From Linnemannia elongata (lineage: Eukaryota > Mortierellomycota > Mortierellomycetes > Mortierellales > Mortierellaceae), in NCBI GenBank assembly GCA_036320915.1, contig JAXBDG010000016.1, positions 1,178,001-1,242,000 of the forward strand: a stretch of DNA of 64,000 nt, read 5' to 3'. Under the pieces are notes generated by a model. That model was not told where the DNA came from. It made no database searches and saw nothing but the letters and a program-made list of their open reading frames with translations. This document shows positions 1 to 64,000 of the stretch, one piece after another; the stretch's first letter is position 1, and each line of letters starts with the position of its first letter. The translations under genes were made by a program, and so were the position numbers.

Positions 1-900
1 AAGTTCCAAAAATAAGGTTTTATTTTCCGGCTCCCCTTGATCTTTTTCCATCACCACTTTCTTCTTCCAGCATCCCTTGATCATTTTTAGTATCATTTGA
101 ACATTTTCAGCATCACTTGAGTTAGTCCCTCCCTTGTTATCCCTTGATGTTGTTCCTTGGGGCTGTCCCTTGATGTTGTCTTTGGTGTCTTGCGATGGTA
201 TCCATTTGTGTTGTCCCTTGATGTGGACAGGTCCCCTTGGTCTCTTCACTCAGTTGGTTGTCCCTTGATTTGTTCATTGGTGTTGTTCTTTGATGTTGTG
301 AAAAGTATAGAGCTTGAGTCAACGAGAAGAAATGAGTTGGTTTATTATTTTACACCATTTACACCACTGGATTGATATTTAACCACAAAGGTGATAGCTA
401 ATAACGGAGGCAGCAAATAATCTTGGGATGATAATTATTATAAATAATCACGGAGGTGGTAGTTGAGCAGCGACCACCTGCCATGTGGTGATGTGGTCGC
501 TAGCAGCACTTCTTCGTTAAATAAAAAGTAACTTAGACACAATAACCCGTACCGCAACAGTCCCATGATTTTTATGCCTTGGTGTTGTCCATGGAAGGTC
601 CATTGATGGTGCCCCTTGGTCTTTTCCTCATTCTTTGGTATTTTTTACACCCTGTTCTTTTCATCCCTTGAACAGTTTCCAGCAACCCTTGGTCTTTTTC
701 CTGCATCCCTTGGTCTTTTTCCTTCATCCCTTGGTCTCTTTCCAGCATCCCTTGGTCTTTTTCCTGCACCCCTCTATTTTTCAAGCTCCCCTTTCTTTCC
801 CAGCAACCCTTGATCTTTTTCCATCTTTTCCATTATCCCTTAATCTTTTTCCACTATCCTTCCATTTTTTCTCGCATCCCTTCATCTTTTTACATGCATT
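1..900. repeat. Gene-free pyrimidine-rich tandem repeat tract
   Basis: No gene is supported here. The plus strand is dominated by variants of a roughly 21-base unit of the form CATCCCTTGGTCTTTTTCCT, densest at about 660-860, with looser CCCTTGATGTTGT-like copies at about 125-300. Several open frames run through it on both strands, but they only translate the repeat (runs of F/S/P/L on one strand, E/K/Q/G/M on the other) and have no gene-like features. The tract ends just before the promoter of the secreted-protein gene at 1294. Confidence 0.7.
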
Positions 901-904
901 TCCT

Positions 905-1285
905 CAACATTCTCTCTCCATGCCCAAATAACAAGTCGATTGTTTTTTTTCTTTCGACTCTCTTCACATATATAAAGAGGTTTCTACCATCCTGGACCAA
1001 CACACAACTACTCCCACCTCAAGACTGCAATTCGGCAACAGCACTCACACCACTCGCGAGGACCATCGCAAGCACCATTGCAAGAGCCGCCAAACAAACA
1101 ATCTCCCTCGCAGAACACTCGCAAGAACGCACAGAACCCTCTCAAGAGCACTCCAGTAACATTCACAGACCTGCACAACCCGCACACGCCTGCACATTCT
1201 TGACCAGACCTTGTAAGACTACATTATGAAACTTTCACAATTATACTCAAGGAGCAGCGGTCATATCCATCACTAACCTGTTTTA
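905..1285 (+). promoter_or_regulatory. TATA promoter and long leader shared with the 63.9-kb gene
   Basis: A TATATAAAG box lies at 969-977, about 325 bases before the start codon at 1294. The surrounding sequence, from the CCCAAATAACAA block at about 928 through the TATA box and down to the TGCACA block near 1193, is clearly homologous to 63420-63780 in front of the last gene in the window. Shared stretches include AAATAACAA, CATATATAAAGA, ACCATCRCARGCACCA, GCAAGAACRCACAGAACCC and CCTGCACA. The long open frame across the leader (810-1229) is not conserved as protein in the other copy, so I treat it as untranslated. Confidence 0.75.
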
Positions 1286-1293
1286 CTAGTCTG

Positions 1294-1782
1294 ATGCATT
1301 TCTCGTTTGCAGCTTATTTCCTATTACTGTTGGGAGGCTCTGCTCGAGCGCAGATATTCGGCAAAGTCAACGGTCACAACTGCCTTGAACCTAAGCGCTC
1401 GGATGGCTGCTGTGAGACTTGGACTAATCAAGCCCTTGGACAGGTTGTTGAGTGCCCGGCTTTGCCTAAGCTCACTTTTGCATGCTTGGATGGATTTGGT
1501 GATTGCATTCAATGGAAACAGCCAGGTTGTGGTGATCATTACTATGAGATTCGTGGTCTACTTAAACGCCAATCTGGTCCTATCCTTGGTGCTGTTTGTG
1601 ATCAAGTCCTCGGTGCTTACGATCCCTCGTATTACAACAAAGAGTTTGACAATATGTTCCAGTGGTGCAAGGATCAAGGAGGCAGTGCAAGGCAGGTGAA
1701 TTTCAACGACCAATTTTGCCCAGACAAGTGCTCACTAAAAGATATCGTGCTTGGGAAGTGTCGCAGTCAACCAAAACAATAA
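1294..1782 (+). CDS. Small secreted cysteine-rich protein
   Basis: A single-exon frame of 162 residues. It opens with a good signal peptide (MHFSFAAYFLLLLGGSARAQ, cleavage likely after ARA). The mature part is rich in cysteine, with CC, C-x5-C and C-x3-C spacings, and carries a possible Kex2 site (LLKR-QSG) near the middle. I do not recognise the family; the features fit an extracellular, disulfide-bonded, effector-like protein. An alternative start at 1226 (MKLSQLY...) could be spliced in frame into codon AYFLLLL using a weak GTCATA donor and the CAG at about 1311; the ATG at 1294 gives the better signal peptide. The promoter and leader are shared with the secreted-protein gene at the far right end of the window, although the coding regions do not resemble each other. 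Confidence 0.8.
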   Translation: MHFSFAAYFLLLLGGSARAQIFGKVNGHNCLEPKRSDGCCETWTNQALGQVVECPALPKLTFACLDGFGDCIQWKQPGCGDHYYEIRGLLKRQSGPILGAVCDQVLGAYDPSYYNKEFDNMFQWCKDQGGSARQVNFNDQFCPDKCSLKDIVLGKCRSQPKQ

Positions 1783-1875
1783 GAAAATAAATTTTTAGTT
1801 TGCTTCTAACCGAAAGACTCCAAGACGCCCTGGAAACAAATGTATTTCCCTTTCGTTGTTCGTTCAACTTGCATG

Positions 1876-2548
1876 ACTATTAGTAGTGCGCAGAGCTCTT
1901 TCGTCTGCTCCTTGTCCTTTTACACAAGAGCAGAATTGACAAGAGTCTCGTTGGCGCCCTGCAGGTACTTAACCCTTCCCCCATCAATATTATTAATACT
2001 GTTACTCAGGGGAGAGGTCCTGGCCAGAGTGATAGGACCGCTGTTAAGTCCTCAATTGGTACGGGGGGGATGGAGGGGTTGTGGTAGCGTAGTAATAGTG
2101 GGATCCTAAAATAATACACGACTGCAAGGCGCCAACGAGACTCTTGTCAATTCTGCTCTTGTGTAAAAGGACCTTGTATTAATAATATTGATGGGGGAAG
2201 GGTTAAGTACCTGCAGGGCGCCAACGAGACTCTTGTCAATTCTGCTCTTGTGTAAAAGGACAAGGAGCAGACGAAAGAGCTCGGCGCACTACTAATACTA
2301 GTCTGCTAGGAATGACTGCTAATCTAAAGCCTCGCCGCCACTGCCTAGCCACCACATCTTTTTGTAACAATACAAGGTCCTTTTACACAAGAGCAGAATT
2401 GACAAGAGTCTCGTTGGCGCCCTGCAGTCGTGTATTATTTTAGGATCCCACTATTACTACGCTACCACAACCCCTCCATCCCCCCCGTACCAACTGAGGA
2501 CTTAACAGCGGTCCTATCACTCTGGCCAGGACCTCTCCCCTGAGTAAC
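1876..2548. repeat. Nested inverted-repeat (foldback) element
   Basis: Two inverted repeats are interleaved. Arm X (about 1876-2000) returns as its reverse complement at about 2176-2301. Arm Y (about 2001-2179) returns as its reverse complement at about 2370-2548. A core beginning GTCCTTTTACACAAGAGCAG and running to CGCCCTGCAG occurs four times, twice in each orientation. Only 2302-2369 is unpaired. No transposase frame lies inside, so this looks like a non-autonomous foldback or MITE composite formed by insertion of one copy into another. Its right edge abuts the decayed Med15-like gene. Confidence 0.85.
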
Positions 2549-2707
2549 AATGCATGCGCACCACATCCACATGCGGTCGAGAAGGTAACCCCTTAAACAA
2601 AATAAAAATTCATACAGGCGAACAAAGCATAGGGAAAGGAAGAAGAGAGCAAATGCGAAAAGAAAGAGGAACAAAATGGAAAAACTGGAGAGAGAAGGTA
2701 TTTATAC

Positions 2708-3495
2708 CTGTTCGCCCTGCGCTAGCCAGTTAGGAGTCGCAGTGGCGCCTTGGGGGTGAGATTGTTGAATCAGGGTTGGCGTCGATCCATGGACACCTTT
2801 TCATCGGGGTGAGCCGACAATGGATGAACCACTGGCGGATTGTTGCTCTTCTATAATCTGGAACCGAATCTGCTGAAGTCTCCTGGTGTAGGCTTTGAGG
2901 TATTCACTCTGCAAATGGCATCAATTAGATTGTGTTGGTTAGTTGCACTTATCACTCCTTACTTCGTATTATGGGCCACGGCTGTGAAGCTCAGTCCTTG
3001 GATAATCAAAACTGCTTACCTTGTTGGGCGAGCGTTGGTAGATGACATTCTCAAACGTCTCTGCCAGTTCGACAATCTTTGCGTCGGCAACAGTCGGTGA
3101 GAGAACCTTGAGAGTGTCAGACCTAAAATTACATCCATCAAGAAAGAAGAGTTCGATCAGACTCATGAGCCAGGCACTACACACACAAACTAGACACTCT
3201 ATGTTCACACTTACAGTTTGGTGATAGAGTCAAGGCGGTCCTCATTTGAGAGTGTTGTTTGTCAATCCAGATTGAGCTGGGTCTGTTGCTGGACCTGTTG
3301 TTGAGCCTGTTGTTGCTGCTGTTGCTGCTGCTGCATTTGAATTGCTGTTGTTTGAAGATGTTGTTGTTGCTGCATTAGCAATTGTTCAGAATGAGTTCGC
3401 GTCGTTGTTTGTTGGCAATGGCGTGTCGATGTCTGTTCAACTCTCATCACACATCTAGTCCAAAAACACGTCACTAGGCACGTGATACTTATCAT
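2708..3495 (-). pseudogene. Med15-like (KIX domain) pseudogene fragment
   Basis: Reading leftward, a glutamine-rich segment (3262-3450) leads into exon pieces ending 3215, 3122-3020 and 2908-2708 with proper GT-AG junctions. The spliced frame gives a KIX-type segment: LSNEDRLDSITKL, then LSPTVADAKIVELAETFE, then YQRSPNK joined to SEYLKAYTRRLQQIRFQI. This resembles the N-terminal activator-binding domain of the Mediator tail subunit Med15/Gal11. It is broken twice in the same frame: TGA at 3262-3264, exactly where the family usually has a Trp before the first helix, and TGA at 2811-2813, after which coding-like sequence resumes in frame (GVHGSTPTLIQQSHPQG). The rest of the protein is missing; the foldback repeat begins about 160 bases further on. 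The family call rests on motif recall. Confidence 0.65.
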
Positions 3496-3499
3496 ACAG

Positions 3500-5240
3500 A
3501 ACCACAGAACGCCCGCAGGGTACCTTTATCATCCTCATCTTCCCTCTCTCATGCCCTTCTCCACATATCAGTGGTAAGAATCCTCCCCTTTGTCCTTGAG
3601 ATTTATCCGGTATCGCGTTGCATCTTCATTCTTCATTGTCAATGCTAAGCAAGCGAGCTCGTGAGATCTTTGGTTCCGGCGGTTGCTTCCAACCGACCTT
3701 GGTCATATTTGGGAGCTAATTGTTCATGAATATCGTCTAAGTTGCAACTACGTCGTGCCGCGAAACTACAGCGTTCCTACTCGAGAGCACACATCGCAGA
3801 GTGCTCACCCTAACGGGATCAAACTCAGTCCAACTTTGTCTCAATCAAAGTCGTGTCCTGTCTGATTATCCGTCGTGTGAATTCTTGACGCCATAAGACC
3901 TACATCTTTTTCTTCGCAGGCCCATGAATTTCGAGAGATAATTATCTCATAGCCATTGCGCGAATCATAGTAATCGTGTTGTCCCCTCCTCCATCCTCAA
4001 GACATGCGGAAGGGTCATTTTTTACCCTTCTCATCAAAACAACTGCAAAGGCAGCGTCAACGAAAAAACCCGGCCGATACACACAACCTTCCTCACTTAC
4101 CTTAGAGATCAATGAGACAACACTCACAGAAGTATGAAGTGAAAACAAAACTTAAGGAATCAATAACACTTACAGCGTTACATCAATGCTCTGGGCAGAG
4201 AGGGAAGGAGAGAGAATACAATCAAAAAAAAAAAAGAACTAGTTGCACAATTGATGGCTTCCACAGATAGCGGCATGCGAATCAGATGAGGGTCCAAATC
4301 GTGCATAAAAGAAGAGAGAGAAGCTCGGTCAGTTTGCTTAGAGTTGACAGTGACATGGGCAAGAAGGTACAGGAACACAAAGATAGCAAAGTGGGAAAGT
4401 GAGTTATGCACATGTGCATGACCCCCAACTTCTCCAACTGATAAAAATAAGCGATTCACTGATCAATTAGTTTGAGACGAACCAGCATTGTGCTGATGGG
4501 GGTGAGAATGGTTTTTATCTGTAACAATAGATGCCGGCACCCGTTTCTATCATTCATGGGCTCGCTACCCTTCTTCTCTCCCTTCATTTCATTCACAAAC
4601 AAATAGATCCTTCTCTTCTTCACCTATCTGTTCTTCCCCCCATACCTGTCTCTCTTCTCTCTTTCCCTCCGTTAGGTATCTGTGCAACGATCTATTTTTT
4701 TTTTTTTTTTTTGAATTTTCTCATCCAATAGCCTCGACCCCCTTTCTGTTTTATTTTTCAGTCCGTTGTCACTTTCTGTGTGTGTTTTCGCTCATGGCCT
4801 ACTTCCCCTTTCCCCCTCTCTGATGTCCTCGACTATTTACACGCAATGGAACCACCCTCTATTCGCCCCTAGCAAGGGCCAAGGCCCAAGCCCTAAGGGT
4901 CGCATGATTTTTCTCACACACGCTGTACACAGACACACACATACGACAACAACACCCTGTCCGTGAAGGAAAATTCATCAACCTCTTCTCACACTCCCCT
5001 GCTTGATCTAATCCCTAAACACATACTCATTCTCTTCATCGTTGATCAAATAAAGACGAACAGCATACACTCATCACCAACATACCCTACTTCATACAAC
5101 CGCTCATACCCCGCTCTTGATCAATCAACGGCACACCTTCTTGTTTGGTATTGGTAATTAGCCCTTCTGACGATCCAGTAATTGGCACAGTCGCAACAAG
5201 GCGAGCTGATGACCCGACCCTCTTGTAACTTGTCGCTGAC
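3500..5240. other. Intergenic, no supported gene
   Basis: Several short open frames occur on both strands, but none has a recognisable domain, a good splice partner or codon bias. A poly-T run sits near 4693-4712. The right part is probably promoter for the large methyltransferase-fusion gene, whose leader appears to carry an intron at 5248-5305 (GTGAGC donor, CTAAC branch-like box, CTACAG acceptor). Confidence 0.5.
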
Positions 5241-5503
5241 TGCACGCGTGAGCGTTGTTTGTTTTGTCTCTAACTAACGCGTTCATACTACAATTGTCAC
5301 TACAGGTCAAACGCCTGTCCCTAAACAGACAAAAAGACACAACGACCGGTCGGACCACCAACACAGGGACGAACCGTATTTGTCTCTCAGGAAATCTCCG
5401 CGAGGTGACAAGGCGAGGACTGCGAGTAAGAGCCGACCCCCTTGACGACCCGGTTAGAGAGCCACCGCCTTCATTTGACGGAGCAAAAGAGGAAATATCT
5501 GCA

Positions 5504-8500
5504 ATGGAAATGACAGCGGACGTTCAACCTACCGAGAGCGATGCAACACCGTGCCTTGATACCATAGCAGGAAGCAATCCTGCAGCGACAGCAACATCAA
5601 TTCCAACAATACCAACACCTACCACTTCAACAGCGACCGCAACTACGCCTATTATTGTAAAACGAGGTAGGGGGAGACCTAGAAAGCCCGACACAGGCAC
5701 TTCAACCCCCAACACGTTTGGTACCCCGGACGAAATCACAGGTCACCCTAGTATCTTGCCAAGACGACCAGAAGCAACTACCGGATCCTCATCATCGTCT
5801 CTTCCAGGATCTAACCAGTCTCAACAAAGACCCACAGTAAATCTGAACTCGACCAACTCCACCAACAGACAATGCGAGTCATGTATGACTTTCGGCGCTC
5901 GTCTCTATAAATTTGGCAAGTTGAAGGTCTGCAAGGAGTGTGAGGACCTAATGCGGACCATGACGGGCAGTTCACGGCGGCAGACTGTTGCCCCTCCTAA
6001 CCCTCCTGCTGCTTCGAGTTCAAGTTCTTCGACCTCCACAGTACTGAGGAAGCAAGGACATAGTGTCTCCACTGCCCCTTCACACCAGCATCGTGTTATC
6101 CCTAAAGGTAATAATTACGTCTGTGTTACTGTGACTGAATGCCTTGATATTTTGATATATCGCTTGCCAGTCACCTAATTGATTTACCACTTGGCGAATG
6201 TTATTTAGCTGCAAGCACGTCAAGCAAGCAGGATCATGTCGGGCTCAACACCATCTCCCATTTCTCCACTGTCCCTCACTCGACGTTTGATCCTTCGATT
6301 ACGACTATATCCCCTTCTTCACTGGTTTTGGTTCCGGAGCCCAAACACGTGTCAGTCATCCTGACCAAGCGCGGAGAGATTGCCAAGAAGCGAGGTCGCA
6401 AACCCAAGCCAAGGGACGAGTCTACCAACCTTATCCCTAAGGTTGCACCTATACCAGGTATGCATTTCATACATCGATAATTATTTGCATTGAGTTTTCC
6501 TTTACAAACTTAAAAATTAACCTTTGCAGGTCTCATGGATGTAACCATAGCTTCTCAGCAGCCAGAACAGCCAACAACAAATCCTACCTCGGAACAGGTG
6601 GCGGGCAAGAAGCGAAGCAGGAACCCAACGGCGCTCTACCCTTACAATATCCTCCCAGTCACCGACCCTGCCTCGGTAGTCGTCTTCAAATCCAAATCTG
6701 CGACCTATGTCGAAGCCTCCGTCACAGCAACTCCAGCAGCCTCCATCGCCTTTCCATCACCAATCGACCCTTCTAACTCCTCTTTCTCTCATGACGACAG
6801 GTCCAGTTTCCAGACGACGGGTGCTTTTCTGACCCGTACGGCATCTAAGCTACTGGGCGGTCAGCAAGTGATCGGGGTGGATTCGAATATTCATGGATAT
6901 GCGCATGGTCGACTCGTTAAGGTCCAGAACATTGACAAGACATGGCACTTCGGAGCAATGGTGGGATTGGATCGAGGAAAGATCAAGGTTCATTTTGATG
7001 GCTGGGGGCCAGAGTGGGATGAGTGGATCGCGTCTGATAGTAGGAGACTGAAGGTATTGAATGCGGAGGAAACTACTCTTCGAAACTCGTTGCTTTTGCC
7101 ACCCACACAACCCTCCTCGCAGGCTCCTACTGCTGCTGCTTCTGAAAACCAGCATTTGCAACAGCTGCCTACAGACGACAGCTCGACTCTGCAGGCTGCC
7201 TCGGCCTTACACATGGCCACTCCTCCTCCTCCTCCTCCTCCTACAGTTGCACTGCCGATGAAACCGCCCAAGGTCTTGAAACCGATCGCAGTCAAGCGCA
7301 AGTTGGCGCCCTCGATGGACGATGTTGTTCCCGCGTTGATGGTTGTCGATCCAGACCTCCCGAGACCCTTTGCCAATATGACCAAGAAGCCCAAGACCTC
7401 GGAGGCGCTTGATCAATTCGGCAAGTCACTGTCAAAACCAATGCAACTTATGGCGCCAAAGCCAAAGAAGCCCAAATTGGACAAGTCGCCTTCGATAACC
7501 GCAGTCACGTCCGAGGGAGGAGTCCCGGCAGGAGTCATCACGCCGACTCCGACCACTGCGACAGGAACAGGAGTAGCTTCGACCAGTGGCATATCCATTG
7601 ACTTGAGTTTGCCCAAACCATCGCTCACATCAGCATCCGACAGTCCTACCCCAGTGCTGTCCTGTGCAAACTTGAAGGAGGGTAAACCCAAGGTTACCAA
7701 GGCTACTTCGACCAAGAATGTTCCCAAACCGCCCAAGTTGATCGCCATAGCCCCGAAGGGATCGGCCACAGGAGACTCATCAACAACAGCAATAGAGGCA
7801 ACAAATACAACCGCCGACAAGCCGATCAAGTTGTCACTTGCTGACGCTCGGATACTGTTGATCGGGATCGAGGTCGGAACCAAGGTGCAGGCACAGGACA
7901 AGCGTGGGCAATGGCGGCCATCGACTGTTGTACAGGTCAAGGCTCGGAGGGTGCTAGTCAAATATGATGAATGCCCTAACTTGGCGGATGAGTGGTTCAT
8001 TGCTGACAGCAACCGACTCATTCTCCCTGAGCGGCCACTGATGGGTCCTCTGCATGAGGATAGCCAGATCCGTGCGACTCCAAAGGCCATCCCGACGAAT
8101 GATTTGAAGCGACGAGATTCAGCTTGGTCTCCGCCGATTGACATTGAGTCTAACTCTCCTATTGGCGACCCAGCTACTTGCAGCCGTTCTCCTTCCTCCT
8201 CCAGTTCTCTGAGCACTGCCCAATCGTCCCAGACGTCTTCGCCAAATGCAGCTGACCTCTTTTCCACGAGCAGCGATGACTTGTCCGAGCCTGGATCTAC
8301 AGTATCATTACCTGGTGACCTTACAGACAAGGAACCGGGAAAAGATGACGAGCCGCCACCACCGCCTGTGCCACGGCCTCCTCACACTCTTGGGAACCCG
8401 ATCCTTTTGGACCTTCCTCCTTACGAGATTGTGGCGTTCGAGTTTGAGGATCAGGAGAAGGAGCTCCTGAGGATCATCCATCAAGTGCTGGACACCGGTA

Positions 8501-11500
8501 TGATCAAGAACGCCGTCGTCGAGCTCCCACCAGAAGAGTACATCCCGACTGTGCGGGTCGTCAAGAAGAAAAAGAAGGTTGCAGAGGGTGCCGGTGGCGA
8601 GGGTGCCGCAGAAGGGGAGGATGGCGAGAATGAGGATGACGATGATGGTGAGGTCGAGGTTGAGAAGAAGGTGTCCAAGAGGACCAACGACAAAACCAGG
8701 GAGCGTTTTGAGGCGCTCATGGAGGCTCGCCTGGAAAAGCGGAGCCACCGTCCGTCAATATTCTCGCCAAGGAAGACGCCCAACGTCATCAGGAAGAAGG
8801 ACCCGGATGTCTTGCAGAGGATTCGTGAGGAAGCAAAAAGGAATATGTGCAACATTCCTGTCCTGCGGTACGTTCGACAAGTCATCTACAAAGAGTCGGA
8901 CCGACTGGAGGCCCTGAACAGCAGCTTTGAGCGTCAGAAGCAAAAGTTTGCTAGGGCAATGTCGAATCGGGCTAGCGCCAGTAACAGGATGAAGATCAAG
9001 CGGACATCGGGGCCGCTGTCGAGGAGAATTTTTGGGCTGTCGAACCCGAACCTGACAGGAATCACATTCAACGAGGCAGGATACATCGAGTCCGCAAATA
9101 TTCCTAAGCCAGTCGTTGTCCCCTCACCCGAGGCGCTCAAGAGGCTGAAGAAGATGCAGAAAAAGAAGGAGCGGCTGATGAAGAAGAAGGCGATGGAGAA
9201 CCCGAACCAGGATCTGGTACCGGATACAACCGTTGACGATACCTTCCAGAACCTCCGCAGTCTAACGCGCGACAACAAGAAGCGGATGCGGCCGCTGAAG
9301 GAGGATCATATTACCTTCCTAAGGCGGACGATGGTTACAGGAACCCGAATCCGGTCTAGGGATCGGCAGATGGAGTGGTTGACGGCCGTAATCCGAGATG
9401 TGAAGAACAGTCGTGTTTTGGTCCATTATGAGGGATTCGCAGAGTTCTTCAACGAGTGGATCGATATCAACAGTGAGCGGCTCAAGTTTGATCCCACCAT
9501 GGAGCAGTACCCAGTTCCTCTCGAGGGAGTTCTTGCCCCAACTGTCGCCACTGCGGTTGTGGTGACACCGGTCCCTCAAGTTGAAACGATGAGTTTGGCA
9601 CCGGTCCCGGCAGAGACGAGTGAAGTGGTGGCTGCGACCGAGGTGGTTGAGTCCAACTTTGAGGCCATCTCGGACAACGTTCAGCATGAAGAAGGCGGAA
9701 AGGAGGTCAACTGTGTCCAATGCCAAGTCAAGATCAGCCAGTTCCGGTACGTTCGATGATGGAAGTTGCTACCTTATTGCATGAGTAAGGCAAATAACTA
9801 ACTTCAGCTACGTTTTTATGTCTAGGATCTACTGCATGTATTGTGAGGTCGAGTCCAAGGTAGAAGGATCAGAACGGAAACCATTCAACATCTGTCTCTG
9901 GTGCTTCTCGAACGCCTACCCAGACCACCATGATCACCCCCGCTCCTCCTTCGCCACAAAGGTCATCGTCGGCCCCCGAGGAGTCCGCCCTGTCAAAGGC
10001 GGTATTATCACCCGGTTCGAAAAAGACCTCATGGATCTCGAATACAAGGAACCTGACCGTCCCGAGACTGCTCTCGTCCCCGACCTCCACTTCCAAGCCA
10101 TGATGGGTCTCGAAAGCGACCAAGGATTCTTGTACCTCGACCAGCAGTGGAAGGAAAGGAAGGTTTGCGCGTTCTGTAATGATGATGGGACGAGTAAGGA
10201 TTTTTTTATTGGGCCGCAGCCGTTTTTGTTGGCTTCGACAAATCGGTATGGTGATACAAAGAAACGTAACTTTTGGGCGCATGATGCTTGTGCGAGGCAT
10301 TCGCCGGAAGTTATCCAGGCCAAGGATGGGAGCTGGTATAATGTTTCCATGGCCATGCGTCGTGGGCGTACTGTGGTATGTATTCCAGATCTTTTTTTTT
10401 TTTTTTTTTTTTTTTTTTTCTTTCTTTTGCCAATTAGTCTACGCGACGACCAATTCCTTAAGTATTGATCGCTAACTCACCATTCAATTTTTGGCATATT
10501 TTTAGAAATGTACTGGATGCAGGGAGAAGGGAGCGACGATCGGCTGCTTTGACCCAAAGTGCGGACGCAGCTTCCATGTCCCTTGCACCGGCAAACCCAT
10601 GTCGCACTTTGAAGACGGTGTCATCTTTTGGTGCCCCCAACACGAACGCGCTCTCATGCAAAGAGGTACAAATGATTTTCGCTTGCATTTTGTGGCTGAA
10701 AATGTTAATGTTGTTTGCTCCACACACTAACATTACACCTCTTCACCTTAACGTAGATGCCTATGATGATACTTTCAGCTGCGATCGATGCTCCAAGATT
10801 CTGGGAGTCAACCCTTGGCATACTTGTAGCAAGTGTAGCGAGGACTACTTCCATACCTTTGACCTTTGTCGCGAGGTAAATCATTTTTCTCTTCAGCAAC
10901 CCTTGTTTTACACGATAGATGGACAACTTTCTGACTATCCCCCGACTGGATTGTTTGTTGTTTAGTGCTTCTCTAAGGACGACATCAATCATGAGCACGA
11001 CAAGGACGATTTCAATGTGACATGTAAGTACAGGCGCTAATTGACAAGCCGTGCATATCTCGGTTTTCTCATTATCTTCCCGTATATGGTCCCACTTTTA
11101 ACGACCTCATTTTCCCCTGAACAATAGCACTGGAACATATGTACAAAGAGCAAATGGAAAAGGAAGCTGCGGCCGCACAGGCGATCGAGGCCGAAGAATA
11201 CGCGCCTGTCAAAAAGAAAATGCCCGCCTACAAGGCCAAGATGCGAGGGCTGTCTCGACTTGTTTGCTCGTACTGCTGGTCCGGAACATCCGCCAAATGG
11301 CGAAAAGGTAACCCCTTCAACGACAATGATATTTACTGCCTTTAACAACATGTCTGTGTCTAACTCTTACTCGATGTATGGCTATGTGGCATAGGATACA
11401 ACGGCGTGCTCATGTGTGAGGACTGTTTCTTGGCGGGACCAGTCAACGACATCCCCATGCAACCGCCCATGGACATGGAGACATTGGCCGACGGTGTTGG

Positions 11501-14345
11501 ATCCGTTCCACTCTCGTCAGTTTCCTTGTTGGCGGCACAGGAGGAGTACAGTCGGGGTGTTGGCACATACGCGACGTCAGCTGAAGACTATTCTCATAGT
11601 CCTTACTTGACGCGTACTGCGGTGTCTGCCGTTCGGTTTGATCATTCGTCGTCGCAGGCGGTGTATTTGGATTCGTATGGTCCCGCGGAGAACCAACTGT
11701 TTTCGTTGCCGATCGATACCACCTATTATGATATCCCTGGACGCGCGCCACGATGTAAGTGATGATTGAGGTATTGATAAAGTTTCCTATGTTGTTCGAT
11801 CTGTTGATCATGATCTGACACTGCAATTGTGCTGTGTTGAATTAGGGGCTACGCATTCGGGAACGGATTACCATGGCACTTGGCTCCCACAGACTGTTCG
11901 AAGGTAACCACATCTCAGCTTTTGCTGTTTCCTCTGAATTATTTCCTCTAAAAGGACCGAGGTGCACAGATTCTAACTTTCGCCCTCAACTACTGTAGGG
12001 CTTTAACAAAGTTCACGAACCCGAATGACAAGATCCTCTCCAACTTTTTGGGGCGCGGCACTGATGCTATTGAGTGCTTCCTTCTTGGACGATGGTAAGA
12101 CCAAGGGGAGATATTTGGTTTTATGTTGTTATTCCTGAGAAGCTTGATCGTGAACGAGAAAGATACTAACATACGCAACACTTTGTTTATCTTGCTATCG
12201 TAGCTGCACTGCTGTGGATATCAACCCTGTAAGTTAACACATGTTTTTGTTCCCGCTCAACCCGAAAGCTACCTTCCGCCTTTCTTCTCTTCTTAAGTCT
12301 CAATTTTAACTGTTACCAAATCAACCCTTTTTTTCTAGGCGGCGGTGACACTTTCGATCAGGAACTGCTCGTTCGCCATCCCTCAGGACGGATCGATCAA
12401 AGCCGAACATCGCCCAACAATCCTCCAAGGCGATTCTCGGCGGCTCACAGGACCCCTCTTCGAAAGCGAAACCTTCGACCACGTCCTCTCCCACCCACCC
12501 TACAAAGACTGCGTCGCCTACTCTACCCACATCGATGGTGATCTCTCCCGTTTTGGCAACGCGCTTGAGTTCCAACGCGAGATGCGCTCCGTTGTCCGCG
12601 AAACCTACCGTCTCCTCAAAATGGGCCGTCGGTGCACTTTGGGCATAGGTGACAACCGTGAGCATTGCTTTTATATCCCGGTATCATTCCAGTTGATCCG
12701 ACAGTATATCAATGAGGGGTTTGAGTTGGAGGAGTTGATTGTGAAGCGGCAGCGGTACTGTGCGATGTTTGGGTTGGGGACTTATTTATGTGTCCAGTTT
12801 GATTTCTTGTGTTTCACGCATGAATTTATTGCGACGCTGAGGAAGGTGCCGAAGGAGGAGATTGATACCATGATTCTCGAGCCAGGTACGTGTTTTTTGA
12901 CATTTTACAACTATGTGTGCGCTATATGGATGTTGAGATGTGTTGGAATCTTCGTGCATGCCTCTGACATTTTTTTTGCCGTTTGCTTGCCCTTGATGGA
13001 TGGATGTAGACTACGCGGTGCTGGATGATGTTGTGATCACGAGTACAGTGAGGGCGATCCCAAGCTGCCCTGTCGAGCGCAAGAGTGTGGTAATGGGCTC
13101 CGTTTGGACATTCAAGCCAACCGAGGAGTACGACTTTCCCACGCTCTGCGTTTCCCGAATGGTAAGAACCGCCAGCTCCTAGATTGTCTTGCCAAAAATG
13201 TCCCACCTTCCCAATGGAAGACACGATAATTAACATTTCTTTTGTTGTGCTTACTAGGTGGAGAGGTTCGGAAGAAACGATGCCAACTGGGAAGAGTACA
13301 AGCTGAGTTTCAAGGTGGATAACCCGGATGATACAAAGTCTGAGCAGTGGACTGAACATGCGGTGGAGATCTTGCCACCCGAGGAAGATGATCTTGTCTC
13401 TTATGAACGTGACCGCCTTCAGCAGATCCAGGAAAACAATCGCATGCTTCTTGCCCTTGTAAGAACTTGTAGTAGCTATATGCATGACATGACTAGAGCT
13501 GAAGGGTGCTGCCGGTAATATTTCGATTACTAACACCCTACAAATTTTTCATGGACATACAGGGCTTGATCACGGATCTGAGCGAAACGTCCGATGACTT
13601 GGGGCATCAGACAAAGATCTCAAAAGACGCACCCTGCTACCCACCCCCCGCACAAACAACCCTCCGCCTCATCGCCCATATCCCATGCACTATCCTCAAA
13701 GCTCACCAAATCACGGCCTACCGGACCACAATTATGCATTTGGCAAAGCAGGCACTGGATCAATTACCAGTGAGCGGTATCTTTATTGTTGGTGCGCAAG
13801 ATATTAGGACGGAGAGTGGCAAGTTGTATCCGTTGGGGATGCTAATCATGGAGGATGTTATTAGAGCCGTTGGGGAGGATTGTCTCAAGTTGAAGGAGCT
13901 CAGTAAGTCGATTTTCTTGAAGATCTGCTGGCGCTCTTTTTTTTTTTTTGTCTGAAGGTGCGCCCACTGATAAACTTTTTTTTTATAATTTGACGAAAAT
14001 AGTCGAGGCAGTGCCAGATGGTTACCAGAAGGACAGACGCAAGATCACGAATTGGGGCGAGTTCAAAGAAGAACCCCGGTCGCCTGGTGAAGGAATTCCG
14101 ACCCACCATTTGCCTATTGTCCATGTAAGTCACAAGGCCCCTTCCGTTCTCTTTCTTTGGCTGTCGCTCTGTTGGCTAGAAAAAAGAAAAAAAAAAACAT
14201 AATTGGTAGCTGTAACTGACGGTTGTGTTTTTTTTTGAAACAATGATAGGCATGCTACTTGGTATTCACAAAGGTCAAAGAGAGGGTCATGCCAGCTCAG
14301 GGAATAACCCCTCGTGCCGAGAATGAGACTGTGTTGGCTGAATAG
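5504..14345 (+). CDS. Chromatin-reader / amino-DNA-methyltransferase fusion protein
   Basis: Eighteen exons (5504-6107, 6209-6457, 6530-9746, 9826-10375, 10506-10665, 10757-10875, 10966-11023, 11128-11307, 11395-11754, 11846-11903, 11999-12094, 12204-12228, 12339-12885, 13010-13161, 13258-13458, 13563-13902, 14003-14124, 14250-14345) join in one frame of 2377 codons. In order: AT-hook KRGRGRPRKP (about 53); GATA-like finger C-x2-C-x15-C-x2-C (124-146); second AT-hook KKRGRKPKPR (about 262); three Tudor-like repeats (about 407-462, 727-782, 1221-1272) each with a DEW or NEWI core; ZZ-like finger (about 1346-1400); extended PHD finger (about 1466-1593); second ZZ-like finger (about 1600-1652); GATA-like finger C-x2-C-x17-C-x2-C (1699-1723); methyltransferase domain with motif I FLGRGT (1868-1873), motif II AVDINP (1887-1892), catalytic SHPPY (1943-1947) and the GDNR...YIP strand. 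Probable nuclear role: reading histone and DNA marks and methylating DNA on adenine N6 or cytosine N4. The base methylated cannot be told from sequence. Confidence 0.8.
13563..14345 (+). other. C-terminal second methyltransferase-like half
   Basis: This is the 3' part of the fusion gene above. After the SHPPY-bearing domain, residues about 2193-2377 contain IFIVGAQDIR, then KLYPLG, then a helix (MLIMEDVIRAVG), and finally LPIVHACYLVFTK. The order mimics the late strand-helix unit of the first methyltransferase domain (CTLGIGDNRE, YIPVSFQLI). No motif I (FxGxGT) or PPY motif precedes it. It may be a degenerate second methyltransferase half or a target-recognition segment. Confidence 0.45.
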
Positions 14346-14516
14346 AGGAACAATCTCTCGGTCGTGCTGGCATTTTTAGGACAACAACTCTTATCCTTCA
14401 TTTTCATATTTTATTCAGAAAAAAGTTAGCATTATTGATGTGATGAGATGGGTTACGCTGTGTCTTTTTTTTTGCTCTGTTGTATGATGATTTTTGTATG
14501 CTAGGGAGCTCATCTG

Positions 14517-15393
14517 CAATATACACTAGTGTTCAAACTGCCCCAATGATTGGACATTATAACTCTCCCGATCACCATGCACTCCAGGACAGAGGTAGTG
14601 CCTTTTTTTTGCATTCAATAACCCTACCAATGTTGTGCGCAGGTACCAAGTTTGGAGTGTCAATATTGTGTTATCGTTGTGTAAAAAAAAAACAAAAAAG
14701 GTAATCATTGGGGGAGTTTTGCACCCTACGATTTATTCATATGAACAAGAAAAAGCTTGCATGGTTTAGCACGGTGGACAACCTTTTTTTTAAAAAACCA
14801 TGCCTTACTTCTTGCTCAAAGACAGAATCCGAGAGTTAAATAATGGAGAGGACAAGTGTGTCCTCTCATGTCCTTAGTTTCAGGTGATTAGGAGCCCTAG
14901 AGAAGGCTTAATCGCTAAATTAAGGCAGTAGTCTGCATTATACCTATGAACCTTCTATATTCTGACGAAATACTATAGACCACGCCTTCTCTAGGGCTCC
15001 TAATCACCTGAAATTAAGGACATGAGAGGACACACTTGTCCTCTCCATTATTTAACTCTCGGATTCTGTCTTTGAGCAAGAAGTAAGGCATGGTTTTTTA
15101 AAAAAAAGGTTGTCCACCGTGCTAAACCATGCAAGCTTAGTCTTGTTCATATGAATAAATCGTAGGGTGCAAAACTGCCCCAATGATTACCTTTTTTTTG
15201 TTTTTTTATTACACAACGATAACACAATATTGACACTCCAAACTTGGTACCTGTGCACAACACTGATAGGGCTATTGAATACAAAAAAAAAGGCGCTACT
15301 TTTGTTCTGGAGTGCATAGTGATCAGAAAGTTATAAAGTTGCAAGTTTCAATCATTGGGGTAGTTTTGAACCCTGGTGTATCATTACTTGGAT
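14517..15393. repeat. Large foldback (inverted-repeat) element, about 0.87 kb
   Basis: The left arm (about 14530-14918) returns as its near-perfect reverse complement (about 14990-15385), with a spacer of only about 70 bases around 14920-14990. The outer ends read CACTAGTGTTCAAACTGCCCC and, inverted, CACCAGGGTTCAAAACTACCCC. Each is flanked by TA, consistent with a Tc1/mariner-type TA duplication. The subterminal motif AATCATTGGGGNAGTTTTG recurs inside each arm (near 14705 and 15165). No protein is encoded, so it is probably a non-autonomous DNA transposon. It lies just downstream of the stop of the methyltransferase-fusion gene. Confidence 0.85.
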
Positions 15394-15599
15394 TATATGC
15401 GCAGAAAGCCACAATTGTTATTAAAGATTTATTCCGATTGTAGGGTTTAGGATGCAAAACAAAGGAGTAAAAAAGAGACAAAGAAAAAGACAGAGTGCAA
15501 AATTGAAGTAACTCTTAAGAACGGACGCAAAGGTTCCTATCGATGACTCGGGTGGGCGAAAAGCATAAAGGTGAAAAACTACCAAATTCTTGTGCTCGC

Positions 15600-16232
15600 T
15601 TATTGATCCAACCGTTCTTCCAACGTGATAGAGCCTCCTCCTTCTCTAGGGATGCGTTGAGAAGCAAAAGCAAGAAAGATAGCATCCCAACGGCCTCCAT
15701 CGTCATCAGGATAGTAGATAAAGATTCCCCCATCCTGACCGATGCCATTGTGAAACTTCGGCAAACTACCCTGATTCATATGGATATCGTGGATCCCACC
15801 TGGGAAATGGGAGCCAAAGATGTAGATTCTGGCATTGTCGCACATAATAGCTCTTCGGAGAATGGGGGCGACTACGTCGATGATGTCGTTATCAGGTCCT
15901 GGGAGATCGTGAGGGAGTAGCCGGCCTTTTCCGAAGTCAACCAGAGGTGGAATCGAACGAACGTAATCCAAACTCGGACCTGGAGGACTTGGGTGGAACC
16001 CGGGGCTAAGGGCCTTCAAGGCGTTGGTGAAGCCATTATCGAGGTTGGTGATGGGCCAGTAGACGAGACGTGAATCCTCAGAGATGGATTTGACATTGAT
16101 GGCGGCCATAAACTCTTTTGAATCGGGGCTGTCTTTGAATTTGAGATAAACGTGAGGACTTCTTTTGTCTTGGCGTTCAACGGTGAAAGAAACGGGTGTT
16201 GCAACCCAGACACCGTAGCTTGGAACAGTCAT
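15600..16232 (-). CDS. YukJ-family (DUF2278) protein
   Basis: A single exon of 210 residues, starting MTVPSYGVWVATPV. Family hallmarks run along its length: the N-terminal YGVW strand, SPHVYLKF, a central AAINVKS strand, LDYVRS, PGPDNDIIDVV, then ARIYIFGSHF, the signature GIHDIHMNQG, and the C-terminal GQDGGIFIYYP and WDAIFLAFASQ. The family is common in bacteria and fungi; its biochemical function is, as far as I know, unestablished. Length is normal. An upstream in-frame Met at 16307 is less likely, since homology-like sequence begins at 16232. A TATTTAA box on the minus strand near 16430 is a plausible promoter element. Confidence 0.85.
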   Translation of the reverse strand: MTVPSYGVWVATPVSFTVERQDKRSPHVYLKFKDSPDSKEFMAAINVKSISEDSRLVYWPITNLDNGFTNALKALSPGFHPSPPGPSLDYVRSIPPLVDFGKGRLLPHDLPGPDNDIIDVVAPILRRAIMCDNARIYIFGSHFPGGIHDIHMNQGSLPKFHNGIGQDGGIFIYYPDDDGGRWDAIFLAFASQRIPREGGGSITLEERLDQ

Positions 16233-16499
16233 TTTGATGGTCTCTTTACGGAATATGGTGGAATGGCTGACTAAGATAGAGTGCCAAGGTGCGGCAAGGA
16301 TATGCAAAGATTTGTGAGAGGGCTATTGTATAACTGCTGGTGGTTGGATGTTTAGTGTTCAGTAGGTTTTGATTGAGAGTAGATGAAGAATAAGAAGGAA
16401 GAGAAGAGGAAGAGAGCGTGCTTAAATAGAAAATAAATGTCACAACGTTAATACATCAATTGCTGAAAACCATAAAAAAATAAGACATTTATCGAATAC

Positions 16500-19440
16500 C
16501 ACATTTTTATCTCTGATGGTGGAAAAAGCATTATCAATGGTTGAATGTGCATTAGCAGTCTCATTCAATCACACACGGTCGCGTCAGCCAACGCGGAGTC
16601 ATGGTTTCACATATAATAAGTGGATCGTACTACCTCAGCAGGCATTGGTTGCAGTGATCACTAAATATATGCTGCCGAATGTATGTTCTTATTCCGAACA
16701 GAGGCGCACTTTTAGTGCCCGTATGCTACTCAAAAATATGCTATTTCACGCGCCCGCTCTTATGCCATCATACTACCAAAGCTACTGTTTGCCACACATA
16801 CAACTTTATCAATGAGGAAATCTAGCTTGTGGCAGACAAAAGTTCACAGCGACGCTGCTTTTTTTTGCACTGTAGACATAAAATGGAGCGTAGTTCAACC
16901 ACAACTTAGTCTAGACCTGGAACTAGACCCCGGCTCAGCTAAGCAGGGTTGGACGGTCTTTTTTGAGTTTTCATTGCGCCATCCCTTGCTCGGGGATTTT
17001 GTTGATCCATCTATCCTTCTGCGAGGTGCTTTTGCCATTGGACAATGTGGTATCACCTTCGGCATATTTACTCGTTGCCAATATAACCCAATGCAATTCA
17101 TAGGATGGATAGAGAAAACCAGTTCATAGCCAACATGCAGTCATCGTGAATTGCAATTGAAAGTGCGCACCACTTAAATTTTTCTCAGAATAAAAATTAT
17201 TCGGGCGCGAATAGTTGTTAGTCCTCATCTACAAGAATGTATCTTTACATGCGCCTGTCACGAACGCCCTCAGAATAAAGCAGCACCTCGAGTAATAAGA
17301 AGTGAAACTCACCGAACAGAACCTTTTTACCTCTTTGGTTCGGTTTTGCGTACATGCATCTACGCAAATGATAGTCAAAAAAGGTTAAAAAAATATACTG
17401 ACCTTCCCTTCCTGGAAGAAGGGTGTGGAATGTGTCTTGCTGCTCGACATGTAGAAGGGCGGAAAGGGTGTGATGCGTTTCTCGTTGCTCGATATGTGGC
17501 CATGGTGTATAGCTGGGATAATCGTAAGGTAAGGAAAGAATGCTAACAGAGGAGAAAAGGGGAATAAGCTCTCTTTATTTTTTTACAGTTCTGGTATTAA
17601 CGCGAATAAAACAACTTTCACCGGGGATAAATTCAATTTCAGTGCGATTTTTCAACTGAAACTCGCAAAATGTATGCAGATACAAACCTAGACCCGTTGA
17701 CATTTAAGTGGTATCCTATCACATGCATTCAATTCATGATGTCGTGCTTAATATAAGACCTGGCCAGTGCGCAAAGATAAAATTTCTGTTTCACCGGGGC
17801 TTCTCCTCGCACGCACCTTTTCATTCTGTTTATAAATACATCGCCAATTGAAGAATACCTCAACTATGACCTAACCTGAACCTGGAACCGGGCCAAGGCT
17901 CGACTAAGTAGCTCTAGACGCTCTTTGAGTGCGCATCGTGACACCACTTGCTCAAAGGTTCCTGTGAAAGTGAAAAAGACCCTTTAGATCACAAGGCTCG
18001 GTCACCAATCGTAGGGATAACTGACATGTGGCAGTCAAGCCTTCATAGCGACGTTGTTTTTGATCATTTTATGTCGACTCTTCCTATCATACTCGAACAA
18101 AGTACTTGAGACATTATTCGCTTAATAGGGAGACAGTCAAGTGATGAGCAAACACCAAGGGACGGAATGGGGTAAAGAGAGAATGAATGCGGTAGAAATA
18201 AAACGAATGATGAATCAGGGGCGGAGGGAGAATGCACCCAGGAAATTAAAGGAGCGGCCAAAGTCTCAAAGAGAGAGCATAAAGAAAATAAGAAAGGGAT
18301 CAACGGCAGAGAGGAAGCAAAGGATGGACACGTAAAAAGGCAAAAGGAGGATAACCCACCTATGGATATATAAAAAAAGGCTTTTATCTACCTTTGCATC
18401 CGATTCCCCCTTCCTCAATATAACATATCACTCGAATATGCATCCATCTCACTCTTCTTCCGCCCATCAGTAGCTGTTAGCATTTAAAGTTGACAGAATT
18501 GCAGTGCAAAAAATAAAAAATAAAAAAGTAAAAAATGGCGTGCTAGAGCCGTGTTGTGCATCACCCGTGTAAAAAATAGCGTGCTATCAAACAAGTGCCA
18601 CTGGGCTGTAGAGCAGACACGGCGGCGATATCATGGGAGCTGATGGCGGTCATATGCTTCTGATCTGCAAAATTGATGCAATCCAAAACCACCAACTCGA
18701 CAAGGCAATCGTCTACTCAGAAAGTCATCTTTTCTTTCACTCTATCCCAAACAGACCATCACCTCTTCCTCTTCTTTCTGCTTTTCTCCTCCTCTCACCA
18801 AATGCTTTAAGAGACGCGGGAAAGGTCATCTCAGTCCCTACTATAAAGGAAAACAAACGGCAATATCAAACCGCCAATGGCAAAACAGGCCACAATTGCA
18901 CGGATCATCGCTTCATTGCAGCACAACCAATCCGTTCCCTAACTGCTACTATGCCGTGAATGATGCCGCCAACGCGCACAACATGGAAGCAGAGGAGAGA
19001 GAAAGGAAACGGGTTAAATGGTATAGAAGGGGAGTAGAAGGGGTGGAGAAGAAAGGAAGAAGAAAGTGAAATCTGAAATGGAACCGAAGAGGAGCTGAAG
19101 TGAAGGCGAAGAAATAACAAAGCCAGGGAAGGGGAGAAGAGGAGGGATAAGAGCCAAGGTAAGAAGGAAAAGCCCAAAAAAAATCCCTCTTATTCATATA
19201 CGCCTAGAGAACGTAGGCATGCAGCACAGGCATAGAAAAGTCAAAGCTAAGATCAGGGCACACAGTGTGTATAAGGTGCCTGAAAAGGGGATCGAAATCA
19301 GAGAAAATACAGGAATATTTATTTTTTTCACCTCCCTCCGCGAGCGAAGCCGCGGGCACTAGTTAGTTTTTTTTTAAAGGTGTCATTCATTTGAGCTTGG
19401 AAAAAAAAAAGCTAAGAAAAGCAATGAACGAAAAAAAAAA
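16500..19440. other. Gene-poor region with diverged repeats
   Basis: No gene is supported in about 2.9 kb. Two diverged repeat pairs are visible. Block B (about 16895-17000, CTAGACCTGGAACTAGACCCC) resembles about 17862-17965 (CTGAACCTGGAACCGGGCC). Block A (about 16826-16865, GTGGCAGACAAAAGTTCACAG) resembles about 18022-18060. An orphan TATATAAAA box at 18367 is followed by only an 11-codon frame. A GCGTGCTA motif repeats at about 18536-18590. The stretch 18970-19160 is purine-rich. A dispersed repeat lies at 19322-19375. Confidence 0.55.
19322..19375 (-). repeat. Dispersed repeat, copy 1 (ACTAGTGCCCGCGGCTTCGC...)
   Basis: On the minus strand this reads ACTAGTGCCCGCGGCTTCGC and continues to GGAGGGAGGTGAAAAAAA. 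A related copy lies on the plus strand at about 61172-61222. The A-rich end and the dispersion suggest the tail of a SINE- or LINE-like element; no coding sequence is attached. Confidence 0.5.
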
Positions 19441-19459
19441 AAAAAAAAAAAAAAAGTGA

Positions 19460-22400
19460 CTACGACAATGCCAACAACTCGGCCAAATTCTCCTGCAGCA
19501 CCCGAAGCTCCTCCTCCACCAACGCCCTCGCCGGACTGATAGCGTTCGAAGGCACGTAATCCTCATCATTCTCATCATCGTCTTGGGCTTCCAACATCTC
19601 CAACCGCCTCAACTCCTCCCTCTGAGCCAAAATCTCACCCTCAATATACTTGAGAACACTCGACTTGTTCTTTGTAATAAACTTGTCGCAATGCTCCTTC
19701 ACATTCCCCGCCTGGTTTCTCTCAGCATGGGACCGGATGTTGAAAACATTGCTGTGTATGACCTTTTGACCAATGACGAGCTCTTGCGCAATCAGCTCCT
19801 TGAGTCGCGTTGCCTCGAACCGGTTGGCGACGTCTTGGAGCTCCATCAGGTATTGGACTCGTTCTGACAACCTTTCCTCATGGGCCGGACCACCTTCTCC
19901 CTCACTTTCTGTTCCTCGATCAACCTCATTCTCAAAAAGTGGTGGCCCATTGCTCAGAATCAGAGTATCCGAATAAAAGTAATATAACAGTCCCCAGAAC
20001 CCCTTCTTAATATCCCCATAACTCGACAAATCAATCACATGCACCCCGGGATCCTCAGGATCCCTGGTCAAATTCGAAGCCCAAACCCCCGTGAACCGCC
20101 TAAAGAAATACTCACTCGCCCTCGCCAATACGACCTTGTGCGCCACGATATCCGAGCCCACTTGGAACTTGAACCGAATATCCATGAACCCCGTGTGCTG
20201 ATCCTGGGTCTCGAAACAGTTCTGGATCTGATCCTCCATATCGCCCCGCTTGCGCCCGTCCGTCACATCAATAGACCCCTCGACATGCTGCATCTGCTCC
20301 GCTCCGAGGGCAACCAAAAACGTTCGATACCGGTGCAAGAACTTGTCGACGACTTGATATGACGAGATGTTCTGGTCAATGTCGAACATGAGATTCGCCG
20401 GCCAGACCCAAGAAGTAGCCTCGCTTGGATCCTTGTCACTCCCGTTCAGGATGTACGGCGTCTTCATATGAGTTGACATCTTCGATGTCCACATTCGTAA
20501 TTCGTCGCTCATCGCGGCCCAGCTCTCGAATTTCTCGTAAATCCGGATGAGGTGGAGCTTGAAGAGTTGTTGCCGCTCTGCCGTTTTACATGATGGAGCG
20601 ATGCGCTTGACGAGAATGTTCAGATGCTGGTAGGTTTCCGACAAATTGAGATTGTCCACCTTGGTGAACTTGCTCCTGAAGGCATGAGAAGGTACCAGGT
20701 CAGCTGGAAAGAATCCTCGAAGCGTCCATAGGAGGTCCCGGTTCTGAGGATTGGCGAGCTCAGAGAAGGCCATATACTTGGGCAGGTCGGGTGCCATCAA
20801 ATCATACGGCGGCACTAGGTTGGTCTCTCGTGGTACAAACTTCCACTTGGCGTCCATCCAGTTGACCCCACCGGCCTCTGGATTCTCGTAGATATACCTC
20901 ACCAACTGAACAGCCCGCGCCCGTGTAGTTTCTAGAGCGGCTCTTGTATCCAACGTCTCCGCCAGGATCTTTTCCGCACATTCCACAACCAAGGCAGGAT
21001 GGCTGCCCAAAGTGCGGAGACTTGATTTCATGCCATAGCGCAACATGCTATCCGTCATCTCCTTGTCGCCAAAGAAAGCTGCATGATCCGCAAATACAGA
21101 CTCCGTCAGTCCCTCACCAGGAAGAGCCAGAATGCCTTGCCCATGGAACGATCCATCCCTAGCCACATAGCACCGTGTAGTCCTCAAGACTTCCTGTGGG
21201 GCTACCGCGACACGTCCTCGAAGTGTACTAACGTGAAACAGGTTCAACAACAGACTGAGGTAGGCGGTCCTGAGGCTGCCCTCGCACTTGAGCACTCCAC
21301 TGTGGAACTTGGGGAGGACAAAGTCTGTTATGGCAACGGCGATCCTAAGTGGCGTGGCTCCGATCAGCTTGAGGTTTTGAACGTCGTCCGAGTCCGAGCA
21401 AATGACCATCGGGAACGCTCCAAAGCCTCGCAAGGCGAAGTGACCTTCTAGATAGTAAGCTCCACTGGCAGCGATCAACGGAGAGACATCCATAGATCCT
21501 TGGGTCGTCCAGATCGGAAGGTGGCCAATACTGTGAAGCAAAGTCACCCTGATCTTGCCATGGAGGCCTAAAACGAGTTTTCGCATCTCCTCAGCCTCCA
21601 TCCTGCTGAATGCTCGAAGCGTTGGCAACGCGTTCCAGTGAGTGACGATGGCCTCAAGAAGTCGAAGATCAGAATACTTTGGGCACTTGTTCTTGAAATA
21701 CTGGTGGTCTTTGTGCGCTGCCGACTCAAAAACCACAACGCCGATATCTCGAAGCAGATCCATGAGCACGATAAACTTCTGACACGTCTCATATGGGAGT
21801 CCTGAGATCTGAAAGCCAGTTAGCGCCTTATCGAGTGTCGTCATGGTGCCATAAGAGGTCTTGAGAATCGGAAATTCAAAGAACGTCTCAAGGCTCTGGT
21901 GCTCCTCGGCGATGTAGTCCCAGAGCTGCGTCAGCTGCGTATCCGTTACTCCACCAGGGTTCTCCTCGAGAAATCTTGCCGCGAAGGTGTCAGGCGGGAG
22001 CCATCCAATGTTGTACTTGTCGCCTTCAATCAAAAGATTTAGAGCACGACGAAGCTCATCGGTGCTGAAGACGTGGGCACCGACCAGAATATCCTCCGCG
22101 TCGAGAAGGTTATGTTCATGCGTCGTTAGAACATAGTACTCCTTCTTCCCTTCCCTGAGTCGCATCCACTCCCCATTGTGCAACGGTATGATTTGAAGAT
22201 CGTTCGATGTCACCGAAAATCGCACCTTCGGGTTCAAGACAGGCTGGAACGCCCATCCCAAGATCCACTCTCTCTCGGCACGGGTCTTCATGTTGTTCTT
22301 GATGTAGTCTGGAGTCTCCAGAAGGCTCTTCCGAATAAAGTCTCCATCGACCTGCTTGTACGACAACTTTGGTTCCCTACTCCATTCTGTCTTGATGGCC

Positions 22401-25400
22401 GACATGACGGGACCTGGAACAATACTGACGGCTCGGGTTCCTTTGCATACCCACGAAAGGACCTTTGACTCCAGCTCTGGAGGGATAGTAACAGGCCCAG
22501 GTAGGATGGCGTCCTGTCCTGCTTTCAACTGCATAGGCAACTCCGTTAGGGGACCGAGGCAAGCAAACACTGGAGAGCTGTAGGCGCGGCGCAAGAACGC
22601 CTTGAGGAATGGTTGAAACTCCTTTGTAGTTTTAACGGGCCAGCGATCAAAATAGGCCTTGTTGGCCTTGTTGAAGTCGTGGCGGCTGCGGTGCAAGTTC
22701 GTCGGGTGTGCAAAAACGATTGCAAAAAGATGTTCCATGGCGCGGATAGCGGTGTCTGGTAAACATGTCTCGATAAGAAACGAGTTCCAAATACGCTTCT
22801 CGTTCTCCTCCTCGCTGCCCCCGGCCAGGTTCTTGCGGTTCGACGTTAGGGCAAAATCTCCATGAATGTGGAAGGGCAACTCGGTCAGAATGGGGGTGGG
22901 AAGGTGGACAAAGAGTTTGTTATGAGAATCCGATCGGTGTGTTTCCTGGATCTGGATCGCGACTCCACGATGTGGGCTCCAGTGTCTCCTGGCCGCAAGT
23001 TGTTGGACATGATCAGGGGTACTAGAAGGGAAGGCATCATCACAACAGACTAGCCACAGCGAGTCCGCTGCAGTTTCAGACGCTGAAGCAGCGGGGGAGA
23101 CCTCGATCTCTACAATGGAGCCTGGAGGACCAAATGTACCGTTAGAAGACTTGAGAAGGTCACTCTTGACCGACTCCGACTTTGTCACTGTCACCTCCGA
23201 GATCCGGATAGTCTTGACGTTCTTCAGGAACAACATCCCGACTTTGGCATCTGCAACCCACCCATCCATCATCTTCTGAATTTGCCCCACCGTCCACTCA
23301 ACGCCTCCAAACCCTGATTTAGAAACAGCAGCAGTGGTCGATTCGTCTGTCACTCCAACCTCCGACGCAGGGGGATCGGTGGGGTTTATCCTCAAAGGAA
23401 TCCTGAATAGCGTGCCCTTGAAATGTGACCTCATATCGCAGCCAAGAATCCCCCTGTATGGCGCCAATTGATCTGCCAGCGTGTCCATGCTCAGCTTCCG
23501 GAAATCGCACCGATGGCCACCCTTGGCGATGGGAGCTCCGCTGCGATCTCTGCTTTTGGGAAGGTTGGTCATGTGAGGGTCGAAGAAGCCGATGTAGGGT
23601 CCGCTGACGATGCTCGGTACATCGGTGAAATGGTAGACAGAGTTGAAGCCCAGTCCATGACGCCCAATCTTGGAGGTATCCTCCCCTAATATATCGTCAA
23701 TATGCTTGTTAGAACGGAAACCCGAATAAAAACATTGCCTCATCTGAAAAAGAATGACAAGGTGGACAACAACTTACTCTTGTTGCCGACTCCAAGTCTA
23801 CAGAGGGCATCAAAATCCTTGTCGGAAAACTCGGCATCATTGTAGATCATCAATGCTGGACCTTGCCATGCAGCCATCTGCGTGCTGAGCACCGTCTTCG
23901 TGCCATACGACCGAGAGTCCAACCAGAACCGACACTCGGTCGCCCCGGCATCAGACGCGTTCTGCAAAAACTCGTTAAAGATGCTCGAAGGATCATAATC
24001 GTTCAAAATGCCCTTGATGCGATCTACGATGTTCTCTTGCTGAAAGAATGGGTCGAACGAGTTGTCTTTGGTATCCTCCCAGCAACGCACCGAGAACATG
24101 GTGATTTGGAGTCGGTCTGCCGTATCGTACGAGATCTTGCGATGTACGAACGTATAAGGCAGATCTCCTGCGCCGAGGTCGCCCTGCCGGACGTTCACGT
24201 CGTCATAGACAACATCTGCTGCCCGCTTTAGAGTCTCGTCCTCGGTGAGAACGAGAAGATCCGCCGACCAGGTCGGGTTGTCGACGTCGGCGATTGCATT
24301 GAGGAGGCGGCAGACCAGACTCGCGTCTGTGACTGAAATAGGTTCGTTAGCCTCGTATTTGGATCCAACGGAGGCGAGAATACCCTCGATATCCTCCTGC
24401 CGAATCTGCTCCCGCACACCAAGGGCCAGATAGAAGTCATCCAGACCCGAGGCGGGAACTTGAAGAAAATGCGGCTGCAGGTCACAATGCATCTTGAGCG
24501 CGACTCGATCGACCGTATAGAACTCTCCAGAGACTAGGACCCAGGCCTGGTCCTGTAATTCCGACCTGATGACCTTGAGCGACTCAGGCTCCTTGATCTT
24601 TTCGGCAAGGTGCTGGTATATTGTCATCACGTCCAAGCTGTTGAGGGCCTTCTGTCGCCGCTTTGTAACATCTGAGGTGGCACCTGTGCTCTCGCTGTCC
24701 TGGGGCTTGTATTTACTGGCAATCGAGCACAGATTTTGAAGCACGGTTTCCAATGGCGGCGGTGAATTCCATCCAACACAGTCAACCAGGGCCTCATTCG
24801 TGAAGGCGAACGCGGCGAGCGGCATGCAGTTTCCAACCAACACACGATCGCTCTGGGGTCGACATTCCGCTGATTTGCGCCATCCACCATCAGGTCCAGT
24901 ATACACCCATCGCACAGTTGTCAAGACCTTGATGAGATCCGGTGAAAGAAAGGCCTTAGAGCATTCAGTATTCAGTCGACCATACAGCGCCTCCACAATC
25001 CTCCGGTTCTCCTCCATCTCCAAGTCTCTAGAGCCAAATAACGTCTTGATGCGTTCCTGAACAAACGCTGCATCAAACGTTGAGTGCATCCCCAATTCCG
25101 ACAAGATCCCAAACAAAGGAGCCTCTCCATAAACTCCTGCCGGGAAAACAGCATCCGTGTCCGGAAAGAAAACGGCGAGACTCGGGTGAACCATCGACTC
25201 TGGCCTCAGACGGCGTGTGGGTAAAGGTTTGGTGCTATCCGCTTCTGACTCCGATGTCGGATTTGTTGAAGCGAAAGGGAGGCTGTGAATGAGCGACCGC
25301 AGGCCAGTCCCACTGTTGTCAGTCGATTTGGGTGCCGTGGTTGTCGAAACAAAGGGCATGCTACGGAGGGCTGAAGCCAGGTCGAAGGCTTTACTGTGGA

Positions 25401-28400
25401 CGTGGTACACAGGTGCCAGCTTGGTCATGATCGCATCCCACTCGCTCTCGTCCTGTTTGGTAAGGTTGGAGACTAGTTGGTGCCAATACTCGGCCTCTGT
25501 GAGCACAGGAACGCTCAACAAGTTGACAAGATGCTCTTTCAGAGGCTGGTCATCTGCTAGGAGGTCAATCGATGGTGGCAGCCAAGGGTATTCCTGGTTG
25601 TCATATCCTTGTGCGAGTCTCCATTGCTTGGCGGTCATTGTCATGGGTGACGACGACGGCATGTTTGCTGCATCCAAGGGCTCCAGCTTGCCGCTGCTGT
25701 ACAGTTTGTAAACCGGGAGGCGCTTCAGAACGCGTCGTCGCTCATCCGTGATCTTGGTCGTCGTCTGTAACACCTCTGCCAAATAACTTGCCAGATCCGC
25801 CCGGTCCGTCTGTGATACTCTGACGAGTTGGTCGGCCTTGGTCACGGATAGCAGGTCCAGAATTCCAGTGACGTCTAAGATATCGGCAACAAACGGTCGA
25901 AGGGATGCGGTTGGTAGAAACCATGACCTCAAAACGTTACAGCCGAGATGCTGCTCCAAGACCGTGCATGCCCTCTGCATGACGCCGACATTGCCCAAGG
26001 ATACCCTGTTGAGATAAATGGCGCGTTGCTTAGTCGACAATGGCGCCAGTTGCCCTTGACCCACAGGAAGCAAGTGGACCTTATTCAGCCCTGAGAGTAA
26101 CTCTTTGCAGTTATCGAGCTCGTGTGCCATATCCCAAAAGTCCATAAGCCATTCGTCTGTCGGGAAGCGATCTGGCGCCTGAGAGATACATCCAGCTGGG
26201 ACGGTGCCATCCTGATAGCAAGACTGTTGAAAAGACCAGCGAACCCGTTTGGCGATTGATGAGGGCGACATTGGGATCCAGAACTTGGTATCTTTGGAGA
26301 CGATGTTGATCTGATGGAAAGGAAAGCCGTCTACATTCAGATCTACCAATCCCGCGTTCGCCTGTGAGAGAGTCTCAAACACGAGGCGGGGCACATAGCA
26401 CCTATAGCATCGCATTCAACGTAAATATTAGTGCTACTTCACTTTTGCATCATTTATGGCGGTCATGGTAAATTGACAACTGCTTACCTCTCTTTAGCCT
26501 TGCTTTGGGCAAAATCGACCCAAATGCCTCCATCTAGAGGAAGCAGGGGGAGGCCTTCTAGATCGGCGACATTGTTGTCGAGAAGGCAGTACTGGATCAT
26601 CTCAATGCGCGTCGAAGAATCAGCGGTTAGCGACCACTGTTCCTTGTTGTCAAAGAGGATCTCCCTAACATGCGCAGGGGTGAGGATAACTTGATCAAGT
26701 TCAAGTAGGGGAATAAGGGAGGCGATCTCTCCAAGGATGACATTGGGAATTCCCTCCGCAAGGTTTACAATTGAGTGAAGCGACTCCTTAAGTAGCGGGT
26801 ACTGGTCAATGTCGCGTCCTGCAATGTAAAGTGTCGAGTACTGGCGGATATAGCAGTTGTCCTTGGCTTTGGAACCACAAACAAAGACCTTGCGATCCTG
26901 AGAGAGAGCAGCCCGGAGAACATCCTTGAGCAGGTCCTTCCAGATTGCATCCAGTCCAATTCCTTCACCGCAAGAGGTTGGCCACAAGCCATAGTCGGTT
27001 CCATGGTCCAGACCCACATCCTCCAGGAACATGGCATAGACCTCCGGGACCTGCTTCTCGAAAAGATGGACGTTCCAAAGTGACTTGATGTTAGCTGAGG
27101 CCTGGCTCGAAAAGTCGTTGTCCTGGTTGGTCCAGATCTCGCGTCGGCTCTGCTTGACGGCAAAATGTCCATTGATGTGAACAGGGAACGGCAGTTGGAT
27201 TCCGATGGGTAGGAAACAAAAGAGACGAGAGACGTCGATCTTGACATCAGGGTCCGTTGGTGCTGCGATACCCACCCAGGGGATCAATTTGTGATCGTTG
27301 ATGTTTCCGTCTGTCCGCACCAGCATGTACTCTCGTGATTTGAGCACATTGCCGACCAGTGTACTGATGTGCCATGCTTCTTCTGATGTAGAGCCGTCCT
27401 CGTGGGTGATCCTGTAAGTCGGTCTCACGGAGTAGTTTAGAATATCCTCATGGCTTGCTGACTGGTCTGGATAGACGTGGGTCCTGAGGCTGCTGAGAAG
27501 GTTGAGCCGCTCCTTCCTGACCTCCACTGCGTTGACAATCTCAATCTGGAACAGCATTGTTGGCTTGTCCTGGTTGTGCTTGCGCTCGTAAATGGCAATC
27601 TTTTCCACATGCTTCAAAAACAACAGGGCTTTCAACGCTTCATCCTTCAACTTGACCAACATATCTAGCACCTATCACATTAATGTGAAAATTGACTTTT
27701 AAATAATTGCGCTCTTTGTTACATGCGAAAGCGATGGCGGAGAAGTACCTATAAAACCTTGCTGTTACCTTTTCAGGGGTATATGCATAGTTGGAGATCT
27801 TTGAGTCCTTTGCCTGCTCGCTTGTCCTGAGTGGGAACCGAAAGATAGTTCCAGGGTAGGGCTTTGAAAAGTCGATATCCTCCAGTACCGAGAATGTCCT
27901 GAGTTGGTCTGGAAAGTCGCTGACTCCTCGGTAGTCGTCGACAAAGTTGCCTAGTACGGCTCCCTCTTTGAAGTCTGACTTCTTGCCATTGAAGATACGT
28001 TCGTGGGGCTCAATCACCATTAACTTGTCTCCTGTGATGAAGGATGGGCAGTCTGTCAAATGATAGATGCTATAGACCATAATGAAAAGAGGAAGCATAA
28101 GCCAATTGCAACTCCTACAACTACTTCGATGACAATAACCAATGCGGAGGAAACACGGAATGCGTACCTGTTGAACCCAATGCCCATCTGTCCAATTTTG
28201 GACTCATCCTTTCGTTTCTTGCTTGCAGCCAAACTCTTCAACGAATCAAAGTCTTCCTTCTCAAAGATTGAATCACTTCCAGCAAGAAGAGCCGGCCCCA
28301 TGTATTCCTGGAGGTCGTCATGGAAGAGTCGCAGCTGAGACGACTCAGTGCCGCTCGCTGTGTCTGATGCCTGCTTGTTGTAATTATGATGGTCGAGGAG

Positions 28401-28556
28401 GTACCACTGCACGGTTGAGCGGGCGTCGTCACTGTTTTGAAGTAGTTCTCGGGCAATCTGTGTGCCATCTGGATACTCGTCCAAGATTCCTCTAATTCGA
28501 TTGGTCAATGGCTCACGGATGCCATGGGAATCGAACCCAGCGTGTTTTGGTGGCAT
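19460..28556 (-). CDS. Sacsin-like ATPase-repeat protein with C-terminal BTB domain
   Basis: Five exons (28556-28168, 28069-27769, 27671-26488, 26401-23778, 23685-19460) join in frame into 2907 residues. The N-terminus is a sacsin-type HSP90-like ATPase module: ARELLQNSDDAR (about residues 35-46), GPALLAGSD, then IGQMGIGFNS and IYHLTDCPSF. A second module begins near residue 1410: FNEFLQNASDAGA, GPALMIYND, then SKIGRHGLGFNSVYHFTDVPS. Near residue 2665 a BTB/POZ domain follows (FMDIRFKFQVGSDIVAHK...LARASEYFFRRF). Sacsin-family ATPase repeats are linked to chaperone functions; BTB domains often recruit cullin-3 or dimerise. A role in protein quality control is inferred, not shown. The C-terminal stop is followed by a long poly-A/T tract near 19431-19455. 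All four junctions were checked for phase. Confidence 0.9.
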
Positions 28557-31060
28557 GGTCAGTATGTGTGATTACGAGTGATAGCGTTCAGAGGACGGTG
28601 TGAATGGTACAATTGGGTGAAGTGTGAATAAGTCGTAGAAGCCTACTTGGGGAATGGACGACAGAAAAGAAGGTAAATTAGCTGGCTGGAAGGCAGCAAG
28701 GGCAGATTCACATCATGACCAAACCTTGCATTTGAAAGAGAATGCGTTGCTAAATGATGAGAAAGCCGTACCTAGGGTGGATTCTTCAACCCAGCTTGTG
28801 TTGCTGTGGGTTTATATGCTGAAGAGCGTTGATGTAACTGAATGAGTGAATGAGGAACAGGAGGAAAGAAGAAGTGAAAGAAAAGGGGGAGAGAGAGAGA
28901 GAGAGAGAAAAAAAAAAAAGAGAGAGGGAAAGATAGATAAGGTGTGTGTGCGCTTCCAGGTGGCAGCGTCGGTGAGAGTGAGCAAGGAAGAGAAGTCTAC
29001 AATGAATTTTTCCCATGTTCCTCTTATTCATTGGTGCACTTTCAGCCTATCAAAATGACCTAAATCTATCCCCCACTCTCGTCTTTCTCTCATCAACAAT
29101 AATGTACTTCCTCTTCTGCCCTATTCCTCTCATCCACTCTCATCTACCTTCACGTACATCGACAACTCGACCTCTTGACTCGGAAGTGGACCATGCAGCG
29201 GACTTGGCATTGTTCAAGTGACCCGAATCGAAATCAAAAAGCAACATCGTCACTTCGACACCAACCAGCATCGTTACATTTGATCACGAACCTTGTCGAG
29301 CATAAGCATCATTCTCCACAAGACAAATTACTCTGATAGCTCATTCTGGAGAGAGGAATGGGGCATCTACAAGAGGGAGAATCCGTTCTTTCTTTGAAGG
29401 GCAACTGGGTGCTCGGGAGAGGAAAGGCAATGGCCCGTCCATTCGGCTCGCATGCTACGGAAGGATCTACAGGAAGCCTATAGAAGGTCGAACTGGACGA
29501 GATTGTTCAGATGGGATTTCTACGAGGCTTAACACGCTCGCCTATATGCAAGGGGCTATCTGACCTGGTCTCTTGAGTCAAAGGAGGCCCCTGGATTGAA
29601 CAGGGTACGGAGTGGATACAATTGTTTTGGAAAGAGATTTCCAGGAGTGGTAATGTATTCTACAGAAGGAATAGGGTCTCTTTGCTCTTTTGTACTTTGC
29701 TTCCCACTCTGTTTTTGTGGCAGAGTGATCTAATCCTCGAAAACCTCAAGGTATGACAGACCAGACCCCCTCTGTTGCTTTACAACACTCTTCGCATTGT
29801 TGTTGTCCACTCTGCAGCAAGAATAACAGGTATCGAAGTGTCTTTTTAAGAAGAAATTAATACTCCGTGTGTGCCTTGGTGTGGAGGTGAAGTAAGTGAA
29901 ATCACAGGAACCTTGAAACAAACGACTAGTATCGAATCTACGCCACGTTCGTAATGCTTTTACGTCAAGAATGACAGTTGGACAAGACGACTTGGACAAG
30001 GTCTCGTTCTCAGTTTCGTGTCCCCTGCTACCGATCCACGGTGTGCGTTACAGCCAACCAATCAAAAAAAGGAAAGCGCGCCTGTTTCTCACGGTCCTAC
30101 TCACTTCTATACTGCTTGTCCGCCACAACTTCATTTCTCCCTGTTTCTCTTTTTCTTCCTTCCTTTGTCCTGTCTCTTCTCTTCCTTCATTCCTTTTTTC
30201 CATTCCACTCCCTTCTTCACCTTCAACCTTCTTCCTTACATGCCCTCACCCCCATTTACCTACTTACAGTCACCTTCCTCTCTCACATTTGCAATTCAGA
30301 ACCGGTGTCGCAATTAACGTTCGTCGCCATGTCGGGATTGGCTTCAAGGTTCAAAAACCAAACACAAAGCAATAACGAGAAGGCAAATTGATAAGTTCAT
30401 TCCGAGGGCCACTTATTTCCTTTCGGCGTACATTTTCTGTTCAGGCTGTGGGGTAAGATCTCAAGAGTCTGGAATGAAGAGCGTTGGAAGGTAGCTTAAT
30501 AATACTGACCAAATCGTAGGTTGTCGGGGGGTATGAAATAAAGTACCGGATTTCAACATATATTTCAAGAGCGCGCGGACGACCTTGGAAGCCATTATGA
30601 GCAAGTTCGTGTTTGAACTTTGACGACTGTAGATCGGATGCGCTGGCAAACACGGTCATTGAATGACATGCATGTTACTCGTGGATGGGTCTGAAAATAT
30701 CGGTGAAGCAGGCGGATGCCGCGGTTGTTGCAAGCGTACGCGATTCAAGAAGCTGAAGACGGTCTGGATCGGTACTCGAAACTACTACGTTCCCACTCAT
30801 TAATCGCCCCTCCTGTTATCTCTGACCTTTTTTTACTTCACACACCTTCTCCCACTTCCTTTTCTCGCTTCGTCTTCTTCTCAATTCTCCTTTTCTCCTG
30901 GTTTTCTCTATTTCTTTCCCTGTTCTCCATTTTATCCTAACACCGTTTTCTCGCGCATCGTTTTTTTTCTGACATTTATTTCTCGCTTCTCGAGTAACGT
31001 ATATAAATTAAAAAAAAAAAAAACGACGCTTCTCTCTTTGCATCCCATCCTTCTTGTTGT
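28557..31060. other. Intergenic, promoter remnants only
   Basis: A GA/poly-A microsatellite lies at 28890-28927. Two pyrimidine-rich leader-like tracts (about 30090-30300 and 30780-30990) resemble those in front of real genes in this window. The first is followed at 30329 by a 20-codon frame (MSGLASRFKNQTQSNNEKAN) that goes nowhere, perhaps a truncated first exon. The second is followed by nothing coding. No other gene is supported. Confidence 0.5.
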
Positions 31061-31069
31061 TTCATTTGA

Positions 31070-31240
31070 GGTATAGTCGTACCCCACCCCCTATAGCATG
31101 ATCCCCTATAGTATATCTTTTTTTTCTCGTTCTTGTTACACAGCGTAGAACACCCTCTTATAGTATAACCTCCCCTACAGTATATTGAGCTCTGCAGCAA
31201 AAGAGTACACCATGGGGGGGGGAGTACGACTATACTCTTT
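31070..31240. repeat. Short MITE with TATAGTCGTAC termini
   Basis: The left end reads TATAGTCGTACCCCACCCCC (from about 31072) and the right end is its near reverse complement, ending GGGGAGTACGACTATA at about 31236. Inside, CCCTATAG and TATAGTATA motifs repeat (31086-31115, 31156-31186). TA dinucleotides at both edges fit a Tc1/mariner/pogo-type insertion. It is about 165 bases long and has no coding capacity. Confidence 0.75.
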
Positions 31241-31404
31241 CTGTTATCAGCACTCATAATAAGATATTGAAAATCACTGAATTACCACGCCCGTAATGGT
31301 CACAGTCGAGTTGGTCTTGAGAGCCTCAGATAGGGCCTGAGCTCCATTTTATTGGTTCCAGGATGTATGTTACGTCCAGAGTGACGCCAGAGTCGAGTTG
31401 CTCA

Positions 31405-34400
31405 TTAGTACCTCGGCAAGTCGTCGCTCAAGACCAAAGTGGTCAGAGTCGCGTTGGTCTTAAGTGCTTCGAACAGCGCCTGAGCTCCACTGGGTCTCAT
31501 CGGGTTGTGTTCCAAGTTCAGAGTGGTCAGAGTCGAGTTGGCATAGATCATCTCAGATAGTGCCTGAGCTCCATTGAATCCGATATCGTTGTTCCGCAGG
31601 CTCAAAGTGGTCAGAGTCGAGTTGATCTTGAGTGCCTTGGACAGTGCCCGAGCTCCATTGTCTCCGATCGAGTTGTCCCTCAGGGCCAAAGTGGTCAGAG
31701 TCGAGTTGGTCTTAAGTGCCTTAGACAGCGCCTGAGCTCCATTGGGTCCGATCAAGTTGTATTCCAAGTTCAAAGTGGTCAGAGTCGAGTTGGCTTGGAC
31801 TGCCTCAGAGAGTGCCTGAGCTCCATTGAATCCGATCTGGTTGCTCCGCAGGCTCAAGGTGGTCAGGGTCGAGTTGGCCATGAGTGCCTCGGAGAGTGCT
31901 TGAGCTCCATAACCTTCAATGGAGTTGCTCTCCAAGTCCAAAGTGGTCAGAGTCGAGTTGGTCTTGAGTGCCTCAGAAAGCGCCTGAGCTCCGTTGGGTC
32001 CGATCGAGTTGTACTCCAAGTTCAGAGTGGTCAGAGTCGAGTTGTTCTTGAGTACCTCAGACAACGCCTGAGCTCCAATGACTCCGATTGAGCTGCCCCA
32101 CAAGTTCAGAGTGGTCAGAGTCGAGTTGGTCTTGAGTGCCTCAAATAGTGACTGTGCTCCATCGAATCCGATCTCGTTGCTCCGCAGACTCAAGGTGGTC
32201 AGAGTCGAGTTGGTCATGAGTGCCTCGGAAAGTGCCTGAGCTCCATGGCTTCCAATCGAGTTGCTCTCCAAGTCCAAAGTGGTCAGAGTCGTGTTGGCCT
32301 TGAGTGCTTCAGACAATGCACGAGCTCCATCGGGTCCGATCTCATTGTTGTGCAAGATCAAAGTGGTCAGAGCCGGGTTGGTCTCGAGTGCCTCAGACAG
32401 CGCCTGTGCTCCTTCACGTTGGATCAAGTTGTTCCCCAAGTCCAAAGTGGCGAGAGTCGAGTTAGTCTTGAGTACCTCAGACAGCGCCTGTGCTCCTTCA
32501 CGTTGGAGCAAGTTGTTCCCCAAGTCCAAAGTGGTGAGAGTCGAGTTGGTCTTGAGTGCCTCAGACAGCGCCTGTGCTCCTCTACGCCGAACCAAGTTGT
32601 TGTGCAAGTTCAAAGTGGCCAGAGTCGAGTTTTCCTTGATCGCCTTAGCCAGCGTCTGAGCTTCGTCGTCTTGAAGCAAAGCATGTTGAGAGCGCACAAC
32701 ATTCACTTCAGCAGGCGGGAAGAAAATCAAGAGGGTAGAGCAACAGAATGAAAAGGAAGTAAAAAAGTATTCTCGCATTTACCATGCACATCCAACGCCA
32801 GCGACTTAAAGCCCTTCAGTGGCATGCCGATATGGTGATGGATATACAGAGCCATCGCTTGATTAATTCGTAGGTTCTTCCGGTACTGGATATCGACTTG
32901 GGACGGGCTAGCCTCGGCTGACTTGAACTCAGAGTTGTTGAGTTCTAGACATCCACACCTGCATTGCAAGTCAAGTTTTCGTCCATAACGTGCTTCGCCT
33001 AAGTCCAGTGCGAACTCTTCCTGCATCAAAACGCGCTGCCATCTCGTGGCTTTGGAAGCAAGCTCGCCGCTTTTACAGATCAGATAGTCAAAGGCAATTA
33101 GGACTTTCCGCGGAAATCGTGGCTTTCAAAGAAGCAGCAGGACAACTAATTAGACAAGTAAACAAGCAGACAACTAGACAACAAGACAACAACTTACGAT
33201 CGAAGTTCCAACTTGTGGTCGCACATCGTCTGAATAAGATACTTTCAGATTTCCACCGTCTTAGCTTCACTCATTTTCTTCGTCGGTCCCATGATGGCGC
33301 TAGCATCGGAGAACAAAAAATCCTGATGTCAATAAACACAAATCAGATGTTACAGGCATTAACCTGTTCACTAGCACAATATCTTACATGTGACGGATGG
33401 CGTCCAAAATGCTTCGCTTAAATTCGTCAGAAGGCTCGCCTTTGCTCCTGAGGATCGCCTCCTGACCAATGCCAATCTCGACAGCATTCAACAAGCCCTT
33501 CACTTTGCCTTTTTTATACGCACTCCGTAGCGGCTCAAGAATTTGCTGCAGCTGCGCAGATGGGGTGGCAATCCCTTCTAAGAAGCATTTCGACCGAGCA
33601 CGGTCGATGAGCTGTTGGCCAAAGATTTCGAGCGAACCTTCCATCCGAGCATTGACAATCCCCGACATGGCAACACTAGCAATCAAACAAGATAGATATG
33701 AAAGACAAACAAAGAAAGTATGAAGGGGCGCGGTTAAGTTATACAGAAAGAGTACCATCTAACCGATGTCTTCCAATGGGTGAAGCTTACAAGAGGTCTT
33801 TCTCGTCCAATTTCGTCAGCTGCTCTTCGCTGTTGATCTTCGCCATGATAAAGTGGAACAGCTTCGCATGGGCTCCGTTAAGATGGCTTGGCCACTCGGC
33901 ATCTAAACATGCGTGTTCATCGCCCCGGACCTATGTGATGGTGCGAGTTAAGTTGGTTAGTGGATTGTTTGGTTGTCCTGAGGCGTTGTCAACTAAGTAA
34001 TTGACACTAACCTTAGCCATAACCTGATCAACGAGCGTTCTCCATGGCTCAGCTATAGGTGAAGCTCGAAGCTTCCGATGCGATACTGGTGACTTTTTGT
34101 TGCCTCTAAAAGAGGATGATTTCGCTTCTGCCGGAGTCGTCGGTTCAGAAGCAGGGCATGAGCCGGCATCGGTACTAAGAATGCTGCTCTCTGATGCTGC
34201 TCTCTTTCGTCCTGACCTTGTCGCAGTTACAGAAGTCTCCATCTATACCCATAGTTCATTATGGATGATCTGTTAGTGTATAGTGGTTAATAACAAACTG
34301 GAATGATGCAAGCGGAACAAGAATGCACACCTCACTTGAGATCTTAGTCTCCTGTCTCGCTGCAGAGATCGGCGCTTCAGGTGTGGCAACTGGAACTGCC

Positions 34401-34988
34401 ACTGTATCAGACGATTGCTCTAAGAAACGTCAAAAGTATTATTGAATTGGCAACAGGCATAATGACAAACACTTACAACCGTCTTTCCCAGGGTCTGGTT
34501 TACATCACACACTAACCGCCAGTTTACTAACCTTCAACCTCATCTTTGGTACGAACGACTTGACGGGCATTTCCAACACTGACCTTTGCTGTCAGCCGCA
34601 AGTTGTCCCTCAACAGACTGGTGGAAACCATAACCGCGTCCACTGCCAAGTGGTCGGACACGACCTCAAACGATGAGAGCGAGCGCAAAAGGTCAAGCTG
34701 CTTTTTCCCCCTATCACACTCCAAATACTGCAACAAGACGTGCATTGACGTTCTCAAAGGAAAATATCTGCACTCGGACATGAATCGCACACCTTCCACA
34801 AACTTCCTTGTGTCCCCTCCATGCTGGGCAGCAAACACCTCCGGCAGCCAGCGCTTAGGCTCCTCATTGTAAAAAAACGGATGCAGAGGTAGCGATTTGT
34901 CTTGCGGTAGTGGATGTGGAGTCATGGCGGGTATTACAGAGCGACAGCCATCCGGAGTGCGCGCTGTGTCGGGGAGTTGTGGAGGCAT
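31405..34988 (-). pseudogene. Broken nuclease-like / RI-type LRR gene
   Basis: Likely exons run from the Met at 34988 (MPPQLPDTARTP) through 34242-34012, 33930-33791, 33675-33388, 33322-33198, 33069-32783 and 32705-31405; a small exon near 34480 is uncertain. The 33069-32783 exon encodes GELASKATRW, then GRKLDLQ and ELNNSEFKS, a D...ExK pattern like PD-(D/E)XK nuclease folds seen in expanded zygomycete families (from memory). The last exon encodes about 14-15 ribonuclease-inhibitor-type leucine-rich repeats of 28 residues. Exon 33322-33198 is damaged: phase arithmetic is one base short at a run of six T (33315-33320), and in the frame that fits downstream a TGA at 33245-33247 stands in VEI(stop)KYLIQTMC. 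So this is either a pseudogene or carries sequence errors at two sites. The N-terminal part is not recognised. Confidence 0.65.
31420..32660 (-). repeat. Tandem 84-bp LRR-coding repeats
   Basis: Within the last exon of the broken gene above, about 14-15 near-identical 84-base units encode the 28-residue pattern NSTLTTLxLxxNxIGxxGAQALSEALK. Every unit is exactly 84 bases, so the array is probably a recent in-frame expansion. It also creates spurious long open frames on the plus strand. Confidence 0.9.
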
Positions 34989-35129
34989 AATGAGAGCAAC
35001 TCTAAAAAAAAATAAAATAAAAAATAAAAATAAAGACGTGCAAGTTAGCGTTTGCCTTTGATCAAAAAGGATTAGAAAGCAAAAACACTGCGAGCGCATC
35101 TATCCATTGACAGTAAGTACTCGAAGCTA

Positions 35130-35460
35130 CACCTGTGATGCACTTGCCCATCTGGCAGTATGACATCAAAGCAACATCTCCTGCAGTCCATTGACAGTCA
35201 GGAGTATAGAGATCAGAGAGCCACCAGGCACTCTCATCGCACCTCTACGAAGTCTGCTTATATTTTTCTACACTATCCTACACTCAGCTAGACTCACGTC
35301 TCCCACTAAATCGTCCTACAAGTGTGATGCATCTGTCCACTGACAGTATACATCTAGATGTCTTCTCCTGCGGTCCATTGACACGTCAGGACATGTAGAG
35401 ATCATGAGAACGTATTCGTTTTTTTTAAAAGCAGGAGCATCCTCTCATGACTCTACACAT
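35130..35460. repeat. Direct repeats of about 85 bp
   Basis: A unit at about 35134-35214 (TGTGATGCACTTGCCCATCT ... CTCCTGCAGTCCATTGACAG ... GAGATCA) recurs at about 35323-35404 with modest divergence. A short inverted piece (GCAGGAGCATCCTCTCATGA) follows at about 35431. No gene is seen between 34989 and 35865. Confidence 0.7.
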
Positions 35461-35865
35461 CTCACTTGCGCTAGGGTGGGCAAGTGGAAAAATAATACCT
35501 CGTTGTTAAACTTGACGGCACTACGAAGCGGCGAGGGTACTAGCGAAGCGGCAAAAGAAAACCGCTGAAAAGCCCCGATACAGGGTTGAGGTGCGGATAT
35601 GCGACGGGTAAGCGAAAGCAAAGGGAACAAAGGCAGGCGAGTGAAAAGAGCGAGGTAGAGAACAGAGAGAAATCAGCGATGGTAAGGTGGAGGATGAATG
35701 GAACGAAAGGCGCAAGCCAAGGGAAAATTCTAGGACGTAGAAACAGCTGGTTCCAAGACAATAGGCGACAAAATTACGTCACCGAAGTGAGCAATCGTAC
35801 ACCCTCCTGGACCCAACTCGACCAATGTATTTGCTGATACACATTCTGGTCTAAAAGAGTGTAGA

Positions 35866-38800
35866 CTACACGCCCTTCTTGGCGGGATAGGGATCGATCC
35901 AATCCGTAGGGCCTTTCCTCTTGGGAACTCGATCGTCCGCAGGGCTTGAAGGGTCGCTGTCCTCCTCCATCCACGGGTAGCGTCCATCTTTATCAACAGG
36001 CTGCAGATAAAGTGGACGTTGTTGATGAAGGAGGTGGCTCAGGACCACGTTACACATATTATGGGCCGCCATGATGTCGCGGTGCATGTAGGTTTTGCAC
36101 TTTGGACAATAGAGCCGCCGGAGGTCGACTTGGCACACGAATTCATGGCACAATGGGTATTTCTTGGAAGTGTAAAATTCATTAATTCCCACCACAATGT
36201 AGCCAAGGGACCGGACCTAAAAGGGAAAAAAAAAGAGTCAATGTTACTACTGTTGCTTAAGAAACCATAGTTGCAGCAACATACAATGTACACCGTCAAC
36301 TTACCAACCGAACAAAGTACTTTGCGAATGCTGTGTGGAGGGAGGCCAATCCGCTTGTGGTTGAAAAGTCGCCGAGTCCGATACCAACGATGACCTTGTT
36401 GTTGGGGTCTCTCCGCGCGCCTAGGGTTCCACCGATCATTGAGAGCAAGCGAGTCGCCATCAAGTTGAACTCCTCATCGCGGGCTCTTCGGGCGTTCCAT
36501 TGGTTTTTCTTCAAGACCATATCTGTATAGAATGACGAAAGAAGGGGCTCGATATCCTTCAGCTGGTTGAGATACCTCGTGAGACTGCCATCTGGTCCAT
36601 GAAGTGCCGGCAGGTCGCGTTCGATGGAGCTGATACTTTGGTCGTTCTTGACGGGCTTCTCCTTCCTTTGGTTCAACCATCGCTGCACCATGAAAGTAGG
36701 CTGGTACACGGCCTTTTGTTTGACCGTGAGGTTGTGGAAGAGAACCGTGCCATTCTTGACTTCATCGCCCGCATCATCCTCGTCCGTTCCTGGCGGCTGT
36801 CTCATCGAAATGTCCATCGCGTGCTGCTGTGGGTCCGTGTGGAGTGTTTCAGGGGGCTGGAGGATAGCGCTGGCAGCAAAGGGGAACGCTTGACCAAGAT
36901 CGAGGCACAGGATGTTAATCTGCTCCGGCTCACAGCCCCAGAGTCGAGCCACGTCGTCTATTGTCGTTACGACGTGTCGGATTTCAGTCAGTTCATCGTC
37001 GATTCCCCCCAACGTTGTTGTAAGCCGACATGGCAGTTTGTGCTCTGGCAACAGCTTGTACTTGACCGCCGTCAGCTCGTTCATCATGAATGCCATTTGC
37101 AACCGAAAGCCATCGGTTCGCAGCGAGCCTCGAAGCGTGTAGCCTTTTCTGGTGTAGACAGCTGGTTGAAAGTCGTTGTCTCGGATTGTCCGAATGTGCT
37201 CCTTGATATCCTCCAAAGGCATGATAAAAGCCGACCTCGAGTAGTTCTTCAGCTTTCTCCGCTCTTCTTGCGTGTATCCACCGATGTCCGTAATCAGTCT
37301 AGTGAGAAGGTGCCCAGGTGCCTTGCGGGAGAGCCAATAGTCGACATCGAGCAGTGTAACTTGATCGCTGGATGGAAGACTGGGGTAGTCCGGTTTCGCA
37401 TACCATTGCAGCAAAGCCTTGAGCATGGGATCTCGCCAAAAGAGATGAACAAGTTCCCATTCCGACAGGTTGACAAACTTGTCCTGAAGCGACGACATGG
37501 GGACATAGCACCGACGGCTTCCGCATATCCTGTTTAGGAGGTCAAAATTTTCGACAGCAGACACGTCGGAATCAATAGTACAGTTGGTCTCTGCAGGCAG
37601 TACCTTCTTCTTCTTCAGGATCTCGATCTATGTCATAAAAAATTGATCACGTAATATAACACCTGTTAGATATCATTTCTTTGCAATCATTCATTCTTCA
37701 TCATGATGAACAACAACATAGTAAATAATAAATACCTTCTTCCAAAGTTCGATTGATCCATTCTTGTAGTGCTTCCGCAGTTCCACAGAGAGCTGGACCG
37801 CAGTTGACATCAAAAAGGCCGAGCCAGGATATGCCGTCTCTACTCCATTTGGAACCCATGTCCGGCGGCAAAACCTTTTTGACCCGCAGAAGGAAACATC
37901 GCACATCGGCTTCCATTCCCTTTTTGGAGGGAGATGGAATCTTGCGGTTGTGGATAGCTATCAAGAGTGACCCAAGGAACCGTACGTATTCCTTGATTTT
38001 CTTGAAGTTTTCACCTTGACCGTTCGGGTCATCCCAACCATCCAGCGCATCCGGCTCATTCCACTCATCTTGCTCCAGTGCTGCAGGTCTATCACCGCTA
38101 TCGACCATATCCTGGTTGCTGACGCGAGGACACAGTTTGTCGAGCAGATACCGATCGCTGGTGTCGACGGTTCCAGAGGAAATTTCCTCAACGAATTGCC
38201 CAATTGCGCGCTGGCAAAGTCGCTTGGTGTTGGAGGCGATATGAGCAACCTGCTTGAAGCAAGTCTTGATCCTTGGCAGCAACTTGGAGGCTTCCTGGTG
38301 GTCGAACTCCTTAACGAGGGCTCGAGTGGCGTTGGCGTTGAGGGTTCCAATATCAAGAGTGCGTATAGGGTGTTCCTTCTGAAGAGATCGCACGAGCTGA
38401 TCCTTATCCATTTCATCAACGGGTAGCGAAGGTTTTGATGGCGCCTTAGGCTTACGCTTCCTCTTCTTCTTTTGGGCGTTCCGGTTTTTGTTGCTGCTTG
38501 AAATGTTTTTGAGGGTGCTGGTGTTACTGTTGGTGTTACTGCTGGTATTGGCGTCATCGCTTGCTAGAGATGTAGGGGCAGGTTTCCAAGGCTTCCACTT
38601 GTACTGAACCATAGTATCCGGGGGTTCATGCTGCAACTTTCTGGATCGTGTTTTGATGGCGTACCGAGGGCGATATGTGTACTTCTTCCCAGACCTGCAA
38701 CGATGATTTGGGCGTTGCGTGGGCGGGCGATCAATAGTCCGATATCGGTTTGGAACGTCTTGATACTCCTCAGACTGGTTTGCGGCAAAGGATCTGAAAG

Positions 38801-39035
38801 AAAATGTGTGAAAAAAATAAAGGTTAGAAAAGTAACACCCTCTTGTTTTGTTTCTCACACATAAAAAGTTAAAAGAAACCTCAACTCTGCATATAAACCC
38901 CTACCTCTGCTTGTCCTCCTTAAACTTGCATTGCAAAGTGCGAACTCGATTCAATACGCTTGCCAGACTGTGTTCTTGGACGGAATTCTGGGCCGGGCTA
39001 CCTTGACAGGGTTCATCATGTGGCGAAGCAGGCAT
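35866..39035 (-). pseudogene. TnpB/Fanzor-like RuvC-zinc-ribbon gene, frameshifted
   Basis: Exons 39035-38905, 38793-37736, 37627-36305 and 36216-35866 carry normal splice sites. The protein opens MPASPHDEPCQ and has a basic N-terminal half. The C-terminal half shows a candidate RuvC-I Asp (NILCLDLGQAF), a region IVGIGLGDF, then GYIVVGINEFYTSKKYPLC, a second cysteine pair (YCPKCK) and a final candidate catalytic Asp (MHRDIMAAHNM). This layout matches TnpB-derived eukaryotic Fanzor nucleases. Two lesions are visible. Exon 38793-37736 has one base too many (near 37826-37836): the upstream frame (GSKWSRDG) must shift to PGSAFLMSTAVQLSVELRKH to splice on into the next exon. The first cysteine of the ribbon is Tyr (KKYPLC). 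Probably a decaying mobile-element gene; the family call is by motif only. Confidence 0.6.
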
Positions 39036-39057
39036 AGTGTTATCGACGTGCTGCCGA

Positions 39058-39447
39058 ATGGATCGGACAGACGCAGTCACTCAGGGAAACCTCTTCGAGC
39101 GGTATATGACGACCGTTTTCAGCAGGACATTCAAGTCGCGACGTCTCCCTGATTGGCCGCATCAGCCCCCCATCTTGGAGATGTGCCCTGATCTTGTTGG
39201 CGAGGTAGAGATTGTTGGCTGGAGAGAACCTGCAGTACTGCAAGGTAGGAATCATGCGATGATGTCGATGGAAGAGTTTATGGACGCATATGTCAACCAC
39301 CATTCAACTCGCAACAACACGCCTGTCGCTCCTTTCTTCTTCCCCAGCAACAAGCCATCGGGACCAGACATGGTGTTCTTTATCCGAATCGACGGTCGCA
39401 GGATGGTACCAGTCTTTGTGCAGATTGTAGGCCAAAGAGGGAAGTAG
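39058..39447 (+). pseudogene. Truncated C-terminal domain fragment, head-to-head with the Fanzor-like gene
   Basis: An intact frame of 129 residues (MDRTDAVTQGNLFERYMTTV...) contains DWPHQPPILEMCPDLVGEVE, then IVGWREP, MMSMEEFMDAYVNHHSTRN, FFFPSNKPSGPDMVFFIRID and VPVFVQ. From memory this matches a domain found near the C-termini of large multidomain proteins in Mortierella-like fungi, possibly nuclease-like (D...FxQ pattern). Here it stands alone, lacks the usual N-terminal domains and ends just after the core. It begins only 22 bases from the start codon of the divergently read Fanzor-like gene, so that gene's promoter would lie inside it. Best read as a remnant cut off by insertion or rearrangement. 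Confidence 0.5.
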
Positions 39448-39812
39448 TGTAGAAGGTAGACTGGCAAAGACAATAAAGTGGATGTACGAACAAGATCCAG
39501 CGGTACGAAGATACATTAGACCTGAGGGGTGCAGCAACAAAATAAGAAAGATATTGAACAGCGGAGTCGATAATATGAAGGTTCAAGTCCACTTTCCGAA
39601 GATCAGAACCATATATGCCGCCGCACCCATCCTATTTTTCCTTGGAAGATTGTCTCATTCTCATCGCAGAAAATGAGTTATTTTCCAACGAAGGTACCAC
39701 ATTTATGCTCATTGCTTGACGGATAATAGCATGTAAAAGGAGAAGTATGTGTATTGTGTGGAGGTGGCGGACAAGATGAAAGTAGAAATAGCTGTTGTTT
39801 GATCAAAAATCT

Positions 39813-40283
39813 CTGGGGGGCTTTCAGTTCTCGTCCGAATGCTAATGCTAATGCGAATTTGCCTTTTTTGGAAGTTTTGACCCTGTTTTTCAAATCAAAA
39901 GTTCCACGTATCAATTTGACCTGATTGGCTCGTTAGCATGCTAAAAATACATGATTTTTGATGTATTTTTTCGCACGGGCGCTTCTTAATCCTTTCGTTT
40001 GCTTGACACTTCTTCCCCCTCATCAAAGAACCGTATTGTCCCAAATGACCAGAGTGCAAAATTGATGTCTTAAAACTGCCAGTGCCTAATCTGGCATGGT
40101 CAATTTTACAACTCGTATTCGCATTCAGAACTGAAAACGGCCCATGTATTTTTAGCATGCTAACGAGCCAATCAGGTCAAATTGATACGTGGAACTTTTG
40201 ATTTGAAAAACAGGGTCAAAACTTCCAAAAAAGGCAAATTCGCATTAGCATTAGCATTCGGACGAGAACTGAAAGCCCCCCAG
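39813..40283. repeat. 471-bp element with perfect 141-bp terminal inverted repeats
   Basis: The left repeat 39813-39953 begins CTGGGGGGCTTTCAGTTCTC and ends ATGCTAAAAATACATG. The right repeat 40143-40283 is its reverse complement. The 189-base centre is unique and non-coding. I see no clear target-site duplication (left flank ATCAAAAATCT, right flank GTATTGG). Near-identity of the arms suggests recent insertion or gene conversion. Confidence 0.9.
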
Positions 40284-41387
40284 GTATTGGTACCTGTGAC
40301 TGCGATGAAAGATTTACCTCTTGTTGCTCAATTGGTCAAAAGGTCATGATATTGGTACCTCCTCTCTACCAGTATATCCCACTGGATACAGCACTGTGGA
40401 AGTCTAAGTACAGCTCTATAATTCGTTCTTGTATCTCTTCTCTGTGTATCCCAAAGTTTGCCTCTCTTGGACGAATATGCTCAAATATCAGGGATCGAGA
40501 AAAGAGAAGGGCCTTCCTGAAATTCTCTGTTGGGGAGGAAACGACAATGAGATAAAAGGGATCGGAACAACTTCGGGAACAAAAAAACAATATCCCATCA
40601 AGGCACAGGAGGGCACAATAGCAATTCAGGTCTACTGGCTTACCATCCATGCACACACACAAGCGCAACTACTAAACGTCGCAGACACAGCTCTCTAAAC
40701 GCTTGGCGAAAGCAAAGGTGAGCCCGCTGTGTTATTTTTGTTCGAAGGAGGGGAGAGGGAGGACACACGAATCGGATCGAGCGTCAGAGTGCATTTGTTG
40801 TTGGTCTGAGAGTCAAGAAAAAGACCAACCTTACTGCTCCATTCATTCCTACTCTTTGACAACGGCTCTCACTTTGTATGAAGTTTTGTTGTATGTGATG
40901 AAATGAACGGAATGAAAGGGTTCATTTCTGATACACTTTTACTCTCTCTTACCCCTTTCCTGCACACCCCCTTATTATACCACTCTCTCCCTTTTTTTTT
41001 CTTTTGTTCTTTCTGTATGGCCTCCCTCCATGGGCGAATGCAGTGGTCGTCCCTCTTCCCTCTACTCGCTTCTTCCTCTCGCCTTTATCCATCTCTTCAT
41101 GTCCATAAATACTCCCTCCTCTCTTCTCATTTTTATTCTTATTGCTCCCTCAAGTATCTTCACCAACCAGTTCTTCCACTCCTCTTCCCACCTTCGAAAC
41201 GACACACCCGTCGACTCTCTTTCCCAAGACTCGTTTCTTTCTTGCTTCCTTTCTCTACCTCTTCCCTTTTCTTCTCAACCTCACTACCACCTTTACTATC
41301 TCTCCCTAATAGTAACATACACTTCATCCTTTCGATCTTTTTCTTCTCATTCACGTTCACTTAACCTCGGTCTTACCTTAGTCGACC
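40284..41387. other. Intergenic and pyrimidine-rich promoter
   Basis: No gene is supported at 40284-40900. From about 40920 the plus strand becomes strongly C/T-rich (TCTCTTACCCCTTTCC, CTCTCCCTTTTTTTT and so on) up to the start codon at 41388. This is a long pyrimidine leader or promoter of the style also seen in front of the MADS-box gene. Open frames across it merely translate the C/T bias. Confidence 0.55.
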
Positions 41388-42035
41388 ATGTCATCCATAC
41401 AAAGACACCCTCGCCATCAACACCTCCCTTCGACTTCTCGACGACATAACTTCTCCTTCTTTACGACCAGCACCCTCTTCCTCCTCACTACTTTCTCCAT
41501 ACTTCTTTCTCTCCTTCTCACACCCTCCTTCGCCCTCCCAGCAACCCTTGAACCTCGACGCAATCCTCTCACCCTGGGACTCGGTCTAGGTGGTGGACGA
41601 GGAGGTGTCGGACTCTCCCTCGGCGGTAACGGAAACACCCTCTTCAACTTTCACCACCGACCCCGCCGCAGCCTCCACATCCAATCAACCACCGAACCTG
41701 AGGCTGAGGAGGTACTGGCAGCCGAGAAAAACGAAGCAGTCGTCGCCTCATTCCAAAAACGATCCACCCTGTCCGGACCCCCCGCTTCGGGAGCAGAGGC
41801 AGACAGTGATACTGCCAACAATAATAGACCTCTCGGTAGCCCTCGCCAAGGACAGTACCACATCTTGCCCATTGATCCCTCCGAGACAAGACCCATGGAG
41901 AGCAGTCCTGGTGAGGAAGGTGGGGTGGTGAGACGAATGGTGAACAAGAAGCGCCAACATGTGCCGGGCCCCCGGCCTGGGACTGGAGGTGATTATAATA
42001 AGAATAATCCCTATGGGCGACGTTCGAAGGAGTGA
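41388..42035 (+). CDS. Secreted peptide-precursor-like protein 1
   Basis: A single exon of 215 residues. A hydrophobic stretch at about 24-48 (FFTTSTLFLLTTFSILLSLL) ending SFALPA fits a signal peptide with a long basic n-region. A glycine-rich segment follows (LGLGLGGGRGGVGLSLGGNG). Possible Kex2-type sites occur at QKR-STL and NKKR-QHV. After the latter comes the C-terminal peptide PGPRPGTGGDYNKNNPYGRR. The neighbouring gene at 43131 ends in the same motif, so the conserved product is probably a short processed peptide. I do not recognise the family; a signalling or pheromone-like role is an inference from the layout. Confidence 0.65.
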   Translation: MSSIQRHPRHQHLPSTSRRHNFSFFTTSTLFLLTTFSILLSLLLTPSFALPATLEPRRNPLTLGLGLGGGRGGVGLSLGGNGNTLFNFHHRPRRSLHIQSTTEPEAEEVLAAEKNEAVVASFQKRSTLSGPPASGAEADSDTANNNRPLGSPRQGQYHILPIDPSETRPMESSPGEEGGVVRRMVNKKRQHVPGPRPGTGGDYNKNNPYGRRSKE

Positions 42036-43130
42036 AGGAGAATGGATGGTAGCGATTGCAGGATAAAGGAGTCTCCTTTTGATTTTTTTGGCTGAGCCAA
42101 GAACCAAAAAAAAGTTCAGAAATAAAATAAGAAATATGCGAACCATGGGCGATCCCGCACCAAGTCAATGTTTGGCCAATGCCTGAGATGACGTGGATGA
42201 TAATGGTGATAGTGGTTGTATTCCGCAAGGAGGAGCGAATGAAAGGCCCAATTGCCAACAAAAGCGCAAGAAAGGGGGGGCTTACGAAGATCGATCGTGA
42301 TGACCCCTGTTTGTGCTCCTTGACAGACAAAGGCAGACAAGAAAGGACGATAGAACTGTTTTGCCCCTGACAATGAGAACCCTTGTCCCTTCTCTTCCAA
42401 TGCCCACACCAAATCTTTTGATCTGTGACCGGGGTCCATTCTACCTTTCGCCCTCACGCCCAAAATCCCTTTTTTTATTTTTTTATTTTTTTTAGGTTCT
42501 CTCTTTTGTGTCCAACCCACGCGTGGAGTTCGTGACGGACCAATGATAACGGGGGTTTCTACCCTTGTGCTGTTCCTCATTCTTCTGCTTGCGGGATAAC
42601 AAGTCCAGTTATTCCTGTTACCGGCTGTGTCAATGCAGCTGCAGCAAGAAGTGATCTGGTACTGGTTCTCATCGGAGCATTCCCTCTTTACTATTTGATC
42701 CAGAGGAGCCGTAAATATGAGAGAAAAGGAGAGGAGTCGCGAGAAGAAAAGCAGAGGAACAGTTTTTATTACCCTGTATACCGAGGATGCACGGTGCACT
42801 TCTTGGCGCTCCCTTGGCAATTGGTGAGAGAAAAAAAGTAGCAGTGGAAGTATTACGGTCCTTGGTTCGACGAATCAAACGAAAAGGCGATGTTCGTGGT
42901 TGTGGTCAGAGGATGGTTCCTGCGGTCGTATTGGTATTGGTCTGATTCCAATGTTCATTGTTGTGCATTGCAGGAAGGAAGCAAACTGGTTATTTGCTGC
43001 AGTCATATCCAAACATAAAAATCGGAGGCCTCACCTCCTTCTCCCTATTTTCATTTCTTTCCTTTCCCTCTGAACATCCCAACCACCTCCTCCCCCTTCA
43101 ACACCACACTTGCCACCTCTCACTATTACA
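42036..43130. other. Intergenic
   Basis: No supported gene. T-rich runs lie at 42469-42494 and the tract just before 43131 is C/T-rich (leader of the next gene). A 234-codon open frame on the minus strand (42116-42820) has no recognisable domain or start context. Confidence 0.5.
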
Positions 43131-43421
43131 ATGACCATTTGCTCACTATCAATGATAGCAACCACCTCTCTTATAATCATATCCTTACTTTTCCTTATCC
43201 TCCTGGCACCACAACATGCTCTAGCCAGTCCAGTTCCCCTCTTGCCTAGAGAAGAAATGATCACCGACACATACCCGATCTATGTAGACCCCAACCCAAA
43301 CCCTACACTGTCCGAGGCAATGAAAAAGAGAGATGGATCCCGTGCACCTATTCGTACTCCACCTCCTGGCCCTGGCACAGGTGGCACCTACGACAAGAAC
43401 CAGCCGGGCAACCGTCGTTAA
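43131..43421 (+). CDS. Secreted peptide-precursor-like protein 2
   Basis: A 96-residue frame starting MTICSLSM at the first ATG. A strong signal peptide spans about residues 1-34 (MIATTSLIIISLLFLILLAP ... ALASP). A short spacer is followed by MKKR and then the C-terminal segment RTPPPGPGTGGTYDKNQPGN-RR. This tail aligns with that of the gene at 41388: PG-x-PGTGG-x-Y-x-KN-x-P-x2-RR. The two genes lie about 1.1 kb apart on the same strand and probably arose by duplication with the propeptide diverging. A processed extracellular peptide is inferred; no known family is recognised. Confidence 0.65.
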   Translation: MTICSLSMIATTSLIIISLLFLILLAPQHALASPVPLLPREEMITDTYPIYVDPNPNPTLSEAMKKRDGSRAPIRTPPPGPGTGGTYDKNQPGNRR

Positions 43422-44309
43422 CCACTTATCCGACGACGTTGTTCCTTCCTTCAGGTGAAGGCAATAAATCGATTAAAACCAAACAATTATGTGAGCCTGG
43501 AAATAACGTTCCTCTTACCCTTTGTTCGCTTTTCCCTTTTCGAGAGTCGACGCGGTTCGTTCGTCTCTCACTTCCTTCTCCCTTTTCACCCAGACACAGA
43601 AGTCGCATACACACACGACTCCCTCCCCACCCCGACCCGACCTTCCTTTCTTGTAAGTCGACAACCAAATGTGGAAGACAATTACATTCAACTCACTTTC
43701 TGGCTGATGGATGTTTTTTTTTCATTCATTCACAACAATTAAGTACATACGACAACAACAGGAGACCATTCCTTATAATTCCAGTAGTGTGAGAACGCAG
43801 ACTAGCAGGCAGACGTGTCAGGGTCATGTCAGAAGCGAGAGGGATGATGGAATAGCGGAGAATCATGGGATAGACTTTTACCACCAAAACAACTAGCACA
43901 ACGACACGACCAACAAAGCGCTCTCCTCACGCCACAAAAAAATGCCCACTCGCACCTCTTTGTCATCGCGGCGATTGTTAGGAGTTAGTGCTCGTCATCG
44001 CTGACATTCATTCTCACTTTGTCGGGCTTTTGAATGGGTGAATGTGGACCACTGAACATATCTGCGCAGGCTAGGGACAGGGGTCAAAAGTGCCGATAAT
44101 AACCTTATGAGGAAGACAAACAGCGTAGCCGGCCAAAGACATATGATAGAAAAGGAAGGGGAGGTGGTATGAAAGAACGATATAGGGGTCCATTACAAAA
44201 GAAGAACGTGTGGAGGGGTCGAGGCGGAGGCGAGACTAGGTGCAAGAAGTGGTTGCAGAGGCACGGAGAGGGAGGAAGGAAAAGGAATAGAGAGAGAGAG
44301 AGTGAGAGA

Positions 44310-44356
<47 letters not shown>

Positions 44357-44678
44357 AGAGGTGGAAGGATGACGGTATTTTGCCCAGACCTTAGCTAAAG
44401 ATGATGGACAAAGAGAACAAAAGGACGTCCGTCAGACACTCCGAGAATCGACTTTTTTGTTCTTCTTTCATGTCTTTACTCACTCACACCCTTTCCTTTT
44501 TCTTTCTTTCTTTCTTTCCCCCTTTCGTGCTGCCTTCCTTACTTGCCTCCTCCTCGCATACGCACTTGTACTCGCTAACAAAGCCACTACACTCCTCAAC
44601 CGCCAACTCATACTATCCAACTCCTTTTATCTTGCATCAATACTCCTTCAATACCCTCCAAACAACAAGAAAACAACG
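43422..44678. other. Intergenic with a GAGAGT microsatellite
   Basis: No supported gene. A (GAGAGT)n/GA microsatellite lies at about 44289-44360, followed by a C/T-rich leader up to the MADS-box start codon. Confidence 0.6.
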
Positions 44679-46861
44679 ATGGACAAGAGAAAATATATTG
44701 CACTCTCATTAGAGGAAGAAAGGCGTTCGACTCGCCCACGCTTAAACAACCACAACAGCAACGCTTCAACAGCCCCAAGCAAACCCAAGCCCAGCAACAG
44801 CAGCAACAACAACCCAGCCTCACAACCCGTTAACAACAATTCACCTGACCAAAACGTGAAGGAAGACCCGTTCAAGCAGGTGCAAGGAGACGAGCTGGAG
44901 GACGGTGACGACGACGATGACGATGATGATGGTGTCAAGCGACCGGTGAATGCCAAGCGCGCAGGCCGACGCAAAATCAAAATCGAGTACATCCAAGAGA
45001 AGAGCCGACGCCACATCACTTTCTCAAAGCGCAAGTCCGGCATCATGAAAAAGGTACTTCTCTCTTTCCTTGTCTCAGTCGGTTTGTCTGTGGGTCTATC
45101 ATGCTGCATATGTGCACTGTTCATGCCTTTTGTAAACAGGCTCAGTTGGGGCTGTTTGACAAAGGGGCAAAAGCGGAGGCGAAAAGAGGAAGGGTTGGGG
45201 AGTGAACAGATAGGGATAGGATGACAGGTTTAATGCATGGTTTCCTTCTACTTTTGGGTTGGGCTTTTGTTTGCCAGTGAAGGAAGGAAGGAAGAAAAAT
45301 ATCGATTGTCGTCGGTAATTGTATTAGATATGGGCTACGGTTTGCAAATCCCCTCCTCTTCCTTACTTTTCGCCTTTATCCTTGTACTCTTCGGTCACAC
45401 CAAAATAATGACAGCGCATGTTTTCCTGTTTCTGTATTTTTCCTTACTTTATATTTCCCTCATTCCGCTTATTTTGTTTATTTCGCCACCCATGATGCAC
45501 AATAGTCCTGTTTTTCCACCTTTTCTCCCATTTCACCAAACCTTCTTTTTTTTCCTTTCCGTCCTCAACCATCTCACCTTTGGACAAGTTGGCGCTAACA
45601 ATGCCATTCCTTGTTCTATTTTGCGAAATTAACATGACAACCAACCCGTTAGGCATTTGAGCTAAGCACGTTGACAGGAACACAGGTGCTGCTACTGGTC
45701 GTCTCGGAGACAGGACTGGTGTACACGTTTACCACCCCGAAATTGCAGCCCATTGTCACCAAGGATGCGGGAAGGAATCTTATTCAGGCCTGTTTACACT
45801 CTGCGGACCCTGCGACTGCTGACGGCGCAGGAGCGAAAAGCGACGAAGATGACAATGACGAGGTAGAATAATAAATTCGGGTCGACAGCCTTGGTATCTT
45901 TTTTTTTTTTTTTTTTTTTTTTTTTAGGGCAGGTTTTGTTGAAAGGCGAGGGGGAATACGGAGATTTTTTTTCCTCTTTTCGGGGTGTTCAAGGGTGTTG
46001 GGTGTGAAGCGGGAGGGACGCGGGAAGGAAGAGTGAGCAATTCTCACGTTCTTGTTTTTTATGTTTTTTTTTCCCTGATTTGCCATGGGTGGGCAAGACA
46101 AGGCAATAAAAAAAAGAGGCCAACCTAAAATGAACCTTGTTTGAGTACTTTAGTTCTCACTCAGTTCCGTTTTCTCCTTTTTTTTTTTTTTTTTTTTTTT
46201 TTTTTGCAATGATACATGTTTTACATAGCCACCCCAGAAAGACCAAGAAAAAGAAAACGAAGTCGGTGATGTCAACCGCCCACAACAACAACAACGACAA
46301 CAACAACAACAGGACGGAGGAAAAAACATAAAAGGAGGCGGTGGTATTGGCAGTAGGAAACATGACGGATCCGCAAACCAAAAGGACAAGGCGTCAAATC
46401 GCCCATCCACTTCTGAACGTTACGACCAACCTCCGCCGCGGTATCTACCACGCCCACCTCCTCAGCTTTCACAAATGCAGACGCAGACGCGGACGCAACA
46501 GGGGCAGACAGGACGGTTGATGTACCCGCCGCCGTATGACCATATCCCATACCCCAGTATCCCACCTGCGGAACGTGGACCTCCTCCAGGATTAGCGGCA
46601 AGACCAAAAGGTAGTGGTGGTGCAGCAGGCGCGACACCTTTACCGAAGCATCCTTATCCTGGGCCTGGGCAGGGGCATAACTCACTCCCACCGCCACCGC
46701 CGCCACCAAATCATCTTCTTCAAAAGCGTCCCCCGCGTCCCCATCCACATCCGCATCCGCATCCGCACCCACCCCAAGGACAGAAGCAACAGCTTGGAAA
46801 ATCTGGACGAGGCAATCTATTGACTGGTCAGGGCTTAAAGGGTCTTCAGGCAGAAGAATGA
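44679..46861 (+). CDS. MADS-box transcription factor (SRF/MCM1 type)
   Basis: Three exons (44679-45053, 45653-45862, 46238-46861) give 402 residues. The MADS domain spans about residues 96-155: GRRKIKIEYIQEKSRRHITF, then SKRKSGIMKKAFELS, then GTQVLLLVVSETGLVYTFTT, split by the first intron right after IMKK. The sequence is of the SRF/MCM1 (type I) class, which binds CArG/P-box DNA as a dimer and recruits cofactors. An acidic run (GDDDDDDDD) precedes the domain. The C-terminal exon is low-complexity: Q/N-rich, proline-rich (LPPPPPPPNH) and a (HP)n run (PHPHPHPHPHPP). The 599-base first intron is long for this window. Splice phases are all zero. A general role in cell-type or mating control is known for the family, not shown here. 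Confidence 0.92.
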
Positions 46862-47137
46862 ATCTGATCATCAATCCCCTTTCAAGTAGTGAGGAGAAAA
46901 CTCCGTCCTTTTTTTTGCATATCTGAGTAGGGGGTTCTGTTACTCGACGACGAACGACTCTTTTTTTTTGTTATCAGAAATTTACAAAGCTCACCACGTC
47001 CTCTCGTGCATCGCCACACAATCAAATAAACCATCGAAAAAAAAAGCACTATATAGGAGCTATGATCAACCAACAAAAAGATAGAGTGAAATCATATAAT
47101 CATGGGTATTATTCAAAGAAAAAGGGAAAGAAGAAAA

Positions 47138-50100
47138 CTACTGAAGCTTCCAGTTAATAAACCAGCCCGCAAAAAGATCCATCTTCAATCCAGTGAGTGT
47201 CAAAGATCCAACAGCCTCATTGACCTCCCATCCCATTCCAGACACAGGATCAACTCCCTTGGTCCGGTTAGCAGGAGCAACACCACCTGCACCACCAAAC
47301 GAGACGGGGACACCGTTGATGTTCAGTTCCTCAAGAGCGTTGACCCGAGCGACGACGGTGGCGCGTTGAGCTGGGGGCTTTGCTGCGGCTGCCTCAGCCT
47401 CATTATCATCCCGACGCTGGTGCTTCCTCTGACCTTGACGGTGCAACTGGTGATGGGTCTGCTTGTTCACGGTATCGGTAACATCAAAGACAACCTGTCC
47501 CGCAACAGCATCGGCATCCTGCTCCCCTCCAGCCCGCGCAAAGTTCAACCCCATAATCACAACCTTCTCAATCACATCCGAATGCCCGACCGAAGCCTTA
47601 AACGATTGAACCTGTGCCGCCGTCAATGCACTACCACCTTGCTCAGAGCTCATGAACTGCGCATTACTGACCAACTTCTGTCCACCCTGCAACTCCCACG
47701 AGACGTTCGCCTGGGCGTTATTGTTGACGGAAGTACCATCATCGACAACAATCTCACCCTTCGCGGATCCCAAATCATCCAACGCAACAATCAACGACAA
47801 AGGCTGCAACCTCGTCTCAGCAACTGTCAACTTGGGTGACTGGTGGATAGTGATAATATGTCCACCCTCCATTGACATGGGGATCGGCTCCGACTCCATC
47901 TTGGCTGACAAAAACTTGTAGCGATGTGCCCTCTCGTCATCACCACCATCTGCCCTAGCCTTGAACTTGGGAGAAGCCACTGCCTGACCATCGCGATCAG
48001 CCTCAATGATAATCTGATGCGTCCACAGATCAAACCACCGTCCCTTGCCTGGGAAGTATGCCTTCACCTGGATCTGGCCCTTATACAACGCTGGCGAGAC
48101 CATAATCGCATCTCCCAAAAGGAACTGCCGATCAATCTTCAATACAAACGCAGGATCCTCTGGGAACCTGAAGAACAATGGCTGCCAAACAGGCTTTCCA
48201 GTCTTGTGCGCCTTATCGTGAAGGGTATAGAAATAAGGAATCAACGAGTAGCGGATCTCAAGCGCCTGACGGGCAGAGGGGAGGACTGTGTTAGGCCAGA
48301 CATAGGGTTCCTGTGAGGCGGCACCGATAGTGTTGTGGTTCCTGGAGAAGGGGTAGAGGGATCCGAGTTGGTGCCAGCGGAGGCAGAGTTCCTCGGTTGT
48401 GTTGCCGATGAAGCCACAGATATCTGAGCCGGTGAAGGGGACGCCAAAGAGACCAAAAGACAGGATTCCGGGGACCGAGAAGTACAAATGGCTCCACTCT
48501 GACCAGTTATCTCCTATTGTTGTTTGGAGATGGGATAAGGAAATGCGGTTAGTAATTGCACTGATAAATAATTCCCTTCATCATATCCTTCGTGTGTGAA
48601 ACAATAGTAAACTTGCCTGTCCACTTGGCAGCATACGATCCTAATTAATGAGGATGTGAAAAGAAAGAAAGCGTCTTGGTAAGTCAATCACAACTTAAGA
48701 GCAACAAAAAAAAGCAAGTAGAGAGAGAGGATGCGTACCGGTTCCGGAGAAAGAGGAGCGAGTGAGGATGAAAGGACGTTGGTTGGGGTTGAGTTGGAGG
48801 AGAGAGTGGTGGGTGGCCATGGCCTCCATGTGTCCGTACAGATTATGGGTATCGGTGAGTCGGAGACCGTTCTTATGAACCGCATTCTCAGCCAAGGTCT
48901 TCTCGTCCAGAGGTGCCTGTTTGCCAGCATTGTTGATCGCATACTTCAGATTGATAGGTGCAGCCGCATCCTGACGCTTGGCGAGGTACTCGATTTCGGA
49001 AGCAATGCGAATATCTTTGTCCCTATCCTCGGGCGAGTTGGTCAAGTAAGCGTTGGCCGAGACCTCCATGTCGAGGGCGGGGTTGAATCCGGGGCTGTCT
49101 TTGGTACAGGGTCCACTGCAAAAGTTGCTTGGCTCGTTCATGTCGATCCAGGGATACACATTGTCACCAAGATCCGCCCTTGTCTTGCCCAACTGACGCT
49201 GCCAGAACGCCCACGTCTCGTTGGTGTTCATGAAGTCGGGAAAGTAAGTCTGACCAGGCCAGACACGACCCTCGATGGGCTTGCCTGTCAATGTCTTGAT
49301 AAAGATGTCCTCCTTCATGCCAGTATCGTAGGGTTCGTATCCAGGGACGATGGGGATACCGGGGTCAATGATGAGAACCATGCTCTGGTTATGGGCAGCC
49401 AAGTCGCTTGCGAGCGCGCGGATCCTAGCCTGGGGGAAGCGGGTCTCATCGTACGAAAAATCCTTGAACTTGTCCATATAGTCGATATCGATCCAGACTC
49501 CGTCCAAGGGCAAGTTCTCCTGACGGTACCTCCTCACAACCTCCTCGACCTCTCCAATGTTGTGGTATCCATAGCGGCACTGGTGAAAACCCAAAGACCA
49601 GGCTGGGGGCATGTGGGGTCGTCCAACCAGCTCAGTGTATTGTTGGACCACATCCGTTGGCTTGGGTCCCAAAAAGATGGTAAAGTCGAGGATGCCTCCA
49701 ATAACTTTGTAAGTGATCTTCTTAGGCGTGATGATGACGTCCATTCCGTTACTGTTGCGCAAGAAGACACCATGGGCGAGACCCTTGCGCATCTCGAGAT
49801 GGAAGGGGTGGCTGCCGTAGAGGTTCTCATCAACAGGGGTAGCAGCATCGCGAGCCCACATGGTCTGGCGAGTGCCTCGGGGGTCTCTCCTAAAGGCAGT
49901 GACGACCTCTCCCAAACCAAAGATGTTGGCATCGTCTGGCAGCACCGAGGAGATCTCGAGGTACTCGTCCTCGTAGACCAGCGAGTCCATGCCTGCGACC
50001 GAAGAATCAAAGATGATCTCGCCTGTCGACACCCGAGTGACGGAGAAGGTGAATGGGCTCTTGGTGTACTTTACAGTATAATCCCTCTTTGCGGCGTTGC

Positions 50101-51089
50101 GACGAGCAGACGACTCTGGGTTGGGCAAAGCAAAGGCAGGGATCTCGTAGCGGTTCTTGTCACTGTCGATAATCTTGACGCGGACGCGAGACTCTGTCTC
50201 ATAGTCGATGTGCACCGCGAGGTTAGGGATGTCTTGACCGAACCGGGAGCAGCCCTGGGAGCCACCAAGTAGACTGAGATGGATAAGAGTGCCTGTTTCG
50301 GATTCCTCAGCAGACTTGACCTCGTAGCCCTTGCATGTGTGTTGCTTGAGGAAGCAGAAGGGGGCATTCAGGTTGTTTGGCGTTGGATCCCAGCAGCAGT
50401 TTCTATCAGAGCTGTTAGGACATGGCGAACGACGATTAGTACCCTGCGTTATGTCAAGTATATACGTCCCTTCCACACACACACATACAGCGGGAACGGT
50501 ATGTATGCAAAAGGTACGATTCATGCACACTGCAGAAAAAAGAAAAAAAAGAAAAGAGTTGCGATGCATGGAAGGGATGGCGTAGAGGTGTATGTTACTT
50601 ACCACTCCTTCGAATCAATGCCGACGTATCCGCAGTCACGCCGAGTTACAACGTCCGCCGCACACAGGTACTCTTCATTCTACATAAGAACAAAGAAACA
50701 AGAGCAATTAGATATGCGAGACATGGTGAACATTATACTCAGGCATGTACTGTACATAGTAGCAAAAAAAGAAAAGAGAGAAAGGGTACCTTCTTCTGGA
50801 AACACCATGGAACAGGGACGAGAGTAGGCGACCAACAACACTGGCGCTGCTGACATCCATCCTTGGTGATCCCCAAGAACCCACATTCTTGACGACCCCA
50901 GAGGGTGGCACAGACGTCGTCTTCTGCTAAAGGAGCGATGACCGGTGAGGGAGCGGGTGAGGAGGGTTGTGCTGGTGGTGCTTGGTGGGATTGCGGTTTT
51001 CCTCCTTGGGCAACGAGGGTTGTTGTTGAAAGGAGGAGGAGGAAGGTGAGAGCCACGGTGGGTGACTTGACCCAAGTTGTTGGGCTCAT
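47138..51089 (-). CDS. Secreted GH31 alpha-glucosidase with two trefoil domains
   Basis: Five exons (51089-50790, 50679-50603, 50411-48739, 48640-48617, 48513-47138) encode 1149 residues. A signal peptide (VALTFLLLLSTTTLVAQG) is followed by two P-type trefoil domains: CATLWGRQECGFLGITKDGC...CCW...WCF, then LCAADVVTRRDCGYVGIDSK...CCWDP...FCFLK across exons 2-3. The GH31 barrel shows DGVWIDIDYMD, the nucleophile motif WIDMNEPSNF, the acid/base region WTGDNWSEW and the second signature GSDICGF. It hydrolyses terminal alpha-1,4 (and probably 1,6) glucosyl bonds of maltose and starch oligomers outside the cell or at the wall. Length fits fungal and animal trefoil-GH31 enzymes. Exon 4 is a 24-base microexon whose downstream intron uses a GC donor (GCAAGT). 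A CATAAAAAGG box on the minus strand near 51290 may be the TATA element. Confidence 0.95.
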
Positions 51090-51099
51090 TGTTTGTTTC

Positions 51100-53288
51100 G
51101 TTACTTTCTTTTCTTTTTGAATGGGAGGATGGAGTGCGGATGACTGTTTGGTAATGGACTTGTTTCTTGTTAACAAGCGAGAAGGACAAAGAGGGAGCAA
51201 TGAGGTTCAATGACAAAGAAGAAGAGAAGTAGTAGAGGAGTAACGAATGACAGACTGAACGGTGAGCGAGAGAAGAGGGAAGGGTCTCCCCTTTTTATGT
51301 GTGTGAGCGAAGGAGAAAGGGACAGGTGAGGAAGCAGTCCTATCATTGGTGTCAAAGAGACGACCCCGTGCGAACATTGAAAGGGGTAAAATTGAAAATC
51401 TGTGGTGTTCAGGGCCTATGCAAATTGAATATTAGGCGCTTGCTTTTTCTGCTTACAACAGCTACCAAGTGGAAAGGAAATGGCACGCATTGACACTCTA
51501 AACTCTAGCAAAAGCCACTAGCAGACGCGCATGCTTATGTCGGCCTTGGTAGACAACAACAACAACAGCTACCAACTGTTGAGAGCACTTTCTGCACTAC
51601 GACCGAGTAGAAAAAAGAATAAAATGCCCTTAGCAAAAAGAGCTTCTGGGAACAAACAACAGGCGCCGCTTGCCCCTCCTTTACTACACTCGGAATACTT
51701 TCCCCTCTACAACAATACAAAAACAATGGTATCTTGTCCAACGTTGCCTTCCATTTGACTATCCTTTATTCACTTCTTCATGGTTCTTCATGGCATTTGC
51801 TAAAAAGGCACTTGCATTGTGCAAGAAATAAATGAGCCCGGCTGCTGTACCAAACTTAAAGAACGACTCAGGGGGGTAGCCGATAACGGTTTTTGCACTC
51901 CACAGTAGACAGGTACCTACTCGTACCACAGTGCGAGTACAACAACAAGGCGTGCTAGTCGTGTGTGTGAGCATCCAAATCCTTTTACTTCCCTTTGGTT
52001 TTGCTATCAGCCTACCATAGCTATCATTGCATTTCGATCGAATGCAATTTTGTGCAAAATAAATTAATTTTTTCCCCCTTTTTTTCTCATGCATTGGATG
52101 AAGGAAAGATAACGAAAAGGGATCATCGACAGGAATTACATGAACAATGGCTTACCAAAGACTGTAGTCGTCCCTTCTCTCTTTCACTCCTCTTACCCTC
52201 GCTGCGAACAATGCTATCTTGTTCGTTGGATTACCCCATTGTTATCTCTCATCAATGCAACTACATAACCTCCTAAATGACATTTTCCTTTCTCTCTCCT
52301 TCCCCTCCCCTCTCCTTTTTCCCAAGAAGAAATTATTTTTTTCAGTGGGTTACTGCTTTTTTTTGTTTGTGAGCCCAACATGGACCTTCACTCACCCAAC
52401 GAGGTACATACCACTCTTTACCTCACAGGGTTTGGGTTCCATTTGCCCTTTTGTAAACGTTCATTGGAGTACCATTGCTATGTCTTATCGACTCCGATCG
52501 AAACGCTTGCAATGTATGTACTCCCCAATCGAATAAAAAAAAAAAAGAATAATGCTCATAGTAGTAACCGACTCATTCTTTTAGTGGAAAAGGTACATGG
52601 ATGTGCCAAATATTGACAACCATCTTAGCCATTGTCTCGGAGTTGATATCCCCCCCGCTCCGCAGACAACAAAAATAACGGCCCACGGAGCAGAGAATTG
52701 ATACGCTAGTGCACAGTAGCCCCCCCCCCCCCCCCCCCCCGCAGTGTCGACATACAACCGTACTTTCCCCACCATACGAACTCGCCTCTCGAAGCGCGTG
52801 AAAATGCTCTTCATTTTGTTCACACGAAACAGGGATACCGACCGAAGCATTCCCCCCTTGGTGATCGGTAGCCTCAAGTTTCTAGAGACCTAAAATTGTC
52901 CTTACATTACTACCATTTAACAAAAATGAACAGAGATAAGAAAAAATAGCTACAAAAACACTCTCGGCTACCTTGGCGTATTTTTTTTGGTCGTTTTTTA
53001 CTACTACGAAAGTACTTTCTACTTCTTTCACCCCCAATGCACCACCAAGAAACATCGTTATCTCCATTCTTTCACTCCTACTTCATTTTTCTTCTTTTCC
53101 AAAAAAAACAGCAACCGATATCGGCTCCCAACAAAGAAGCTATGTTGGTATTAGGGTAATATGGTTGCTAAAAAAGGATTCGTATACCACATCTAGGTAC
53201 AGGTAGGGGACATGATTCTTCCATGGAACCGACTCCTTCTCAAAGAGAGCAATAGAGAAGGGTGGACGATGGAGAGAAAAGGCGAGGA
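51100..53288. other. Intergenic, no supported gene
   Basis: About 2.2 kb with no convincing coding sequence on either strand. A homopolymer run of about 20 C lies at 52723-52742. Short frames only follow base-composition bias. Confidence 0.5.
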
Positions 53289-53806
53289 TCATCCAACGAC
53301 ATCGATGATATGGTCAGGCCGGGCCTCGAACCTGATCGGCTGCAGCCTAGTTCAGACCAATCGAAATAAAGGCGAAAAGATAAGAAGGCCAAAAAAAAAG
53401 AGTGGTCAGTACATAAACAACGCGCTCACAGTTTCGTACTACTCTCTCTTCCTACCACTTCCCCTTCCTAGATACCTTCCCCTCCTTCTACCTCAACCCC
53501 TCAAGCTATTCACCCACAGTAACAGTAAATATTCAAGAACAGAAAGAAAAAGATCAAGACTCACTCTTTGCGATCCAAGCCAAGACAAACCGCCAAATCA
53601 TTCTCCTCGATCTGCAACAGCTTCGCCTTGGGAACAAACGACAGGATATCATCCAACAGAACAACCTTGCGTCCAGCAATGGCGTTATCGGAGAAAATGG
53701 GGACACGGAACTCTTTCCAGGAGACCTTGCGAAGCCCCGGATGGAGTTCGCCCTTCTTGAGACGGATTGTTTGGTATTCGGGTTTCTGGTCGTCAGTGTG
53801 GCCCAT
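53289..53806 (-). CDS. Small conserved-looking protein of unknown function
   Basis: Two exons (53806-53565 and 53346-53289) join in frame at CGC-AAA-GA|G into 99 residues with a 218-base intron (GTGAGT donor, AACTAG acceptor). It starts MGHTDDQKPEYQ and contains WKEFRVPIFSD, AGRKVVLLDDILSFVPKAKL and LAVCLGLDRKE, ending LQPIRFEARPDHIIDVVG. There is no signal peptide or membrane segment; a mixed alpha/beta soluble protein is likely. I do not recognise the family. The gene calls for itself through good coding texture, a consistent splice junction and a C/T-rich leader upstream (53810-53950 on the minus strand). Confidence 0.65.
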
Positions 53807-55105
53807 CTTTGGTCTTGAGTTTGGTGGGTGAGAGAGAATGTGAGGTTTTGTGAGTGGGATAATATGGATGTGTGGAGGTGTGTTTTTGAGGGTTGAGTAT
53901 AAGGAGATCAGAGAACAGAGAAAAAGAAACAAAGGAGAAAACAATAGGAGCAGAGACAGCAAAGAAAAAAAAACCACCTTGCAAAAAAAAAAAAAAAAAA
54001 ATGAAATCGTCATCGATATATACAAGATTCACATCACATATGGCGAAGACAGTAGGCTCTCCATCCTTCCCCCCCTCCCCCTTTGGGCCCAGGCTGTTCT
54101 AGTCTCTTACTGTGCCATACGGTGGACAAAGAATGGACTCTTTCTTCGCCACTTGATCCCAGTCTTACTATGACCTGCGCTGACTGCCTTTTGTTAGAAC
54201 GCCGCTTGATTTTATCGAAATTTTATTTTTATTTCCGTTGGGGATCCGTTTTTTTTTGCTAGGAAAGGGGGATCCCTAGACTACTTCGCCGTATGACAAC
54301 ACATTGCTACTTTTTTGATTAGTCCCAGCCGCCTGGCAAAGTAGTTCTCCCTTCCATACGTCTCCGACTCTTGACAAAGTGAAGTACACCAAGCCCTTCT
54401 TCGCCCACCCCCCTTTCTTTATTTTTGCCTACAAGTACCACACAGATACAAAAACAAGGAGGCCCCCTCAGTCTTGTCCATCACCCCTCTTTTTATTCTA
54501 TTGTCACAATAATAGTACATCAAAAGTATTACGAAAACGAGCCATGGGGATAGTCAACAAAATCAAAAAAGAGGGGATGAAAAATGTTAGTGTGGCCAAG
54601 TGGGCTAGATCTAGCCGCAGTGGTTTGGCAAAGCATTATCTTTTCCGCGCCGTGTGCTGAAAAAAAAAGAAAAATAAAAACAAAAACAATGCTTTGTGTT
54701 ACTCTCCAATAGTGGCCAATCAAATCAAACTATCGGCGAAGGCGTAATGCTACACACTGTATTCCCCCTCTTTTTTTTTATGTAGGAGGGAAGTGGTAAA
54801 GTGTATTTCACGCATGCATAAGGGGAGGGAGGGAGGCATGAAGAATGACGAGGGAGGGTAGAGGACCACTTTACTGTTATAGGATGGTAGAGAGACGAGA
54901 CAAGTAATAGAGTTAGGAATAAAAAAAGGTGGGGTGGTGTGGACAGGAAGGCAAGAAAAACAAAGAAAAGCAAGAGAGAAAAAGAAAGTAAGGGAATGGA
55001 GGAGATATCTTTTGATGCCTCTCCTTCGCGACAAATAAAAAAGGTGAATGAGGAGAGACAGAGTGACAAAGAGAGAGAGAGAGAGAAAAATAAGGGACGT
55101 AAAAA
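53807..55105. other. Intergenic
   Basis: An A-run lies at 53983-54001. Purine-rich sequence (GA/AG microsatellite) occurs at 54970-55090. No supported gene. Confidence 0.5.
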
Positions 55106-56479
55106 CTACTGTGTGGGAAGGTAGTATTTCCGAGTGCCCAACCAGACCCTCTTAAGCTTCTTGAACTGCATAAGCTGATAACAGACGCGCTCGCCAATTG
55201 ACGACCCACCCTTGTAAGGTCCATCTACAACTCCAGCGCTGGCCCGCTTCCTTGCCGATAAAGTTCCAAGACAGTCATCCACCAACACTGCCGTTCCTAG
55301 GCCACAAAAACGCACTCGAAGATCCTCCAGGTCCATGCATGCTACTCTCTCATCCTCCAAGAGACCAACATCCATCTGGTGGCCCTCAACTGAGAGGATT
55401 TTGAGATGATCACAAGACTTCATGATCAGGCGAATCATCTTTTGGGAATTGGCGACTTCGTCGGGGGTGGATGGCTCGATATTTCCGGCTGATGGGGTTA
55501 GAATGAGTGATGTGAGTGTCGCTTGGTGCTCAAGAAGACCCAAAAGGACATTCTGGCTTAAGGCGGCATAGCCAAAAACGACCATCTCCAGCCCGTGGAA
55601 GCCATTGTCGAGGTAGCTGGCGACACGGTCTTGTTCAGTCGTGGGAAACTTTACAAGCATCAAATGGGGGCAACTTTCCAGCAGCTCGGCCTTCAGATTA
55701 CTCAACTCTTCCAGGGATTCAACAGGCGAGTTGTGCATTTGCCAGATCTGGAGGTGTGGGAAATGAACCAAAAGAGATTTTGCGCCAGGAAGCAAGCCTT
55801 CGCCGTTCGACCAAACTTGATGGCGCGCTGCGACTAGAAACGTGAGTTGCTTATGGCGAAATCGTTCCAGCAGCGGGTTGTAAGCTAGGAAAATGACATT
55901 TATAAGTGTAAGAGACTTCAGACTTGGGCAGAACTCGAGAACGGACGAGAAAGCCCGGTGTGTCATGCAAACCTCCCTAAGGTCTAGAGTCGTCAGGACA
56001 CAACTAGGAGCGACCGCATCCACCGACAGGTAGACCCCGGATTCCAACTGTCCGTCCAAGGTTGTCGCATGTACCAACTTGCCAGAGACGAGAAGGGTTC
56101 TCAACGACTTTCGGTAGTAGCGAACGAGATCGTGGAAAAGGACTAGAGAGAGTTTGTTCATGGTGGCAAGGAAATGGAGCTGCTGGACGCATGCAATGTT
56201 AGGATTCTGGAGGAACAGGATATGCTCCTCCTTGGCCACCTTGGTGAGGTTACGGATGAGGTGACCGTACTTGGAAACAACCTCTGGCGGTACTTTGGCG
56301 AACGACTCGTCTTTGTCGAAATCGAGAGTGTGCCAGATGGGTCCCGCAAAGTCCATGAGCCATTGACTGGAGACCTGCATACATGAGAGACAATCTTTTT
56401 TACTGAGGAAGCCCGCGATGCGGGCTCTTATCTCTGACAGCTCGAGGGGATGGGTATTAGCAACCTTTAAATCAGGCAT
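55106..56479 (-). CDS. F-box-like / LRR-type protein
   Basis: A single exon of 457 residues from MPDLKVANTHP. The N-terminus (PLELSEIRARIAGFLSKKDC then LSCMQVSSQWLMDFAGPIWH) has the spacing of an F-box helix bundle, as in the many F-box proteins of Mortierella-like fungi. The remainder is leucine-rich with irregular LRR-like units (CVLTTLDLREVC, CPSLKSLTLINV, HQATLTSLILTP, CDHLKILSVEG, LEDLRVRFCGLG) and ends LKRVWLGTRKYYLPTQ. F-box proteins supply the substrate-binding subunit of SCF ubiquitin ligases; the target is unknown. An upstream in-frame Met at 56755 would add 92 low-complexity residues, so 56479 is preferred. Confidence 0.8.
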   Translation of the reverse strand: MPDLKVANTHPLELSEIRARIAGFLSKKDCLSCMQVSSQWLMDFAGPIWHTLDFDKDESFAKVPPEVVSKYGHLIRNLTKVAKEEHILFLQNPNIACVQQLHFLATMNKLSLVLFHDLVRYYRKSLRTLLVSGKLVHATTLDGQLESGVYLSVDAVAPSCVLTTLDLREVCMTHRAFSSVLEFCPSLKSLTLINVIFLAYNPLLERFRHKQLTFLVAARHQVWSNGEGLLPGAKSLLVHFPHLQIWQMHNSPVESLEELSNLKAELLESCPHLMLVKFPTTEQDRVASYLDNGFHGLEMVVFGYAALSQNVLLGLLEHQATLTSLILTPSAGNIEPSTPDEVANSQKMIRLIMKSCDHLKILSVEGHQMDVGLLEDERVACMDLEDLRVRFCGLGTAVLVDDCLGTLSARKRASAGVVDGPYKGGSSIGERVCYQLMQFKKLKRVWLGTRKYYLPTQ

Positions 56480-57469
56480 GTTGAGGTGTGTTTGTATGAT
56501 GACAGAGTGTGTATGAGACAGAGGGAAGGGGAGAGAAGTGGAGGAAGAGAAAGGAGAGAAAAAGGCTTGTGAAAGAAAAGGAGACGATGTAAAGAGAGAG
56601 CGATAAACAGCTGTTACTGACGAGGACATGAACATTCGGAGGTGACGCAAAGAAGATGATTGATGGTCGAGATGAGTGGCTATGGACAGATACAAGGTTT
56701 TAGTTGTTGTATAGGGGCGATGAAACTTGCCTTCCAGGCCCTTGCTGAAATTCAATACATGTGCTTTATGTCGTGATTATCACGCAGTCAATACTCTGTA
56801 ACTGCCTTCATTACCGTTGCACTCATGGCGCCTTCTGCTGCGAGAGGGAAGAGAAGAAGATGTAGAAAACCACTCTGTCTTCTCTTTCCCTCCCCTTTTA
56901 GCCTAAGCATAGTTTATAAAGGGAAATATTGTTGACGTTGTCGTTACTGGTCCTCCATCCCCTCTCGTTTTCTCCCACATGTTCAGACCAGATATGTATT
57001 GAATACCCAGCTTGGTAGGGATCATTTCGCTACCCTACTAACTCCAAAAAGCCCGCTCCTCTTCAACTATTGTCCAAAATAGCACGTTCTAGTACTGCCA
57101 AAGTGTGGTCAGAGCAGTCACAGGCAAGCAAACGTCGAATGAAATGGTGTACATGAACATCAACTGATTTCCAGAAACGACGCCCTTGGTCGCACAAGGC
57201 CGATGGAAGGCACGGACGAATATTTCCAAGGTGCAATCTGTATGGATGAATGGATGGAGGGTTGATGGTCGAAGGTGGTGCTCTCACAACCCTCCCTTAT
57301 CCTGATAACGGGTACTTGACCGCTTTTCTTTTTCTTCCTCTATTTTTGATTTTTTTTACCTTTCCTCATCACTGCTCCCTTCACCGCCACCCATCATCTT
57401 TTCCTCATCTCGCTGTCCGACGTTTTCTCCATCATCTCTCATTCATTCAAACACCACAACTCCAACATC
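56480..57469. other. Intergenic
   Basis: No supported gene. The last 150 bases before 57470 are C/T-rich, like a normal gene leader, which shows the FAD-monooxygenase pseudogene was once a proper gene here. Confidence 0.5.
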
Positions 57470-59007
57470 ATGGAGAAAAGTGAATCATTAACTACAAATA
57501 ACGAGAACCGACCCAAGGTTCTTATCGTCGGAGGTGGTCTGGCAGGTTTCGCCCTGGGCATGATTCTCTAAAAGTCAGATACTCCCTAAGAGATTGTCGA
57601 ACGCGCTCCTGAAATCAAGGCTCTCGGTAGAGGAGGATTACATGGCCCTATCGCTAATATTCGCTTGTAACTAAATTGACTCTCCCTACTAAATTTTTAT
57701 TTTCCTTTGTTACAGGCACTGCTATCTCATTGACGGGAACGGACGCTCCTATGTGGATATCTGGAATGAGTTTCACTCGCTCAGTCGCGAACTGTCTGTC
57801 GTGCAGGTCCTCACTGCGCCAGACTTAGAGACTGCCTTCTTGATCTCCGCAACTGAGAACGCGGCCAAGAGGTGACAATCATATGATTTCACGATGCTGT
57901 TGTCGCAGTAGCTATTGCTTTTGCTCACGTCCTCATCTTTGTCGTGCCATTGCATTATTTGAAAAGCATTTTTCTTACTATGCTTAAGCGGCAAGACACA
58001 TTCCGCACCTCATCTTGTACGAACTCTTCATACGACTGACGCTCAAGGAGCATCTTCATTTAAGCAAAAGGCAGTCACAATCAGGCAGGGAATCAATGGC
58101 GTGGTTGTCCGATATGCTGACGGGTCCGAGTTCAGAGCTATATTCTGGTCGGAGCTGACGGAGTATACAGTTCTGTGCGTCAGAACCTGTACGCGCAGCT
58201 GAAGGAAGAGACCAAGTTGCCAGAATCGGATGGTCTATCTTTACCCTTCTCAAATGTCTGCTTGGTGGGCCAGACCCGCCCCCTCGTTATGTCACAGTGC
58301 CCAGATCTTGGAGAGAATGAGAGTCTGTTCATGAACATCCTTGCCAAGGACAAGTCTTATGCCTGGGGGACGTTCACGGCGGAGCAGAACACTATTTACT
58401 ACATCTGGATCAATTTCTATTGGAGCAGACATGCAAGGAAGGTGATCCTTTCAAGAACTCAGAGTGAGGACCTCAGGCAGCCCAGGCCATGTGTAACAAG
58501 ATCCGCGGTTTCCCTATTGTCAGTGATGGGGACAAACAGCCTACTCTTGGAGACTTGTTTGACTGGACGCCAACGAACTTATTTCCAAGGTCATGTTGGA
58601 GGTGAAGGTCTTCCATAATTGGTCTCACGGACGTGCAGTTCTACAGGGCGATGGTATGTATTGAGAGTATAGTCCCTTCTTTTTTGCTTCAGGGTGTCTA
58701 GAGGAACATATGCACCTCATTTTTTCTCTTTGCTGTTCCCTTCCTTGGCTTTCGCTTGCCATAAGGTACAGAGCATGGATCAGAGTACAATCACATTCAT
58801 TCGCATTCAGCAACTGAGGTGGCATCTAACACTGCTTTTTCGCGTTTTTCAACGCATAGTTCAACCCATCGGCAGAAGAAGGAGGCAATAATTCTATCCG
58901 CGGCGCCAAATATTCATGCCCTTCCAGGCAAGCCAACCGTTGAAGAAATTGAGGTTTCCTTCACGGTCTACAAGCAGCCCAAAGCAGAAGCGAATCTCCT
59001 GGGTTGA
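57470..59007 (+). pseudogene. FAD-dependent monooxygenase pseudogene
   Basis: The frame starts MEKSESLTTNN and reaches the dinucleotide-binding motif KVLIVGGGLAGFALGMIL, then hits TAA at 57569-57571 and again at 57587-57589, with coding-like sequence (EIVERAPEIKALGRGG) continuing in frame. Later pieces are recognisable in other frames: GADGVYSSVRQNLYAQLKEE (split by a frameshift near 58140-58190), LPFSNVCLVGQTRPL, then GDKQPTLGDLFDWTPT, followed by another frame change near 58570 before FHNWSHGRAVLQGDG, and a tail KPTVEEIEVSFTVYKQ near 58935. This order matches UbiH/PHBH-type flavin monooxygenases. At least two stops and two frameshifts make it a dead gene. Confidence 0.85.
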
Positions 59008-59406
59008 GGGTGTATTCGCCGCAAGTCAGCTATTCAAGAACATGGTTGATGCGGCATGCTCATTTTACTGTGAATGAGATAATCAGATTTGCCTTGTTTG
59101 ACTAAAATGTTAAATAATTATTTAAATCTCGCATCGAATACGGGAATATATGACCACAGCTGTATTTGAATGCAATTACTCCTTGATGGGATACAATTCT
59201 TCCAAGACCTGTCCCAAAAGTTCCCCGATAAGGAATCTAGGGCCACCAACATATCTGGTCACATTATCAACTAGCAATGCAGTACATGGGAGAGATTTAC
59301 ATTCGAATTTCTTGAAAACAGCTGGAGAGATGCGACAAAAGAATTGTCAGTTTTTTCTTACTCTTATAATTCTCTTCATTTTTTTTAAAAGCAGTAAACT
59401 TTAGCA

Positions 59407-60238
59407 TTATTCGTTGGTACTCACGATCCCTAGCGAGGTGACCTTCTGTGTCAACATAAAATGGGTAACGAAGGCTCTCCTTTTTTCAATAAACGTCTTG
59501 ATTCTTCCGACATTACGTTCTTTCTGTACGTCAAACATATCGTCATCATTCAGACCTATAGCCGCAGCACGTCCTTTATTTGCTTCATAAATATCCGACA
59601 ATTTTGGGGCGAGTGTCAGACATGGCCTGCACCTATTTTTTTTTTTTTTTTTTTTTTTTTTTTGGGGATTTGACATTTTGTTCTACAAAACGTACGCATC
59701 ATTACCATTTGGCCCAAAACTCAATAATAACAATTCGCTCTTTGCCTTCAAATTTCGGACCAGAAGTATGGTGAAATCTCTCAATAAGTGTCAACATGTC
59801 AACCTCCTCTCCAATGAATGGACTCTTCCAGCCCTTTCTGAAGCATAGCATGGGCCCAGCCATGAGCCTGGCGCGGATTGCCTTAGAAAAATATTCAAAC
59901 CGGAGTACAACAGTGTTAATTTTCCATGTAGGGGAAGAATAGTCAATAAGACACAAGAGGTAGGGCAGTTGCTCAACGAGTAAAGAAAACTCAGCAGCCT
60001 TCGTTCCTGTTCGATACGCAATTAGAGTGTATATCTCAAAGCTAGTTAAGTTCAAGGCTTCACAAGGATCCTCAAACCCAATCTTCTTGGATTCAGCCTT
60101 AAAGGCCTCGACAGCTTCCCAGTAAGCTTCCTCTTCCCACATGTCTTCATATTTCTCCTGAAAGGGCCCTACGACAATTTTGAAATATGCTTTCAAGAGC
60201 TGGGATTCCTTGTCTTGCATTTCTTCCTTTCTGGACAT
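59407..60238 (-). CDS. Uncharacterised protein, two exons
   Basis: Exons 60238-59706 and 59632-59407 join in frame (AAA-TG|G) into 252 residues with a 73-base intron carrying a poly-A/T run of about 22. The protein starts MSRKEEMQDKESQLL and holds IVVGPFQEKYEDMW, a stretch LLVEQLPYLLCLIDYSSPTW and IERFHHTSGPKFEGKER, then continues after the intron with PKLSDIYEANKGRAAAIGLN and ends TSLGIVSTNE. No signal peptide or recognised domain. If the intron is not spliced, the frame ends at 59702 (178 residues). I do not recognise the family. Confidence 0.5.
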
Positions 60239-61940
60239 TGTATGAAACTACGAAGGGTTGTTGCTGTCGCTGTTGCTGTTGTTGTTGTTGTTGTTATTAT
60301 CAGCAGGCTGGATTGAAGGATTTTTTTTTAAAAAAACATAACTCTTATAGCTGTTTCGAAATGTGAGCCTACTTTCTAGCTCTTTTGATAAATTGTGTGT
60401 TCGATTTTCACGGCCCACTCGGGCTTACTCCTTGCACCATCACGTATGACCAGAAATGTCTAAATTTGTCTAGTCGCCTTACCATTGAGAGTCTATCAAT
60501 ACTGTAAGTTTGATGTGTATAATATGATCCCTTCCTCTAGAAAACGGATAATTTATTCAACGGCCAAAAGATTCCAAAGCAAAAAGGTTTGATGCGCAAT
60601 AATCCTCTGCACCGTCAATGTAACGCTAGTACTTGTCTGGTAGATCTTCATGGGAACCGTTTATGCAAGGCAAGGACGACGATGCTAACAACTTAGAATG
60701 TATTGTGCATTTCAGGAAAAATTAGTTGTGCTCTTGGCGACGAGCTATCGACATTTGTTGTTTCCCTGTGCCACAAAAAAAATGAAGTGTCACCCATGAC
60801 ACCCCGTTCAAATTTTTTAGATGAAATGTACAATGCAATAGGGCCTACGTGGCACTTTTTTTGGGTTTGAATGCAGAAAGAACCCCTCGTCGTGTCGGTA
60901 TGAGGGCGAAAGTGTTCATAATGCCAACTCGAATTGCGGCTTGTTTTTTGAGATTTCAAGGGGAACTGTTTAAGTAAAACATGGTTGTTTTGCTTCTGCA
61001 AGGCCGAAAATGCTCACAACGTAGGCTCGGCGCTGCGACTCTTTGGGCTGTCATTTTTGGTATGCAGAACTGGCGATGCTGGATTAACCGAACGCGAATT
61101 TAAGGCGCCGGAATACACGCTCATTAGATACCACAAAAGGTGTTACATTTTTTTTTCTTTTTTTCTTTTGAGATACTAGAGACGTGCCCGCAGCCTCACT
61201 CACGGCGGGAGGTGAAAAAAGGGGAAGCACTGGAAGTGTGAGGAAGGGCTCTTTGTTGCTGTCTCAATCTGTGTGGCTGTAAGAACTTATGTCGGTGACA
61301 ACAAACCTAGTATTACAAATATCCGGAACTACACTACGAAGCACTTGCAAAAAACGTGTCAATTGACCTGCCAAAGATTTCGCATTAGCACCTTTGTCTT
61401 TTCTCAGGCCTAGATTCCCCTCTCCAGGCACCACCATACACCCTCTGCCCTGATATTTGCTTTGACTTTTCTGTGACTGTGCTACATCCCTAGGCGCAAA
61501 TGAATTAGAGGGATACGGTTTCTTCACACTTAGGCTTTTATCCGTCTGCTTTCTTCCCGCCTACCTGTTCACTCTTCACCTTTCCTTTAATTCCTAGTCA
61601 GTTCCACTTCAGTTTCCTCGTTTTCCTCTTCTTCACTAATCCTTTCTCTATCCCTTCTGTACCTCTTCTGCACCCCTTCTCTGCCATGTTACACTTTGCC
61701 TTGCTATTCCCTCTGCCTCAATGTTTTGAGCGTTAGCGCCATCATTCGCGGCATAGTAGTAGCTGGAGAATTGTGCTGCAAAGAAGCGTTGATCCATGCA
61801 CTTGTGGTATCTGAGCAAATAAATTGAAAATATGGCCTCACGAATAAACGCTTGTATTGAGCAACAGGCGGGTATGAAGTGACTATATAGCTGAGATAAG
61901 GGTAGGGGTTTGTAACCGTAATACCGAACGTCTGTATTTA
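60239..61940. other. Intergenic with a dispersed repeat
   Basis: No supported gene. A second copy of the dispersed repeat seen at 19322 lies at about 61172-61222 (ACTAGAGACGTGCCCGCAGC ... GGCGGGAGGTGAAAAAAG). The TTG-rich stretch at 60265-60300 is a short microsatellite in front of the preceding gene. Confidence 0.5.
61172..61222 (+). repeat. Dispersed repeat, copy 2
   Basis: On the plus strand this reads ACTAGAGACGTGCCCGCAGC and ends CGGCGGGAGGTGAAAAAAGG, alignable with the minus strand of 19322-19375. It is preceded by a T-rich tract with ACC/GGTGT-like sequence in both copies. Confidence 0.5.
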
Positions 61941-61947
61941 AAGGTAA

Positions 61948-62379
61948 CTAGTGCTGATAGACGAGTCCTCGACTTTGTTTCAGGTGAAGTGGCTTTAAGC
62001 CAGTGCACTTTCCTTCCGTATCCCATGGAGCGCAGTCTTCATTGTCTGGATTATTGATGCATCGGTTGTAGAGCACGTTCCATGAGTTGTCGTAGCAACC
62101 TTGGAACCCCCCTTTGCTACATCCGCTGATGGTATCGCAGCAGGCCTTGGTGTTAATCATGGCACAGCATCTGCAGTAGATATCATTAGCAGCAGATGTG
62201 GCTTGGAGTTGGCATGTAGTAAGGTCGTTTACGGTGTTGGTGTAATCATTCCGGCACTGCCCAACAACTTGTGAACATGTTCCCAAATTGTTAAATGAGG
62301 AAAAGCATGATTGGGCATACGATGTTGAAATCGCATAAAGGACACATGGAAGGATAAGGATCATGCTTGGCTGTTTCAT
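61948..62379 (-). CDS. Small secreted cysteine-rich protein
   Basis: A 143-residue frame from MKQPSMILILPCVLYAISTS. The signal peptide likely ends at SYA-QS. The mature part has about 14 cysteines, including YCRCCAMINTKACCDTISGC, then GCYDN, RCIN and EDCAPW, which suggests a compact disulfide-bonded extracellular protein. The start codon sits one base after a probable leader intron (62488-62381, GTAAGT donor, TATAG acceptor), which argues against the upstream in-frame Met at 62484. A TATATAAATA box on the minus strand lies at about 62595-62604. I do not recognise the family; it is not obviously similar to the protein at 1294. Confidence 0.8.
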   Translation of the reverse strand: MKQPSMILILPCVLYAISTSYAQSCFSSFNNLGTCSQVVGQCRNDYTNTVNDLTTCQLQATSAANDIYCRCCAMINTKACCDTISGCSKGGFQGCYDNSWNVLYNRCINNPDNEDCAPWDTEGKCTGLKPLHLKQSRGLVYQH

Positions 62380-62639
62380 TCTATAATGGGATTGTAATGA
62401 ACAATCAGTGGACTGGAAGTTGAGTAGGATACGAAAGGAGAAATCGAACATATATTTGGAAAGTGTGTGCTGGGGACTTGACACTTACTTGGAAGGATGG
62501 GAAGGCGAAGGATTGGTTTAATAGAACAACGGTTTATATCTGTGTGGGATTGACACTTGGAAGATAGGATGGGAAGTGGAAGTGAGGCTGTCAACTATTT
62601 ATATAGAAATTAACATATCGGCAACAAACTTTCAATTTG

Positions 62640-63110
62640 GTAAGCAGACAAGTGCTCCCATGCCCCTTATTCCCACGCCCAATTCTCAAATTATGCGCTG
62701 TGCAAACAGTCTTCGTTTTTTTTGCTGCTCCCGTCCTTGCACATCCCTATAGCCTCTTCTCTGTTCATGCGTTCTGCATGCTCTCTTTGCTTTTACTACC
62801 AATGCCATCGCATGCTCCCGTGCCCCTTTTTTCCTGCGCTGTGCATACTTTCTTTTCTTTTACTACCCATGCCATCGCATGCTCCCATGCCCCTTTTTTC
62901 ATGCGCTGTGCATACTTTCTTTTCTTTTACTACATTTTGTTCCTGGGGAACATCTTGTTTGAATCCAACGTTGGCGCTTGCGAAAACCATGGTAAAAGAT
63001 AGTTGTGGGAAGTAAAAAGTGGTATGTAGAGTTTAGGGGAGAGGTACCCATGCCATCGCACGCTCCCATGCCCCTTTTTTCATGCGCTGTGCATACTCCA
63101 TGCCCTTCTT
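62640..63110. repeat. Tandem repeats of about 67 bp
   Basis: A unit starting CCATGCCATCGCATGCTCCC and running through TGCCCCTTTTTTC, TGCGCTGTGCATACT and TTTCTTTTCTTTTACTACC occurs at about 62800-62866 and 62867-62933, with a partial copy at about 63047-63100 and more diverged ones from about 62650. Long open frames here only reflect the repeat. Confidence 0.8.
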
Positions 63111-63404
63111 TCTTTCTGATCCGTTCTCAAACTACCCTTGTATCCGTCCTTTCTCTGCTCTTGATGTTCTTTACGTCCCTCCTTACTCTGCCTTGTTTTT
63201 TCCCGTCTTCCTTTGCTTTCTCTCTGCCCCTGATTCACCCCTTATTTTCTTGGTTTCTTCCTTGGGTTTTCCCAGATCTATGCTACAGTTCACCGTTTGA
63301 ATTTGACCGCTCCCAGTACCCATTTTTATCAGCAAGTCCTGAATTTTCTCCCCCTAGATTGTTCTCATTCGTAACTCAATTGGAAATGGCGCATCCCCTG
63401 ATTT

Positions 63405-63785
63405 GTTTTCTCTCTCCTTTCCCAAATAACAACACCTCGATTTGTTTCGTTTCTTTCACGACCCTATTCGCATATATAAAGAAGTCGCACCCACTCAGCA
63501 TCTTCCATCAATAGACATCCTATCCTACCTCAAAAGTCTATACTCCCAACAGCGCGCACAACAACTATTGCAATTACCATCACAGCACCAATCATAAGGG
63601 CTGCCACATAAACAACCTTCTTCACAAAATCCTTGCAAGAACACCACAGAACCCCATCAAGAATACTTACGGTTACGCTCACAAGAAGACCTACACAACC
63701 CAGGTACACACCTGCACAACTTTATCACATCTTTATAAGCCACAGTAATAGGACTTTCGTGACAATATAAGGGGTGACAGTTACT
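63405..63785 (+). promoter_or_regulatory. TATA promoter and leader, second copy
   Basis: A TATATAAAG box lies at 63473-63481. The sequence from CCCAAATAACAA (63421) down to CCTGCACAAC (about 63710) parallels 927-1195 block by block. The leader is followed by the start codon at 63882, about 400 bases below the TATA box. No shared coding sequence follows. Confidence 0.75.
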
Positions 63786-63881
63786 TACTCGTGATTGATC
63801 TAATTCTTCCAATGTGCTTGTCTCGGACCATAGTTTCGACCGCCTTTCAAACCAACTGATTTCATTTCCTAACCGAGAAGC

Positions 63882-64000
63882 CATGAAGTTCTTCGCCGCT
63901 GCCCTCTTTCTTTTTGCCGTCTGCTTGCAGATCGTTACTGCCGTGAGCTGCGCTGGTGCCATGGATAACCTCTATGATCGGGTTAGCGAGAGCAAGAGAT
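63882..64000 (+). CDS. Secreted protein, 5' end only
   Basis: The frame starts MKFFAAALFLFAVCLQIVTA, a clear signal peptide, and continues VSCAGAMDNLYDRVSESKR to the edge of the window. Only about 40 residues are visible, so no family can be given. The start is supported by the signal peptide and by the promoter homologous to that of the secreted-protein gene at 1294. Confidence 0.7.

Follow-up and report, generated by a model that had tools for sequence, protein, structure and literature searches.

A Linnemannia elongata gene joining predicted chromatin readers to a restriction–modification-type methyltransferase core

Gene structure and domain content

The window, a 64,000-nucleotide stretch of the L. 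elongata genome, carries on its forward strand one gene of 18 exons that encodes a protein of 2377 residues and closes with a stop at 14345 (Table 1). All 17 introns (mean 100 nt) have GT-AG borders, and the frame is open throughout, with no internal stop. A public L. elongata protein (P0001, F5H01DRAFT_75159, 2370 residues) is identical to the window protein at 2370 of 2370 residues, bearing out an earlier sequence-only reading of 18 exons in one frame; the sole difference is seven extra residues in the window protein (285–291), resulting from an alternative acceptor at exon 3. P0001 may derive from the same genome, so this agreement supports the exon chain rather than the DNA itself. When the methyltransferase core was used as a query on the whole genome assembly (51.1 Mb in 32 contigs), this locus alone was found, indicating a single-copy gene.

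Table 1. Features of the gene, with positions in the window and residues of the 2377-residue protein; Pfam cut-offs in bits are given in brackets.
Feature	Window position	Strand	Residues	Basis or remark
Whole gene, 18 exons	5504-6107, 6209-6457, 6530-9746, 9826-10375, 10506-10665, 10757-10875, 10966-11023, 11128-11307, 11395-11754, 11846-11903, 11999-12094, 12204-12228, 12339-12885, 13010-13161, 13258-13458, 13563-13902, 14003-14124, 14250-14345	+
AT-hook	5663..5689	+	54-62	RGRGRPRKP, canonical
N-terminal CX2C...CX2C knuckle	5873..5941	+	124-146	no Pfam family matched
Weaker AT-hook-like stretch	6385..6417	+	261-271	similar, non-canonical
Tudor/MBT-like repeat 1	6904..7071	+	410-465	MSL3_chromo-like 18.7, MBT 15.9 bits, both below cut-off
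Tudor/MBT-like repeat 2	7858..8055	+	728-793	Chromo_MORC2 25.4 (27), MBT 22.1 (22), Agenet 20.0 (27) bits
Tudor/MBT-like repeat 3	9298..9501	+	1208-1275	MBT 18.8, Tudor_4 13.7 bits, below cut-off
ZZ-like finger 1	9712..9937	+	1346-1394	across an intron; ZZ_ADA2 22.4 bits (27.5)
Extended PHD module	10166..10643	+	1471-1586	across an intron; PF13771 37.5 bits (29.1) at 1509-1586; PF13832 28.7 bits (27) at 1503-1570
ZZ-like finger 2	10780..10998	+	1602-1644	across an intron; ZZ_ADA2 19.9, ZZ 17.4 bits, below cut-off
C-terminal GATA-like finger	11265..11426	+	1699-1723	across an intron; PF00320 20.9 bits (26.8)
Methyltransferase core	11742..12878	+	1829-2072	across introns; Pfam and PADLOC profiles
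Motif I, FLGRGT	12045..12062	+	1868-1873	114/121 aligned sequences
Motif II, DINP	12217..12228	+	1889-1892	DIN in 118/121, 3 gaps
Motif IV, SHPPY	12489..12503	+	1943-1947	LSHPPY in 117/121, other 4 gaps
GIGDNR motif	12642..12659	+	1994-1999	120/121, remaining one a gap
First part of C-terminal domain (SVWTF...MVERFG)	13057..13302	+	2091-2140	by eye like TTVWIFP...RY of bacterial two-domain relatives; outside the HHalign alignment
Degenerate second methyltransferase half	13668..14300	+	2228-2363	across introns; HIP in place of core HPPY; HHalign

The reader domains proposed from the sequence were recovered to different degrees. The extended PHD finger is firm, with PF13771 above its cut-off. 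The three Tudor/MBT-like repeats, as scored by profiles, are sound as a set (MBT reached 38.6 bits on the whole protein against a cut-off of 22) and marginal individually. Two ZZ-like fingers are consistent in their spacing but score below the Pfam cut-offs. Of two proposed GATA-like fingers, the C-terminal one resembles PF00320, although below its cut-off, whereas the N-terminal knuckle matched no family. Similarly, the first of two proposed AT-hooks is canonical in its AT-hook core, and the second is similar but unsupported. A histone-reader domain is thus present in the same chain as the methyltransferase, both the extended PHD and the whole-protein MBT match lying above cut-off.

The methyltransferase core, its C-terminal partner and their prokaryotic relatives

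The methyltransferase domain read earlier from its FLGRGT, DINP and SHPPY motifs was recovered by PF01555 (N6_N4_Mtase), which scored 40.1 bits on the whole protein (Pfam cut-off 26.7) and was also found in 11 of 11 fungal cores (E up to 0.1). The top match of the window core was PDLC03376, a PADLOC Type II methyltransferase model (E 1.1e-35), with core residues 4–232 aligned to positions 29–248 of 249 in the profile; it too was found in all 11 fungal cores (best E 8.8e-44). The motif counts in Table 1 come from an alignment of 121 sequences, the window protein and 120 homologues, and judged by conservation across them a chance origin of the core motifs is excluded. Although PF01555 describes circularly permuted enzymes, the core is not permuted, since FLGRGT, DINP, SHPPY and GIGDNR follow one another in the I-II-III-IV order. 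The PF01555 alignment falls into two stretches, and residues 1939–2111, including motif IV, map to the start of the profile.

Archaeal and bacterial relatives cover most of the core, most of those listed at 91–98% coverage and 31–40% identity, and among their NCBI names are ‘DNA methyltransferase’, ‘site-specific DNA-methyltransferase’ and ‘TRM11 family’. Among the 80 bacterial loci that lie nearest to the query P0199, DpnII and D12/Dam genes both lay within four open reading frames in 57, DpnII alone in 4, D12 alone in 13 and neither in 6, several of the last being interrupted by contig ends. One example locus gave Pfam matches to DpnII at E 7e-109 and to MethyltransfD12 at E 6.6e-63, and PDLC03376 matched the DpnII-locus gene of locus L042 at E 1.4e-146; two further bacterial loci contain nucleases, one of the Mrr type and one of the PD-(D/E)XK type. 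By this gene content the bacterial relatives in these loci are restriction–modification enzymes, which makes DNA the likely ancestral substrate of the subfamily.

The DpnII-locus methyltransferases of Clostridia and other bacteria (PDLC03376, PF01555) share with the fungal core, by eye, a collinear series of RG.WATH..Y.GNW.P...R, FxGxGT, D.N, HPPY, GD.R and HE. They are proteins of ∼250 residues that lack readers and lie near DpnII and Dam genes, whereas the fungal form is embedded in a much larger, intron-rich chromatin protein. Inspection by eye of the open reading frames of at least 220 residues in the window revealed no DpnII or Dam-type neighbour.

Fourteen further prokaryote-type relatives are two-domain proteins of 467–528 residues, about 510 (P0262 and P0266–P0278), two of which carry bacterial names (P0276, Ignavibacterium sp.; P0266, ‘bacterium’). 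Like the fungal protein, they combine the core with a degenerate C-terminal half-methyltransferase; unlike it, they have an N-terminal extension, HTH-like by eye, where the fungal protein has eukaryotic readers, and their function is putative. HHalign aligned the fungal core with theirs at E 4e-62 and the fungal C-terminal domain with theirs at E 1.6e-13 (probability 98, 96 columns). The fungal C-terminal domain also matched the bacterial core (E 9.7e-5, probability 58), and the fungal core at just E 0.013 (probability 3); the bacterial C-terminal domain matched the bacterial core at E 9.9e-13, and that of P0266 matched the second half of the methyltransferase profile at E 3.8e-10. On these matches, the most fitting interpretation of the fungal tail is a degenerate half-methyltransferase that already existed in bacteria. 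The presence of the domain in the bacterial relatives of ∼510 residues suggests that the captured enzyme was probably of this two-domain type, degenerate C-terminal half included. Matches at E 1e-40 were present in 12 of the 392 genomes of the phylum to which the Brachyspira genome belongs, two being full-length and one reaching residue 381. Three such loci were read: one sits among Type IIG and Type I restriction–modification genes, and the other two showed no restriction–modification neighbour by eye.

Scans of viral and prokaryote collections with the fungal alignment (A1) gave 13 and 44 pattern matches and no confirmed relative, and the prokaryotic alignment (A2) gave at least 581 confirmed genome stretches and 84 viral ones, 80 of each being kept (79 viral loci). 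No viral copy closely resembling the fungal form turned up in either scan of the viral collection, and the plasmid and phage records (54 and 13) held only partial relatives, below 60% identity and none spanning 80% of the query. A viral origin, without support in the viral scans, was rejected.

Distribution and descent among fungi

Homologues were listed in Mortierellomycota, Glomeromycotina, Mucoromycotina, Kickxellomycotina, Zoopagomycotina, Entomophthoromycotina, chytrids (Spizellomyces, Geranomyces and Borealophlyctis) and Rozellomycota (Paramicrosporidium); P0242 and P0084 are the homologues in Phycomyces and Mucor lusitanicus. The lineages of Paramicrosporidium, Spizellomyces and L. elongata (Mortierellomycota) were looked up; the remaining group names, and the absence of Dikarya from among them, follow the general taxonomy of these fungi. 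Three protein searches supplied the best 120 of 149, the best 120 of 164 and 72 of 72 matches, with thin coverage of homologues of about 1050–1300 residues. Among the matches listed there was no named eukaryote outside Fungi and no member of Dikarya, and metagenome rows without a name could be other eukaryotes. Spacing patterns were modelled on the window protein itself, so that their counts measure sharing rather than independent discovery: among 120 homologues (the best 120 of 149), the extended PHD pattern occurred in 107, the ZZ pattern once or more in 117 and twice in 95, a loose GATA-like pattern in 110 and HPPY in 116, and extended PHD, ZZ, GATA-like and HPPY patterns occurred together in 94. 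Ten diverse fungal cores were 63–75% identical to the window core, a high value for lineages that parted so early.

The tree comprised 126 rows, of which the 32 assigned to eukaryotes (22 named fungi and 10 metagenome rows labelled by sequence) formed one side of a branch with an SH-aLRT value of 100. This quick search covered all 94 prokaryote-like cut domains and 32 of the 145 eukaryote-like ones; P0020 and P0263 were lost at domain cutting and so lie outside it. Related fungi tended to cluster, as expected from vertical descent. Many inner forks were weak and the branch to the prokaryotes was long, and the prokaryotic sister group of the fungal clade was not resolved in this tree, which fits a single eukaryotic origin. 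The gene had been described for one fungus; the homologue searches and the tree indicate that it is not confined to that fungus but ancient and common to early-diverging fungi. An early fungus or fungal forebear probably gained a two-domain bacterial restriction–modification-type enzyme and fused readers to it, with vertical passage through early-diverging fungi after the capture.

Proposed function, alternatives and known DNA methylation systems

The gene probably encodes a single-copy, chromatin-bound DNA amino-methyltransferase that is guided by histones and DNA and is separate from MT-A70 and MetB. From their domain types, the Tudor/MBT-like repeats, ZZ fingers, extended PHD, GATA-like finger and AT-hook would read histone tails and DNA: the readers would dock the protein on marked nucleosomes, and the AT-hook and GATA-like finger would contact DNA. 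The core would take AdoMet through FLGRGT and DINP, and SHPPY would be the site where a flipped-out base is methylated on its exocyclic amino group, with the decayed C-terminal half-domain as a non-catalytic partner that probably steadies the fold or the DNA. The role proposed in the sequence-only reading, maintaining or targeting 6mA or 4mC, is an inference, and DNA as substrate, the target base and the activity itself are predictions. Adenine-N6 is a more likely target than cytosine-N4, since in bacteria the genes are found at the same loci as Dam-type enzymes and DpnII.

The enzyme might instead write N4-methylcytosine, like rotifer N4CMT, and so represent a 4mC system missed by surveys of 6mA and 5mC; this is a sub-case of the preferred explanation, overlapping it in probability, and we regard it as possible but doubtful. 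PF01555 spans both specificities, either of which has evolved repeatedly (PMC8885841, available text), and the known writers account for most of the 6mA in Mucor. In the accessible part of a 2026 fungal review, neither 4mC nor PF01555 is mentioned (PMC13297926). The Dam-type N6-adenine methyltransferases and DpnII found beside the bacterial relatives at 57 of the 80 loci speak against 4mC. So does the pneumococcal DpnII locus, where both methylases guard against GATC cleavage, one on double-stranded DNA and the second, DpnA, on single-stranded DNA (PMC3573125, in the portion available), which suggests adenine; DpnA is a candidate member of the family. According to the available text on Mucor, deletion of metB removes 70–75% of 6mA and deletion of mta1 all symmetric sites (PMC11258239), which leaves little 6mA for the enzyme in that genus. 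In a wide survey, robust 6mA was found solely alongside AMT1 (PMC12695648, as far as the available text goes). The leftover Mucor 6mA may be the product of this putative writer, or noise; other possibilities are activity at a small number of loci, in other stages or on cytosine.

It is unlikely that the substrate is RNA or protein, as would be the case for an N2-guanosine methyltransferase like Trm11, or another RNA methyltransferase, working on chromatin, for example co-transcriptionally. Fold searches, which were dominated by the methyltransferase core and did not reach the readers and the C-terminal domain, ranked Trm11 best, with TrmN and Trm14 (likewise tRNA m2G enzymes) close behind and no DNA-methyltransferase-titled entry among the best 50 of either VIA list. 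In addition, the tRNA methyltransferase 5e71 came first in a single-sequence search of the PDB, RNA and protein methyltransferase families gave weaker profile matches to the core, and ‘TRM11 family’ is among the NCBI names of the relatives. However, a close relative of the DpnII-linked enzymes gave the same fold ranking, with the tRNA m2G enzymes first, so that the fold cannot decide the substrate. The THUMP domain typical of Trm11, TrmN and Trm14 was absent among whole-protein Pfam matches up to E 1, and the bacterial relatives of the fungal core differ from these tRNA enzymes in genome context. When PDB sequences were searched with the core profile, the putative modification methylase 2zie (E 7.1e-7) ranked above 5e71 (E 1e-4), and the best profiles overall are DNA or restriction–modification models. 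The profile search that had been proposed as a check thus did not assign the core with any firmness to RNA or protein methyltransferases; DNA is indicated by the best profiles and by genome context, with the fold search neutral.

Still less probable is a catalytically dead, DNA-binding reader retained for structure. The C-terminal half-domain is decayed, and HPPY is an unusual form of motif IV. The near-invariance of LSHPPY, FLGRGT and GIGDNR (Table 1) argues against loss of activity, as does the presence of HPPY in the bacterial relatives within restriction–modification loci. An artefact of gene model or assembly, with two genes or bacterial DNA wrongly joined, is very unlikely: the exon chain is known here from genomic sequence and P0001 may not be independent, but the public annotation matches throughout, introns interrupt the methyltransferase part, and the same fusion recurs in further fungal phyla, on which ground an assembly chimera was rejected.

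Early-diverging fungi are noted for high 6mA, and 44 Pfam domains were reported by Mondo to differ between them and Dikarya (PMC8298701, available text). Mta1/Mta9 and MetB are the only 6mA writers of these fungi named in the available part of the 2026 review (PMC13297926). A literature search pairing PF01555 with ‘early-diverging fungi’ yielded no paper, and listings for ‘HPPY’ yielded unrelated papers alone; the fungal reader–methyltransferase fusion was not found in print, although the surveys of Iyer and Aravind or Mondo 2017 may already list the domain in fungi. On balance we lean towards a third writer of DNA amino-methylation in fungi, guided by chromatin and independent of MT-A70 and MetB, for which a whole two-domain restriction–modification enzyme would have been captured no later than the root of the sampled fungi. 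Its highly conserved core would have been kept in chytrids, Rozellomycota, zygomycetes and arbuscular mycorrhizal fungi and probably lost in Dikarya, with 6mA or 4mC placed by histone marks. If so, early-branching fungi may own a further way of marking DNA, and the fungal family would exceed rotifer N4CMT in age and breadth as a case of a restriction–modification enzyme turned histone-guided epigenetic writer. It would bear on how histone state could direct DNA amino-methylation and on whether fungi have 4mC, questions that are directly testable in this group of fungi and in Mucor, where metB and mta1 deletions exist (PMC11258239, available text).

Rotifer N4CMT (PMC8885841) already exemplifies the principle, and MetB (PMC11258239) the capture of a bacterial enzyme by fungi, both as described in the available text; by profile or motif order and by architecture, the fungal family is set apart from each. 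N4CMT is likewise a bacterial PF01555 amino-methyltransferase captured by a eukaryote and joined to a histone reader, a capture dated by that study at >60 Mya in its abstract and 40–60 Mya in its text, and the accessible part of that study describes it as having no eukaryotic homologues (PMC8885841). The parallel with N4CMT drawn in the sequence-only reading needs correction: N4CMT is circularly permuted, has one chromodomain and is confined to bdelloids (PMC8885841, available text), whereas the fungal enzyme is non-permuted, has many readers and occurs across early fungal phyla. A permuted N4CMT orthologue was rejected, since motif I (1868) precedes motif IV (1943).

MetB, the asymmetric 6mA writer of Mucor, is also a bacterial restriction-type methyltransferase anciently gained by fungi; it is MmeI-like and has PF02384 and a target-recognition domain, with no readers mentioned in the text available (PMC11258239). 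PF02384 (N6_Mtase) matched neither the whole window protein (E up to 1) nor the fungal cores (E up to 0.1), and a MetB orthologue was rejected on this ground; an exon-wise search of this genome, which can miss the domain, did not find it either. The MT-A70 enzymes AMT1/Mta1 and Mta9 are 6mA writers in other fungi of the same groups, and their pairing of an active with a degenerate partner is loosely parallel to the architecture described here. They carry PF05063 and DPPW, whereas the window protein has HPPY and no PF05063 match in Pfam up to E 1. Together with the PDLC03376 matches and the DpnII loci of the relatives, this upholds the earlier proposal of a prokaryote-type amino-methyltransferase, apart from MT-A70, joined to chromatin readers. 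MT-A70 matches are present elsewhere in this genome.

Possible endonuclease partners of the bacterial relatives

Ten of the bacterial loci carrying a methyltransferase related to the fungal core (L003, L018, L036, L044, L057, L062, L070, L071, L074 and L077) had a match to Dam and none to DpnII. In each of them, a gene encoding 173–194 aa lies immediately before the methyltransferase. A family scan of one of the ten, L071, matched this gene to a PD-(D/E)XK nuclease family, which suggests a possible replacement of the endonuclease partner in these loci. A full two-domain relative, its core joined to a degenerate C-terminal half-methyltransferase, was located at L181, a locus in a Brachyspira-phylum genome (see table).

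MT-A70 matches and the gene model in L. elongata

Family-level matches to MT-A70 were found at three separate sites of the L. elongata genome, on contigs C30, C12 and C31. This genome therefore probably encodes the usual 6mA enzymes as well. Comparison of the present model of the fusion gene with the public annotation (P0001) placed their difference at the acceptor of exon 3, for which there are two possible sites, seven codons apart (window 6530–6550).

Surroundings of the fusion gene

The MITE-like element downstream of the gene is at least 132 bp long. It carries terminal inverted repeats that match perfectly over 28 bases or more (window 14880–14907 and 14984–15011), and at least five copies, with 89–100% identity, were found genome-wide.

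Features of the window and of L181
Feature	Sequence	Position	Strand	Location or basis
MITE-like element	window	14880–15011		~535 bp past gene end; inverted-repeat ends and genomic copies
Long open frames (1437, 891 and 395 aa)	window	19460–27671	−	translation read by eye
Leucine-rich repeat run, NLR/RNH1 type (457 aa)	window	31405–32778	−	read by eye
Second relative, broken	L181	3855–4499		same contig, near the full two-domain relative
Type IIG/Type I restriction-modification island with the full two-domain relative	L181	4973–14556		Brachyspira-phylum genome

Judged by eye, the three long minus-strand frames resemble fragments of one protein, sacsin-like and ending in a BTB-like tail.
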